From: a virus
Length of the DNA stretch: 39,260 nucleotides
Virus record (IMG/VR): IMGVR_UViG_3300031364_000008
Location: 1 to 39,260 of that record
Direction: 5' to 3' (one strand)
A program made the position numbers and the translations under genes. Numbering within the stretch: the first letter of the stretch is position 1; each line of letters opens with the position of its first letter. Shown piece by piece: positions 1 to 39,260 of this stretch. The notes beneath the pieces are model-generated. The model saw only the letters and a list, made by a program, of their open reading frames with translations. It was not told where the DNA came from and did not search any database.

Positions 1-384
1 TACACCTTTCGCAACATTGATAGAAGTTAGTTTTAACGGATCATCAAATCCCCTAAAAAGTATTTTTTGTCCGGTTGATTTGTATGTTGCCTCGCAGGGG
101 TTAAGAGTAAATTTCCAGAGGTGTGTTACGTGCAATCTTTCCGCGGCTTTTTGAAGCTCCGCAAACGTGGATGTCTCGTGGGTGTTCCCCGTCTGACGTA
201 CAACAAGTGTGTTCGACAGCGGATATTGCATCATATTGTAGATATACCACATTGCCGCAGTGGTAGATTTTTTTGACGACCTCCCGCCCTTTACAACACG
301 GTACGGTTTACGGGTGTTCCAAAAAGACCCGTACCCCTTTCCGATAACTTCCGGAATATTAACGGTGACTACTGTTTTTGCCAT
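1..384 (-). CDS. terL: Terminase large subunit, N-terminal part (cut by contig end)
   Basis: The ATG at 384 opens a frame that runs off base 1 and continues at 39133. It carries the ATPase N-terminus: a Walker A-like loop VVKGGRSSKKSTT around residues 32-44, then the adenine-side RQT motif and FRGFDDPLKLTS. This is the Terminase_3 (PBSX/SPP1-like) pattern, in which GGRxSxKS replaces the classical P-loop. Joined to 38096-39133 the protein is 473 residues, a normal length. It pumps DNA into the prohead through the portal and cuts it. Upstream lie TerS and a small basic protein. Confidence 0.93.
   Translation of the reverse strand, partial: MAKTVVTVNIPEVIGKGYGSFWNTRKPYRVVKGGRSSKKSTTAAMWYIYNMMQYPLSNTLVVRQTGNTHETSTFAELQKAAERLHVTHLWKFTLNPCEATYKSTGQKILFRGFDDPLKLTSINVAKGV
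2..127. repeat. Terminal redundancy of a circular assembly (left copy)
   Basis: These 126 bases are identical to 39135-39260; only base 1 differs from its counterpart. An exact overlap of this length at contig ends is what a short-read assembler leaves when a circular or circularly permuted molecule is closed. The TerL reading frame runs through the junction without a break, which supports circularity. It is most likely an assembly overlap and not a biological terminal repeat, fitting headful packaging of permuted genomes. Confidence 0.9.
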
Positions 385-415
385 AAATCTAATCCTTTAA
401 TATTATCTGCGTCGA

Positions 416-598
416 TTATTTTTTCTTATTAGCCATCCTCTGAAACTCTTTTTTTCCATACTTTTTTCTCCCGGCCGACGCGGCAATGGCGTCAGCCTGT
501 GCGCGTGTCTTGCCAGTGCTCACGATAGCATCTGACATTTTCTGAAATCTGCCCCCTCCGCCCTTGCGAAGAGACTTGCCTTTATATGTTTTATCCAT
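416..598 (-). CDS. Small basic packaging-region protein
   Basis: 60 residues, starting at MDKTYKGKS behind AGGGG 7-8 bases upstream; a longer frame to 703 has no ribosome site. The protein is Lys/Arg-rich with KSLRKGGGGRFQKM near the start and GRKKYGKKEFQRMA near the end. Small basic proteins with a GGGGRF motif and a GRKKYGKK tail are, from memory, common beside terminase genes in clostridial phages. It lies between TerS and TerL. A nucleic-acid contact or packaging-accessory role is only inference. Confidence 0.75.
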   Translation of the reverse strand: MDKTYKGKSLRKGGGGRFQKMSDAIVSTGKTRAQADAIAASAGRKKYGKKEFQRMANKKK

Positions 599-1085
599 GA
601 AAACACCCCTATTTGTTGTTATGTAAACCATTTTTGTGCACGTTGTCGTATTGGAAAAGTGTTTACCCCGAGAAAAAATCGTCTCAATTAGCATTTTGCA
701 CAATTATTTGCCATAGGGAGCCGCCGTGTAAATATGAAAATCGGCTTACCTCCCCTATTTTTGTTTTTTGGCATTACAAAATAAAAAGTCTGGATTTTAA
801 TATCCTATAACATCCACCCCCGCCCCCCTCTCCGATCCGGGGAACCGTCTTTTCAATTCTTCATTCATCCAATTACGGCAAAACGGATAGTACCATGCAA
901 AACACGAAAAAAAGCGCCGTTCATGACCTTAAATAGGCCACACGGACGCATATGTCATTATGACGAAGCGGTTCTGTTTTGGCTGTATTTTGTTCAGCCT
1001 TTAGCCGAAAAGCTAGCAAACCCTTGCAATTACGGGCTTTTTTGATTACCAATAATTGAACAAAATAATTTTTTTGTTCTGTTTG
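599..1085. other. 487-bp gap between TerS and the small basic gene
   Basis: No convincing gene is visible. On the minus strand a frame from about 930 to 797 stays open for 44 codons with protein-like composition (WYYPFCRNWM, then NEELKRRFPG) but has no start codon near a ribosome site. A short A/T-rich inverted repeat (GAACAAAA/TTTTGTTC, 1058-1079) follows TerS and could be a weak terminator or processing site. A long G-run lies at 815-835 on the minus strand. Confidence 0.5.
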
Positions 1086-1523
1086 TTAGTCTTCCAGCTC
1101 GTCTGCACCGCGGAAACACACTAACTGACCTTCTACAGCGAGCTCCTGACGGTCTGACCATCCACCGGTTTTGTGGTTGTTTATTAGGCTGAATTTAGCC
1201 CCGTTTACACCGTCTTTATCATACAGCCTGGACTCTGCATATTGCTGTACTCGTTCCCGCGCGCGTTCAATCGTGCTGAAATAATCTTCCTTTTTACTAT
1301 AGTTCAGCAGCGTCCCCCTATCAATATTCAGCGCCAACGCAAGACCTGACATCGTATACGGTTGCGGGAGTTTCTTATAGATGGCGTTGCCGTGTCTGTC
1401 TATCATCGGCTGTCCGTCTGAATCTATAAGTATTTCACCGTCGCACTGATTGAAGTATTCATCAATGCCTTTTTGTAGTTCATCGACATTGTCGTATTTC
1501 AGCGTCCCGAATGGTCTAGCCAT
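1086..1523 (-). CDS. terS: Terminase small subunit
   Basis: 145 residues. It starts with MARPFGTLKYDNVDEL, followed by a helix-turn-helix-like segment (YTMSGLALALNIDRGTLLNY) at about 55-75, an ERARERVQQYAESRL oligomerisation helix, and the ending GAKFSLINNHKTGGWSDRQEL. The order HTH, helix, then F-L-NN...GW is typical of small terminases of the P22 gp3-like and related families. It should recognise the pac site and form a ring that hands DNA to TerL. It is separated from TerL by a 487-bp gap and one small gene. Confidence 0.85.
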   Translation of the reverse strand: MARPFGTLKYDNVDELQKGIDEYFNQCDGEILIDSDGQPMIDRHGNAIYKKLPQPYTMSGLALALNIDRGTLLNYSKKEDYFSTIERARERVQQYAESRLYDKDGVNGAKFSLINNHKTGGWSDRQELAVEGQLVCFRGADELED

Positions 1524-1599
1524 ATATAAATCATCCCTTCCATTTTCGTATAATCTCCATACAAAAAGAGCTGGCCTTTATTGGTCAGCTCCGTTTTCG

Positions 1600-1809
1600 T
1601 TATTTTAACCTTCCCGGCACTTTAATAGTCTCTTGTTCCCGGTCCATTTTCTCACGTATAGCAGCGGTCACATAAGCCGTCCTCTTCCCCTCCGGAATAG
1701 CCAGGATCGCCGCGCCGGTTTCTTTATCAAATGCGAATCGCATATTGATCTTGTTTTCCCTCTGCCACTTGTTTTTATACTTCGTCTTCTCGTTCGCCGA
1801 CATTACCAT
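1600..1809 (-). CDS. Ribbon-helix-helix type small DNA-binding protein
   Basis: 69 residues from an ATG 7-8 bases after GAGGTGATA. The segment INMRFAFDKETGAAILAIPEGKRTAYVTAAIREKM fits a beta-strand followed by two helices, as in small RHH/Arc-like regulators. Its promoter (TTGACA-17-TACAAT on the minus strand) overlaps a perfect palindrome at 1821-1837, so autoregulation is likely. As first gene of the packaging/late operon it may tune late transcription or a divergent accessory operon. The family call is by pattern only. Confidence 0.65.
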   Translation of the reverse strand: MVMSANEKTKYKNKWQRENKINMRFAFDKETGAAILAIPEGKRTAYVTAAIREKMDREQETIKVPGRLK

Positions 1810-1820
1810 ATTATCACCTC

Positions 1821-1837
1821 AGTATACATTGTATACT
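1821..1837. promoter_or_regulatory. Palindromic operator over the RHH gene promoter
   Basis: AGTATAC-ATT-GTATACT is a perfect 7-bp inverted repeat around 3 bases. It covers the -10 box of the minus-strand promoter and ends 11 bases before the RHH start codon, the position of a repressor site. The RHH protein is the obvious candidate ligand (inference). Confidence 0.65.
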
Positions 1838-1856
1838 TGACAATATGTCGTGTCAA
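1828..1856 (-). promoter_or_regulatory. Sigma-A type promoter of the RHH/TerS operon
   Basis: On the minus strand TTGACA (1856-1851) and TACAAT (1833-1828) are exactly 17 bases apart. The -35 box is itself half of a TTGACA...TGTCAA inverted repeat (1837-1856). Confidence 0.75.
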
Positions 1857-1873
1857 CGATGCACAATCACTAA

Positions 1874-1926
1874 ATCGTGTTCACGAAGTTTGTTTATTCT
1901 GTGCATTGATTTATCGTGTTCACGAT
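1874..1926. promoter_or_regulatory. Pair of ATCGTG-TT-CACGA operators
   Basis: Two palindromic sites, 1874-1887 and 1913-1926, share ATCGTGTTCACGA and lie 39 bases apart, close to four helical turns. One is upstream of the promoter and one lies between -35 and -10. This is the layout of a cooperative repressor. The sites differ from the palindrome of the RHH gene, so a second regulator (phage or host) is implied. Confidence 0.6.
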
Positions 1927-1934
1927 GCTATGAT
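1906..1934 (+). promoter_or_regulatory. Promoter of the plus-strand accessory operon
   Basis: TTGATT (1906-1911) and TATGAT (1929-1934) are 17 bases apart and drive rightward transcription toward the 57-aa gene at 1966. The spacer is almost filled by the palindrome ATCGTGTTCACGAT (1913-1926), so a bound protein would block polymerase. Confidence 0.65.
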
Positions 1935-1965
1935 TAAGCCATCAAAACAAATGGAGGGAAAGAAA

Positions 1966-2139
1966 ATGGAGAAATCGTTCAACTTCAAACACTACTCAGG
2001 AGCCAAATTTTTTGCAATATTCAATCCGGTAACAAGTAAGTACAACGTATATAAAGAAGATAAAATAACGTTCCTTGCGCCTTACACTGTTGACGAGGTC
2101 GAACGCAACATAAAGACAACGTCATGGGAAATCATCTAA
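1966..2139 (+). CDS. Small protein, first gene of accessory operon
   Basis: 57 residues from an ATG 7 bases behind GGAGGGAAAG. The sequence (KHYSGAKFFAIFNPVTSKYN, then VYKEDKITFLAPYTVDEVE) is rich in aromatic and beta-forming residues and looks like a compact single domain; I do not recognise a family. It has no signal peptide or membrane helix. It is the first gene of the plus-strand operon, and a hammerhead-like structure begins two bases after its stop codon. Confidence 0.7.
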   Translation: MEKSFNFKHYSGAKFFAIFNPVTSKYNVYKEDKITFLAPYTVDEVERNIKTTSWEII

Positions 2140-2140
2140 G

Positions 2141-2191
2141 CCGCACCGACGAGCTGTAACGACAGCGAAACCGGCGTAAGCCGGTCTGCGG
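2141..2191 (+). ncRNA. Hammerhead ribozyme candidate (type I)
   Basis: The 51 bases fold as a three-way junction with hammerhead core positions in order. Stem I is CCGCA/TGCGG (2141-2145, 2187-2191). Then come CCGACGA (2146-2152; consensus CUGANGA) and stem II GCTGT-AACG-ACAGC (2153-2166). GAA (2167-2169) precedes stem III ACCGGC-GTAA-GCCGGT (2170-2185), and C17 is at 2186. Cleavage would fall between 2186 and 2187. All three stems are perfectly paired, with A15.1-U16.1 and A2.1-U1.1 in place. The one core deviation is C for U4. It lies between the first gene and the J-domain gene, so it could process the operon mRNA. Confidence 0.7.
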
Positions 2192-2220
2192 ATACCAAAT
2201 ACGATATGGAGGGTTTGAAA

Positions 2221-2706
2221 ATGTATTTTAGAAACATTACTACTCTTGACGAGTTGAAAAAAGAATACCGCCGCTTGTGCATGTTGCATCATCCAGACAT
2301 TGGCGGCGATCTTGAGACAATGAAGGTGATTAACGCCGAGCACGACAAACTTTTTGAAACGCTGAAAACCCAGCACAACGCTACCGCTGACGAATACCAC
2401 CAGACAACAGAAACCGCCGAGGAGTTCCGCGATATTATAGAAAAGTTGTTACATCTTGATGGTCTGTCCGTTGAACTCTGCGGTTCCTGGCTTTGGATAT
2501 CCGGCGAAACCAAAAAGCATAAAGACGCGCTTGCCGCGGCTGGATGCCGCTGGAGCAAATCTAAAAATATGTGGTATTGGCACCATGCGGAGAGCGGCCG
2601 ACATTGGCGCCGAGGCAAAACGTCTATAGGTGAAATCCGGTCTAAATATGGCAGCACAGTTTATAGTAGCAATGGCAAATATGAAGGACTTCCGGAAGGG
2701 GCTTAA
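2221..2706 (+). CDS. J-domain (DnaJ-like) protein
   Basis: 161 residues starting at MYFRNITTL, 7 bases behind GGAGGGTT. Residues 1-45 form a minimal J domain with the HPD triad at 24-26 (CMLHHPDIGGD) after a basic helix (LKKEYRRL). The remainder has a linker (about 55-75) and a C-terminal domain, SWLWISGETKKHKDALAAAG then CRWSKSKNMWYWH, rich in tryptophan. J domains stimulate the ATPase of Hsp70/DnaK. Short J proteins of this design are familiar from phages and integrative elements of Firmicutes. A role in hijacking host DnaK is possible, but its purpose is unknown. Confidence 0.8.
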   Translation: MYFRNITTLDELKKEYRRLCMLHHPDIGGDLETMKVINAEHDKLFETLKTQHNATADEYHQTTETAEEFRDIIEKLLHLDGLSVELCGSWLWISGETKKHKDALAAAGCRWSKSKNMWYWHHAESGRHWRRGKTSIGEIRSKYGSTVYSSNGKYEGLPEGA

Positions 2707-2732
2707 CGCCCCTCCGGTTATTGAGGTAAGTT

Positions 2733-3164
2733 ATGTTTGAATACAGATCGGACGCCGAACTTGGCGCACGCGTTTATCTTCTCAACCCTAATACAATGAA
2801 AACAATGAAAGACATTGAGGAAGCGGAGAGAAGTGCCTTACATGGCATTGAGCGTTTGCAAAATGCTATTAATAAAATAGGCGAATACCGCATGATGTTA
2901 TACGAGCGCGTGAAGGTGTTACAGACAGCAAACTACAAACGCATTCTCAAATTAGTACGCGATCCAAATTGGAGCGGCAAAAAATATTATAACGTGTCAA
3001 TCGTCAAGGATTATGGCGGCGACATTGGGGAAGTACGAGAATCGCACGAACGTTATGTCGGAGCCGAACGCGCAAAAGCATTCAAAAGATTTTCAGAATT
3101 AAAAAAGCAAAATCCAGGCATTGAGGTCTTTCAAGACACGGAAAAGCGAACTTGGGAAAAATAA
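2733..3164 (+). CDS. Hypothetical helical protein of accessory operon
   Basis: 143 residues, ATG 6-7 bases behind GAGGTAAG. The centre is predicted mostly helical (MKDIEEAERSALHGIERLQN, about 28-65). A conserved-looking end carries KRFSELKKQNPG and DTEKRTWEK. I recognise this type only as a frequent neighbour of small J-domain proteins in Firmicute mobile elements. No catalytic motif is visible. Same operon as the J-domain gene, 26 bases downstream. Confidence 0.7.
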   Translation: MFEYRSDAELGARVYLLNPNTMKTMKDIEEAERSALHGIERLQNAINKIGEYRMMLYERVKVLQTANYKRILKLVRDPNWSGKKYYNVSIVKDYGGDIGEVRESHERYVGAERAKAFKRFSELKKQNPGIEVFQDTEKRTWEK

Positions 3165-3204
3165 GCCGCCGCCGGTCACAAGCTCCGGGGCAGAAAGTGA
3201 GGAT

Positions 3205-3372
3205 ATGATGAAAGCAGTAACAGTAAAATACCAAATAGGCACATATTCGGGCACCATATCTGTTGATGCCGACGAAAACGATGATAACGAAGCAATCTTT
3301 GCACGGGCTAAGCGCAAACTTAATATCACGTTGCCAATGTATTACCAGCACTTTGAGATAATCGCAGACTGA
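3205..3372 (+). CDS. Small hypothetical protein, last gene of accessory operon
   Basis: 55 residues. Two ATGs (3205, 3208) follow GTGAGGAT; the second has better spacing and starts MKAVTVKYQIGTYSGTIS. The chain is acidic in the middle (VDADENDDNEAIF) and ends YYQHFEIIAD. No family recognised. A stem-loop terminator follows 37 bases after the stop, closing the operon. Confidence 0.6.
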   Translation: MMKAVTVKYQIGTYSGTISVDADENDDNEAIFARAKRKLNITLPMYYQHFEIIAD

Positions 3373-3409
3373 CGCGCCCAGGTCTGGCGCGGTAATACGG
3401 GGCAACACG

Positions 3410-3439
3410 AAAGCCGAAGGTTAACCGCCTCCGGCTTTT
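3410..3439 (+). terminator. Terminator of the accessory operon
   Basis: AAAGCCGaAGG-TTAACCGC-CTCCGGCTTT is an imperfect GC-rich stem followed by TTCCCTTT, suitable for rightward termination. The A-run on the other side could let it act in both directions. Confidence 0.6.
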
Positions 3440-3451
3440 CCCTTTATCCCA

Positions 3452-3508
3452 TGCCGCACGGCCCTATCAACAAGTACAAAGCGCTTGTGTCGCTTGTCAC
3501 GTGCGGCA
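3452..3508 (+). other. Long stem-loop of unknown role
   Basis: A perfect 9-bp inverted repeat, TGCCGCACG/CGTGCGGCA, encloses 39 bases containing repeats of ACAAG/CTTGT that can form an inner hairpin. There is no U-tract, so it is not an obvious terminator. A ribosome-site-like AGGAAGAGG and a 17-codon frame (ATG at 3531) follow on the plus strand. Confidence 0.4.
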
Positions 3509-3561
3509 CGGACAAAGGAAGAGGTAAATATGAAAACACATCACGTAAGCCAATTAACGCG

Positions 3562-3744
3562 CTATCCCCTGTGTACACCCCCGTAAGCTTCTATAATCTC
3601 GCTTGCCTCCGGTATATATACCGTGAGCTTACCTGGCTTATATCGAAAGCCAGAGAGGCAGAAGGGGAGCGGGCAGTAATACTTCTTTCCGGGTTCGACT
3701 ACAACTTTGTATTGGCATAGATGACACGGGAGCTTTTTTCTCAT
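3562..3744 (-). CDS. Small zinc-knuckle protein
   Basis: 60 residues from the ATG at 3744, behind AAAGG. Two cysteine pairs occur: LPCHLCQYK (7-12) and YYCPLPFC, a C-x2-C...C-x4-C layout that could bind one zinc ion. The rest (YKPGKLTVYIPEASEIIEAY) is unremarkable. Its start overlaps the stop of the 38-codon frame upstream (ATGA), which supports both being read as a pair. It is placed after the terminator that ends the early operon. Confidence 0.5.
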   Translation of the reverse strand: MRKKLPCHLCQYKVVVEPGKKYYCPLPFCLSGFRYKPGKLTVYIPEASEIIEAYGGVHRG

Positions 3745-3857
3745 AAACTTACCTTTATGCATGCTTTAATCCACAAGGCCATAATATAAAGCAGCCATTC
3801 GTTTAAACTCTTTATGCCGCAGCGCACCGACCCCACGCTTTTTATTTTTTGCGACAT
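3741..3857 (-). CDS. Possible 38-residue membrane peptide
   Basis: ATG at 3857, five bases after GGGAGG; the frame ends in ATGA on the start of the zinc-knuckle gene. It contains a hydrophobic stretch (LNEWLLYIMALWIKACI) that could span a membrane. A competing frame from the ATG at 3861 (31 residues, basic, with GALRHKEFKRMAALYYGLVD) sits too close to the ribosome site but looks equally protein-like. Which is real cannot be decided by eye. Confidence 0.35.
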   Translation of the reverse strand: MSQKIKSVGSVRCGIKSLNEWLLYIMALWIKACIKVSL

Positions 3858-3872
3858 TCATTCCTCCCAATC

Positions 3873-3902
3873 AAAAAGCGCCCCGCATCCGCAAGGCGCT
3901 TT
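3873..3902 (-). terminator. Terminator after the early operon
   Basis: AAAGCGCC/GGCGCTTT stem with a 12-base loop. On the minus strand the stem is followed by TTTTT, so it ends leftward transcription about 60 bases downstream of the RinA-like gene. Confidence 0.75.
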
Positions 3903-3960
3903 CTTACAAATCCATTATAAAACATTTTATAGGCCGATTTTTCCCGTCTTTTTCCCGTTT

Positions 3961-4425
3961 TTAAATATTTACATATCCAAGTTCAAGGGCGATAAAGCAT
4001 AAAATACCGTTAATTCGCGTATAGGCCGGTGATTTTGTCAGGCTAACTTTTTGTGCAGCGCCGCTTATTGTATATGTCTGCTTCCAGTAAACAAGGTCAA
4101 TAAGCTTTATATCGGTATCGTCGCAATGTTCAAGCGCTTTTTCAACAGCCTTTATACATTGTTCCACGTGTAATATATATTGGCTTGTTGCAAGCTTAAT
4201 CCCGCTGTCTTCTGTAGGTTTGCTGATTTCCCCGGTTTTTATAAACGAAGGGTTAACGCCTTGTGTTTTTGTTTTTCCTGTGTCCCGAGAATACCGTTGT
4301 GTAAATGATGGCAATATATCCGCTTTATACTGCTCAAGACTTTTTTTATTTTCATAGTAGTGCTCTAAATCCCACTCTGCCATTCTCCTGACGTGCGGAG
4401 AAAGCGAAAATTTATATCTTGCCAT
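3961..4425 (-). CDS. RinA/ArpU-like late transcription activator
   Basis: 154 residues behind GGAGG. The C-terminal half (about 95-154) reads KLIDLVYWKQTYTISGAAQ, then VSLTKSPAYTRINGILCFIA. This is the helix-turn-helix, sigma-4-like pattern of RinA/ArpU family regulators, which sit at the end of early operons of Firmicute phages and activate packaging and structural genes. The N-terminal half is basic (MARYKFSLSPHVRRMAEW). Its position as last early gene before a terminator fits this job. No binding site could be identified. Confidence 0.75.
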   Translation of the reverse strand: MARYKFSLSPHVRRMAEWDLEHYYENKKSLEQYKADILPSFTQRYSRDTGKTKTQGVNPSFIKTGEISKPTEDSGIKLATSQYILHVEQCIKAVEKALEHCDDTDIKLIDLVYWKQTYTISGAAQKVSLTKSPAYTRINGILCFIALELGYVNI

Positions 4426-4491
4426 ATTGCCTCCAATCCAGTGTCCTAATTTGCTGTCTCTATAATGCGCGCCTATATCCTCCTGTTCTGC

Positions 4492-4803
4492 TTATGCGCC
4501 CGCGCGCTCTGTCAATGTAATCAGTTCAAAATCGGCCACTAGGAAACATAACTCTTTTGACATCGTTCCTTTATATCCGTCAAATTCCATTTCTTTGCGT
4601 ATCGTAATTTTTGCCGTTAACCTGCCGTCAAAATTCCCCATCCATGACGTAAATTTGTCTCTGTTCGCATTTTCTATAGCCTTGATTACATCTTTTGTCG
4701 CGTAATAAAACTCTGTGTTCGGTCCGCCTCCGCAGTAGTTCCAATTGCGTGCAAGATAAATATCTTTTTCTGTTTTGTGCCTGTACACTGATATCGTAAG
4801 CAT
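4492..4803 (-). CDS. Hypothetical early protein
   Basis: 103 residues, start MLTISVYRHKTEKDIYL chosen because AGGAGG lies 7 bases upstream; the start overlaps the stop of the previous frame (TAATG). It appears to be a small alpha/beta domain (NWNYCGGGPNTEFYYATKDV, KEMEFDGYKGTMSKELCFLV). I do not recognise a family. Confidence 0.65.
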   Translation of the reverse strand: MLTISVYRHKTEKDIYLARNWNYCGGGPNTEFYYATKDVIKAIENANRDKFTSWMGNFDGRLTAKITIRKEMEFDGYKGTMSKELCFLVADFELITLTERAGA

Positions 4804-4958
4804 TATTTTTCCTCCTGTTCTGCTTCTTTTTGAAGCCACGCAAGCCGTTCTTCATATGGCGTGATGTTTCTTTCTACATGGCCGAGAGCCTCAAACGCTA
4901 AAAGTTCGCGTGCCAGCTCCACGTCTGTCATCTGCCTATACTTATCCCCGTTTGTCAT
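4803..4958 (-). CDS. Small early protein, 51 residues
   Basis: ATG at 4958 behind AAAGGA. The protein starts MTNGDKYRQMTDVELAREL and ends ERLAWLQKEAEQEEK. The beginning resembles the frequent phage pattern MTNADKIRxMTDEELAExL of short proteins with otherwise variable, often zinc-binding, C-termini. The ribosome site of the next gene (CAGGAGG) is encoded inside its last codons (EQEEK). Confidence 0.65.
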   Translation of the reverse strand: MTNGDKYRQMTDVELARELLAFEALGHVERNITPYEERLAWLQKEAEQEEK

Positions 4959-4999
4959 GATATATCCTTTCCTTTCGTTATCGCTGGTATTTCATGGCG

Positions 5000-5329
5000 T
5001 TAACTCCGGCGTTCTCCATTCGAGCAAAATTGATGTCTATTTATCCTTTCTCCGCCAAATTGTCCGAGTTCGCAGACGCCAACGGGCTCATAGTGAATGC
5101 ACTCTCCGCAATGTACGATATCTGGTGTGCGGCGGTTCCATTCGGAACGAGCTTCTTTCTTGGTATTGAACCTTCCGCCGTAATCTTCGTCAAACCCAAA
5201 AAACATATCACACCCATTGCATAAAATGGAATAAGGCTTGTTTCTGGATGGTCTTAATAGCCTTGGTGTAACTTGTACTATTCTTGCTTCTCCCCCGCAG
5301 AACGGGCAAGGTAACAACTTATCGTTCAT
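5000..5329 (-). CDS. Lar-like zinc-ribbon protein
   Basis: 109 residues from MNDKLLPCPFCGG, with AAGGAG 6 bases upstream. The N-terminal module has CPFCGG...CNGCDMFF...EARSEWNRR, the pattern of Lar/restriction-alleviation family zinc ribbons. A second module, HCGECIHYEPVGVC...FCSNGERR, adds another four cysteines. Lar of Rac modulates type I restriction-modification in E. coli; whether this protein does so is unknown. Its first codons overlap the end of the gene upstream, in a shared repeat (see 5319). Confidence 0.7.
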   Translation of the reverse strand: MNDKLLPCPFCGGEARIVQVTPRLLRPSRNKPYSILCNGCDMFFGFDEDYGGRFNTKKEARSEWNRRTPDIVHCGECIHYEPVGVCELGQFGGERINRHQFCSNGERRS

Positions 5330-5350
5330 CGGCGGCTCCTTCCTGTAGCG
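5319..5350. repeat. 32-bp cassette junction repeat (second copy 5908-5939)
   Basis: Identical 32-bp sequences end two neighbouring genes and contain the ribosome site and first codons of the gene behind (end of one protein QEGAADER, start of the next MNDxL). A repeat of this kind lets whole small genes be exchanged by homologous recombination without losing translation signals. Confidence 0.85.
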
Positions 5351-5918
5351 CAGCCTCGGCGGCTTCGCGGGTGAGGAATACAGTTTCGCCAAAACCGTAA
5401 ATATCGACTATTTGAAATATTCCATTTTTAACAACCTTTTCTGGTAACCCCGCTTTCCATGCGCCAAGCCTGTCTGACTGCCAATCTGGATTTCTGACGA
5501 TTCTATATATCGTATCCCCCACCTTACACGGCAGCACCACGAATCGCTGTTCGCGTTCTGCGTTACAGATTTCGGAAAGTCTGTCAATTGGGATATCAGC
5601 CGTAAGATTGTAGCGCGTTCGGCACTCATCCTTATATTCGCAAGCCTCCGCATATAATGCCTCTTGATACTCTTTCATAAGCTTTTGGCGTTTTGCGGTT
5701 TGTTCATTTGGGTTTGCATTATTCTCGGCGATAATTTCCGCCTTTATGTTTTCTAATGTTCTATGCATTGGTTCCTCCGATCTGGTTGAATAACTTGTTT
5801 CAACCACTTGTTGACCGCCCATATTTTCTCTGTAGTGGCACATTGCGCAGTAAAATCCAGTGCTATAGCCGTCCATCTGAAACCCACATTTCGGGCAACG
5901 CAGCAGATTATCGTTCAT
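5319..5918 (-). CDS. Composite zinc-ribbon / cassette protein
   Basis: 199 residues from MNDNLLRCPKCGF behind AAGGAG. Modules in order: a CPKC...CAMC zinc ribbon (1-35); TRSEEP-MHRTLENIK, where GGAGGAACCA-ATG inside the frame looks like the ribosome site and start of a formerly separate gene (ATG at 5768); IDRLSEICNAERE; VVLPCKVGDTIYRIV; and AALQEGAADER. The last motif encodes the ribosome site of the next gene. It looks like an in-frame fusion of cassettes; the individual functions are unknown. Confidence 0.7.
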   Translation of the reverse strand: MNDNLLRCPKCGFQMDGYSTGFYCAMCHYRENMGGQQVVETSYSTRSEEPMHRTLENIKAEIIAENNANPNEQTAKRQKLMKEYQEALYAEACEYKDECRTRYNLTADIPIDRLSEICNAEREQRFVVLPCKVGDTIYRIVRNPDWQSDRLGAWKAGLPEKVVKNGIFQIVDIYGFGETVFLTREAAEAALQEGAADER

Positions 5919-6294
5919 CGGCGGCTCCTTCCTGTAGCGTCGCCTGGGCAACTATCATTGATTGCAACCAATCTCCACCTCCAATGTCAAGTCTGTATGA
6001 TGTTGGGCAGTTAAAATAATTGGAAACAGATATTACTCTCCCAATTTTTCCAATCCAGCTTCTATCCATTGCGTCAATAATGCGTACCGTATCGTCTACT
6101 TCGTGTGCGGGTTTCGGTTTTATCTCCAACCGCTCCTCTTTCTCTGCGTTACAGATTTCGGAAAGGCGGTCAAGCGATATGTCGGCAATTATAGCTCTGC
6201 GCAATTCTCGGATAAGCGGCCCATATTTTAGCGTTGAGTCGCCTTCTTCATATCGCGCAATATCTGCCCGTATCTCTGCTTCTGGTCTATGCAT
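5908..6294 (-). CDS. Cassette-zone hypothetical protein
   Basis: 128 residues from MHRPEAEIRADI, behind AAGGAGG that lies within the last codons of the upstream gene. It shares the block DRLSEICNAEKEER and the ending QEGAADER with the preceding composite gene, but has its own middle (DDTVRIIDAMDRSWIGKIGR, IGGGDWLQSMIV), which looks like a small beta domain. No known function. Confidence 0.65.
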   Translation of the reverse strand: MHRPEAEIRADIARYEEGDSTLKYGPLIRELRRAIIADISLDRLSEICNAEKEERLEIKPKPAHEVDDTVRIIDAMDRSWIGKIGRVISVSNYFNCPTSYRLDIGGGDWLQSMIVAQATLQEGAADER

Positions 6295-6715
6295 TGATAG
6301 CCTCCTTAAGTTCTTCCTTCAGACGTTTGATAATCTCCTTAATCTGCTTTTCGCTGTTTGCATTTGCGCATTTTTCAGAATATGTCCTGAGAATTCCGGC
6401 AATATCATATTTGTTCATCTGTGCGCCCTCCTTTGGTACGAATCCTCCACAACAAATAACGTCGTCGTCTATGTATTCACTCGGCACAATTTCCCCGCCT
6501 TTAAAACAAAGCGGTTCGTCTTTACAGCATCGCTTATTATCTTTGATGTAAAACTTCGCACAGTCTTCGCATCTGTTTCTTTCCGCGTCAGGTCCTTCTC
6601 CCCATTCCTCCGCGCATCGCTTGCTATCTGGTATAAAATACATGCATCCGACGCCAGAAACATCACATTTGTATCGCCCCTCGCTGGGTTCATATTTTGC
6701 AGCTTTGCACCCCAT
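6287..6715 (-). CDS. Cysteine-rich protein, apparent two-gene fusion
   Basis: 142 residues from MGCKAAKY behind GGAGG. The first 98 residues hold twelve cysteines in groups (CxxDVSGVGC, RCEDCAKFY, CCKDEPLC, ICCGGFVP), suggesting zinc-bound loops. The last 43, MNKYDIAGILRTY..., are a charged helix. Between them lies PKEGAQM, whose DNA is a ribosome site plus ATG. The neighbouring gene ends PKEGA followed by TAG at the same place, so a TAG-to-CAG change may have fused two genes. Internal initiation at 6418 remains possible. Confidence 0.65.
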   Translation of the reverse strand: MGCKAAKYEPSEGRYKCDVSGVGCMYFIPDSKRCAEEWGEGPDAERNRCEDCAKFYIKDNKRCCKDEPLCFKGGEIVPSEYIDDDVICCGGFVPKEGAQMNKYDIAGILRTYSEKCANANSEKQIKEIIKRLKEELKEAINA

Positions 6716-7003
6716 CTACGCGCCCTCCTTTGGTATGCCGCGATATTGCCAGTTTAATCCTCCGTCACAGCATCTGCACATGTCCGCTGTTTCCGGCGTG
6801 TTGTTTTTGCACAATTCACACGGGCTGGCATATTCGCGCAAGTCATCCACCGCCGCGTCGCGTTCCTTCTCCGCGTGATCTGCGCGGGCGCGTAAGGCGA
6901 TTATGGCGTCAGCGGCTTCGTTTTCCAGCGTGGATGTACCGAGTCCGCCGTTATAATACGGTGCATCACGCAGTGCCTTTATCAATTCGTCGTAGTTTGA
7001 CAT
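6716..7003 (-). CDS. Coiled-coil protein with cysteine pairs
   Basis: 95 residues, behind AAGGAGG encoded in the end of the previous gene (DKEE stop). An N-terminal helical part (ADAIIALRARADHAEKERDA) is a likely coiled coil and is followed by CELCKNNTP...CRCC, a four-cysteine knuckle. It ends GIPKEGA, which carries the ribosome site of the next gene. Function unknown. Confidence 0.65.
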   Translation of the reverse strand: MSNYDELIKALRDAPYYNGGLGTSTLENEAADAIIALRARADHAEKERDAAVDDLREYASPCELCKNNTPETADMCRCCDGGLNWQYRGIPKEGA

Positions 7004-7006
7004 CGT

Positions 7007-7552
7007 TCATTCCTCCTTATCAGGTGCGGCGGGAAGCGGACGCCAGTGGGTCACAATATCTCCAATAACAACAGAGCCAAAATCATCCCAGTTTTTTATA
7101 ACCTCATAATATCCTTCAAGCAGATAAAACTCGTCCGTTTCGTCGTCGTATTCCGTGTCGCATTCGGCGTCGCACCCTCCAACGATTTCTTTTGGCGCTG
7201 CATAATATCCATCGCAGACATATGTGTTTTTACTTGGATTTGTTTCGCACAAAAGCAAAACATGCGCTCCGCTTTTTGGCGGTCTTTCTGTTATGGGTAT
7301 CCACCGCGCTTCTTCCCGCAGCCGTGCCACTTCCTCTGTCATAAGGGATAAATTCATTGTGGAATTTATCATGTCCGATTCTAGCGCGTCCTTGACTTCC
7401 CGCAGTTGCGCATTCTCCGCCTCAAGCGCCTCATAGGCGTCGAGCAAGGGCTCAACGTCTGCCAAATATGTTTCTACATATACTCCGTCCGGTATTTCTC
7501 TGCGCAATTTTTTGCATCTTGCCCGTATTGCGGCGGTGTCAATGTTCTTCAT
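7007..7552 (-). CDS. DUF551-type C-terminal domain protein
   Basis: 181 residues. The N-terminal block MKNIDTAAIRARC...LLDAYEALEAENAQL, a coiled coil, is shared with the gene at 7767-8234. The C-terminal part WIPITERPPKSGAHVLLL ... THWRPLPAAP is the signature of the DUF551 family, common in phage accessory zones and without known function. Its ATG overlaps the previous stop (ATGA). Confidence 0.75.
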   Translation of the reverse strand: MKNIDTAAIRARCKKLRREIPDGVYVETYLADVEPLLDAYEALEAENAQLREVKDALESDMINSTMNLSLMTEEVARLREEARWIPITERPPKSGAHVLLLCETNPSKNTYVCDGYYAAPKEIVGGCDAECDTEYDDETDEFYLLEGYYEVIKNWDDFGSVVIGDIVTHWRPLPAAPDKEE

Positions 7553-7557
7553 GGGGT
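7514..7557. repeat. 44-bp start-module repeat (second copy 8196-8239)
   Basis: Encodes the common N-terminus MKNIDTAAIRARC plus part of the ribosome site of two different genes; one mismatch in 44 bases. It marks the upstream edge of exchangeable cassettes. Confidence 0.85.
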
Positions 7558-7767
7558 GGCCGCCTCTGGTAATGCTGTGTTGTTTTCGATAATCGCCCGC
7601 TTAATTCGCACAGACCAATTTGTTATTTTAATCGCTTCCTGACATGGTTTGCAGACGTCGTGCGCTTCAGCTAATTTGATAATCTCGTAAATGTCTTTGT
7701 CAGTCGGTTCATTTGGATTTGGAATCGGCATTTCCGTTCCGCAGATATCGCAATATGCTTTTCTCAT
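7549..7767 (-). CDS. Small protein with two CxxC pairs
   Basis: 72 residues, start overlapping the previous stop (TAATG), with AAAGGAG supplied by the end of the upstream gene. CDICGTEMP near the start and CKPCQEAI in the middle give a C-x2-C...C-x2-C zinc site around a helix. Function unknown. Confidence 0.65.
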   Translation of the reverse strand: MRKAYCDICGTEMPIPNPNEPTDKDIYEIIKLAEAHDVCKPCQEAIKITNWSVRIKRAIIENNTALPEAATP

Positions 7768-8234
7768 TATTCTTTTGCTCCTTTCGGCTGGTGGGCGTAT
7801 GCAACATACTTGTCGATGTATGCTTCAAAAGTCCAATAATCTCCTTTTGCGTCAACAATTTTTTCGTCTTCACAATCGACTATCCCAAATCCGTTCAATC
7901 CAGCGTTGTCCTCTCCTTTACAAAACACCGGCATCCCGTCCATTTCCCACAGTTGCTCAAGCGTGAGCGGTTGAGGGTTCTGACGTTCTGCGTAGTCTTT
8001 AATGATGTCTGCAAGCCTCGCATTCTCCGCCTCAAGCACTTCGTAGGCGTCGAGTAGGGCGGGAAGGTCTGTGCGGGCGTGGGATATAAATTCGGCGTTG
8101 TCTGACCTAAAACAACTAGCTATGTTTTTGTTATCGCTTTGCACGTCAAAACTTTTTTCTGGTCTATGTATCCACTGTCCAGGTGTAGCCGCCTCGCATC
8201 TTGCCCGTATCGCGGCGGTGTCAATGTTCTTCAT
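7767..8234 (-). CDS. Cassette-zone mosaic protein
   Basis: 155 residues. N-terminal MKNIDTAAIRARCEAATPGQW and the LLDAYEVLEAENARL coiled coil match the gene at 7007. The C-terminal part IIKDYAERQNPQPLTLEQL...DGMPV...YAHQPKGA matches the gene at 8496. It is therefore a chimera of modules present on both sides. The AEFISHARTDLPALLDAYE stretch is typical of phage ead/Ea22-like proteins (tentative). Confidence 0.65.
   Translation of the reverse strand: MKNIDTAAIRARCEAATPGQWIHRPEKSFDVQSDNKNIASCFRSDNAEFISHARTDLPALLDAYEVLEAENARLADIIKDYAERQNPQPLTLEQLWEMDGMPVFCKGEDNAGLNGFGIVDCEDEKIVDAKGDYWTFEAYIDKYVAYAHQPKGAKE
7925..8009. repeat. 85-bp module repeat (second copy 8678-8762)
   Basis: The two copies differ at only a handful of bases and encode KDYAERQNPQPLTLEQL plus DGMPV in two genes. 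Together with a 25-bp identity over the shared gene ends (7775-7799 and 8516-8540), this gives homology at both edges of the variable middle. Confidence 0.85.
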
Positions 8235-8511
8235 GGGGTACCTCGCTTTCTCCGCGCTCGAACATCCGATTAAACAATATCGGCAGTCCTTTTTTGACTA
8301 GTTCAGCAGAAGCCCTTGATACACACCTTTCGATTATTTCATCTTTGCGCGAATACACATAGTCTTTTACTGCCGCTTCCACACCTTTTCTGACACCCCA
8401 TTTAGCACCCGTTGCTTCTGCGCTATATTGGTGCGCCATTGACGACGCGATTTTTTCAACCACTAATTTTGCAATATCTTCCTCGTTGACGGTGATTATA
8501 ATTTCAGCCAT
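8221..8511 (-). CDS. Hypothetical helical protein
   Basis: 96 residues, start MAEIIITVNEEDIAKLVVEK, seven bases behind AAAGGAG that belongs to the end of the upstream gene. Mostly helical and mixed in charge (VEAAVKDYVYSRKDEIIERC). Overlaps its upstream neighbour by 16 and its downstream neighbour by 14 bases, a tight operon packing. No family recognised. Confidence 0.65.
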   Translation of the reverse strand: MAEIIITVNEEDIAKLVVEKIASSMAHQYSAEATGAKWGVRKGVEAAVKDYVYSRKDEIIERCVSRASAELVKKGLPILFNRMFERGESEVPHEEH

Positions 8512-8873
8512 TCATTTGCTCCTTTCGGCTGGTGGGCGTAAACTTCATGTGGGTGTCCAGCGCTGTAATACCAAACTCCTCCGCTATGTTGATATCCAAT
8601 TTTTCCATTGTCATTTACTTTTAAAATCGCCCATCTGATTTCTTCTTTTTGATATGCGGATTTATTAAGATGCACGCACACCGGCATCCCGTCCATTTCC
8701 CGCAGTTGCTCAAGCGAGAACGGTTGAGGGTTCTGACGTTCTGCGTAGTCTTTGATGATGTCGGATATAGCGTCAAGCGCCGCAACATTGTAGTTTTGCC
8801 ATCCGCATTTTTCCTCTATAATTGTCGTCGCTTCATAAAGAGCTTCTAGCAGTTCCTCCGGTGTATAGTTCAT
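8496..8873 (-). CDS. Cassette-zone protein with shared C-terminal module
   Basis: 125 residues behind AGGAGGCG. The N-terminus MNYTPEELLEALYEATTIIE is its own. From about 37 on it carries the IIKDYAERQNPQPFSLEQL and DGMPV module and ends HQPKGANEWLKL, as in the gene at 7767. The variable centre between the shared pieces (GYQHSGGVWYYSAG) may form a small beta domain. Function unknown. Confidence 0.65.
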   Translation of the reverse strand: MNYTPEELLEALYEATTIIEEKCGWQNYNVAALDAISDIIKDYAERQNPQPFSLEQLREMDGMPVCVHLNKSAYQKEEIRWAILKVNDNGKIGYQHSGGVWYYSAGHPHEVYAHQPKGANEWLKL

Positions 8874-8884
8874 GATTGCGCCTC

Positions 8885-9256
8885 CTATAATTCGTCTGTA
8901 ATTATTACCTCAACACGAGGATTATTTTTATCTATCGCAAAGTGATGCTCAAATCCCTCTACTCTCGCCCATCCGTCACCCTTCAGTACCCGGCATTCAA
9001 CAAGCGCATCCTCGATGAATTTCATCGCCATTGAGGTGTTGCTTTTATCGCGCAGCCTGTTTGGCTCAAACCATCGGTATGTTATCCATACAGGCTTGTC
9101 AAACGATACGCCGCGCAACTGCTGAAGGATGCTCCAGCCTATAGTCTCTTGCGTTGCTTTTTTGAATTTTGCTGCTGTTTGTCTATGTATGCGTTCTTTG
9201 TCGCTGTATTCGTTGAATCCCGGCAGGCGTCCGGGGATAATAAGTGTTGCGGTCAT
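8885..9256 (-). CDS. rusA: RusA-like Holliday junction resolvase
   Basis: 123 residues with the RusA layout: IPGRLPGFNEY at the start, RWFEPNRLRDKSN at 61-73, KFIEDALVE and VLKGDGWARVEGF, then PRVEVII at the end. RusA dimers cut four-way junctions with aspartates equivalent to D70, D72 and D91 of the E. coli enzyme. Here D70 is kept, but the second position is serine (RDKSN instead of RDxDN). Starts on the stop of the YopX-like gene (ATGA). It would resolve recombination or replication intermediates before packaging, if active. Confidence 0.85.
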   Translation of the reverse strand: MTATLIIPGRLPGFNEYSDKERIHRQTAAKFKKATQETIGWSILQQLRGVSFDKPVWITYRWFEPNRLRDKSNTSMAMKFIEDALVECRVLKGDGWARVEGFEHHFAIDKNNPRVEVIITDEL

Positions 9257-9708
9257 GGTGTTGTCTCAAGTAGTTCGGGGTTATCGTGGATGTTTCCGAT
9301 TACTTCCAATTTTTCGACATACATCCACCAAAAGCCGCGAATGCCATCACAGAGAAACCTTGCGCCTTTTTGTTGATATTTGACAACACCAATTTCGTCC
9401 ACTTTTTTGTCGGTTGATCTTGACCACTTAGAGCCATCAGGTTTAACGTAATCTTCCCATATCGTTACGTTACGATCAATTAGCACATCGCCCTGAAATA
9501 TCTTCTTGTCGTTCTTATCCGTCAGTCCGGTATATCGTCCAACCGTGGAGGGATCGACTTCAACCATGTAATCAAAAAAATATGTGTGTTCGCTTTCTTC
9601 GGCTTCAAGTGGCAGGATATAACTCTTTCCAAGATGCTTAAAAAACCATCCCTCAACCCATTCGCCGTTATCCGTCCGCTTACCACGGAATAGCATCTCG
9701 TGTTCCAT
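9253..9708 (-). CDS. YopX family protein
   Basis: 151 residues behind GGAGGGC. MEHEMLFRGKRTDNGEWVEG and VGRYTGLTDKNDKKIFQGDV are the hallmark of the YopX family, a beta-barrel-like protein common in Gram-positive phages and plasmids. The ending GFWWMYVEKLEVIGNIHDN is also typical. Function is not established. Confidence 0.88.
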   Translation of the reverse strand: MEHEMLFRGKRTDNGEWVEGWFFKHLGKSYILPLEAEESEHTYFFDYMVEVDPSTVGRYTGLTDKNDKKIFQGDVLIDRNVTIWEDYVKPDGSKWSRSTDKKVDEIGVVKYQQKGARFLCDGIRGFWWMYVEKLEVIGNIHDNPELLETTP

Positions 9709-9738
9709 TACATGCCCTCCGGTTTTTGATTAATTTTT

Positions 9739-9963
9739 TTATTTCGTCGCTCCGTTAAAATAGTCGAGTACCGCGTTGATACAAGGACGGCATTTTACGA
9801 ACGCCCATCCTGAATGTAAATCTGCAAAAACCTTGTCGTTGAAATTTGCGCAATTTGCCGCGCGAAAGTTCGGGCTATCTACGACGTATTCATTTAGCGC
9901 TTTGCAGTTTTTACAAGTAAAAGAATCAGGTATATCGATTTCACGTTTAATTTTGATTTTCAT
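9739..9963 (-). CDS. Zinc-ribbon-like small protein
   Basis: 74 residues behind AGGAGG. CKNCKALNEY near residue 17, then NCANF and CRPCINAVLDYF toward the end; the cysteines could form one zinc site. The N-terminus (MKIKIKREIDIPD) is a beta strand. Function unknown. Confidence 0.65.
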   Translation of the reverse strand: MKIKIKREIDIPDSFTCKNCKALNEYVVDSPNFRAANCANFNDKVFADLHSGWAFVKCRPCINAVLDYFNGATK

Positions 9964-9971
9964 TTTTCCTC

Positions 9972-10210
9972 CTATCTTTCATATGGACTTGGCAAAGTCC
10001 AACCCCATTTATCAGCGTCTTTGCTGTGGTATGCGTTGCGAAATATGTTGTGACCGTGACCGTCGGCGGCGCTTCTGTCAGCGAGTGTTGTTCCGTGGCT
10101 ACCGGCTCCTAATCTGCATCGTCTGGTAAGGCTTGCGGGTTGGCGTATGTAGGAATGCCAACAATGACAATAACGAGGACGAATAATAAAATCCTGTATC
10201 TGAGTTTCAT
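9972..10210 (-). pseudogene. Small secreted protein, apparently frameshifted
   Basis: The ATG at 10210 overlaps the previous stop (ATGA) and sits behind AAGGGAG. It opens a clear signal-peptide-like start (MKLRYRILLFVLVIVIVG, then TYANP) but meets TAG after 33 codons. Just beyond, another frame continues to 9972 with protein-like composition (GHGHNIFRNAYHSKDADKWG) and ends ten bases before the next gene. The simplest reading is a one-base indel near 10112-10120 that broke a roughly 78-residue exported protein. A short 33-residue peptide or programmed frameshift is also possible. Confidence 0.45.
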
Positions 10211-10767
10211 TCAATCTCCCTTTCTGTTTCTGCGGATTCGAGTTGTTTTTTTAGAAAGCCGTTAAGAAGAGTTTTTATGCTATTCGGCAGCGCCTCTATC
10301 TCTTTGGCTCTTTCAGAAATTGCCCGGTATGATCTCAAAAAGTTTGACTGAGTAACGGAGTTAAAAATATCACTGTCAACCATACCCCATTCTTTGAGCG
10401 TGTTTGCGCTTCCTAGTGTTCGCTGTATCTTTTTTGGCAACTTGTTATATTGCTTTTCCGGATAATTCCATTGCGTACTGCTCACGGCTTTAACTACAAG
10501 CGCCCAGGCTTCCATTTCAGTCATTTCCTGCGGCTGGGTAAGTAATCGAATTTTCGCTTTTACGTCCCCAATATTTGGAGGATATTTATTCTCTGATACA
10601 ATCAGCGCTTGAACAGCAGCTAAAACAAATTTTGAATCGTCGTCCGCAAACATTGAGGCCCATAATTTTAGCGCCGCCTGCTTCTTTTTTTCCGTTAACT
10701 TGCTGTAATATAACGGATATGCCAACTCAAGGATATCCATCACCTTGCCGGTTTCTTCAAGAGTCAT
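10207..10767 (-). CDS. Replicative helicase loader/inhibitor (G39P-like)
   Basis: 186 residues, starting on the stop of the upstream gene (ATGA). MTLEETGKVMDILELAYPLY, LKLWASMFADDDSKFVLAAV and YPPNIGDVKAKI are the pattern of the SPP1 G39P / helicase-loader N-terminal family. Such proteins bind the host DnaB-type helicase and deliver it to the phage origin. The C-terminal half is charged and variable. Partner of the replisome organiser next to it. Confidence 0.8.
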   Translation of the reverse strand: MTLEETGKVMDILELAYPLYYSKLTEKKKQAALKLWASMFADDDSKFVLAAVQALIVSENKYPPNIGDVKAKIRLLTQPQEMTEMEAWALVVKAVSSTQWNYPEKQYNKLPKKIQRTLGSANTLKEWGMVDSDIFNSVTQSNFLRSYRAISERAKEIEALPNSIKTLLNGFLKKQLESAETEREIE

Positions 10768-11366
10768 GAGTCCCCCATTTCTGCGGCAATTTCAGTCCAG
10801 GATTTTTGTTTTACCGCTCCTGTTAAGCCCCATTCGCTTTTGTGACAATTTCTTATCACAGCTATCCAGCTTTTCCACCCGTTTTTGTTTTTTGTCTTTT
10901 CGGCAGAGTTGTCAACGTATTCGATGCACCTGTCAAGCTCTGATTCTCCAAATTCAAACAACAGCGTTTGATATTCTTTGTCAGACAGCATCACCCAACC
11001 GTACAAGCCGTGTTTATGGCGCGTAAGCGCTTCTCTCGCTTTTTCCTTTGTCTTCTCCTTCTCCTTCTCCTTCTCCTTCTCCTTATGTACGTTCGTATCA
11101 TCTGGTATACGTTCGTCTACGTTCGTATACCGTCGTAGCACGTTATTTCTGTTAGTTTCGCATTTGCCTTCGTATGCTTTCGCATCCCTATCTATCTGCT
11201 CCCGAATCGTCGGATATACGTGCCGCTCATTTCCTCGTAGTTCCTGCTCTGTGCCCGTCATGCTGTATTCTAGGCATGCCACGAACAGACGCCCTATCTC
11301 CGCCTCAGTGAGGGTTTCTATCGACTTTAAGTAGCTGTGATAGGCTGCAAAATATTCTCTTGCCAA
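10764..11366 (-). CDS. Replisome organiser / DnaD-analogue (DUF6291-like N-terminus)
   Basis: 200 residues from a TTG start with GGGTGAT upstream. The N-terminus MAREYFAAYHSYLKSIETLT...FVACLEYSMTG matches the DUF6291-type domain of phage replication initiators. A linker with a KEKEKEKEK tract (94-110) follows, then a helical C-terminal part (SDKEYQTLLFEFGESELDRC) like the DnaD/replisome-organiser end that binds DNA and the loader. Repeats inside the gene may be the origin. Confidence 0.75.
   Translation of the reverse strand: MAREYFAAYHSYLKSIETLTEAEIGRLFVACLEYSMTGTEQELRGNERHVYPTIREQIDRDAKAYEGKCETNRNNVLRRYTNVDERIPDDTNVHKEKEKEKEKEKTKEKAREALTRHKHGLYGWVMLSDKEYQTLLFEFGESELDRCIEYVDNSAEKTKNKNGWKSWIAVIRNCHKSEWGLTGAVKQKSWTEIAAEMGDS
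11052..11081. repeat. Hexanucleotide tandem repeat (CTTCTC x5)
   Basis: Five exact copies code for the Lys-Glu tract in the linker of the replisome organiser. Length changes by slippage would keep the frame and only alter linker length. Confidence 0.85.
11088..11128. repeat. Iteron-like repeats, possible replication origin
   Basis: TACGTTCGTMT occurs three times (11088, 11108, 11118), spaced 20 and 10 bases, thus on one helix face. Origins of lambda- and SPP1-like phages often lie inside the initiator gene, which makes this a candidate binding site for its own product. Confidence 0.4.
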
Positions 11367-11400
11367 TGTATCACCCGCTTTGCTTCTTCTATGAGGTGCG

Positions 11401-11649
11401 TTATAATTGCGGTTCCGTGTTATATGCGCGGCGCACGTCGCAATATGGGTAAAACGTTATGTCCTGCCAGCGCCTACCCCAAAACTCAGCAGCAAGCTCT
11501 ATGCACAACGCGCCGTTAGTGTTGTCGCGCACTGGAGCGCGAACTCTGCAAGGCTTTTTATAATCAGGGTGCGATACGTCCCATAGTATTTTGCCAGTAT
11601 AATTTGGAGCCGATATATCAAACTTCTCGGGGGCTTTTCCGCGCTCCAA
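11401..11649 (-). CDS. Small hypothetical protein
   Basis: 82 residues from a TTG codon seven bases behind AGGAGGG. WDVSHPDYKKPCRVRAPVRD and FWGRRWQDITFYPYCDVRRA suggest a compact basic domain. Family not recognised; position between HNH and replisome organiser. Confidence 0.6.
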   Translation of the reverse strand: MERGKAPEKFDISAPNYTGKILWDVSHPDYKKPCRVRAPVRDNTNGALCIELAAEFWGRRWQDITFYPYCDVRRAYNTEPQL

Positions 11650-11650
11650 G

Positions 11651-11980
11651 TTAATCCCTCCTGTATATCAATTTAGATTCATCCCAATCAGGATATTTAC
11701 TGATAAGATATTGCCGTACTTCTTCGTGTAGTTCATCACTCCTGTAACCGTGGTCAAATTCGTAGTGACAAGGAACGCGGCAGATTGTAACGATGTTTTC
11801 TTTTATACCTAAGCCGCCGCGTGACCTTGGCACAAAATGCGCTTCTGGCATCCCGTGTTCTGATCCGCATATTACGCATCGCCCGCCGTCACGCTCGTAG
11901 ACTTCACGCTTGACGCTCTGCGGTATATCGGTAGCCTTGGTGCGCTTGTGCTTTTTGCTTTTGAATGGTGTGTGATTCAT
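11651..11980 (-). CDS. HNH endonuclease
   Basis: 109 residues, ATG on the stop of the previous gene (ATGA). YERDGGRCVICGSEHGMPEA, HFVPRSRGGLG, NIVTIC and CHYEFDHG form the HNH fold: C-x2-C zinc pair, catalytic His in AHF, Asn in ENIV, and final His in CHYEFDHG. It lies in the recombination block and away from the terminase, so a recombination or host-DNA role is more likely than cos cutting. Confidence 0.85.
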   Translation of the reverse strand: MNHTPFKSKKHKRTKATDIPQSVKREVYERDGGRCVICGSEHGMPEAHFVPRSRGGLGIKENIVTICRVPCHYEFDHGYRSDELHEEVRQYLISKYPDWDESKLIYRRD

Positions 11981-12573
11981 GGCGCAACAGAAAGCGGTGA
12001 TTGATACGCGCATCCTTCTATTTCATCAAGCGCATAGTTTTCGTTAATGCGAGACACTTTTATCCAGTTTTTATACAAATCTCGTTCCGATACGACATGC
12101 TTGATTAGTAATTCAATATATGCTTTTGTGCTTTTGTGAAGATAAATCGTGTCCCTGCATTTTTTATACCATTCCTGTAACGTGTCAATTGACCAATTTC
12201 CATTGTTGTAAGCCTTGCCAGCCCCCACCCAGTCACAAAGCATTTCAGCGACATATCTTGGAGGCATTCTCAAAAGTATAAGTTTTCCATTTTCAAAGTC
12301 TGTCCAATATTGCCAGTGGTGTTTGTTTCTGCCTTTATGGTTTTGCCATGCTGCGGAATATCCGCGCTCTCGTTTTTCAGCATCAATCGGAGAAGTGTTG
12401 CCCTGAAAATATTTTGCGTTTGCACAAAATTCTGCCTTTGAGTATTTGCTCAAATCGTGGGTAATGCCCTGCATTACAAGCCCGCATTTAAAACAAGCCT
12501 GCATTACAAACCACTTGTGCAATGTAATCGTCTTGAAGTGTAGCCAATAAATTTTAAATTTGCTTTTGCTCAT
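11977..12573 (-). CDS. DUF5662 family protein
   Basis: 198 residues behind GGAGGGAGAG. The pattern HKWFVMQACFKCGLVMQGIT-HDLSKYSKAEF, then SPIDAEKRERGYS...HKGRNKHHWQYW, is that of DUF5662, found widely in phages and Firmicutes. The H-D and HHW histidine clusters suggest a metal site, HD-domain-like (inference). Biochemical role unknown. Confidence 0.75.
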   Translation of the reverse strand: MSKSKFKIYWLHFKTITLHKWFVMQACFKCGLVMQGITHDLSKYSKAEFCANAKYFQGNTSPIDAEKRERGYSAAWQNHKGRNKHHWQYWTDFENGKLILLRMPPRYVAEMLCDWVGAGKAYNNGNWSIDTLQEWYKKCRDTIYLHKSTKAYIELLIKHVVSERDLYKNWIKVSRINENYALDEIEGCAYQSPLSVAP

Positions 12574-12615
12574 ATGCCTCTCCCTCCACTATTCCATTCG
12601 CGGTCTATTTGATTC

Positions 12616-13152
12616 TCAATCCTCGCTTTTATATCTCTCCATCATCAAAGCTATTTCATCCGGTGTCCTGGTGTCTATGTCGAGCTCCTGTGCGTCGCTG
12701 ATGATTCCCTGTATGAATAAGTACATTTCGCGTGTGTTATAATGGGATGATCCTACCCAAAAGCGCAAGTATTTGGCACGGTCTTCCGGTGCAAGCTTTT
12801 CGTGTTCTTCGACGTATACAAACTGACGCTTAAAACGTTCAACGTCTTCGTTTGGAACCTTGACAACGCCTGTCTGACCATACTTTTTAAGCATATTAAA
12901 ATAGACTTCATCTTTTGTAAGCGGTGGGGTTAAGGCTTCTGCAATCTTTGAAATCAATTTCCAGCAATACCGGTTCGCCTCTCCTGATCTCTTGTCTCTG
13001 TGTTTATCAATCTCTGCGTCGCATTCTTCGTTAGGCTTGCTACAGAATCGCCTTGCCCTTGCCGCGTCTTCTGGAGAAGAGGGCTTTAAACAAATCCAAA
13101 CGCCGTCTTCGTACAGCATCTTTTTCTGAATAAATTTGATAGTTGTGGACAT
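12616..13152 (-). CDS. NinB-like recombination protein
   Basis: 178 residues from MSTTIKFIQKK behind AAGGGAG. RSGEANRYCWKLISKIAEAL...LTKDEVYFNMLKKYG and GSSHYNTREMYLFIQ...LDIDTRTPDEIA correspond to a family common in Firmicute phage recombination blocks and related to NinB, which binds ssDNA and helps recombination mediators. It overlaps the exonuclease gene by 113 bases, more than any other pair here. Confidence 0.6.
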   Translation of the reverse strand: MSTTIKFIQKKMLYEDGVWICLKPSSPEDAARARRFCSKPNEECDAEIDKHRDKRSGEANRYCWKLISKIAEALTPPLTKDEVYFNMLKKYGQTGVVKVPNEDVERFKRQFVYVEEHEKLAPEDRAKYLRFWVGSSHYNTREMYLFIQGIISDAQELDIDTRTPDEIALMMERYKSED

Positions 13153-13687
13153 TTGGGAAAGCTCCCTTCCGTAGACATTTGGCAAGATACTTTAGACGGG
13201 GAAGATATTCAGCATTAATCCATGCAGGATCATACTCAATCGGATGTGTTGACAGCCGCGCTAGGTCAATTTCGTTGAACCAATTTTCGTAGTCCGCCCC
13301 AATGAGACGATACGCCTCGACAACCAACGGTTTACAAGTGGCGTACATTTCAACCTGCGCCTGTTGCCAATAAGAACTTGATAGCTTGAATTTGTTCGCA
13401 GAATAAGTCTTTACCTCATGGACAATCTTGTCTTCCCCGTCTAAGTTGACACGCAGCCGGTAGCGCCTGACCTTTATTTGTCTGTCGCGTCGCTTAACGC
13501 CGAGAGCGTCAAGGATTCGATGCTCGTAAGCGCTGCCGGTCTGCATTGCAAGTGAATTGAATGTGTTCCGCCGTAGCCCAAGCTTTTCCAGCCACCATAA
13601 AGAAAATGACTGTGTATTCCAATTCCCTGTAATATAATGGGTGTCTGATGCGCCGAACCAGCCGGAACGGTCATAATTTTGAATCAT
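13040..13687 (-). CDS. PD-(D/E)XK (YqaJ/RecB-like) exonuclease
   Basis: 215 residues, ATG on the stop of the annealing-protein gene. Motifs in order: WFGASDTHYITGN (9-22), GSAYEHRIL with E55, NLDGEDKIVHEVK with D83 and E91-x-K93, and YWQQAQVEMYA with the Q...Y motif (107-116). This is the lambda-exonuclease/YqaJ/Cas4 type core that resects dsDNA ends for the annealing protein encoded upstream. The last ~35 residues are arginine-rich and lie over the next gene in another frame, so the natural end may be earlier. Confidence 0.85.
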   Translation of the reverse strand: MIQNYDRSGWFGASDTHYITGNWNTQSFSLWWLEKLGLRRNTFNSLAMQTGSAYEHRILDALGVKRRDRQIKVRRYRLRVNLDGEDKIVHEVKTYSANKFKLSSSYWQQAQVEMYATCKPLVVEAYRLIGADYENWFNEIDLARLSTHPIEYDPAWINAEYLPRLKYLAKCLRKGAFPNVHNYQIYSEKDAVRRRRLDLFKALFSRRRGKGKAIL

Positions 13688-14295
13688 GGCTTTATATTGC
13701 GAAGGCGTTCCTCAAGTGTTGATATTTTACTTATGTAACTAAGGATTTGGTCAAGTTGTTTTTCGTTAATACCTGCAGCCTCGCAGATTTCCTTTTTAGA
13801 AAGTCCCTTTTTCATAAGGGATGTTATAAGCTCCTCGATTCTCTTTTTAATTTCCCAGATGTTGTGAGACATTGGATTATCTTTTAATGGCGCTTCCGCC
13901 TCTTCTTTTATCCACAGAGAAAGCCCAAGCCCCCAGTTTGTGCCGACGCATTTTACAAAACATCGTTGCGACGCATCAGCAACGTCTGACTGCGCAATCT
14001 TTTCCATTTCTATATCAAAGAATCCGTTTATTACTGGATAGTCCGCCTCTCTGCGTACACCGTCAATTTCGACAAAGCACTTAACAAACGGAATACCACC
14101 ATTAATCAAAAAAAGTGGATGATCGTCTTTTGAATGAATGTTCCCGTATTGGACACTTTCAGCGCCATTTTCGTAAAGCATTTCAACGCAAACCGCCCAG
14201 TTCAAAAACTTAACTTTTTTGCCCCCCCCTACCGGCTTTTCTCCAGCCCTGCTTGAAACGTCAATTGCAAACAATTCATTAAACGGTTTCAGCAT
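13684..14295 (-). CDS. Single-strand annealing protein (DUF1071/Sak type)
   Basis: 203 residues behind GAAGGT. KPFNELFAIDVSSRAGEKP, KFLNWAVCVEML, DYPVINGFFDIEM and SQRCFVKCVGTNWGLGLSLW form the DUF1071 signature of Sak-type phage annealing proteins. The C-terminal tail (KKGLSKKEICEAAGINEKQL) adds an HTH-like segment. With the exonuclease next to it, it forms an end-resection/annealing recombination pair. Confidence 0.85.
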   Translation of the reverse strand: MLKPFNELFAIDVSSRAGEKPVGGGKKVKFLNWAVCVEMLYENGAESVQYGNIHSKDDHPLFLINGGIPFVKCFVEIDGVRREADYPVINGFFDIEMEKIAQSDVADASQRCFVKCVGTNWGLGLSLWIKEEAEAPLKDNPMSHNIWEIKKRIEELITSLMKKGLSKKEICEAAGINEKQLDQILSYISKISTLEERLRNIKP

Positions 14296-14299
14296 CGTC

Positions 14300-14527
14300 T
14301 TACCTTCTTTCTACTGTTTCATAATCGCACCCCATTAATTGCGCCACTTCATCAATTGGTAAATTTCTAATCCTATCCCAAAAGCAATCAGGGCAAAGTG
14401 ATACTGTGACGCCTTTTTCGTTTTTCCAGTAAACGTAGGTTTCGGCTTCGTACACTTCGTGTTGGCAATCCGCCATGATGTATGTATCCTCTGGAGGGAT
14501 CAAAGACGATTCAGGTATATTTGACAT
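14300..14527 (-). CDS. Small cysteine-motif protein
   Basis: 75 residues from MSNIPESSLIPPEDTY, 7 bases behind GGAGG. DCQHEVYEAETYVYWKNEKG and SLCPDCFWDRI give Cys/His positions for one zinc ion (C-x-H...C-x2-C). The tail DEVAQLMGCDYETVERR is helical. Precedes the annealing protein by four bases. Confidence 0.65.
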   Translation of the reverse strand: MSNIPESSLIPPEDTYIMADCQHEVYEAETYVYWKNEKGVTVSLCPDCFWDRIRNLPIDEVAQLMGCDYETVERR

Positions 14528-14591
14528 GGGAATGGCCTCCATATTATCAGTGTGTCGGATTTGATGCGGACGTAGATTGGCTTATTATTTT

Positions 14592-14975
14592 TCATAATTG
14601 CGCCTCTTGACTTGCCTTTATTTTTGCATTGAGCATATCCCTCTGCGCTACAAGCTTTGAAACCGTTTTTTCAAGCTTCATATACGGTTTAAACTTGTCG
14701 AGGGATTCCGCCAAGCAAAACACGCGAACGTTATCAAAATCTACATAAACACGGTAATCAACGCCTTGAAACGTTTCAAACTTTGCCTTTATATTTTCCT
14801 TCTTAAGAAAATAACGCATGTGATCGTCGGTTATGTGTATGTTTGTTCTATTGTCAACTGCAAAATCTACGTTTATTGTAATAATTTTCCGCCTATAATC
14901 TCCAAGACCAAGAACGCTAGATACTCCATGCAAAACATTGCTAAGGTCAATAATAGTCGTTAAGTTAATATCCAC
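14592..14975 (-). CDS. Hypothetical early protein, GTG start
   Basis: 127 residues if started at GTG 14975, nine bases behind AAAGGA and two bases past the previous stop. DINLTTIIDLSNVLHGVSSV and a following beta-rich part (YRVYVDFDNVRVFCLAESLD) lead to a C-terminal coiled coil (KLEKTVSKLVAQRDMLNAKI). No family recognised. A longer frame upstream has no ribosome site. Confidence 0.6.
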   Translation of the reverse strand: MDINLTTIIDLSNVLHGVSSVLGLGDYRRKIITINVDFAVDNRTNIHITDDHMRYFLKKENIKAKFETFQGVDYRVYVDFDNVRVFCLAESLDKFKPYMKLEKTVSKLVAQRDMLNAKIKASQEAQL

Positions 14976-14976
14976 T

Positions 14977-15375
14977 TTACATTTTCCTTTCTCGTATCCT
15001 GCATCCGTAATACCAGTCCATATACAGCGCCTTGCTTTTCTCAGACGGGTACTTATACCCTTCAATCTCCAAATACGCCTTAGACTCGTTTATAATTTCG
15101 CCTTTGGTACGGAACTGCACGCAGCGTAATTCCATGCGACTGTCTTTCTTTTTCTTCCTGCGCGATTGTGGGGCGTCTAAACAAGCTTCGGGATATTCGG
15201 TGATAATCGCGTCCCCTGCGCCCGGATGAAGGCATACGCCGCTTTTTGGGTTCCTGGTGCTGCTCAAAAGTTGCGGTGTGAATTTGGTAAAGCCGGCGCG
15301 TCTTACGGTAGCGACAACCGCCTTGTCCTTAACGCCTTCGATACGCGGAGGTTGGATTAAATCAAATACCGGCAT
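14977..15375 (-). CDS. Hypothetical early protein
   Basis: 132 residues from MPVFDLIQPPRIEGV, behind GGAGG. An N-terminal beta-like part is followed by a basic stretch (APQSRRKKKKDSRMELR) and an ending YMDWYYGCRIRERKM. Basic overall, so nucleic acid contact is possible. Function unknown. Confidence 0.65.
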   Translation of the reverse strand: MPVFDLIQPPRIEGVKDKAVVATVRRAGFTKFTPQLLSSTRNPKSGVCLHPGAGDAIITEYPEACLDAPQSRRKKKKDSRMELRCVQFRTKGEIINESKAYLEIEGYKYPSEKSKALYMDWYYGCRIRERKM

Positions 15376-15385
15376 TTTGCACCTC

Positions 15386-15886
15386 CTACGCATAATCCGG
15401 GATGGCTTTGCAGATCGTATAAACTTTGACGCCCTCGACCATTACTGACAACTCATATGGGTAATTGTCTGCGTTGCGCTCTTTCACTTTCGGGCGCTCA
15501 TGGAGCGCGTCGCATATCTTTTCCATTTCACCGTCCAAGACCTGTAGTTCAGGCGTTGAGAAATGATATACTGCCGCATAATCAAGCCCCGTTTCTTGCC
15601 TTATAGCCTCCAAATTTTCCTCGTGCTGCTTCTCTGCGTTCATTGCCATGCCGATAAACAGTAAAACGTTATTGCGGTTCATATGCATCCTCCTTATTTC
15701 GAACCACTTCGGAAGGTGATTTTCCGCTTTCTCTTCATAAGCAACTAAACTCCACAGCTTTGGCGCAACGCCAAACCACTCTCCATTTTTTACGCATCTG
15801 CGTTTACAGTAGTCGCCCAAATCGCAAAGCTCCCAAGGATCATCATTTCTCCAATACTCGTTAGTCATCCGATTGAATTTATCCAT
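15386..15886 (-). CDS. Hypothetical early protein
   Basis: 166 residues behind AAGGGATA. Contains a cysteine cluster (CDLGDYCKRRC, 21-31) and a hydrophobic helix (NNVLLFIGMAMNAEKQ), then acidic helical parts. An internal GGAGG upstream of MHMNRNNVLLF suggests that another start may be used. Function not recognised. Confidence 0.6.
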   Translation of the reverse strand: MDKFNRMTNEYWRNDDPWELCDLGDYCKRRCVKNGEWFGVAPKLWSLVAYEEKAENHLPKWFEIRRMHMNRNNVLLFIGMAMNAEKQHEENLEAIRQETGLDYAAVYHFSTPELQVLDGEMEKICDALHERPKVKERNADNYPYELSVMVEGVKVYTICKAIPDYA

Positions 15887-15953
15887 TTATATCCCTTCTT
15901 AAATATTATTTTTTGTTAATTCTAACGATCAATCGCATTCCATTGTCCGGCCC

Positions 15954-16091
15954 TCAAAACGCGATAACGCGCATTAGGATTATTCCGGCCAGTATGACCG
16001 CCCTCCAGAAGTCGTCATTATCGCGGTGCCGCTCGGCCCTGTAGCTGTCTCCGCTTTTGCGGATAAGCCAATACTCGTCGCCGGTTCTCAT
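15954..16091 (-). CDS. Small 45-residue membrane protein
   Basis: ATG at 16091 overlaps the previous stop (ATGA), with GGGGAGG just upstream. The charged N-terminus (MRTGDEYWLIRKSGDSYRAE, then RHRDNDD) is followed by a single membrane helix (FWRAVILAGIILMRVIAF) at the very end, a tail-anchored layout. Function unknown. Confidence 0.65.
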   Translation of the reverse strand: MRTGDEYWLIRKSGDSYRAERHRDNDDFWRAVILAGIILMRVIAF

Positions 16092-16387
16092 GACGGCCTC
16101 CCCATGTATCGCCGCATTTCTGCGTTCAGTCTATGGACAAGAGCGGCGTCTCTTCCGTGATATCCGCCGATGAAATAAATCTCGTCTTTGCAGTTGTTGA
16201 TAGCATTCAGTTCCGCTTCCGCTGCCGCCGTATCGTCAAAATCTCCGAGTGATTTGCCATCGTGGTAAAGATTAAAGCTGACTATGTAAATTTTCCCGTT
16301 GTAGCACGATCTCCTAATGTTTGGGGCAACGATAAGCGGCTGACGCTGGAGCACAAGTGTTTCCCTGTCTTTTGAGATAATAAGCAT
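16088..16387 (-). CDS. Hypothetical early protein
   Basis: 99 residues from MLIISKDRETLVLQR behind AAAGGTG. The sequence suggests a small beta-alpha domain (NGKIYIVSFNLYHDGKSLGD, AAAEAELNAI). Similar short proteins often follow the excisionase in Firmicute phages. No known function. Confidence 0.6.
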   Translation of the reverse strand: MLIISKDRETLVLQRQPLIVAPNIRRSCYNGKIYIVSFNLYHDGKSLGDFDDTAAAEAELNAINNCKDEIYFIGGYHGRDAALVHRLNAEMRRYMGRPS

Positions 16388-16431
16388 GATAATCACCTTT
16401 CTTGTTTGGTGTGTCATCACCTTGGTTTGTC

Positions 16432-16614
16432 TCAAATATGTGGAGTGATAGATTGCTGTCTGAGTCCGTCTTTATATTTCTGATATTCTGATTCATCAAT
16501 GCGAACACACCCGTTACCGATTTTGTGAACTGGAAGTTCCCCGCTCCATATCCTGCGGTATACGGTCTTCGTGCAGACGTTCAAGTCCTTCGCTATCTGG
16601 CTTACAGTTAACAT
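16432..16614 (-). CDS. Excisionase-like HTH protein
   Basis: 60 residues from MLTVSQIAKDLNVCTKTVYR, behind AAAGGAG; a longer frame has no ribosome site. The sequence up to RRIWSGELPVHKIGNGCVRI is the winged HTH_17/excisionase-family pattern (MerR-like helix, turn, then wing). As first gene of the early operon next to the repressor and integrase, it may direct excision or act as a Cro-like regulator. Confidence 0.8.
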   Translation of the reverse strand: MLTVSQIAKDLNVCTKTVYRRIWSGELPVHKIGNGCVRIDESEYQKYKDGLRQQSITPHI

Positions 16615-16816
16615 TTGTTTCTCCTTTCTGTGAATTAATTCCAAACCTTTTTCGTTTGAACAATAAAATATTGTGCAACTATACATTTTCTGTGGACGCG
16701 TATGGACATAAAGCTATTTATGTGTTATTGTTTGCATTGTTGTATTCTAATAATGCTCTTTTGTGCCCATGTGTTTTTACCTTGAGTACGCGTAATAATT
16801 GTGTGTCTATATATAC

Positions 16817-16845
16817 ATTGTAGAGTCTTTCGGAGTCTATGTCAA
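16817..16845 (-). promoter_or_regulatory. Early leftward promoter
   Basis: On the minus strand TTGACA (16845-16840) and TACAAT (16822-16817) are exactly 17 bases apart, about 200 bases upstream of the excisionase-like gene. It is the best candidate for the lytic early promoter. Confidence 0.8.
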
Positions 16846-16868
16846 TGCATTTCTGTGTCTTTCTGAGT
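16825..16868. promoter_or_regulatory. Repressor operator candidates
   Basis: GTCTTTCGGAGT (16825-16836) and GTCTTTCTGAGT (16857-16868) differ by one base and are 32 bases apart (three helical turns). The first lies in the spacer of the early promoter. They are likely sites for the XRE repressor encoded immediately to the right. Confidence 0.5.
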
Positions 16869-16904
16869 TTTTGTATACATATATAAAAAAGGTGCGTGTG
16901 TGTT

Positions 16905-17240
16905 GTGTTTTATGATAATTTTATGAGAATTTGTGAGACTATGGGGTATTCGCCATCAAGAGTGCTAGATCAAGCAAAGCTAAGTAGAGGCAGTTTGGCG
17001 AGGTGGAAAAATGGCGGAGAGCCGTTAAACGAAGCGAAAAAAAGAATAGCGGATGTTTTTAATATAACTGTACCCGAGCTAATGTCAGGTGAAATAAAAA
17101 AGCCCGCCACCAGCGAAGGTGACGAGCAAAAAAGAGCTGAAGATGAATTTTTAGAAGTCTGGCGGCTTGTCCCTAATGAGAACAAAAAAATTCTTCAAGA
17201 TATGATTGTTGCTGACTTAAAAAATAAAGGGCTTCTTTAA
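16905..17240 (+). CDS. XRE-family repressor
   Basis: 111 residues if started at GTG 16905 (MFYDNFMRICETMGYSPSRV), the usual beginning of this small repressor type; GTG 16896 would add three residues but is too close to the AAAGG site. HTH at about 14-50 (SPSRVLDQAKLSRGSLARWK), then NEAKKRIADVFNITVPELM. An acidic C-terminal segment (WRLVPNENKKILQDMIVADL) probably dimerises. It lacks a peptidase domain, so induction is not by LexA-like self-cleavage. Divergent from the early operon. Confidence 0.85.
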   Translation: MFYDNFMRICETMGYSPSRVLDQAKLSRGSLARWKNGGEPLNEAKKRIADVFNITVPELMSGEIKKPATSEGDEQKRAEDEFLEVWRLVPNENKKILQDMIVADLKNKGLL

Positions 17241-17304
17241 AGGCAAGCGTCGGGTATTTCGACGTTTTAATCAGTAAAACAATAAAGTCGTCTTTATTCT
17301 CCAT
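17173..17304 (-). CDS. Hidden 43-residue antisense ORF
   Basis: ATG at 17304 with GCGAGG seven bases upstream; it runs leftward over the 3' end of the repressor gene and stops at TAG 17173. The peptide starts MENKDDFIVLLIKTSKYPTL and ends LEEFFCSH, helical in character. A near-consensus promoter stands 41 bases upstream. It could be a real small protein, or the RNA could act as antisense to the repressor mRNA. No family recognised. Confidence 0.45.
   Translation of the reverse strand: MENKDDFIVLLIKTSKYPTLAFKEALYFLSQQQSYLEEFFCSH
17248..17266 (+). terminator. Repressor terminator candidate
   Basis: CGTCG-GGTATTT-CGACG followed by TTTT, eight bases after the repressor stop. Short stem, so efficiency may be partial. 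Confidence 0.45.
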
Positions 17305-17344
17305 TATAAGCCTCGCTTTCCAAAAATTAAATACTTATATATTT

Positions 17345-17373
17345 ATGATAGCGTTGCATTTTGCGTTTGTCAA
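17345..17373 (-). promoter_or_regulatory. Promoter antisense to the repressor
   Basis: On the minus strand TTGACA (17373-17368) and TATCAT (17350-17345) are exactly 17 bases apart, pointing toward the 43-codon ORF and the repressor 3' end. Confidence 0.65.
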
Positions 17374-17443
17374 CAGTGTGGAAAATTATGTCATTTACAA
17401 AATTAATGTTAAATTTGTGTTGTAACGTATAAAAGGAATAAAA

Positions 17444-18469
17444 ATGTCTAATAAAAAGGTGCGCGCAAACGGTCAAGGAACGGTATTCAAGCTATCAAGC
17501 GGCAAATGGCGCGTCGAAAAAACTATATACACAAACGGCGTCAAAGTAAAACGCATAACAAAATCAGGATTTAAGCTTAAGCGCGATGCTCTTGATTATT
17601 TAAACAAGCTGAATGCCGGTGCGATACGGTTGACCGCATCGGCTACTTTTAAGGAAATTTATGATTTGTGGAGCGTTCCGCATTATGCTAAAATAGCAAA
17701 CGATACAAGCAATGGATACAAGGCTGCTTATAAGCGCTGCGAAAATATATGGTATCGTCAGTTTTCTTCTCTCAAAGCAAGCGATTTGCAGGAAATCGTT
17801 GATGCTTGTCCGCTATCTAGGAGAACAAAAGCCGATATAAAGCTGATGCTTTCAATGCTCTATAAATTTGCGCTGCAAAACGATTATTGCGATAAAGACT
17901 ATGCTCAATTTATAAAACTTCCTCCAAAGGGAAAGCCAAAGCATGACGCATTTACTAAAGCCGAGAGAGATGTTTTGTGGAAAGACTACAATTCCGGCAA
18001 CAAATTCACGGGAGAAATTCTTTTTTTGATTTACTGCGGTTTACGATTTGGGGAATACGCAAAAACAGAGCGGGCAAAGATGTATCTGGATAAACGTTAT
18101 TTCATATCCGGAATTAAGACGCCAGCTGGAATCGACAGGACAATTCCTATTGCAGACTGCATTTATAATATAACAGACGAACTGTACAATAAAACGGACA
18201 AAAAATACCTTTTGACGGTTCCGGAAAAAACATGGTATACTCTTTATCACGCAACGCTTCAAAGGCTGGGAATCCGCGATCTTGACACGCATTGCTGCCG
18301 GCACACCGCCGCGACTGCGCTTGCAGAGGCCGACGTACAACCCGCAATTATTCTCGCTATCCTCGGTCATGAAAACTACTCTATGACACTGAACTATACA
18401 CATATCAGCTTAGATGAAATGTTGTCAGCTGTAAACAAGCAGTATATACCGAGTAGTAACGCGAAGTAG
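17444..18469 (+). CDS. int: Tyrosine recombinase integrase
   Basis: 341 residues. N-terminal AP2-like arm-binding domain (ANGQGTVFKLSSGKWRVEK, 8-53), SAM-like core-binding domain (about 65-165), then the catalytic domain. The active site is complete: R201 (CGLRFGE), K225, H283 and R286 (THCCRHTAAT), H309 (LGHENY) and Y318 (NYTH). It integrates and, with an excisionase, excises the phage by strand exchange at attP/attB. The putative attP begins in the last codons of the gene. Confidence 0.95.
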   Translation: MSNKKVRANGQGTVFKLSSGKWRVEKTIYTNGVKVKRITKSGFKLKRDALDYLNKLNAGAIRLTASATFKEIYDLWSVPHYAKIANDTSNGYKAAYKRCENIWYRQFSSLKASDLQEIVDACPLSRRTKADIKLMLSMLYKFALQNDYCDKDYAQFIKLPPKGKPKHDAFTKAERDVLWKDYNSGNKFTGEILFLIYCGLRFGEYAKTERAKMYLDKRYFISGIKTPAGIDRTIPIADCIYNITDELYNKTDKKYLLTVPEKTWYTLYHATLQRLGIRDLDTHCCRHTAATALAEADVQPAIILAILGHENYSMTLNYTHISLDEMLSAVNKQYIPSSNAK

Positions 18470-18652
18470 TAACGCGAGTAGTAGTATAACAATAGACGCA
18501 ATAAGACTAATGTAGACAATAATGTGATTTTGCAACGGTTTGTCTATTGCAGTACAAGCGTGTCATAATTATTTTATGGAGAAGTACCCAAGAGGCAATT
18601 CTTGATATTGCAGGGATATTTAGCATGTAAAGTAGTAATAAAATAGTAGTAG
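18452..18652. other. attP region candidate with arm repeats
   Basis: A tandem 13-bp repeat AGTAGTAACGCGA (18452-18464, 18465-18477) and more AGTAGTA units lie left of the putative core, and AGTAGTAA/AGTAGTAG units lie right (18632-18652). An inverted repeat CAATAGAC/GTCTATTG (18490-18497, 18542-18549) lies between. This is the structure expected for arm-type integrase sites flanking a core. Confidence 0.5.
18578..18596 (+). other. Putative att core resembling the 5' end of tRNA-Ser
   Basis: GGAGAAGTACCCAAGAGGC resembles the first 19 bases (acceptor strand, U8-A9, D arm) of Firmicute serine tRNA genes, as far as I recall those sequences. No other tRNA part follows. A core shared with a host tRNA-Ser gene would be the integration site; use of the 5' end of the tRNA is less common than the 3' end. 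Confidence 0.4.
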
Positions 18653-18658
18653 AAAAAC

Positions 18659-18694
18659 AAAAAAGCCGCAGGAATCATTTCTGACCCTGCGGCT
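18659..18694 (-). terminator. Strong terminator ending the 19-kb transcript
   Basis: AGCCGCAGG (18664-18672) pairs with CCTGCGGCT (18686-18694) as a 9-bp stem; on the minus strand it is followed by TTTTTTG. It ends leftward transcription before the integrase/attP region. Confidence 0.85.
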
Positions 18695-19040
18695 CTCTGT
18701 TTAAAGATGCACCTCTTTACAGAAAATACAATAAGTTTTTATGCCGGGGCCCCTTTGCGTGTTTTTATAAGCAAAACACAGAAAAAACATAATGATTGCA
18801 ACGCCTTAACTGTCCGGGCCCCCTTTCGTCATCACACAACCAAAAAGCCATCCAACGCCGCTCGCGGATTTCTCCGGCCTGTCAATCCGTGGCTGCCGAA
18901 CAGCCTAACCGTCAGCAGGATAATACGTGTCGCGCTACCCGTCACCATAGCGTCTTATTCCGCCACCGCATAACATTTTTTGGTGTAATAACCGCCGTCC
19001 CTTCCAAAAGTCAGCGCTTTTAGGTTACACACCTAGCTTA
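18660..19040 (-). ncRNA. Candidate structured RNA between endolysin and attP
   Basis: A promoter (19046-19074) and a terminator (18659-18694) frame about 385 nt with only tiny frames lacking good ribosome sites. Read on the minus strand, the RNA can form TAGGT-GTGTA-ACCTA near its 5' end, GGCTG-TTCGG-CAGCC, and CGGATT...AATCCG. It also carries two self-complementary blocks, GGGGGCCCGG and GGGGCCCCGG (about 18744-18757, 18816-18825), which can pair with each other. The best frame encodes 38 residues (ATG at 18950) ending ALDGFLVV, like the end of the endolysin. Function unknown; a small protein cannot be excluded. Confidence 0.45.
18833..18859. repeat. 27-bp repeat shared with the endolysin 3' end (copy at 19183-19209)
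   Basis: 24 of 27 bases match the end of the endolysin gene; in the same orientation both encode ALDGFLxV. It could be a trace of recombination that joined the endolysin tail to this region. Confidence 0.7.
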
Positions 19041-19045
19041 AATAT

Positions 19046-19074
19046 ATTATACTATTATTTTACGGGAATTGCAA
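19046..19074 (-). promoter_or_regulatory. Promoter of the 19-kb RNA
   Basis: On the minus strand TTGCAA (19074-19069) and a perfect TATAAT (19051-19046) are 17 bases apart. It lies about 100 bases downstream of the endolysin stop, so it serves only the following ~385 nt. Confidence 0.7.
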
Positions 19075-19175
19075 TACCTATTGCTAAAAATCAGTGAGGA
19101 CCAAAACGAGGGTGCTTTTTGCTAAAAACGCTAATTTACGTTGCAATTGCTACGTTTTTTGCGGACCAAGTTTAT

Positions 19176-20423
19176 CTATCGCCACACAGCTAAAAAGCCA
19201 TCCAGCGCCCTTGATGTGATGTATTTATTGTCCGGGGCAATCCACGACGTAGACCCGCCCCCGTCGAGGTTCACGGCGTTTACACAGCCGATAGCAAGCA
19301 TACATTCGGCAAGTTCAGGGATGGTAAGACGGTTTTTGTCTGCGTCAGAGACGGCGCGGATAATAAAGGTTCCGTCCGCTTTTATACCTATTGCCGTTCT
19401 GCCTCTCCTGTATGCCGGATTGTTTGAGCTAAAGGCGTCTTCCTTCGTGTCGATAGAGACTTTACCGTCCTTGATAAGCAGCGGATACCCGCCGAGGAAG
19501 TCCGCGCCTGTACGGTTGTCCCAATGCGTGAAAACGGGTGTCTTTTTGTCCCTGAATTCAAAGCCCGATTTTGAGAGAAGCCAAGCGGACGCTACGGCCC
19601 CCTCGTCCATAATGTAGCCCGTCGGATTGCCGGAACTTATTCCGAAAAAATTAGCGTTTGTGATGATCGTACAGCCTATACGGTTATAAGCGGAGTCGAT
19701 TTTTTCAACCGGCTCCGTTCCTTTGACATATTCGATGCGCTTGATTTTTTTAATTTCCAAAAGTAGCCCCGTTGGTTTTGCTTCATCAAGAGCACCCCAT
19801 GTTTGTGGGCCGACTCTCCCGTCAACAAGAATCTTTGCCGCTTTTTGGAACGCGTGTACTCCCCATTCTGTCCGGGGTCCAAAATCGCCGTCAGGTTTGC
19901 CGCAAGGGTATCCTAAATAGTTTAGCCGGTTTTGGAGCGTTACAACGTCGGTTCCATTGCTGCCTTTCTCCAGCAACGGCATAGGCTTGTTTTCGGGCGG
20001 AGGAATGACCCCTGTAAACAAAGGCATGGGAGGCGGATAGTTGTGCGTGCGGATCATAGCGCTTGTATACTGCCCGTGATTGTCCCACTGTAAGTGGGGT
20101 TTGTCTATAATGCTCGTCCAGTCGCCGCCCCATGTAAAGCCCATTGCTTTACCAATTCTGCCGACAGCTTCAAAGAATGCGGGGTCATCGTACTCGTGGC
20201 CCTTGACGTTTTTACATACATCAAAGGCAAGTCCAGCGTGTTCTGCGTGAAAAGACGGCGTTTTAGCGTTTGAGTTTCCGGCGTTATAGACGTCGAGCTG
20301 TTCTGCGTCTGTTCTTGTAGTACAAGCAATCAAAGGATTATGCCCTTCATGTTCCATGCGCTCAACAAATGCATGACAGCCCGTCTCTGCATCATAACGT
20401 AAAAAATTGATATTGCGGCTCAC
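19176..20423 (-). CDS. Three-domain endolysin: M15 peptidase, PG-binding, NAGPA domain
   Basis: 415 residues from GTG 20423, four bases after the holin stop; the longer TTG frame lacks a ribosome site. Domain 1 (about 1-135) is an M15C L-Ala-D-Glu peptidase: SFHAEHAGLAFDV and WTSIIDKPHLQW supply the zinc ligands. Domain 2 (about 150-215) is a peptidoglycan-binding repeat (GTDVVTLQNRLNYLGY, DGDFGPRTEWGVHAFQ). Domain 3 (about 225-415) is a phosphodiester glycosidase/NAGPA domain (NANFFGIS, RRGRTAIGIKADGTF, NLDGGGST). The third domain is unusual in a lysin and may attack teichoic or exopolysaccharide phosphodiesters. Confidence 0.85.
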   Translation of the reverse strand: MSRNINFLRYDAETGCHAFVERMEHEGHNPLIACTTRTDAEQLDVYNAGNSNAKTPSFHAEHAGLAFDVCKNVKGHEYDDPAFFEAVGRIGKAMGFTWGGDWTSIIDKPHLQWDNHGQYTSAMIRTHNYPPPMPLFTGVIPPPENKPMPLLEKGSNGTDVVTLQNRLNYLGYPCGKPDGDFGPRTEWGVHAFQKAAKILVDGRVGPQTWGALDEAKPTGLLLEIKKIKRIEYVKGTEPVEKIDSAYNRIGCTIITNANFFGISSGNPTGYIMDEGAVASAWLLSKSGFEFRDKKTPVFTHWDNRTGADFLGGYPLLIKDGKVSIDTKEDAFSSNNPAYRRGRTAIGIKADGTFIIRAVSDADKNRLTIPELAECMLAIGCVNAVNLDGGGSTSWIAPDNKYITSRALDGFLAVWR

Positions 20424-20427
20424 AATT

Positions 20428-20625
20428 TTACCAGCTTTCTTTGTCTGTAGGGTTGTTGACAATTCCAACAGCGACCGCTATTGTTAAAATAAGATTTGCC
20501 GCCGTCTGGAACACGTCGCTTGTCATGCCAATGGCGTCCCAAAGACCATAGTTGCCGCCTAAAAGAACGATCAATGCAATAACGGTTGTCCATACAATTT
20601 TACTTTTCCATCTGTTTTGTTTCAT
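20428..20625 (-). CDS. Holin (phi-LC3-like)
   Basis: 65 residues behind AGGAGG. A basic start (MKQNRWKSKIVW) is followed by two hydrophobic segments (TTVIALIVLLGGNYGLW; ANLILTIAVAVGIVNNP) and a short polar tail PTDKESW, as in the phi-LC3 holin family. It permeabilises the membrane to release the endolysin encoded just after it. Confidence 0.8.
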   Translation of the reverse strand: MKQNRWKSKIVWTTVIALIVLLGGNYGLWDAIGMTSDVFQTAANLILTIAVAVGIVNNPTDKESW

Positions 20626-20653
20626 ATGTGCCTCCTGTTCGATTATATATTTA

Positions 20654-20944
20654 TCATTTTATTGTTCCTTTTATAAATTCAACGTCTTTTCCAACAACCT
20701 CGATTTTTGCGCTTAATGCAGAATTGAATTTGTCTATTTTTTCGCCAAGCGCGCACTCCACTGTTTCAACATTTGTGTCTAACCGGTCTATTTCTCCGTC
20801 TATGCGTTTGTTGGTGGATTCCTGGTTTTTATTTATCTGCTCCTGAGTCCCAACAATACGGCCGGCCTTCAGGCCGACCGTAATGATAGATATTAAAAGA
20901 ACCGCAAACTGTACCCAGCTTGCTATTATTGATAAATCAACCAT
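20654..20944 (-). CDS. XhlA-like membrane-anchored coiled-coil protein
   Basis: 96 residues behind GAGAGG. An N-terminal membrane helix (IIASWVQFAVLLISIITVGL) is followed by a long coiled coil (KNQESTNKRIDGEIDRLDTN) with repeating polar heptads. Proteins of this shape next to holins are haemolysin/XhlA-like lysis accessories or antiholins. Ejection-protein genes lie upstream. Confidence 0.65.
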   Translation of the reverse strand: MVDLSIIASWVQFAVLLISIITVGLKAGRIVGTQEQINKNQESTNKRIDGEIDRLDTNVETVECALGEKIDKFNSALSAKIEVVGKDVEFIKGTIK

Positions 20945-21012
20945 CTTTTTTGCCTCTCTCTATCTCGGTTTATTCATCTATTCGTCTTCTCTTTCTAAGA
21001 ACGGGCGAGGTT

Positions 21013-24000
21013 TTACCCCCGCCCTCTTATTACCGCCATTTTTGCGGCTTCATATGCTATGCTGTCGAGTTTTTTGATTTGCTCCGCCGTGGCTAAAGAA
21101 TTGATCCTGCTGTTAAAATACTCTGTATAGGTTTTTTTGAAAATGTTTTTTTCCGCCTGTGTTAATGTATATGTTCTGCTTTGCATTTGAACTTTTGCGC
21201 CCGGAGGCTTCTTTGGCGTATATGAAAATTCCTCCGGGATTGTCATGTTGATAAAATCATAATCTCCATTTTGGTTGTCTGAGGATTTTGACTCGGCGTA
21301 CAAAGATATAAGGCGCGTTGCGTTGTTAAGGTACGGTAATAAGGATTCTTTTACCGTTTTTCCGTCTTCTTTTGTTGTATAAAATGCGCCTATCAACGCT
21401 ATTTTTTGATTGTTCGCAATGTTTTGCTTTAAAATAGCGTTAACTTTTTGATAAGTCGTTACACTTTTATTATCTCCTTCCGGTTGAAGCTCGTCAAGGG
21501 TTTTGTACAATGAATATGCGTTTTTTTGAGATATTCCCATATCGACATAACCTTGGATTTTTGCACCGTCCGTAACACTTGGTATCCGCATGTCGCCGCG
21601 GCTTTCCATAACATTAGTTTTTGCCAGTTCCGCAGACGCTGAGTAAATTTTGCTGACCGCTTTTGCTTTGTCTTCGTCTGTCATATTTTTGTATGACGCG
21701 GAACTGGTCAGGTTCGTCAACTCTTTGTATGCGTTCTGGCCGTAGGTTTTTTTGTACTGCGTGTATTCGTTGGCGTTCATATAAATGTCTTCGCCGTTGT
21801 TCGAAAAGTATTTTCTTACGGAAACCGGCGGGAGCACGCCTATTTCGTGTTCTTTTGCGTAGTCTTTATAAAGCCTTAGAATTTCGGTTTCCATCGGGGA
21901 AACATTAACGTCTTTCAGGTATCCAGGGCTTACAAAGTTCTGAATTAACCTTTGCCCGATTCCCCCGCTGCTTTGCGTTCTTCCCCATTGATCGACGTAG
22001 GGCTGTTTTGTTTCTTCTGCAAACGGAATTTTACCGACTTGCCCCTGGAGAAAATATTGCACGTCGCCTGGAAGCTGCCCTTTTGGATTCGTTAAAGAAG
22101 TCCTTCGCGTGTCGTCTATCGTCCGCGCGATTCTTCCTCCGATGGAAGGAACTGACTGCCCGAGATAGCTTAACGCTGCCTGAGACACGGCGTATGTCAT
22201 CAGGTTTTGATCGTTTTGTTTCGCGTATCCAAAGCCCTCAAGATAATCGTTCAAGCTCTGCAACATGGACGTTTCCAGCATTGGCGCGGTGATGTCTGAA
22301 GCGATTTTTAACACGTCTTTTATTTGTGCGCCGTCTTCGCTTTGGTCGGTCTTTGTGTTATATAAAGACGCCCCTAAAAACACGGGCATCATAGCCGGGG
22401 TAAGCCAATCTATGGTAAAGCTTTTCCCTCCGATTTGAAGCGCAAAGTATTGTTTTCCCTGCGTCTGACTGAGTTTGTCTTCTTTGTCGTCTCCTGTAGT
22501 TCCGACGGTAAGTATTCCGAGAGAGGCAAGAAGAACGCCCATCCCGGTTAATGCCGTGCCCGTCAAACCAGACGACAAATTATCTATGTATTCAGATGCG
22601 GTAATTTCTCCTTTTGCTAATTGATAGCTGTCGTATGTTAAAGTTTTTGCTAATCCAATTGGGCTATATTCCAATCCCCTCACTAAAATGTTGGCGGGAG
22701 TTCTGCGAAACGGGAGAACGCCTTCACCCAAAACGTTTGCGGCCTTTCCTACGGGCTTGTTTCCCCGATATCTTAAATTTGACACAAAATCAGAAAAAGA
22801 ATTAGAATCCCTGTATGTGGCTTTTTGCGCCTCAGCAATAGCAAACCCTCTTGCCCTGTCCAGCAATCCGGTGTCCGCTGTTTCCATTGTCGCGTTGTTT
22901 GCTTTTAAGTATCCCGCAAGCGCTTTGGCGTAGGCCGGTTTTGACACCCAATTGTCTTCCGACTCCAGAGCTTCCGTGTTAAATTTACGCGCCCACTCTA
23001 CGCCTTTTCCGACAGTTTTGCTTACAATACCTTTTCCGGTTCCGAAAATTTTTCTGTATTCTTGGATTTTATTTTTTGCCTCGTCGTACTTTCCGTACTT
23101 CATAACAGAATCTACGACGTTTGCATAATCTGTTAACGCCGCTTCAATTAACGGTCTGTCGGCCCTTGTCAAAGCGACAGAACGGGTTTGTTCAAACTGT
23201 GCTCCCGCTTTTTTCGCTATCGTTTGCACCGACGCGCTCAAGGTGTTTTTTATAAACCTTTCCGTCCTAAACACATAGTTGCTGGCAATGTTTCTGATGT
23301 GAGTAACAGGGTTAAACAGCATAGAGGTGTATCTCCATGCATTCCACTTATCCGCGAATGTGGCGGGAACCTGAGAGGCGATGTTTTTATAAATATTATC
23401 CATCGCGCTTTTAGCTCTTGCGTCGTCTTTTGCGGTTAATGCGTCAAGATACTCCTGTGCTAACCCTTCGTCTATTTTGATATTCGGAGCCTTATTTCCG
23501 TATTTTTGTATAAGTTCATCCTGTAAATTCTGGACACTTCTTTGCGCGGCGTACAGCTGATACTGTGGTTCCATTTTTTTCAGCAATCTTACCGCCTGCG
23601 TTGACTGAGCTCCGGAGCGAACCGTTTTTACAATATCAACAAGAACATCGACGGCCTGTTGCGCGTTTCCGGAGTTTGCCGCGTTGTTGTAAAGCGTCCA
23701 TCCTAACGCGGTTAAGTCTTTGCTGACTTTCCCCGCTAGAGCGTCGGATTTAAAGCTTACAAGCGCCTGATCCCATCCGACGTTTTTAATCGTGTTTTCC
23801 GCGTTGGATACGGCTTGTTTATCGGTAATTTTTTCGTATGAAAACAATTCAGACAACACGGCGGGTTCGATTTTTTCCGCTGTTTCGTTGGTTGTAACTG
23901 GAGCTTCCATCGCCGTCCGGACGGTCTGAGATAAGTTATTTGCATCGGATGTCTGTGTCGGAAGCTCAACAACCCTTTCCGTGGTTACTGGAGACTCTCC

Positions 24001-26442
24001 CGGTTTAATTGTGCCGTATTTCTCCGTAAGCGCGTTCAATCTGTTTCCAGTTACGTCAAATCCAAGATCGGCCGCGCCAAGTCCGTCCGGCGCTTGCTCC
24101 GCATTTACAAGCCCTGCGTTTTGAGATGGCGTAACTTTTTGAAATTTTGTCACATAATTATTGCGTCCTCCTAATTCTCCTTTTGGATCGATAAGTACAA
24201 GAACTTGGTGTTGTTTATTCCCTGCGATTTTTCCGCCTTCGTGGGTGTACGCTTCGTATCCGCTATCTACAAGACCGGAAGATATATAGTCGAAATCATC
24301 ATAAAACTCCGACAGAGGGATACCTTCTCCGTTGGATATATCCGATAAAAATTCAGAAAACTTTCGGAATACTTCAACGCCACTTTTTCCCGAATTTTGA
24401 GCGTTTTTTAACGCTTCGTATTCTTCGGAATACCCGTATTCATTTTCATAATAGGACGCAATTGTATCGAAATAATCGTATATTTTCTGTGGCATTGGCT
24501 TTGACATATCGAGAACATTATCAAGATTTACGTTTGCTTCGTATGTGGTAGGTGTCCCGGTTCTCTTGCCTCTGCTCTTGGCATATCCTTGAGCCACTTC
24601 TTGATTGTCCGTAAGATATACTCCGGAACCCAAAAGCCCTTCGATTTTTGACGCCGACGCCGATAGCTTGTCCGCAACAAGGTTTTGCGCTCCGCTGCCG
24701 TGATACCATGTTTTTTCATTGATGCTTTGTACATCTGGATTATAGTTGTATTGATACGCTGAACTTGTCGGAAGAGATTTTGGAGGCGGCGTTATATATG
24801 TATTCTGTGCGTTTTGCATATCGTTCTGCGCCGCCACGATGCCCCGTGCTGAATTTGTTTGCATTGTGGGTGTGGTAATGCTCGTTTGCGTAGGAGATAT
24901 TGTAGTCTGCTGTACTGCGGCTCTCGGTGCGTTCTGAACGGCATTGTCGGTTTTGTTTAATTCTGCTATCCTTTTATTTTGTAGCGCCGCAAGATCGCTT
25001 TTTGCTTTTTCAGACTCGGCTTTAGCTTGTTCGTACTGTAAACGTGGTTGGATTGACGCATCCGGATTTTCGTTGTCTATCGAAGCAATATAACTTAAAA
25101 ATGCCTGTTGCTCTATTTGTGATAAATCGGCGGCTTTTCTGATTTGATTATTAATTGAACTTAAAACGTTTGGGGAAAGTGAACTGGTAGTTGTTGTAAC
25201 ACTTTTTGGAACAGCTGGTTGTGTTGCATTGATAGCCGATTGCGCCAACACCTGTCCGCCGCTGAGAATACCGCCTACAACCGTGCCGCCCCCAAATTCC
25301 TGCGCGGAAGTTACGGGATTGAATACGGCGTTCTGATCTTTTACTGAAGCAAGCGGCTTATCTTTATCGTATATCATCTTTTGAGTAAGTCTTTCGATGA
25401 CGCCCTGAACAACTTCTTCTTTACCTTCTGACAGTGCAGACGTAACCCATTCTTTGATAACTGAAGCTTTTCCAGACCTTAAAGCTGCGGGAAGCGTTTC
25501 AACACCTCCCGTCACTTCTATTGCGGAATTTATCAGGCCCGTCAGAATTGCCGTAAGCTGCGCCTCGCCCTCGGTCGCGCCGCCGGCTTTCGCATTGCTG
25601 TATGCGTTGCCGTAGTTCTGTACGAAAGACAGCTTAAACATGGGACTTTTTGACATTGCGGTAAGGCTGTTTTGGACGGTTGCGGCAAGCCCCGCGTTAG
25701 CGGTGGCCGGAAGCTGCGCCGCTGCGGACGCACCCCCGGTAGCGACGGCGAGCGCGGCGCTCGGAAGCGCTTGGCCTACGCCTGTGCCAACTTGCTGATA
25801 AGTTTTGAATGCGTCGCCCCTGCCGACCTGCGCTTCCTTCAGGTTTTTGTCAACCTCCCTTTGCCCGGCCTGATCCTGCTGATATATCCAGTGAATTCCC
25901 TTGGACAATATATTTTCGGGTATAACGGTATCCAAAGCGTTCGCGCCCGCTTCCAGCGCGGAATATGCGCTGCTCGTAAAATCCTGAACGCCCGCCGCAA
26001 AAGGCTCTGTGTAAGCCCGCAACCCTGACGTTTTCAGCTGCGCATCCGGCACCCTCTTGGCAAGGTCGGCAATCTCCTGTTCTTTTTGGGCTATCTGCTT
26101 ATTATAATAACTGGTCTTATCAACGGTCTTTTTGTCGTACCTCTGAGTGTCACGCTTGCTCTTCAGGTCGTTGATATCCTGATATAGTTTGTTGATATCT
26201 TTCTGTGTTGGTGGCCCGGTATACCCCGGAGTGGACATTTCGATCTCTTTCAGCGTCGGCGCGGCGGTTGCTCTCTGTCCCGCTGCGGAAGATCGCGGCC
26301 GTCCTGCGTCCACAGACGCCGCATTCTGCATTATCTTGTCCCAATTGATTCCGCCTGTATTTTGGGCAGATGACCTTGATTGATAAGCCCCGTTGTCCAT
26401 AGACGCCGCATTCTGCATTATTTTGTCCCAGTTTATAGGCAT
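21013..26442 (-). CDS. Giant ejection protein with ADP-ribosyltransferase-like domain
   Basis: 1809 residues from MPINWDKIMQNAAS, AAGGAGG upstream. A 14-residue motif INWDKIMQNAAS is repeated at the N-terminus. A low-complexity, Gln/Thr/Asn-rich part follows. At about 577-755 lies an ART-like domain (WYHGSG, LLGSGVYLTDNQEVAQGYAK, NVNLDNVLDMS, HQVLVLIDPKGELGG) like polyvalent-protein toxins. Then come an alpha-helical part (WRYTSMLFNPVTHIRNIASN), hydrophobic helices (LTGTALTGMGVLLASLGIL) and a long helical C-terminus. It is probably packaged and injected with the DNA, carrying an effector that modifies a host target. The target is unknown. Confidence 0.75.
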   Translation of the reverse strand: MPINWDKIMQNAASMDNGAYQSRSSAQNTGGINWDKIMQNAASVDAGRPRSSAAGQRATAAPTLKEIEMSTPGYTGPPTQKDINKLYQDINDLKSKRDTQRYDKKTVDKTSYYNKQIAQKEQEIADLAKRVPDAQLKTSGLRAYTEPFAAGVQDFTSSAYSALEAGANALDTVIPENILSKGIHWIYQQDQAGQREVDKNLKEAQVGRGDAFKTYQQVGTGVGQALPSAALAVATGGASAAAQLPATANAGLAATVQNSLTAMSKSPMFKLSFVQNYGNAYSNAKAGGATEGEAQLTAILTGLINSAIEVTGGVETLPAALRSGKASVIKEWVTSALSEGKEEVVQGVIERLTQKMIYDKDKPLASVKDQNAVFNPVTSAQEFGGGTVVGGILSGGQVLAQSAINATQPAVPKSVTTTTSSLSPNVLSSINNQIRKAADLSQIEQQAFLSYIASIDNENPDASIQPRLQYEQAKAESEKAKSDLAALQNKRIAELNKTDNAVQNAPRAAVQQTTISPTQTSITTPTMQTNSARGIVAAQNDMQNAQNTYITPPPKSLPTSSAYQYNYNPDVQSINEKTWYHGSGAQNLVADKLSASASKIEGLLGSGVYLTDNQEVAQGYAKSRGKRTGTPTTYEANVNLDNVLDMSKPMPQKIYDYFDTIASYYENEYGYSEEYEALKNAQNSGKSGVEVFRKFSEFLSDISNGEGIPLSEFYDDFDYISSGLVDSGYEAYTHEGGKIAGNKQHQVLVLIDPKGELGGRNNYVTKFQKVTPSQNAGLVNAEQAPDGLGAADLGFDVTGNRLNALTEKYGTIKPGESPVTTERVVELPTQTSDANNLSQTVRTAMEAPVTTNETAEKIEPAVLSELFSYEKITDKQAVSNAENTIKNVGWDQALVSFKSDALAGKVSKDLTALGWTLYNNAANSGNAQQAVDVLVDIVKTVRSGAQSTQAVRLLKKMEPQYQLYAAQRSVQNLQDELIQKYGNKAPNIKIDEGLAQEYLDALTAKDDARAKSAMDNIYKNIASQVPATFADKWNAWRYTSMLFNPVTHIRNIASNYVFRTERFIKNTLSASVQTIAKKAGAQFEQTRSVALTRADRPLIEAALTDYANVVDSVMKYGKYDEAKNKIQEYRKIFGTGKGIVSKTVGKGVEWARKFNTEALESEDNWVSKPAYAKALAGYLKANNATMETADTGLLDRARGFAIAEAQKATYRDSNSFSDFVSNLRYRGNKPVGKAANVLGEGVLPFRRTPANILVRGLEYSPIGLAKTLTYDSYQLAKGEITASEYIDNLSSGLTGTALTGMGVLLASLGILTVGTTGDDKEDKLSQTQGKQYFALQIGGKSFTIDWLTPAMMPVFLGASLYNTKTDQSEDGAQIKDVLKIASDITAPMLETSMLQSLNDYLEGFGYAKQNDQNLMTYAVSQAALSYLGQSVPSIGGRIARTIDDTRRTSLTNPKGQLPGDVQYFLQGQVGKIPFAEETKQPYVDQWGRTQSSGGIGQRLIQNFVSPGYLKDVNVSPMETEILRLYKDYAKEHEIGVLPPVSVRKYFSNNGEDIYMNANEYTQYKKTYGQNAYKELTNLTSSASYKNMTDEDKAKAVSKIYSASAELAKTNVMESRGDMRIPSVTDGAKIQGYVDMGISQKNAYSLYKTLDELQPEGDNKSVTTYQKVNAILKQNIANNQKIALIGAFYTTKEDGKTVKESLLPYLNNATRLISLYAESKSSDNQNGDYDFINMTIPEEFSYTPKKPPGAKVQMQSRTYTLTQAEKNIFKKTYTEYFNSRINSLATAEQIKKLDSIAYEAAKMAVIRGRG

Positions 26443-26452
26443 GGCGTCCTCC

Positions 26453-27901
26453 TTAATCAAGGTTGAACAGCTTTAAAAGATATTCCGCCTGTTCGGGGGT
26501 AATATCGCCGGCCTCCAACGCTTTCCGTATACCTTGCGCTCTGTCGGATTGCGACAGCGATCTTTCTCCTAATCCCGCTAATAATTTATTATATTCGTCA
26601 AGCTCTCCATCTCCGCCGCCCCCCTGCGGGGGTTTGGATTCTGGCTGAGCGCCCGGCTGTTGTCCAGTCAAACCAAACGCGGCCAAAAGCTGCCCGGTAT
26701 ACGGCCCTCCGTTTTGCGCGTAATTATAAAGCTGCTGCTTTCCTTCTTCCGTAAGCGCGCCGGTATACGGATCAATGTTTCTGTTGTAGATATCCTCCAT
26801 AACGTTGTATAATTGGTTGAACGTAGTTTTGCTTCCCCCGGTTCCGGTTTTTGCCGCCGCCGCTGCCGCTGCTTTTTCGGCCTGCTCTCTCTGGACTCTC
26901 TGAGTGTCGAGGTAGCCAATAAGCCAATCATTTGACGGGTCGTTGTCGTTTGCGAGAATATCCATTTGCTCCTGTTCTTTTCCGTAGTATCTACCGATGG
27001 TGTTGAGGAGGTCTTGCCTCGCCTGGGCGTCTGCCGCTGTTGTTGTTTCGGATTCCCTCAACGCCTGCTCAATCATCGCTCTCGTTCTTTCTGCGTCGAT
27101 GCTTCCGCCTGCCGCTAAAATGTCCTGTTCTTTTTGGTTGTAAAGCGTTGCGATGTCCGACTCGTAATTGCCTCTCAAAAGAGCTTTTGCTCTTTCTATA
27201 GCGGCGTTTTCTTCCGCTCTTGAACGGTCTAGTCCTCCAAGGCTGTTCTGTAAAGCGACGTTGGAATAAAGTTCATTCTGCATCGCGGCGTTTCCTTCGA
27301 TTCCCTGCGCCGCCGCCCTTTGTGCATAGTTATATTTCCCAATATCACTTTGCGCTGCGGCCCGGTTCTTTGCTGCCTGATACGCGGCCCCAAGGCCGTA
27401 TTGCGCCTCGTCTTGAGCGGATAAGGAATTGGACAAAGCTTTTGCAAGCGCGTTAGCCGCCGCCTCTGTGGACGAATTGATCTGCGCTGTTCTGGAGGCA
27501 AGCTCGGAGTCATACATACTCCCGATGTCGTCTCGGATAGTGCTCGGTTCAATAACTCCTCCGCCAAGTTCGTCCGGCGGGTTTACGTTAAGCCAACTGA
27601 TATCTTTAAGCGGGTCGTATGCAGGCTCGTTTGTTGTAGCCGCAGACGATATATCGCTTAAAGGCGCACTGCCCGCTCCGCCTCCGCCGCCGCCGCCGCC
27701 TCCGCCGCCGCCTCTGCTGCCGCCTCCGCCGCCGCTTGATAGCCGTTCTAGCAAAGCAAGTCCGGGGTCGATCATCCCTTTCGGATTATTTGGCTGTGGT
27801 TTTGGCGTGTAAATTATCGGTATTCTGCCTTTGTTTTGCAGAAGAAAAGATGCAACAGCCGGATCTGTGACCGTTGAGGGATCGGGGGTATAGTACGCCA
27901 T
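26453..27901 (-). CDS. Structural/ejection protein with polyglycine linker
   Basis: 482 residues behind GGAGTTG. The N-terminal part includes a glycine run at about 57-77 (GGGGGSRGGGGG...), then mostly helical, Ala/Gln-rich coiled coil (AAANALAKALSNSLSAQDEA, AAAQSDIGKYNYAQRAAA). The position before the giant ejection protein matches P22-type ejection proteins (gp7/gp20/gp16 region). No enzymatic motif is seen. Confidence 0.65.
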   Translation of the reverse strand: MAYYTPDPSTVTDPAVASFLLQNKGRIPIIYTPKPQPNNPKGMIDPGLALLERLSSGGGGGSRGGGGGGGGGGGGAGSAPLSDISSAATTNEPAYDPLKDISWLNVNPPDELGGGVIEPSTIRDDIGSMYDSELASRTAQINSSTEAAANALAKALSNSLSAQDEAQYGLGAAYQAAKNRAAAQSDIGKYNYAQRAAAQGIEGNAAMQNELYSNVALQNSLGGLDRSRAEENAAIERAKALLRGNYESDIATLYNQKEQDILAAGGSIDAERTRAMIEQALRESETTTAADAQARQDLLNTIGRYYGKEQEQMDILANDNDPSNDWLIGYLDTQRVQREQAEKAAAAAAAKTGTGGSKTTFNQLYNVMEDIYNRNIDPYTGALTEEGKQQLYNYAQNGGPYTGQLLAAFGLTGQQPGAQPESKPPQGGGGDGELDEYNKLLAGLGERSLSQSDRAQGIRKALEAGDITPEQAEYLLKLFNLD

Positions 27902-27925
27902 ACTGTCAACTCCTTTTTAGCAAAC

Positions 27926-27955
27926 AAAAAGCACCCCGTATCAAGGTGCTTTTTG
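27926..27955 (-). terminator. Terminator after the protease gene
   Basis: AAAAAGCACC/GGTGCTTTTT stem with a short loop, 12 bases after the protease stop, followed on the minus strand by TTTTTG. It separates the protease from the ejection genes, which must be reached by readthrough or another promoter. Confidence 0.8.
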
Positions 27956-27967
27956 CTTATCGAATTT

Positions 27968-28732
27968 TTACGCCGCTAACGATTCGCGTATATCGTTAAT
28001 AGGTATTACAAATGTTGATTTAGAGTTTGCCGCATCCATCATTCCAATAAGTTCACCGCTTTGGTTAAAAACGCCGCCTCCTGATCCGCCTTCTAAAGTG
28101 CTAAATGATAACATATATCCCCTCATGCCTTTATAATAAAAATTTACATCAGTTATCATTCCGCTTGAAATAACGTTTTTTTCTCCGTGGGGAGACGATA
28201 TCGCAAAAACCTTGTCCCCAACTAAAACGTCGTCCGAATCGCCAATTTTTACAGGCTTAACGTCTTTGTTTTCTGGTTCAAGTATTGCCGAATCTTTCGC
28301 CTCTGAAATGTTTATAAGCGAACAATGTATGTACGATTCCGAATTGTCGTAATGTATTGCAAAATATTCATGATCGGACGCGTGGCCCGCTGTTAAAACT
28401 TCGTCATAATCTATAATAACACCTGAAGACTGCTCAACATACTCGCCTTCCTCGTCCCCGCCCGTTACCATAACGCAGGAGTCTTTTAGCTTTTCGAGGT
28501 CTATTGTGTCGATTTCGACGCGGTTGTTTCGCCACTCTACGGATACGTCCAGCGCGTCTCCTATTGGTTTGATTGGTAAATATGACCGCCCGTTGAAAGC
28601 CAAAGGCGGGTCGGACATCTCTAATTTCTCGCCGTTTACATAAATAGGAAACGTGGCCTTTTCACACGCGAGAGCATAGGCCGTGCCGGTTAAAAGTGCT
28701 ACAATGACGATGAATGATATAAGCTTTTTCAT
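27968..28732 (-). CDS. Secreted trypsin-like serine protease (cargo gene)
   Basis: 254 residues. Signal peptide MKKLISFIVIVALLTGTAYA, probable cleavage after residue 20-22. A stalk domain of the copper-amine-oxidase N-terminal type (FPIYVNGEKLEMS, YLPIKPIGDALDV, 28-75) follows. The protease domain has H117 (LTAGHA), D147 (KDSAILE) and S217 (EGGSGGGVFN), the complete DegP/trypsin triad. It would act outside the host cell or at its wall. Promoter and terminator of its own mark it as a cargo gene likely expressed in the lysogen. Confidence 0.8.
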   Translation of the reverse strand: MKKLISFIVIVALLTGTAYALACEKATFPIYVNGEKLEMSDPPLAFNGRSYLPIKPIGDALDVSVEWRNNRVEIDTIDLEKLKDSCVMVTGGDEEGEYVEQSSGVIIDYDEVLTAGHASDHEYFAIHYDNSESYIHCSLINISEAKDSAILEPENKDVKPVKIGDSDDVLVGDKVFAISSPHGEKNVISSGMITDVNFYYKGMRGYMLSFSTLEGGSGGGVFNQSGELIGMMDAANSKSTFVIPINDIRESLAA

Positions 28733-28749
28733 ATTTTCACCTCAGCGTC

Positions 28750-28778
28750 AAAATAACACCAATAACACAATTTGTCAA
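28750..28778 (-). promoter_or_regulatory. Promoter of the protease gene
   Basis: On the minus strand TTGACA (28778-28773) and TATTTT (28755-28750) are 17 bases apart, between fibre stop and protease start. The predicted transcript would begin only ~10 bases before the ATG, with the GAGGTG site at its very 5' end. Confidence 0.6.
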
Positions 28779-28782
28779 CAGG

Positions 28783-29403
28783 TTACCCAATTGCAAAATA
28801 TCTCCCGGTTGCTGCCGACGTGTTAAAATCAGCGGACGTAGTTCCGCTTCCACCGACGGTGATTTTGTTTGTGCTTAACGCAAGATTTGTTGTTGTGTTG
28901 CTTCCTGTCGAATAAAAATAAATGGCGCTTTCGCCAGCTATACAATATGCGTTGCGACTTGTGTCAAAAGTGACGGCTGCAAATACGGGCGTAAAAGCCA
29001 GGGCAATATCCTGCGTTGCGCTGCCGTCTCCGGAATATGTGTCTGTTGCGATTTTAACTGTGCTGGTTATTCCTAAAAGCGTTTTAGCCTGCTCAATCGT
29101 CTTTGTTGTTACCTCCCCGTCTGTGGTCGTAAAAACCGGAAGGTCTGTGGTCGAGCCTATTTTACCGTCGTTTGATATGTTACCGTGGACATGGCTGCTT
29201 GCGGCAGAGCCGCTGTGAGGGTTTGCGGCGTCTATATGCGCGTCGACTTCCGTTGTCAGCGTGTCGTTTATGTAATCTATTATTCCGTCCGGTTCCTCGT
29301 CAAATTTATCTTTAAACTGTTGTGTTGTAAGTCCTCTTTCCGCGACGGTTGTTCCAAGATCGCCTACAACGCCCTTCGTTACTGAACACTCTGTTAAAGC
29401 CAT
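28783..29403 (-). CDS. Tail fibre-like protein
   Basis: 206 residues. Begins ALTECSVTKGVVGDLGTTVA, then a fibre motif AANPHSGSAASSHVHGNISN followed by DGKIGSTTDLPVFTT, common in Gram-positive phage fibres. The Thr/Ser-rich C-terminus (GDGSATQDIALAFTPVFAAV) resembles a beta-sandwich tip. Likely binds the host surface. Confidence 0.7.
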   Translation of the reverse strand: MALTECSVTKGVVGDLGTTVAERGLTTQQFKDKFDEEPDGIIDYINDTLTTEVDAHIDAANPHSGSAASSHVHGNISNDGKIGSTTDLPVFTTTDGEVTTKTIEQAKTLLGITSTVKIATDTYSGDGSATQDIALAFTPVFAAVTFDTSRNAYCIAGESAIYFYSTGSNTTTNLALSTNKITVGGSGTTSADFNTSAATGRYFAIG

Positions 29404-29406
29404 AAT

Positions 29407-31182
29407 TTACCTCCTGTTTGTCACGTCTTCGTATTCCACGCTGATTGCGAGAGAAAGAAGGGCAAACGAATCTTGACCGTTGCTGACAAAACGAAATTTC
29501 ACATACCCAACTTTCGTTAATCTTGGTTTTCTGTTAAATGGCTGCGGCGCGTAATTTGTTTCAAAGGAAAATGTTGAAAAATCCCATGTATCAAAATTGC
29601 TCAAGGAAAAGCTGACCGGCTTTAACGGCTCAACCTGCGTAAAGCTGGAGTCTCTATCTGTCGCCACATAAAAATCAAGGTGCGTTTGTGCGTACGGAAG
29701 AATAGATATAAGCGCTTCGTAAATTTCTTTTTCTACAAACTCGGCGTCAAACGTCATGTATCCGGTATCAAAATATGAGTTTATCGTTTCTCCGCCGTAT
29801 GTCCCAACGGACTCGCTGAATTTCATAATAAGTCCGTCGTCCGTGCCGAAATACAGTTCTCCGTCCGCCACCAAAAAACACGTTGGCGTATGCGCAAGCT
29901 CAAGAATATACCATGCGTTTACCCGGTAATTTAAAACCCACACTTTTGTTCCAACGCACACCAAATAAAGCCCTTTGTGCGGCCAGTCTGCCGTAACGGC
30001 GGTCGACAAATCTACTTGGTCAATATCTTTCTGGATTTTTTCCGATACCCATAAAACGTCTTTTTCGTTGACTACAGCCGTTGACGTCCATTGGTATATA
30101 CCTTTCCACAAAGTAAACGGATTGTTGTAAATAACCCTTGTCTGCCCTTTTGCCTCATTTCCATATTGAGAGTTTATCGGGTTAACGGGAAACTGCGTTA
30201 CAACAAGACCTGTCGAACTGTCTAAATATGTTTCGACATACGAATACCACGAAGACGCTTCCGAGTCTCCGGACGTAAAAATTATTTGCTTGTCATATTG
30301 TGTGCAAATCCCGGTTATTTCATATTCCCCAACGTCTGAATCCGTATATTTAGGCCAATATGTGGGATCGCTCACGCCCGCCGTAGTCACGCCTGACACG
30401 TATCTTGTATTTTTGTGAGACGGATTTCCGAACAGCCAAAATCTTGAGTAATATGTTCCCCCGTAATACTTGTTGTTTGTAATAAGCTCTCTGTCTCCGG
30501 CGGTTGTTTTTGTATATGTTATGTCAAGCGAGTTTGTTCCCTCGTCCGGAGTGCTGAGAAGCGTTACCGTTCCGGTTGTAAGATTTACCGTGTAATCAGC
30601 TGTCTCCGTTTTTGTCGTGCCCTCTAGAACAACAAGATCAACGGAGTCTATATTATATTCCGGAAGCTGAAAAACGGCCGCAACTCCATCGGGGGAAAAC
30701 CTTATTTTTTTTGTTCCCGATAAATAATTGATCGGCTCAAGAATGGTTCCGCCTCCCTCCGGAGGAGAGGCGGTTATGACGGTCGGAACGTATCCTGTTA
30801 CAGAAGCAATCGAGCCTGTTCCGGGCCACGAATACATATCGTCCCCGTCTAAAATATAAACCGTGTTGTTTGTGACAAAAAACGCGGTCAAGGCGTCTTC
30901 CAAGGTTCCGAGGCTTGTATTTATGCCCGTAGATAAATTGTGTTCGTAAATGTGGCCGTTGCATGAAAATATAAAATGATCCGTTCCGCTCAAAGACCCG
31001 TACCACATACCGTTTATAGGGCTTTCCAGAGAGGTAAAAAGGCTTGAATACCCGTACATTTTTTTGGGCTTCAGGTCGTCGGTTATCATTACGTTTAACA
31101 TGTCCGACAGTTCTCCAGGTTCTAACAAAGTTTCTGTTTCTTTTTTGTTAACCCCCGGAAACTTTTCTATTTTAAAAAGCAT
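29407..31182 (-). CDS. Stabilisation / tail-hub protein (P22 gp10-like)
   Basis: 591 residues from MLFKIEKFPGVNKKETETLL, behind GCAGGG. The N-terminus with FPGVN...ELSDMLNVM and repeated blades (MWYGSLSGTDHFIFSCNGHI, FFVTNNTVYILDGDDMY) suggest a beta-propeller as in podovirus stabilisation proteins. A middle beta domain (YTVNLTTGTVTLLSTPDEGT) looks like a fibre-type insert. It closes the portal-adaptor channel and anchors fibres (by analogy). Confidence 0.65.
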   Translation of the reverse strand: MLFKIEKFPGVNKKETETLLEPGELSDMLNVMITDDLKPKKMYGYSSLFTSLESPINGMWYGSLSGTDHFIFSCNGHIYEHNLSTGINTSLGTLEDALTAFFVTNNTVYILDGDDMYSWPGTGSIASVTGYVPTVITASPPEGGGTILEPINYLSGTKKIRFSPDGVAAVFQLPEYNIDSVDLVVLEGTTKTETADYTVNLTTGTVTLLSTPDEGTNSLDITYTKTTAGDRELITNNKYYGGTYYSRFWLFGNPSHKNTRYVSGVTTAGVSDPTYWPKYTDSDVGEYEITGICTQYDKQIIFTSGDSEASSWYSYVETYLDSSTGLVVTQFPVNPINSQYGNEAKGQTRVIYNNPFTLWKGIYQWTSTAVVNEKDVLWVSEKIQKDIDQVDLSTAVTADWPHKGLYLVCVGTKVWVLNYRVNAWYILELAHTPTCFLVADGELYFGTDDGLIMKFSESVGTYGGETINSYFDTGYMTFDAEFVEKEIYEALISILPYAQTHLDFYVATDRDSSFTQVEPLKPVSFSLSNFDTWDFSTFSFETNYAPQPFNRKPRLTKVGYVKFRFVSNGQDSFALLSLAISVEYEDVTNRR

Positions 31183-31184
31183 AA

Positions 31185-31340
31185 TTATCCCTGCTTTGTC
31201 ACATAAGTTTTGGGGCTGTTTAAATTTGTTCCGCTGTAATTTTGGCATTTTGGATTAACGCACACCATTTTTACAACGCCGTTTTTTACTCCGGCCTTTA
31301 AAAGAGGAGAGCCGCAAATTCCGCATCTGTTAGAATCCAT
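31185..31340 (-). CDS. Small zinc-ribbon protein
   Basis: 51 residues from MDSNRCGICGSPLLK behind CAGGAT; overlaps the adaptor gene by 11 bases. CGICG...VCVNPKC is a four-cysteine ribbon. Such mini zinc proteins occur inside Firmicute structural operons; role unknown. Confidence 0.65.
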   Translation of the reverse strand: MDSNRCGICGSPLLKAGVKNGVVKMVCVNPKCQNYSGTNLNSPKTYVTKQG

Positions 31341-31899
31341 AATAATCCTGCACTTCCCCAAAATTGTATTGACGCCCCCGCCATTCGGCACGCGCCATTC
31401 TCGCCTTTGTTGCCATTTTATCCGAAAAAGACTTTCTGTGCCTTAAAGAAAGAAGTTCGGCAAGCATAAATCTTGCTACGGTATTGGCGGCGTCGTCTGA
31501 TATTTGAATCGCGTCTGTCATGGTAACAAATTCTGTAGCTTTTGGTAAATATGTAATTGTGACATCTCCGAAATAATTAACCGGAACAAGAAGATACAAT
31601 GCGCTTTCGTGCTCCTCGGTTTTTGAATACGCGCCCTGGATATCGACAGCTACAATTTGACTGTCTTCCGTCAAATCATCCGGCAATGGAACGGGCTTAA
31701 AATCGCTGTCGCTTGGAGTGTAATACTCTGTGTCGTCAAATTCATAAACATATATAGTGGGCTTAATCCCTATCTGATTTCTTATACATTCTGCGTTGAT
31801 TGTTGTAACGTCGTCCAGGTCATCTGTTCCATAATCTGAAATATTCGGATAATCGTCATAACATTTGACGGCTTTATTTATAAGCTCTTGCGCTGTCAT
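31330..31899 (-). CDS. Head-to-tail adaptor (P22 gp4-like)
   Basis: 189 residues behind GAAGGTGAG. MTAQELINKAVKCYDDYP, DLDDVTTINAECIRNQIG and the helical end DAANTVARFMLAELLSLRHR fit head-completion/adaptor proteins that add to the portal ring. The middle is beta-rich (ESALYLLVPVNYFGDVTITY). Order before the stabiliser supports the call. Confidence 0.65.
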   Translation of the reverse strand: MTAQELINKAVKCYDDYPNISDYGTDDLDDVTTINAECIRNQIGIKPTIYVYEFDDTEYYTPSDSDFKPVPLPDDLTEDSQIVAVDIQGAYSKTEEHESALYLLVPVNYFGDVTITYLPKATEFVTMTDAIQISDDAANTVARFMLAELLSLRHRKSFSDKMATKARMARAEWRGRQYNFGEVQDYYGF

Positions 31900-31967
31900 A
31901 TACTCACCTTCTCGGACAATTGTTAAATTGGCGGACTAACGTATGAGATTATCGTTGCCCCGGTCTG

Positions 31968-32144
31968 TTACTCTGTTACGATGCAGTCGCTGTAGCCGTC
32001 CGTTGTCAAAATTAGATCAACGCCGGCTTTATACGTTGCATAAAACTGAGTGCTTATAAAAAGCGCCCTGTAAAGATTTTGCGCCGCGCTAAGCCCCTGA
32101 GTGTTGTATATGTCTTTGATTGTTTGTGCAAAATAAGGGACCAT
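31968..32144 (-). CDS. Small structural-region protein
   Basis: 58 residues from MVPYFAQTIKDIYNTQG, seven bases after GGAGG (an alternative ATG lies five codons upstream). Mostly helical with a hydrophobic ending (YKAGVDLILTTDGYSDCIV). No family recognised. Confidence 0.55.
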   Translation of the reverse strand: MVPYFAQTIKDIYNTQGLSAAQNLYRALFISTQFYATYKAGVDLILTTDGYSDCIVTE

Positions 32145-32163
32145 TTTATTTACCTCCATAATT

Positions 32164-32493
32164 TTATACTCCTATCAAAATAGGCAAATTAACGCATAGA
32201 TCAAGAAATGCCCCATTAAGTAAATTGAAAGATTCTTTTAGCGTCGCGGGGCGCACTTCTATTGTGTAATGCCCGACTACGCTCACACCCTCGGTGATTT
32301 CGTAGTGATCGAACACCGGGATCTGTGTTGCCTCGTTGTATTCCGGGACGCTTTTCGTGTATGGCAAAAACCCATACGTCGCCAAAGTTTCAGAAGGCAA
32401 TAACTCAGGATTTGATACGGCGCATCCGTTTGGACAAATAAAACCGCGAAATCCGATCTGTACGACTTCTCCGCTTTGTACTAAAGCATACAT
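32164..32493 (-). CDS. Small structural-region protein
   Basis: 109 residues from MYALVQSGEVVQIGFRGFIC, 6 bases behind AGGAGG. Beta-rich start, a PNGCAVSNPELLPSETLATY segment and an ending NGAFLDLCVNLPILIGV. Resembles small tail-fibre accessory or chaperone-like proteins, but no family is certain. Confidence 0.55.
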   Translation of the reverse strand: MYALVQSGEVVQIGFRGFICPNGCAVSNPELLPSETLATYGFLPYTKSVPEYNEATQIPVFDHYEITEGVSVVGHYTIEVRPATLKESFNLLNGAFLDLCVNLPILIGV

Positions 32494-32503
32494 TTTAAGC
32501 CTC

Positions 32504-32896
32504 CTAAAAAGGTTCATACGGTAATGCAATTGCCCCTATATTAAGCATCACATGCCCCGTATAAGTTTCTTCCAGTGTGCTGTCAAATTTTAACCTTATA
32601 AATGCGCAATTTGAAGACGTCGTAAAACTGCCTTGTGTTGATGGGCTGTTGTAAACCATTGCAATCCACACATAATCAGCATCGTAACAATGCGCACCCC
32701 AATAATTTGATGAAAGGCTGTCTTTTTTAAGCGTGTATACAGTAGACGAATTTACAGGTATATAGTTTTTAGTTCTACATCTCGTCGCATATTCTACATT
32801 CGCACCGCTGGCGTCAGTTATGCTTCCCTCTTCAAGGTCGTCTCTGTTTATAAGGTTATTGCTTTTAAATATTAAAAACTTTAATAATCCTTTCAT
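32504..32896 (-). CDS. Putative receptor-binding or carbohydrate-binding module
   Basis: 130 residues; start overlaps the previous stop (TAATG), AAGGAG upstream. NLINRDDLEEGSITDASGAN, RTKNYIPVNSSTVYTLKK and GSFTTSSNCAFIRLKF are typical of beta-sandwich modules seen at the ends of phage fibres and host-binding proteins. Likely part of an adhesin. Confidence 0.6.
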   Translation of the reverse strand: MKGLLKFLIFKSNNLINRDDLEEGSITDASGANVEYATRCRTKNYIPVNSSTVYTLKKDSLSSNYWGAHCYDADYVWIAMVYNSPSTQGSFTTSSNCAFIRLKFDSTLEETYTGHVMLNIGAIALPYEPF

Positions 32897-33264
32897 TACG
32901 TTCTCCTTCTAGAAAACGCCGCCCACGTTGTGCCTCCGTCGAGAGTTTCGTAGAGAATCCAATATCCAAACCCCGTTGTAAATGTTGGCGCTCCCGCCGC
33001 AAACGTCGCGCCTGTTGGATGTGTGATCGCACACGCTGTAGTTGCGAGAAACATGACAAGTACCTGAACGTGTTTTCCAGCCGTGGACGGTATGTTGCTG
33101 AGCGTGATGCTCTTGGCATTTGCGTCAGATGATGCAATAGAAAACTCACTGTATACGCGGTTATTGAGATCGAGCGCATATACGTTTTCTACGGCTGCTA
33201 CGGTGGTTATGTCAGACAATTCGCTAATTTTTTTACCAAGAACACTCCATGTTACAACGTCCAT
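32896..33264 (-). CDS. Fibre-like structural protein
   Basis: 122 residues behind GGAGGCG. An N-terminal helical linker (LGKKISELSDITTVAAVENV) leads into a beta domain (HVQVLVMFLATTACAITHPT, GFGYWILYETLDGGTTW), a layout of short fibre or decoration proteins. Function by context only. Confidence 0.55.
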   Translation of the reverse strand: MDVVTWSVLGKKISELSDITTVAAVENVYALDLNNRVYSEFSIASSDANAKSITLSNIPSTAGKHVQVLVMFLATTACAITHPTGATFAAGAPTFTTGFGYWILYETLDGGTTWAAFSRRRT

Positions 33265-33265
33265 T

Positions 33266-33691
33266 TTACGCCTCCGTTGCCGCGGTAACGACCGCTACGT
33301 TTGCGCTCATTGTATGCGAAGTCGGGTTGTCTCCAGTTTTATCAACTCCGCCCACCGTATAAGTCGTCAGGTCATATCCCGTATCGGCAAAAGCAGATAT
33401 TGTAAGCGTAGCCCCGGACAACACCCTGTCACCGCTTGTGTAAACGTTTCCTTCTGAGTCTACAACCGTTAAGGACGTGTTTGCTCCGATAGTGAGCGTA
33501 AGAATAAAATAAGCGATTTTAACGGATGTATTCATGTTGATCCAGTCTGTTCCGTCGGATACGTAAACGGTGTCGCAGGCGTCGTAAGCAATTGCTTTCT
33601 TCGTTTCTTTTTGAACATAATCCGTGTCTTTTGCAATTTGTTCGGAATTGTCTACCCAGTAAACGCCGTCTAATTGGTTTAATCTAAACAC
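33266..33691 (-). CDS. Structural protein with bacterial-repeat-like domain
   Basis: 141 residues from GTG 33691 behind AGGAGTG. The N-terminal part holds FRLNQLDGVYWVDNSEQIAK; the C-terminal part, GANTSLTVVDSEGNVYTSGD, then GYDLTTYTVGGVDKTGDNPT and SHTMSANVAVV, resembles the Ig-like bacterial repeat found in surface proteins. Probably a virion-surface adhesion or decoration module. Confidence 0.6.
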   Translation of the reverse strand: MFRLNQLDGVYWVDNSEQIAKDTDYVQKETKKAIAYDACDTVYVSDGTDWINMNTSVKIAYFILTLTIGANTSLTVVDSEGNVYTSGDRVLSGATLTISAFADTGYDLTTYTVGGVDKTGDNPTSHTMSANVAVVTAATEA

Positions 33692-33695
33692 GGTA

Positions 33696-33986
33696 TCACT
33701 CCTTTTTGGGGCATCCCCTCATATAATGTCCTTGCCTTTTGCCGGAGGTATCAAATATTTCCCCGCAGTATTTGCAGGCAAATTCCGGTTTTTCTTCAAC
33801 GCTTTCATACTTGCGGTTTTTTAAAAGTGCTTTTAAAACTCTTGGCCTTACTTCGTCCGTTTCAATTATTTTTTCTCCGTTATTGTCAAAACGAAATAGT
33901 TTTTTTATTATTTTTGTGTGCCTGATCGGGTGGCGGATTTTTACTTTTGCAAATTTATTCGGTTCTCCGAAAACCTTTATTTTCAT
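33696..33986 (-). CDS. Zinc-finger protein in head operon
   Basis: 96 residues behind AAGGAG. A basic N-terminal half (KFAKVKIRHPIRHTKIIKKL) and a C-terminal finger CKYCGEIFDTSGKRQGHYMR-GC (C-x2-C-x12-H-x4-C). A DNA-binding head or regulatory role is possible. Family unknown. Confidence 0.65.
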   Translation of the reverse strand: MKIKVFGEPNKFAKVKIRHPIRHTKIIKKLFRFDNNGEKIIETDEVRPRVLKALLKNRKYESVEEKPEFACKYCGEIFDTSGKRQGHYMRGCPKKE

Positions 33987-34023
33987 ATCCTTCTCCTTAA
34001 ATGAAGGGGGAGAATCCTCCCCC

Positions 34024-34410
34024 TTATACGAGCTCGATCACCTTGACGTAAGCGGCGTGATTCGTCAAGAGCTTGTCTGTAGCAGCGGGAGTAAGCGTCA
34101 AAAGAATCGTACCGTCGTCCTGAAGGACGTGGGCGGTTTCAACCTGAATAGCTTGTTCCGTATTTTTTGTGACGGTTCCCGCAACCGCGACTCCGGCCCA
34201 CAAGTCTCCCGCAGCAAACGAAAATGTAATATTCCCGTCGGCTCCTGAGCCCGCTCCGCCGATAATAACAGAAAGCCTCGCAGTGATCTCCGTGGGAGTA
34301 ATCGTGAAAACCTCCGCCAGCGCGTCTGTGTCGGCAGTGGCGGCATTGGAAGTAACGGCGGTAATGGTGTCAAACGCCGAAATCGTTGAATTGGTTACTG
34401 TAACAGCCAT
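34024..34410 (-). CDS. Head decoration-like protein
   Basis: 128 residues behind AAGGAGG, directly after the coat gene. Entirely beta-type, Ala/Thr/Val-rich (AVTVTNSTISAFDTITAVTS, NITFSFAAGDLWAGVAVAGT) and without charge clusters, like small capsid decoration proteins. The call is by composition and position. Confidence 0.6.
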   Translation of the reverse strand: MAVTVTNSTISAFDTITAVTSNAATADTDALAEVFTITPTEITARLSVIIGGAGSGADGNITFSFAAGDLWAGVAVAGTVTKNTEQAIQVETAHVLQDDGTILLTLTPAATDKLLTNHAAYVKVIELV

Positions 34411-34420
34411 GTCTACCTCC

Positions 34421-35266
34421 TTACAGCGTCGGCGCGGAGTACGTCAGCGTCGCAAGGGCAAGCTCTTTTGGCTTAACAACCTTTGCGCCGAATGTGTACA
34501 GCCCGCGGCAGTTGTCCTGGAATTTCGTAGGGGAGCGAAGCACTTCGTTTTTTGTGACCTGATCCGCAAATCCGATAGCGTTGTAAGAACCGGCCATAAC
34601 TGAGTGTACCGGAGCGGCGGCGGAGCCGGAATTGTAGAGATTGTTCGATACAAAAATATCGAATCCCCATTCTTTGGCAATGTCCATTCCCCCGGTTCCG
34701 TGCTGTCCGTTGTTGATCTGAAATTCAACTCCGGCAAGAATCAGGTGCATTTTTACCCACGGGGGAATAGCAAGCCATCTTTGCCCGTCCGGAACATTAT
34801 TTTCATCCAGATATCTTCCGAGAAGCGCGATGTCGCCGATAATTGAATCGTCGTCGCACGACGCGTCTGTGATCGCTGCTGCGTTCGCCTGCGCCTGTGC
34901 GTATAGCCCGAACACGTATTCGTCTACCGCTTTTGAAAGCTGGTACGCGGCGTTTTTGATCTGTGAATTTTTCTTCGACAGCATATCCTGGGCCTGTTCG
35001 ATGTCGGTAACAGCAAAGGAATAATACTTCTGCTGGTCAATAAGCATCGTCAGGTCTCCGGACTGAATAGCCGCGTATGTAATGTCGGCTCCCGTGTAAG
35101 AGCCTACAGACACTTCTTCAAGGCCCGGGAATGTAACCCTGTCTCCTTTTTGTTTAATTTCTCCCGTATAATCCTTGTTGCAAATTTTGTTTGCAACGAG
35201 ATTGTCTTCAAGGACGCGCAAAATAGTGGCGGCGGTTATGGCCGGCGTAAGTGCGCTTGCGCCCAT
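34421..35266 (-). CDS. Major capsid protein (P22 coat-like)
   Basis: 281 residues behind AAGGAG. The N-terminus ALTPAITAATILRVLEDNLV and KGDRVTFPGLEEVSVGSYTG, a central QSGDLTMLIDQQKYYSFAVT, DIEQAQDMLSKKNSQI, and GFDIFVSNNLYNSG match P22-type HK97-fold coat proteins. It forms the icosahedral shell with the scaffold upstream. No prohead protease is encoded nearby, consistent with the P22 model. Confidence 0.85.
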   Translation of the reverse strand: MGASALTPAITAATILRVLEDNLVANKICNKDYTGEIKQKGDRVTFPGLEEVSVGSYTGADITYAAIQSGDLTMLIDQQKYYSFAVTDIEQAQDMLSKKNSQIKNAAYQLSKAVDEYVFGLYAQAQANAAAITDASCDDDSIIGDIALLGRYLDENNVPDGQRWLAIPPWVKMHLILAGVEFQINNGQHGTGGMDIAKEWGFDIFVSNNLYNSGSAAAPVHSVMAGSYNAIGFADQVTKNEVLRSPTKFQDNCRGLYTFGAKVVKPKELALATLTYSAPTL

Positions 35267-35271
35267 TTAGT

Positions 35272-36072
35272 TCATCTCCTTTTATAGAATTTTTCAATTG
35301 CGGAATAGTTTTTCAGCGCCCATGCTGTATCATTGGAGTGGGCGTCGATCATTTCCTGCGTGATTTCAACGCCGTCTGAAGTTCCTCCGGTAATGCTCCC
35401 CGTTGCGGAAACTGCATTCTTGACGTTGATTTCTGAGGCTTTTTTCCCCGCGTCGATCTGCTTTTGCTCTTCCCTTCTTTTTTGAGCAAGGTGATCCGCG
35501 TAAGCATATCTGAGGGGGATTTTTTCTTTCAACGCAATGTCAAACATTCCGGCTTTTTCAAGTTCTTCTTTGTCCGTCGTGGAAAATTTTCTTCCCGTCG
35601 TTTCCTCAAAATCTTTCAAAAAGTCGGAGACTTCACGATTGAAACGTTCCTGCTCCCGCGTTTGCGCTTCTTTTTCCGCGTCTCTTTGTTCGCGCTGCTG
35701 AAGCTGAACCTCAAGCACTGCCTCGCGTTCTGATTTTCCCTGTAAAACGAGCGCGTCTTTTTTTTGAACGGCATCATAAGTTGCCTCGTAATCAGCTTTT
35801 GTTTTGATGGGCTTGCCGTCAATTTTTGTCCATCCGTTGCGTTCCGCAAGCTCCGCATATTCCGCGTCAACCGCGTTTTGCTTTTCGGACAGGCGCAAAG
35901 CTTTGTACTGAGCGTTCTCTTCGCGGGACTGTTCCTTTACTTCCGGTTCTTTTTTAACCTCTTCGGTTACCTGCTGTTCGGCGGCAACAGCACTTTCGCC
36001 TTCGCCGGTAGCAACCGGAGGGCTTTCGACACCCTCTTGGCCCGCGTTTACGGGCGTTAAATTTTCTTCCAT
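35272..36072 (-). CDS. Scaffolding protein
   Basis: 266 residues behind AAAGGAG. Highly charged, predicted helical throughout (EVKKEPEVKEQSREENAQYK, EREAVLEVQLQQREQRDAEK). A mostly disordered acidic N-terminus and a C-terminal helical end (VEITQEMIDAHSNDTAWALK) are typical of phage scaffolds that direct prohead assembly and leave before packaging. Confidence 0.8.
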   Translation of the reverse strand: MEENLTPVNAGQEGVESPPVATGEGESAVAAEQQVTEEVKKEPEVKEQSREENAQYKALRLSEKQNAVDAEYAELAERNGWTKIDGKPIKTKADYEATYDAVQKKDALVLQGKSEREAVLEVQLQQREQRDAEKEAQTREQERFNREVSDFLKDFEETTGRKFSTTDKEELEKAGMFDIALKEKIPLRYAYADHLAQKRREEQKQIDAGKKASEINVKNAVSATGSITGGTSDGVEITQEMIDAHSNDTAWALKNYSAIEKFYKRR

Positions 36073-36103
36073 ACGTAACTCCTTTAAGCATAAAAATACC
36101 GCC

Positions 36104-37855
36104 CTACTGGACGGGTGGGTTCTCTATTTTTTCTTTTACTTTACCCATAAACTCATTAACAACCTGGGCTTTATATTCTTCAGTCTGCATCATTTCGATT
36201 TGTTTTTGTTTGGCCTCCAGCTCTCGTATAAGCGCGTCCCGCTCCGGTATCATTCCGTTGTCCGGGAATCTTTTCAACGTTTGTACGGCGTTTGTGATTC
36301 CGGCGGAAAACAGATTTGTCATTGTTTGAGCTATGGCCCCTTCATCCCACAAAGAACCGGCCCCAACGTCAACCTTGATTCTGAATTTCGCTTTCGTGGC
36401 TTTAGCCGGGTCAAACTCGGCCATTTTTCTCTGACCCTCAACGTCTATTGCGATGCTTCTCGGTATCTTATATTTTTTCAGCATGAATTCAAGCCAGATA
36501 TATTCGTTATCCTCCACCAATTGGTAAAGGTTGGCCTGAACGTCGTTTAACGGAATCGCGGAATTTTTTGACTGCTGAATCAGAGCGGAGGTGTTTTCTG
36601 GTTTTGCGCTTCCAAGAAAAGCGTCGGACACTCCTAAAAGATTAAGGGTTTGCTCCATCGCCAAAGTGAGGATGTCCAAAAAGTGATTTGCTATCTGCCC
36701 CGGCTGCGTCATGGATATTATGTTGTTTGGCTGTACGTTATCCAGCGCGCCGTCGTACAGAATTACTTCACCGACTTTGTTTGTTATTCCGTTCGGAAGG
36801 TATTGCTTATTAACCAAAATTTTAGGAATAGACATGTCGGCCAGATATTTGAAAAGTCTTGCAAAGGTTTTATCTATCTCCAGCTGATTTCCGACAAGGC
36901 CGGTCATGACAGCCTGACCGTGATATGAGTTTTTGATCGTGTCCCAATTCGCCCACGCAACGGGATAAATGGATAATTCCGTGTCTACATCCTTGCGTAT
37001 ATAGCATCCTCTGACGGATTTATTGAAATAAATCCTCCCGTTTTCTTCCCAATATTTTATGATATAGGTCGCTTTTCCGTACTCGGAATTTGAGTTTTCA
37101 AGCTCGTTTTTGCCTCTGTCTCCCGCCTGTTCCTCGTATTCTTTATCCGGCAGTATTAAATTTTCTATGTCTTTTTCCGACATCTTGTTTTCTTTTTTAT
37201 AATACTTGGCTTCCTTGCGGAGCTTTGAAACGACCTCTCTCCCAGCGATTATAATATAGGGCTGATACGGTTTTCCGTTGACGTTTACTCTCGGGTCGTT
37301 TGGATTTCCAAAAAACACGTTGCACCCGTCGACGGCCTCCGTAATAAATTCGCCCATAATCGGAACGGGTTCCATGTAATCATTCCCAAAATCATCGGTT
37401 ATTTCCGTCATTCCGTAGGTCTGACCCGTATCATAAGAGGCGTCCCAATAAGTATGTGTCGCCATATCTCCCGTTAGTGCGGCGTCTTTAAGGATTCTTC
37501 TTATCAAAGAATCCATTTTTAAGCGCTCCCACCTGTCTTTGTGGTTGCTCATGAGATACTCTGACAAGTTAAGAAGCTCTCTCTCTCCCTGATCCTCGGT
37601 CATTTCATCGATGTTTTCAACGGTATACTGAGCTCTCACGGTGCTTGTGACCGTAGCGGAGGTCAGGTGTTTGATCGCTCTTTGGGAAATCGGCATGATA
37701 AAAGGTCTTAAACCCTTTAAATTAACACCGTCAAAATGCTGGTTGTTAAACACTCTGATATTGCGGTTGATCGTGGCGTAATAGTCCGGAGAAAGAGAAT
37801 GGTTGTAGTCTATTCCTTCCTTGTAAAGCTTCCAGTCATTTGTCATTTCGTCCAT
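36104..37855 (-). CDS. Portal protein
   Basis: 583 residues; GAGAGGAT is about 10 bases upstream, and an ATG at 37846 could serve as well. NRNIRVFNNQHFDGVNLKGL near the start, an ATVTSTVRAQYTVENI strand, VDGCNVFFGNPNDPRVNVNG in the centre, and GVSDAFLGSAKPENTSALIQ toward the clip and stem resemble portals of podovirus-like Firmicute phages. The C-terminal helix (RELEAKQKQIEMMQTEEYKA) would form the barrel. It is the dodecameric gate for TerL. Confidence 0.85.
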   Translation of the reverse strand: MDEMTNDWKLYKEGIDYNHSLSPDYYATINRNIRVFNNQHFDGVNLKGLRPFIMPISQRAIKHLTSATVTSTVRAQYTVENIDEMTEDQGERELLNLSEYLMSNHKDRWERLKMDSLIRRILKDAALTGDMATHTYWDASYDTGQTYGMTEITDDFGNDYMEPVPIMGEFITEAVDGCNVFFGNPNDPRVNVNGKPYQPYIIIAGREVVSKLRKEAKYYKKENKMSEKDIENLILPDKEYEEQAGDRGKNELENSNSEYGKATYIIKYWEENGRIYFNKSVRGCYIRKDVDTELSIYPVAWANWDTIKNSYHGQAVMTGLVGNQLEIDKTFARLFKYLADMSIPKILVNKQYLPNGITNKVGEVILYDGALDNVQPNNIISMTQPGQIANHFLDILTLAMEQTLNLLGVSDAFLGSAKPENTSALIQQSKNSAIPLNDVQANLYQLVEDNEYIWLEFMLKKYKIPRSIAIDVEGQRKMAEFDPAKATKAKFRIKVDVGAGSLWDEGAIAQTMTNLFSAGITNAVQTLKRFPDNGMIPERDALIRELEAKQKQIEMMQTEEYKAQVVNEFMGKVKEKIENPPVQ

Positions 37856-38096
37856 ATACTAATATCCTCTCTTCGTCGCTATATCCGTCGACTTCATCCA
37901 GCGCATCCCATATATCAGATTCTTTTTTTGCCGCTTTTTCAATTTCCTTTTTCTCCGAAACGTTTTTTATAATTTGAACCGGATTCTTGATTTTTGGAGG
38001 CTCCGCGCCCTTGGACATTATCGAGTGGTACTTCCATCCCATTCTGAATCCAAATAAAAAAAGCAGGACACTTATTCCCGCAAATAAATATTCCAT
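37836..38096 (-). CDS. Small membrane-anchored protein between TerL and portal
   Basis: 86 residues; start on the TerL stop (TAATG). An N-terminal hydrophobic helix (MEYLFAGISVLLFLFGFRMG) is followed by a basic then acidic cytoplasmic-type tail (KNVSEKKEIEKAAKKESDIW). A membrane protein in this position is unusual in a head operon; it might tether assembly or alter superinfection. Function unknown. Confidence 0.65.
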   Translation of the reverse strand: MEYLFAGISVLLFLFGFRMGWKYHSIMSKGAEPPKIKNPVQIIKNVSEKKEIEKAAKKESDIWDALDEVDGYSDEERILVYGRNDK

Positions 38097-39259
38097 TATT
38101 CCCTCACAAACTCACAAAAGCTTTTGTCGCAGTCGTAAAAACTAACTTCATTCTTAACGTATACACCGAACGGGTCGGGCATCATTTCTTTTACCGGGAC
38201 GTTACCGGGGCGGGGCCTTCCGGCTGTCCAATACCTTATTGCATCAGGCCCGTGAGTTAATTCGTGTGGTTCGGTAGCTACGTCGTTAGGGTCTTTATCG
38301 TCTTTTTGCACTTGCGGTAAGCACCGAATAATATTTTCGCAATTACTTAAAAATACGATATGCGCCGTTTCTTTTCCAAATTCATCCACGTATGGGGCCA
38401 GCCATTCTTTAAGATTTAACCACCCCTGTTTTCTGTTGTTTGATGCTTTCCATAATCTAATCCCGTGTTGACCAAATATCTCGGCGGTATTCAGGCCCGT
38501 TTCCCGCTGCCTGTTCCACAAATCCGGAGGCGCAAGGTATTGGTATATTTCTTCTCCGTCGTTTACCCTTAGTATTTCTTTAGCTGCTTCCGATATAATC
38601 AGTCCGCTTTTATACACTTCTTTATAAACGTAAGCTTTTTTTTGCCAATCAACAGCTATCCAATATGCCGCGAGCTTATCAAGTCCATAATCAAGAGTAA
38701 CGTATTTTCTCCAGTCTGATTGGATGTCAAACGGTTCTATAACGTGGATATATTTTCTAAACTCAACGAAAAACGCTCCTCCGGGTATACCGTATTCCCC
38801 AATCCCGACAACAAGATATCTTTCCGGATCATACAGCGCATTTGGCTTTCCGTCTATTTCTTTGACGTTTATGATTTCAATATCATCATGGTCTGCTTTC
38901 GATAAAAATTCATTGTCTTTATGTGTAGTAGTGAGGCGAAAAGTGTCTGACCTTTCCACGTCCCAAAACATTGTTTTGGTCCAGTGCGCGTTAATCCAGG
39001 GGTTATAAGTTAATGTTATTTGCTTCCATAATCCCGCCTCTTCTATTTCTATGCCGCGTATGGATTCACACAACGTTTTAAATGCTTCCTGGCTATCAAT
39101 CTCGTATGCTTCTTCGCACCACACCCAACAAAGAACACCTTTCGCAACATTGATAGAAGTTAGTTTTAACGGATCATCAAATCCCCTAAAAAGTATTTTT
39201 TGTCCGGTTGATTTGTATGTTGCCTCGCAGGGGTTAAGAGTAAATTTCCAGAGGTGTGT
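38096..39259 (-). CDS. terL: Terminase large subunit, C-terminal part (cut by contig end)
   Basis: This part includes the terminal redundancy; the non-duplicated piece is 38096-39133. The Walker B region reads VLCWVWCEEA just inside the junction, with the two acidic residues expected for ATP hydrolysis. Further on, VTLDYGLDKLAAYW and HGPDAIRYW carry aspartates at positions typical of the RNase H-like nuclease domain that makes the headful cut. The stop codon overlaps the start of the next small gene (TAATG), showing an operon. The Walker motifs place it in the terminase large subunit family with high confidence. Confidence 0.93.
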   Translation of the reverse strand, partial: THLWKFTLNPCEATYKSTGQKILFRGFDDPLKLTSINVAKGVLCWVWCEEAYEIDSQEAFKTLCESIRGIEIEEAGLWKQITLTYNPWINAHWTKTMFWDVERSDTFRLTTTHKDNEFLSKADHDDIEIINVKEIDGKPNALYDPERYLVVGIGEYGIPGGAFFVEFRKYIHVIEPFDIQSDWRKYVTLDYGLDKLAAYWIAVDWQKKAYVYKEVYKSGLIISEAAKEILRVNDGEEIYQYLAPPDLWNRQRETGLNTAEIFGQHGIRLWKASNNRKQGWLNLKEWLAPYVDEFGKETAHIVFLSNCENIIRCLPQVQKDDKDPNDVATEPHELTHGPDAIRYWTAGRPRPGNVPVKEMMPDPFGVYVKNEVSFYDCDKSFCEFVRE

Positions 39260-39260
39260 T
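39135..39260. repeat. Terminal redundancy of a circular assembly (right copy)
   Basis: Second copy of bases 2-127. Removing one copy leaves a circle of about 39,134 bp and restores the intact large terminase gene. Confidence 0.9.

Follow-up and report, generated by a model that had tools for sequence, protein, structure and literature searches.

Type I hammerhead ribozymes that flank single genes in prophages have been known since 2011 (Perreault et al. 2011, PMC3088659). Clustered hammerheads of this gene-flanking kind cleave both in vitro and in E. coli (PMC3088659). Some natural hammerheads carry a changed core. For example, the hammerhead of phage Bcep176 carries an A6C change and is slow, with a k_obs of <0.1 per min (PMC3088659). 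A viroid hammerhead with C in place of U at core position 4 (U4C) is described in PMC3088659, citing Ambros and Flores 1998, as considerably less active in vitro and sufficient in vivo. U4 contacts the backbone between A6 and N7 (PMC3088659), and a C at this position could presumably make the contact only if protonated. When MS2 was placed under selection against a hammerhead, mutants arose at most other core positions but none at U4, and the author linked the missing U4 mutants to the fact that natural hammerheads can vary to C at this position (PMC4075628). Because C4 is thus documented as an active natural variant (PMC3088659, PMC4075628), a hammerhead with C4 is a core variant and is not excluded from the class.

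The locus described here lies in the 39,260-nucleotide viral record IMGVR_UViG_3300031364_000008 (the window), a phage whose genes include those for portal, terminase, and integrase. A complete type I hammerhead of 16 base pairs was read directly from its plus strand between two co-directional phage genes, a 57-aa ORF and a J-domain ORF (Table 1). The initial annotation had placed here three perfect stems around a junction in hammerhead order, with an open stem I and U4 as the only deviating core base. Direct reading and folding bear this out base for base, including the coordinates and numbering. The only departure from the core is the C at 2147; the other core bases are intact. The order and spacing of the three helices around the junction are those that a hammerhead requires, in the sequence, in the fold, and in a covariance model. 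The A15.1-U16.1 pair is formed by A2170 and U2185 at the base of stem III, and C2186 is the H at position 17. Folding of the local RNA gives the hammerhead as both the MFE and the centroid structure (-23.7 kcal/mol, z -3.0), and it is also present when a 356-nt transcript is folded. No ligand-binding extension is present in the element, whose stem loops are 4 nt. Neither a one-deviation motif scan nor a scan with the covariance model found a second hammerhead in the window, so it has no tandem copy.

Table 1. Features of the hammerhead locus, in coordinates of the window.
Feature	Coordinates	Strand	Basis or remark
Probable promoter, TTGATT-17-TATGAT, extended -10 TG	1906..1934	+	Promoter site numbers do not exceed shuffles
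RBS/start ATGGAGGGAAAGAAAATG, repeat copy 1	1951..1968	+	Sequence comparison
57-aa ORF	1966..2139	+	TAA stop at 2137-2139; 1 nt separates it from stem I
AG flank 5' of stem I, subclass signature	2139..2140	+	Association of AG..AU with UA loop II
Type I hammerhead ribozyme, U4C core variant; read-out CCGCA-CCGACGA-GCUGU.AACG.ACAGC-GAA-ACCGGC.GUAA.GCCGGU-C-UGCGG	2141..2191	+	Sequence, fold, covariance model R1 (63.3 bits)
Stem I, open, 5 bp, CCGCA pairs TGCGG	2141-2145, 2187-2191	+	Sequence, fold
Core C3-A9, CCGACGA, with C4 at 2147	2146..2152	+	Sequence
Stem II, 5 bp, GCTGT 2153-2157 / ACAGC 2162-2166, loop AACG	2153..2166	+	Fold
Core G12-A13-A14, GAA	2167..2169	+	Sequence
Stem III, 6 bp, ACCGGC 2170-2175 / GCCGGT 2180-2185, GUAA tetraloop	2170..2185	+	Fold
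C17; predicted cleavage 2186/2187	2186	+	Hammerhead numbering, inferred
AU flank 3' of stem I, subclass signature	2192..2193	+	Same association as AG flank
RBS/start ATGGAGGGTTTGAAAATG, repeat copy 2	2206..2223	+	Sequence comparison
J-domain ORF, HPD motif, phrog_15863	2221..2706	+	Pfam, PHROGs, relatives
143-aa ORF after J-domain gene	2733..3164	+	Adjacency conserved in relatives

The element is a variant of the prophage gene-flanking hammerheads, a real hammerhead with a rare but recurrent core change. It shares with them the secondary structure, the core, the open stem I, the absence of a large extension, and a position between co-directional phage genes; it differs from those in PMC3088659 in having C4, in being a single copy, and in having a stop codon that abuts stem I. 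The U4C viroid hammerhead, as cited in PMC3088659 and PMC4075628, is likewise a natural hammerhead with the same single core substitution, but it processes multimers whereas the element in the window is an intercistronic element of a dsDNA phage. The Bcep176 hammerhead is also a natural intergenic phage copy with a core deviation, but at another core position, and in this study a change at position 6 (A6G being the only one compared) was not recurrent. The most probable reading is that the element works as a type I hammerhead, probably at a lower rate than canonical copies, and that it would process a polycistronic early mRNA in a temperate phage of gut Clostridia.

Further evidence for a hammerhead comes from covariance model R1, which was trained on 31 U4 phage hammerheads with the window excluded. 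It matched positions 2137-2195 with 63.3 bits (E ~2e-15, by a rough calibration), and its runner-up in the window scored 11.1 bits. Permuted core words gave 1 match over six passes of 1.57 Mb of real phage DNA. The initial annotation had suggested a search with Rfam and had counted the lack of a match above threshold against the ribozyme. Formally, nothing in the window reaches an Rfam gathering score. The best model for the element was RF02275 (Hammerhead_HH9), with 20.1 bits, whereas its gathering score is 52; the core and stems II and III are the same, but the window lacks the extra stem I elements of the model. However, none of the canonical hammerheads in phages L073 and L136 (seven and eight textbook copies) scored above the Rfam threshold either. 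The Rfam miss is therefore uninformative for the element, and Rfam was dropped as an arbiter. Since the hammerheads of L073 and L136 are all under the gathering scores, the numbers of phage hammerheads recorded in databases are probably much too low. Stem covariation in alignment A3 was not taken as evidence, because it was partly circular: the stems had been a selection criterion for the sequences.

How did the ribozyme come to lie upstream of the J-domain gene? The J-domain ORF matches phrog_15863 (E 1e-49), and its match to Pfam DnaJ (E 8e-5) is under the curated cut-off. Its relatives come mostly from contigs of gut Oscillospiraceae and other Clostridia, and in many of them the 143-aa gene is next. 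A hammerhead was found directly upstream of the J-domain gene in none of 75 such loci (8 viral and 67 from bacterial genomes). The 57-aa protein has no relatives in viral contigs, phage records, Pfam, or PHROGs. The -10 region and leader TATGATT(A/G)AGCCATCAAAACA are common to the window and contig L004, and in L004 this leader is followed immediately by the J-domain gene, without the 57-aa ORF and the ribozyme. An imperfect 18-nt direct repeat (ATGGAGGG...GAAAATG, at 1951 and 2206) brackets the 57-aa ORF and ribozyme in the window and is possibly the footprint of an insertion. The simplest reading is that the 57-aa gene and the ribozyme are a cassette that was inserted ahead of the conserved pair of J-domain and 143-aa genes. 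Stems that are not conserved among relatives had also been named as a point against the ribozyme. The element is indeed absent at this locus in relatives, but an insertion of the 57-aa gene together with the ribozyme appears to account for that.

Two other observations concern the surroundings of the operon. Palindromic half-sites of the TCGTGTTCACGA type lie near its promoter (region 1860-1935, at ~1877-1887 and 1914-1926) and are a possible repressor operator. The ORF of the large terminase extends past both ends of the window (1-396 and 38096-39259, both on the minus strand), and the ends share the coding stretch THLWKFTLNPCEATYKSTGQKILFRGFDDPLKLTSINVAKGV, which amounts to a terminal direct repeat of ~125 bases. 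Because of this repeat and the terminase ORF across both ends, the record appears to represent a complete genome closed into a circle.

Type I hammerheads turned up in large numbers when viral contigs were scanned with patterns, and single operons often carried an array of three to eight. Operons with five to eight, nearly one per gene, were observed in L136, L137, L073, L083, and L103. The placement of phage hammerheads relative to genes was determined for 101 distinct ones with enough flanking sequence. The start of the hammerhead was at most 4 nt from the stop codon of an ORF of at least 45 aa in 48 of them, as compared with 3.3% of random positions, and between -12 and +10 nt of a stop codon in 77 (8.3% of random positions). 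An ORF led by a Shine-Dalgarno sequence began within 80 nt downstream in 73 of the 101, against 19% at random. The window element shows both features, as its stem I starts 2 nt after the last base of the TAA (2139) and a ribosome-binding site and then the ATG at 2221 follow. A stop codon that abuts stem I, seen in about half of the phage copies here, is unmentioned in PMC3088659, the text of which does not contain the phrase 'stop codon'.

The window element also belongs to a subclass of phage hammerheads. Its stem II can alternatively be read as a 4-bp stem with the loop UAACGA. Three features, all present in the window, make up the signature of the subclass: stem I is preceded by AG and followed by AU, and the stem II loop starts with UA. 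With the window left out, AG..AU flanks accompanied a loop II starting with UA in 9/9 hammerheads, several of which are from one phage (L073), compared with 5/91 of the other hammerheads. The search patterns contained neither the stem I flanks nor the stem II loop, and yet these co-occur, which suggests that they form a peripheral tertiary contact between stem I and loop II of the kind used by natural hammerheads to speed cleavage. A hammerhead in L096 has exactly the same stem II and loop as the window element. The exact sequence of the window ribozyme was absent from the viral contigs searched, and the exact subclass pattern had no match in the genome contigs. About 500 nt downstream of its hammerhead, L096 carries a Pistol ribozyme (RF02679, 7061-7128, 61.8 bits). 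This is also a self-cleaving RNA, in the phage with the closest subclass relative, but of another ribozyme class, and the window has none.

Is the C at position 4 a sign of decay? A C4 pattern in which the core was otherwise fixed and part of stem II was specified gave 55 matches, of which 7 had full hammerhead stems (L056, L075, L158, L165, L176, L190, and L193). Control scans gave no real hammerhead among 60 matches with A4 or G4 and none among 26 matches with A6G; U4C was compared with these three substitutions only. When the pattern allowed both bases, the full-stem hammerheads among the matches listed were 70 with U4 and 4 with C4, so that C4 made up ~5% of full-stem type I hammerheads among those matches. 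C4 was found in at least five lineages besides that of the window. In 350 genomes of the Oscillibacter valericigenes family, the C4 pattern gave 25 matches that, judged by eye, lacked stem II complementarity or were near the reversed-pattern control, and R1 found hammerhead candidates in at least 3 of the same 350 genomes. No description of U4C recurrence in DNA phages, or of a measured stop-codon placement, was found in the literature searched.

More direct evidence comes from L056, L158, and L193, which form one C4 family with identical core, stem I, and stem II. Their stem III sequences differ and yet all pair, with position 15.3 being C-G, G-C, or A-U. This comparison was done by hand, MAFFT having misplaced A15.1 of L056. 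C4 was thus kept in this family while stem III was re-paired, which would not be expected of a dead element. The genes upstream of the three ribozymes are homologous (proteins 59-66% identical) and the downstream genes differ, and the C4 ribozyme seems to travel with the upstream gene. The three also have a conserved spacer that ends in TTGGGCATG, and their downstream genes look unrelated. Most C4 phages that were checked have further hammerheads nearby, whereas the window has a single copy. In L190, three tandem hammerhead-like elements separate small genes (1950-2490, minus strand); the first has C4, the second and third have a loop-less GGCC stem II, and the third has U at position 3.

These results bear on the possibility that the window carries a hammerhead that arrived with the upstream cassette, was crippled by U4C, and now serves no purpose. 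The core is otherwise nearly invariant, in vitro activity of the viroid variant is described as reduced in PMC3088659, and relatives of the J-domain gene show no conservation at this locus. However, the ten other core positions, the 16 base pairs, the flanks of the subclass, and the loop are all intact in the window, and in one C4 family stem III was preserved by compensatory change. Moreover, random hits could fall on about eleven core positions in three ways each, and the change found is the one reported as tolerated and the sole recurrent one among those compared. Decay is therefore an unlikely explanation. The initial annotation had offered three views of the altered U4, a slower ribozyme, a regulated copy, and a decaying copy. 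The first finds support in the viroid literature; the last has become unlikely because C4 occurs in at least five other lineages, the control core changes are absent, and one C4 family has re-paired stem III. The recurrence of U4C in other phages suggests that the window carries a variant that is tolerated and not a ribozyme that is broken.

If the element is a functional hammerhead, how would it process the operon? A transcript that starts at ~1940 would cover, in this order, the 57-aa ORF, the hammerhead, and the J-domain and 143-aa genes. The ribozyme would fold just 3' of the stop codon and cut between 2186 and 2187. As the initial annotation foresaw, such a cut would split the transcript and give the J-domain mRNA a 5'-OH end. 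The upstream mRNA would end 47 nt past its stop codon with two hairpins (stems II and III) and a 2',3'-cyclic phosphate. The downstream mRNA would begin with a 34-nt leader (2187-2220) that has its own ribosome-binding site (GGAGGG). RNases that depend on a 5'-monophosphate, such as RNase J, use 5'-OH ends poorly, and the downstream RNA may therefore be stabilized. A terminating ribosome covers roughly a dozen nucleotides beyond the stop codon. It would thus keep stem I open, and cleavage would be expected after its release. The two parts of the operon would then have separate stability and translation, and the newly inserted gene would likely leave the older J-domain/143-aa pair undisturbed. 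Several points count against the functional reading. U4C is reported to lower activity considerably, the window has one hammerhead where most C4 phages checked have more, and the best Rfam score of the element is only 20 bits. In addition, no relative with a ribozyme at the same locus was found among the 75 J-domain loci, and there is consequently no direct conservation evidence for the copy in the window. Its function is argued by family resemblance, a close sister not having been found.

An improbable explanation is that the element is structured but non-catalytic, so that its stacked hairpins would serve RNA stability or be processed by an RNase, and the core would not be needed. A stable fold (z -3.0) right after a stop codon and ahead of a ribosome-binding site would fit such a role. 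Yet a plain hairpin gives no reason to keep the core words or the AG..AU and loop II signature, and the match is to a hammerhead model and not merely to a stem-loop. A regulated ribozyme is a very improbable reading, in which C4 would let cleavage depend on pH, Mg2+, a protein, or the departure of the terminating ribosome from the stop codon, so that the operon would be split only at certain times. In many phages the hammerhead starts so close to the stop codon that a ribosome terminating there would occlude stem I and some of the core, and the backbone contact of U4 (PMC3088659) may be open to a C only when protonated. However, the element has 4-nt loops without a ligand-binding extension, and its position at the stop codon is common to canonical U4 copies and so leaves C4 unexplained. 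Finally, a chance resemblance, which a simple motif and large databases might produce, has a negligible probability, as only ~0.0014 motifs are expected per window for the structure alone (2855 random windows matched in dinucleotide composition contained 4 with no more than one core deviation and a total stem length of at least 16), the stop-codon placement (~3%) and the subclass signature lower this further, and the independent model R1 gave its 63.3 bits.

The functional U4C hammerhead bears on a wider subject, as the role of prophage hammerheads is an open question (PMC6155905). The locus is a small test case with one promoter, one inserted gene, one ribozyme, and one conserved downstream pair, for which L004 and other relatives without the insert and ribozyme provide a natural control. 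A tentative and rather doubtful extension is that the U4C copies of DNA phages form a recurrent class under selection, made up of tuned ribozymes that are slow or conditional. These would lie directly behind stop codons, couple translation termination to self-cleavage, and give a graded separation of mRNA among operon members. With U4C recurring in phages, what had been one observation in a viroid becomes a natural series that can be used to test how variable the catalytic core may be. The stop-codon placement of the 101 phage hammerheads is a clue that these ribozymes may trim mRNA 3' ends and free downstream leaders.
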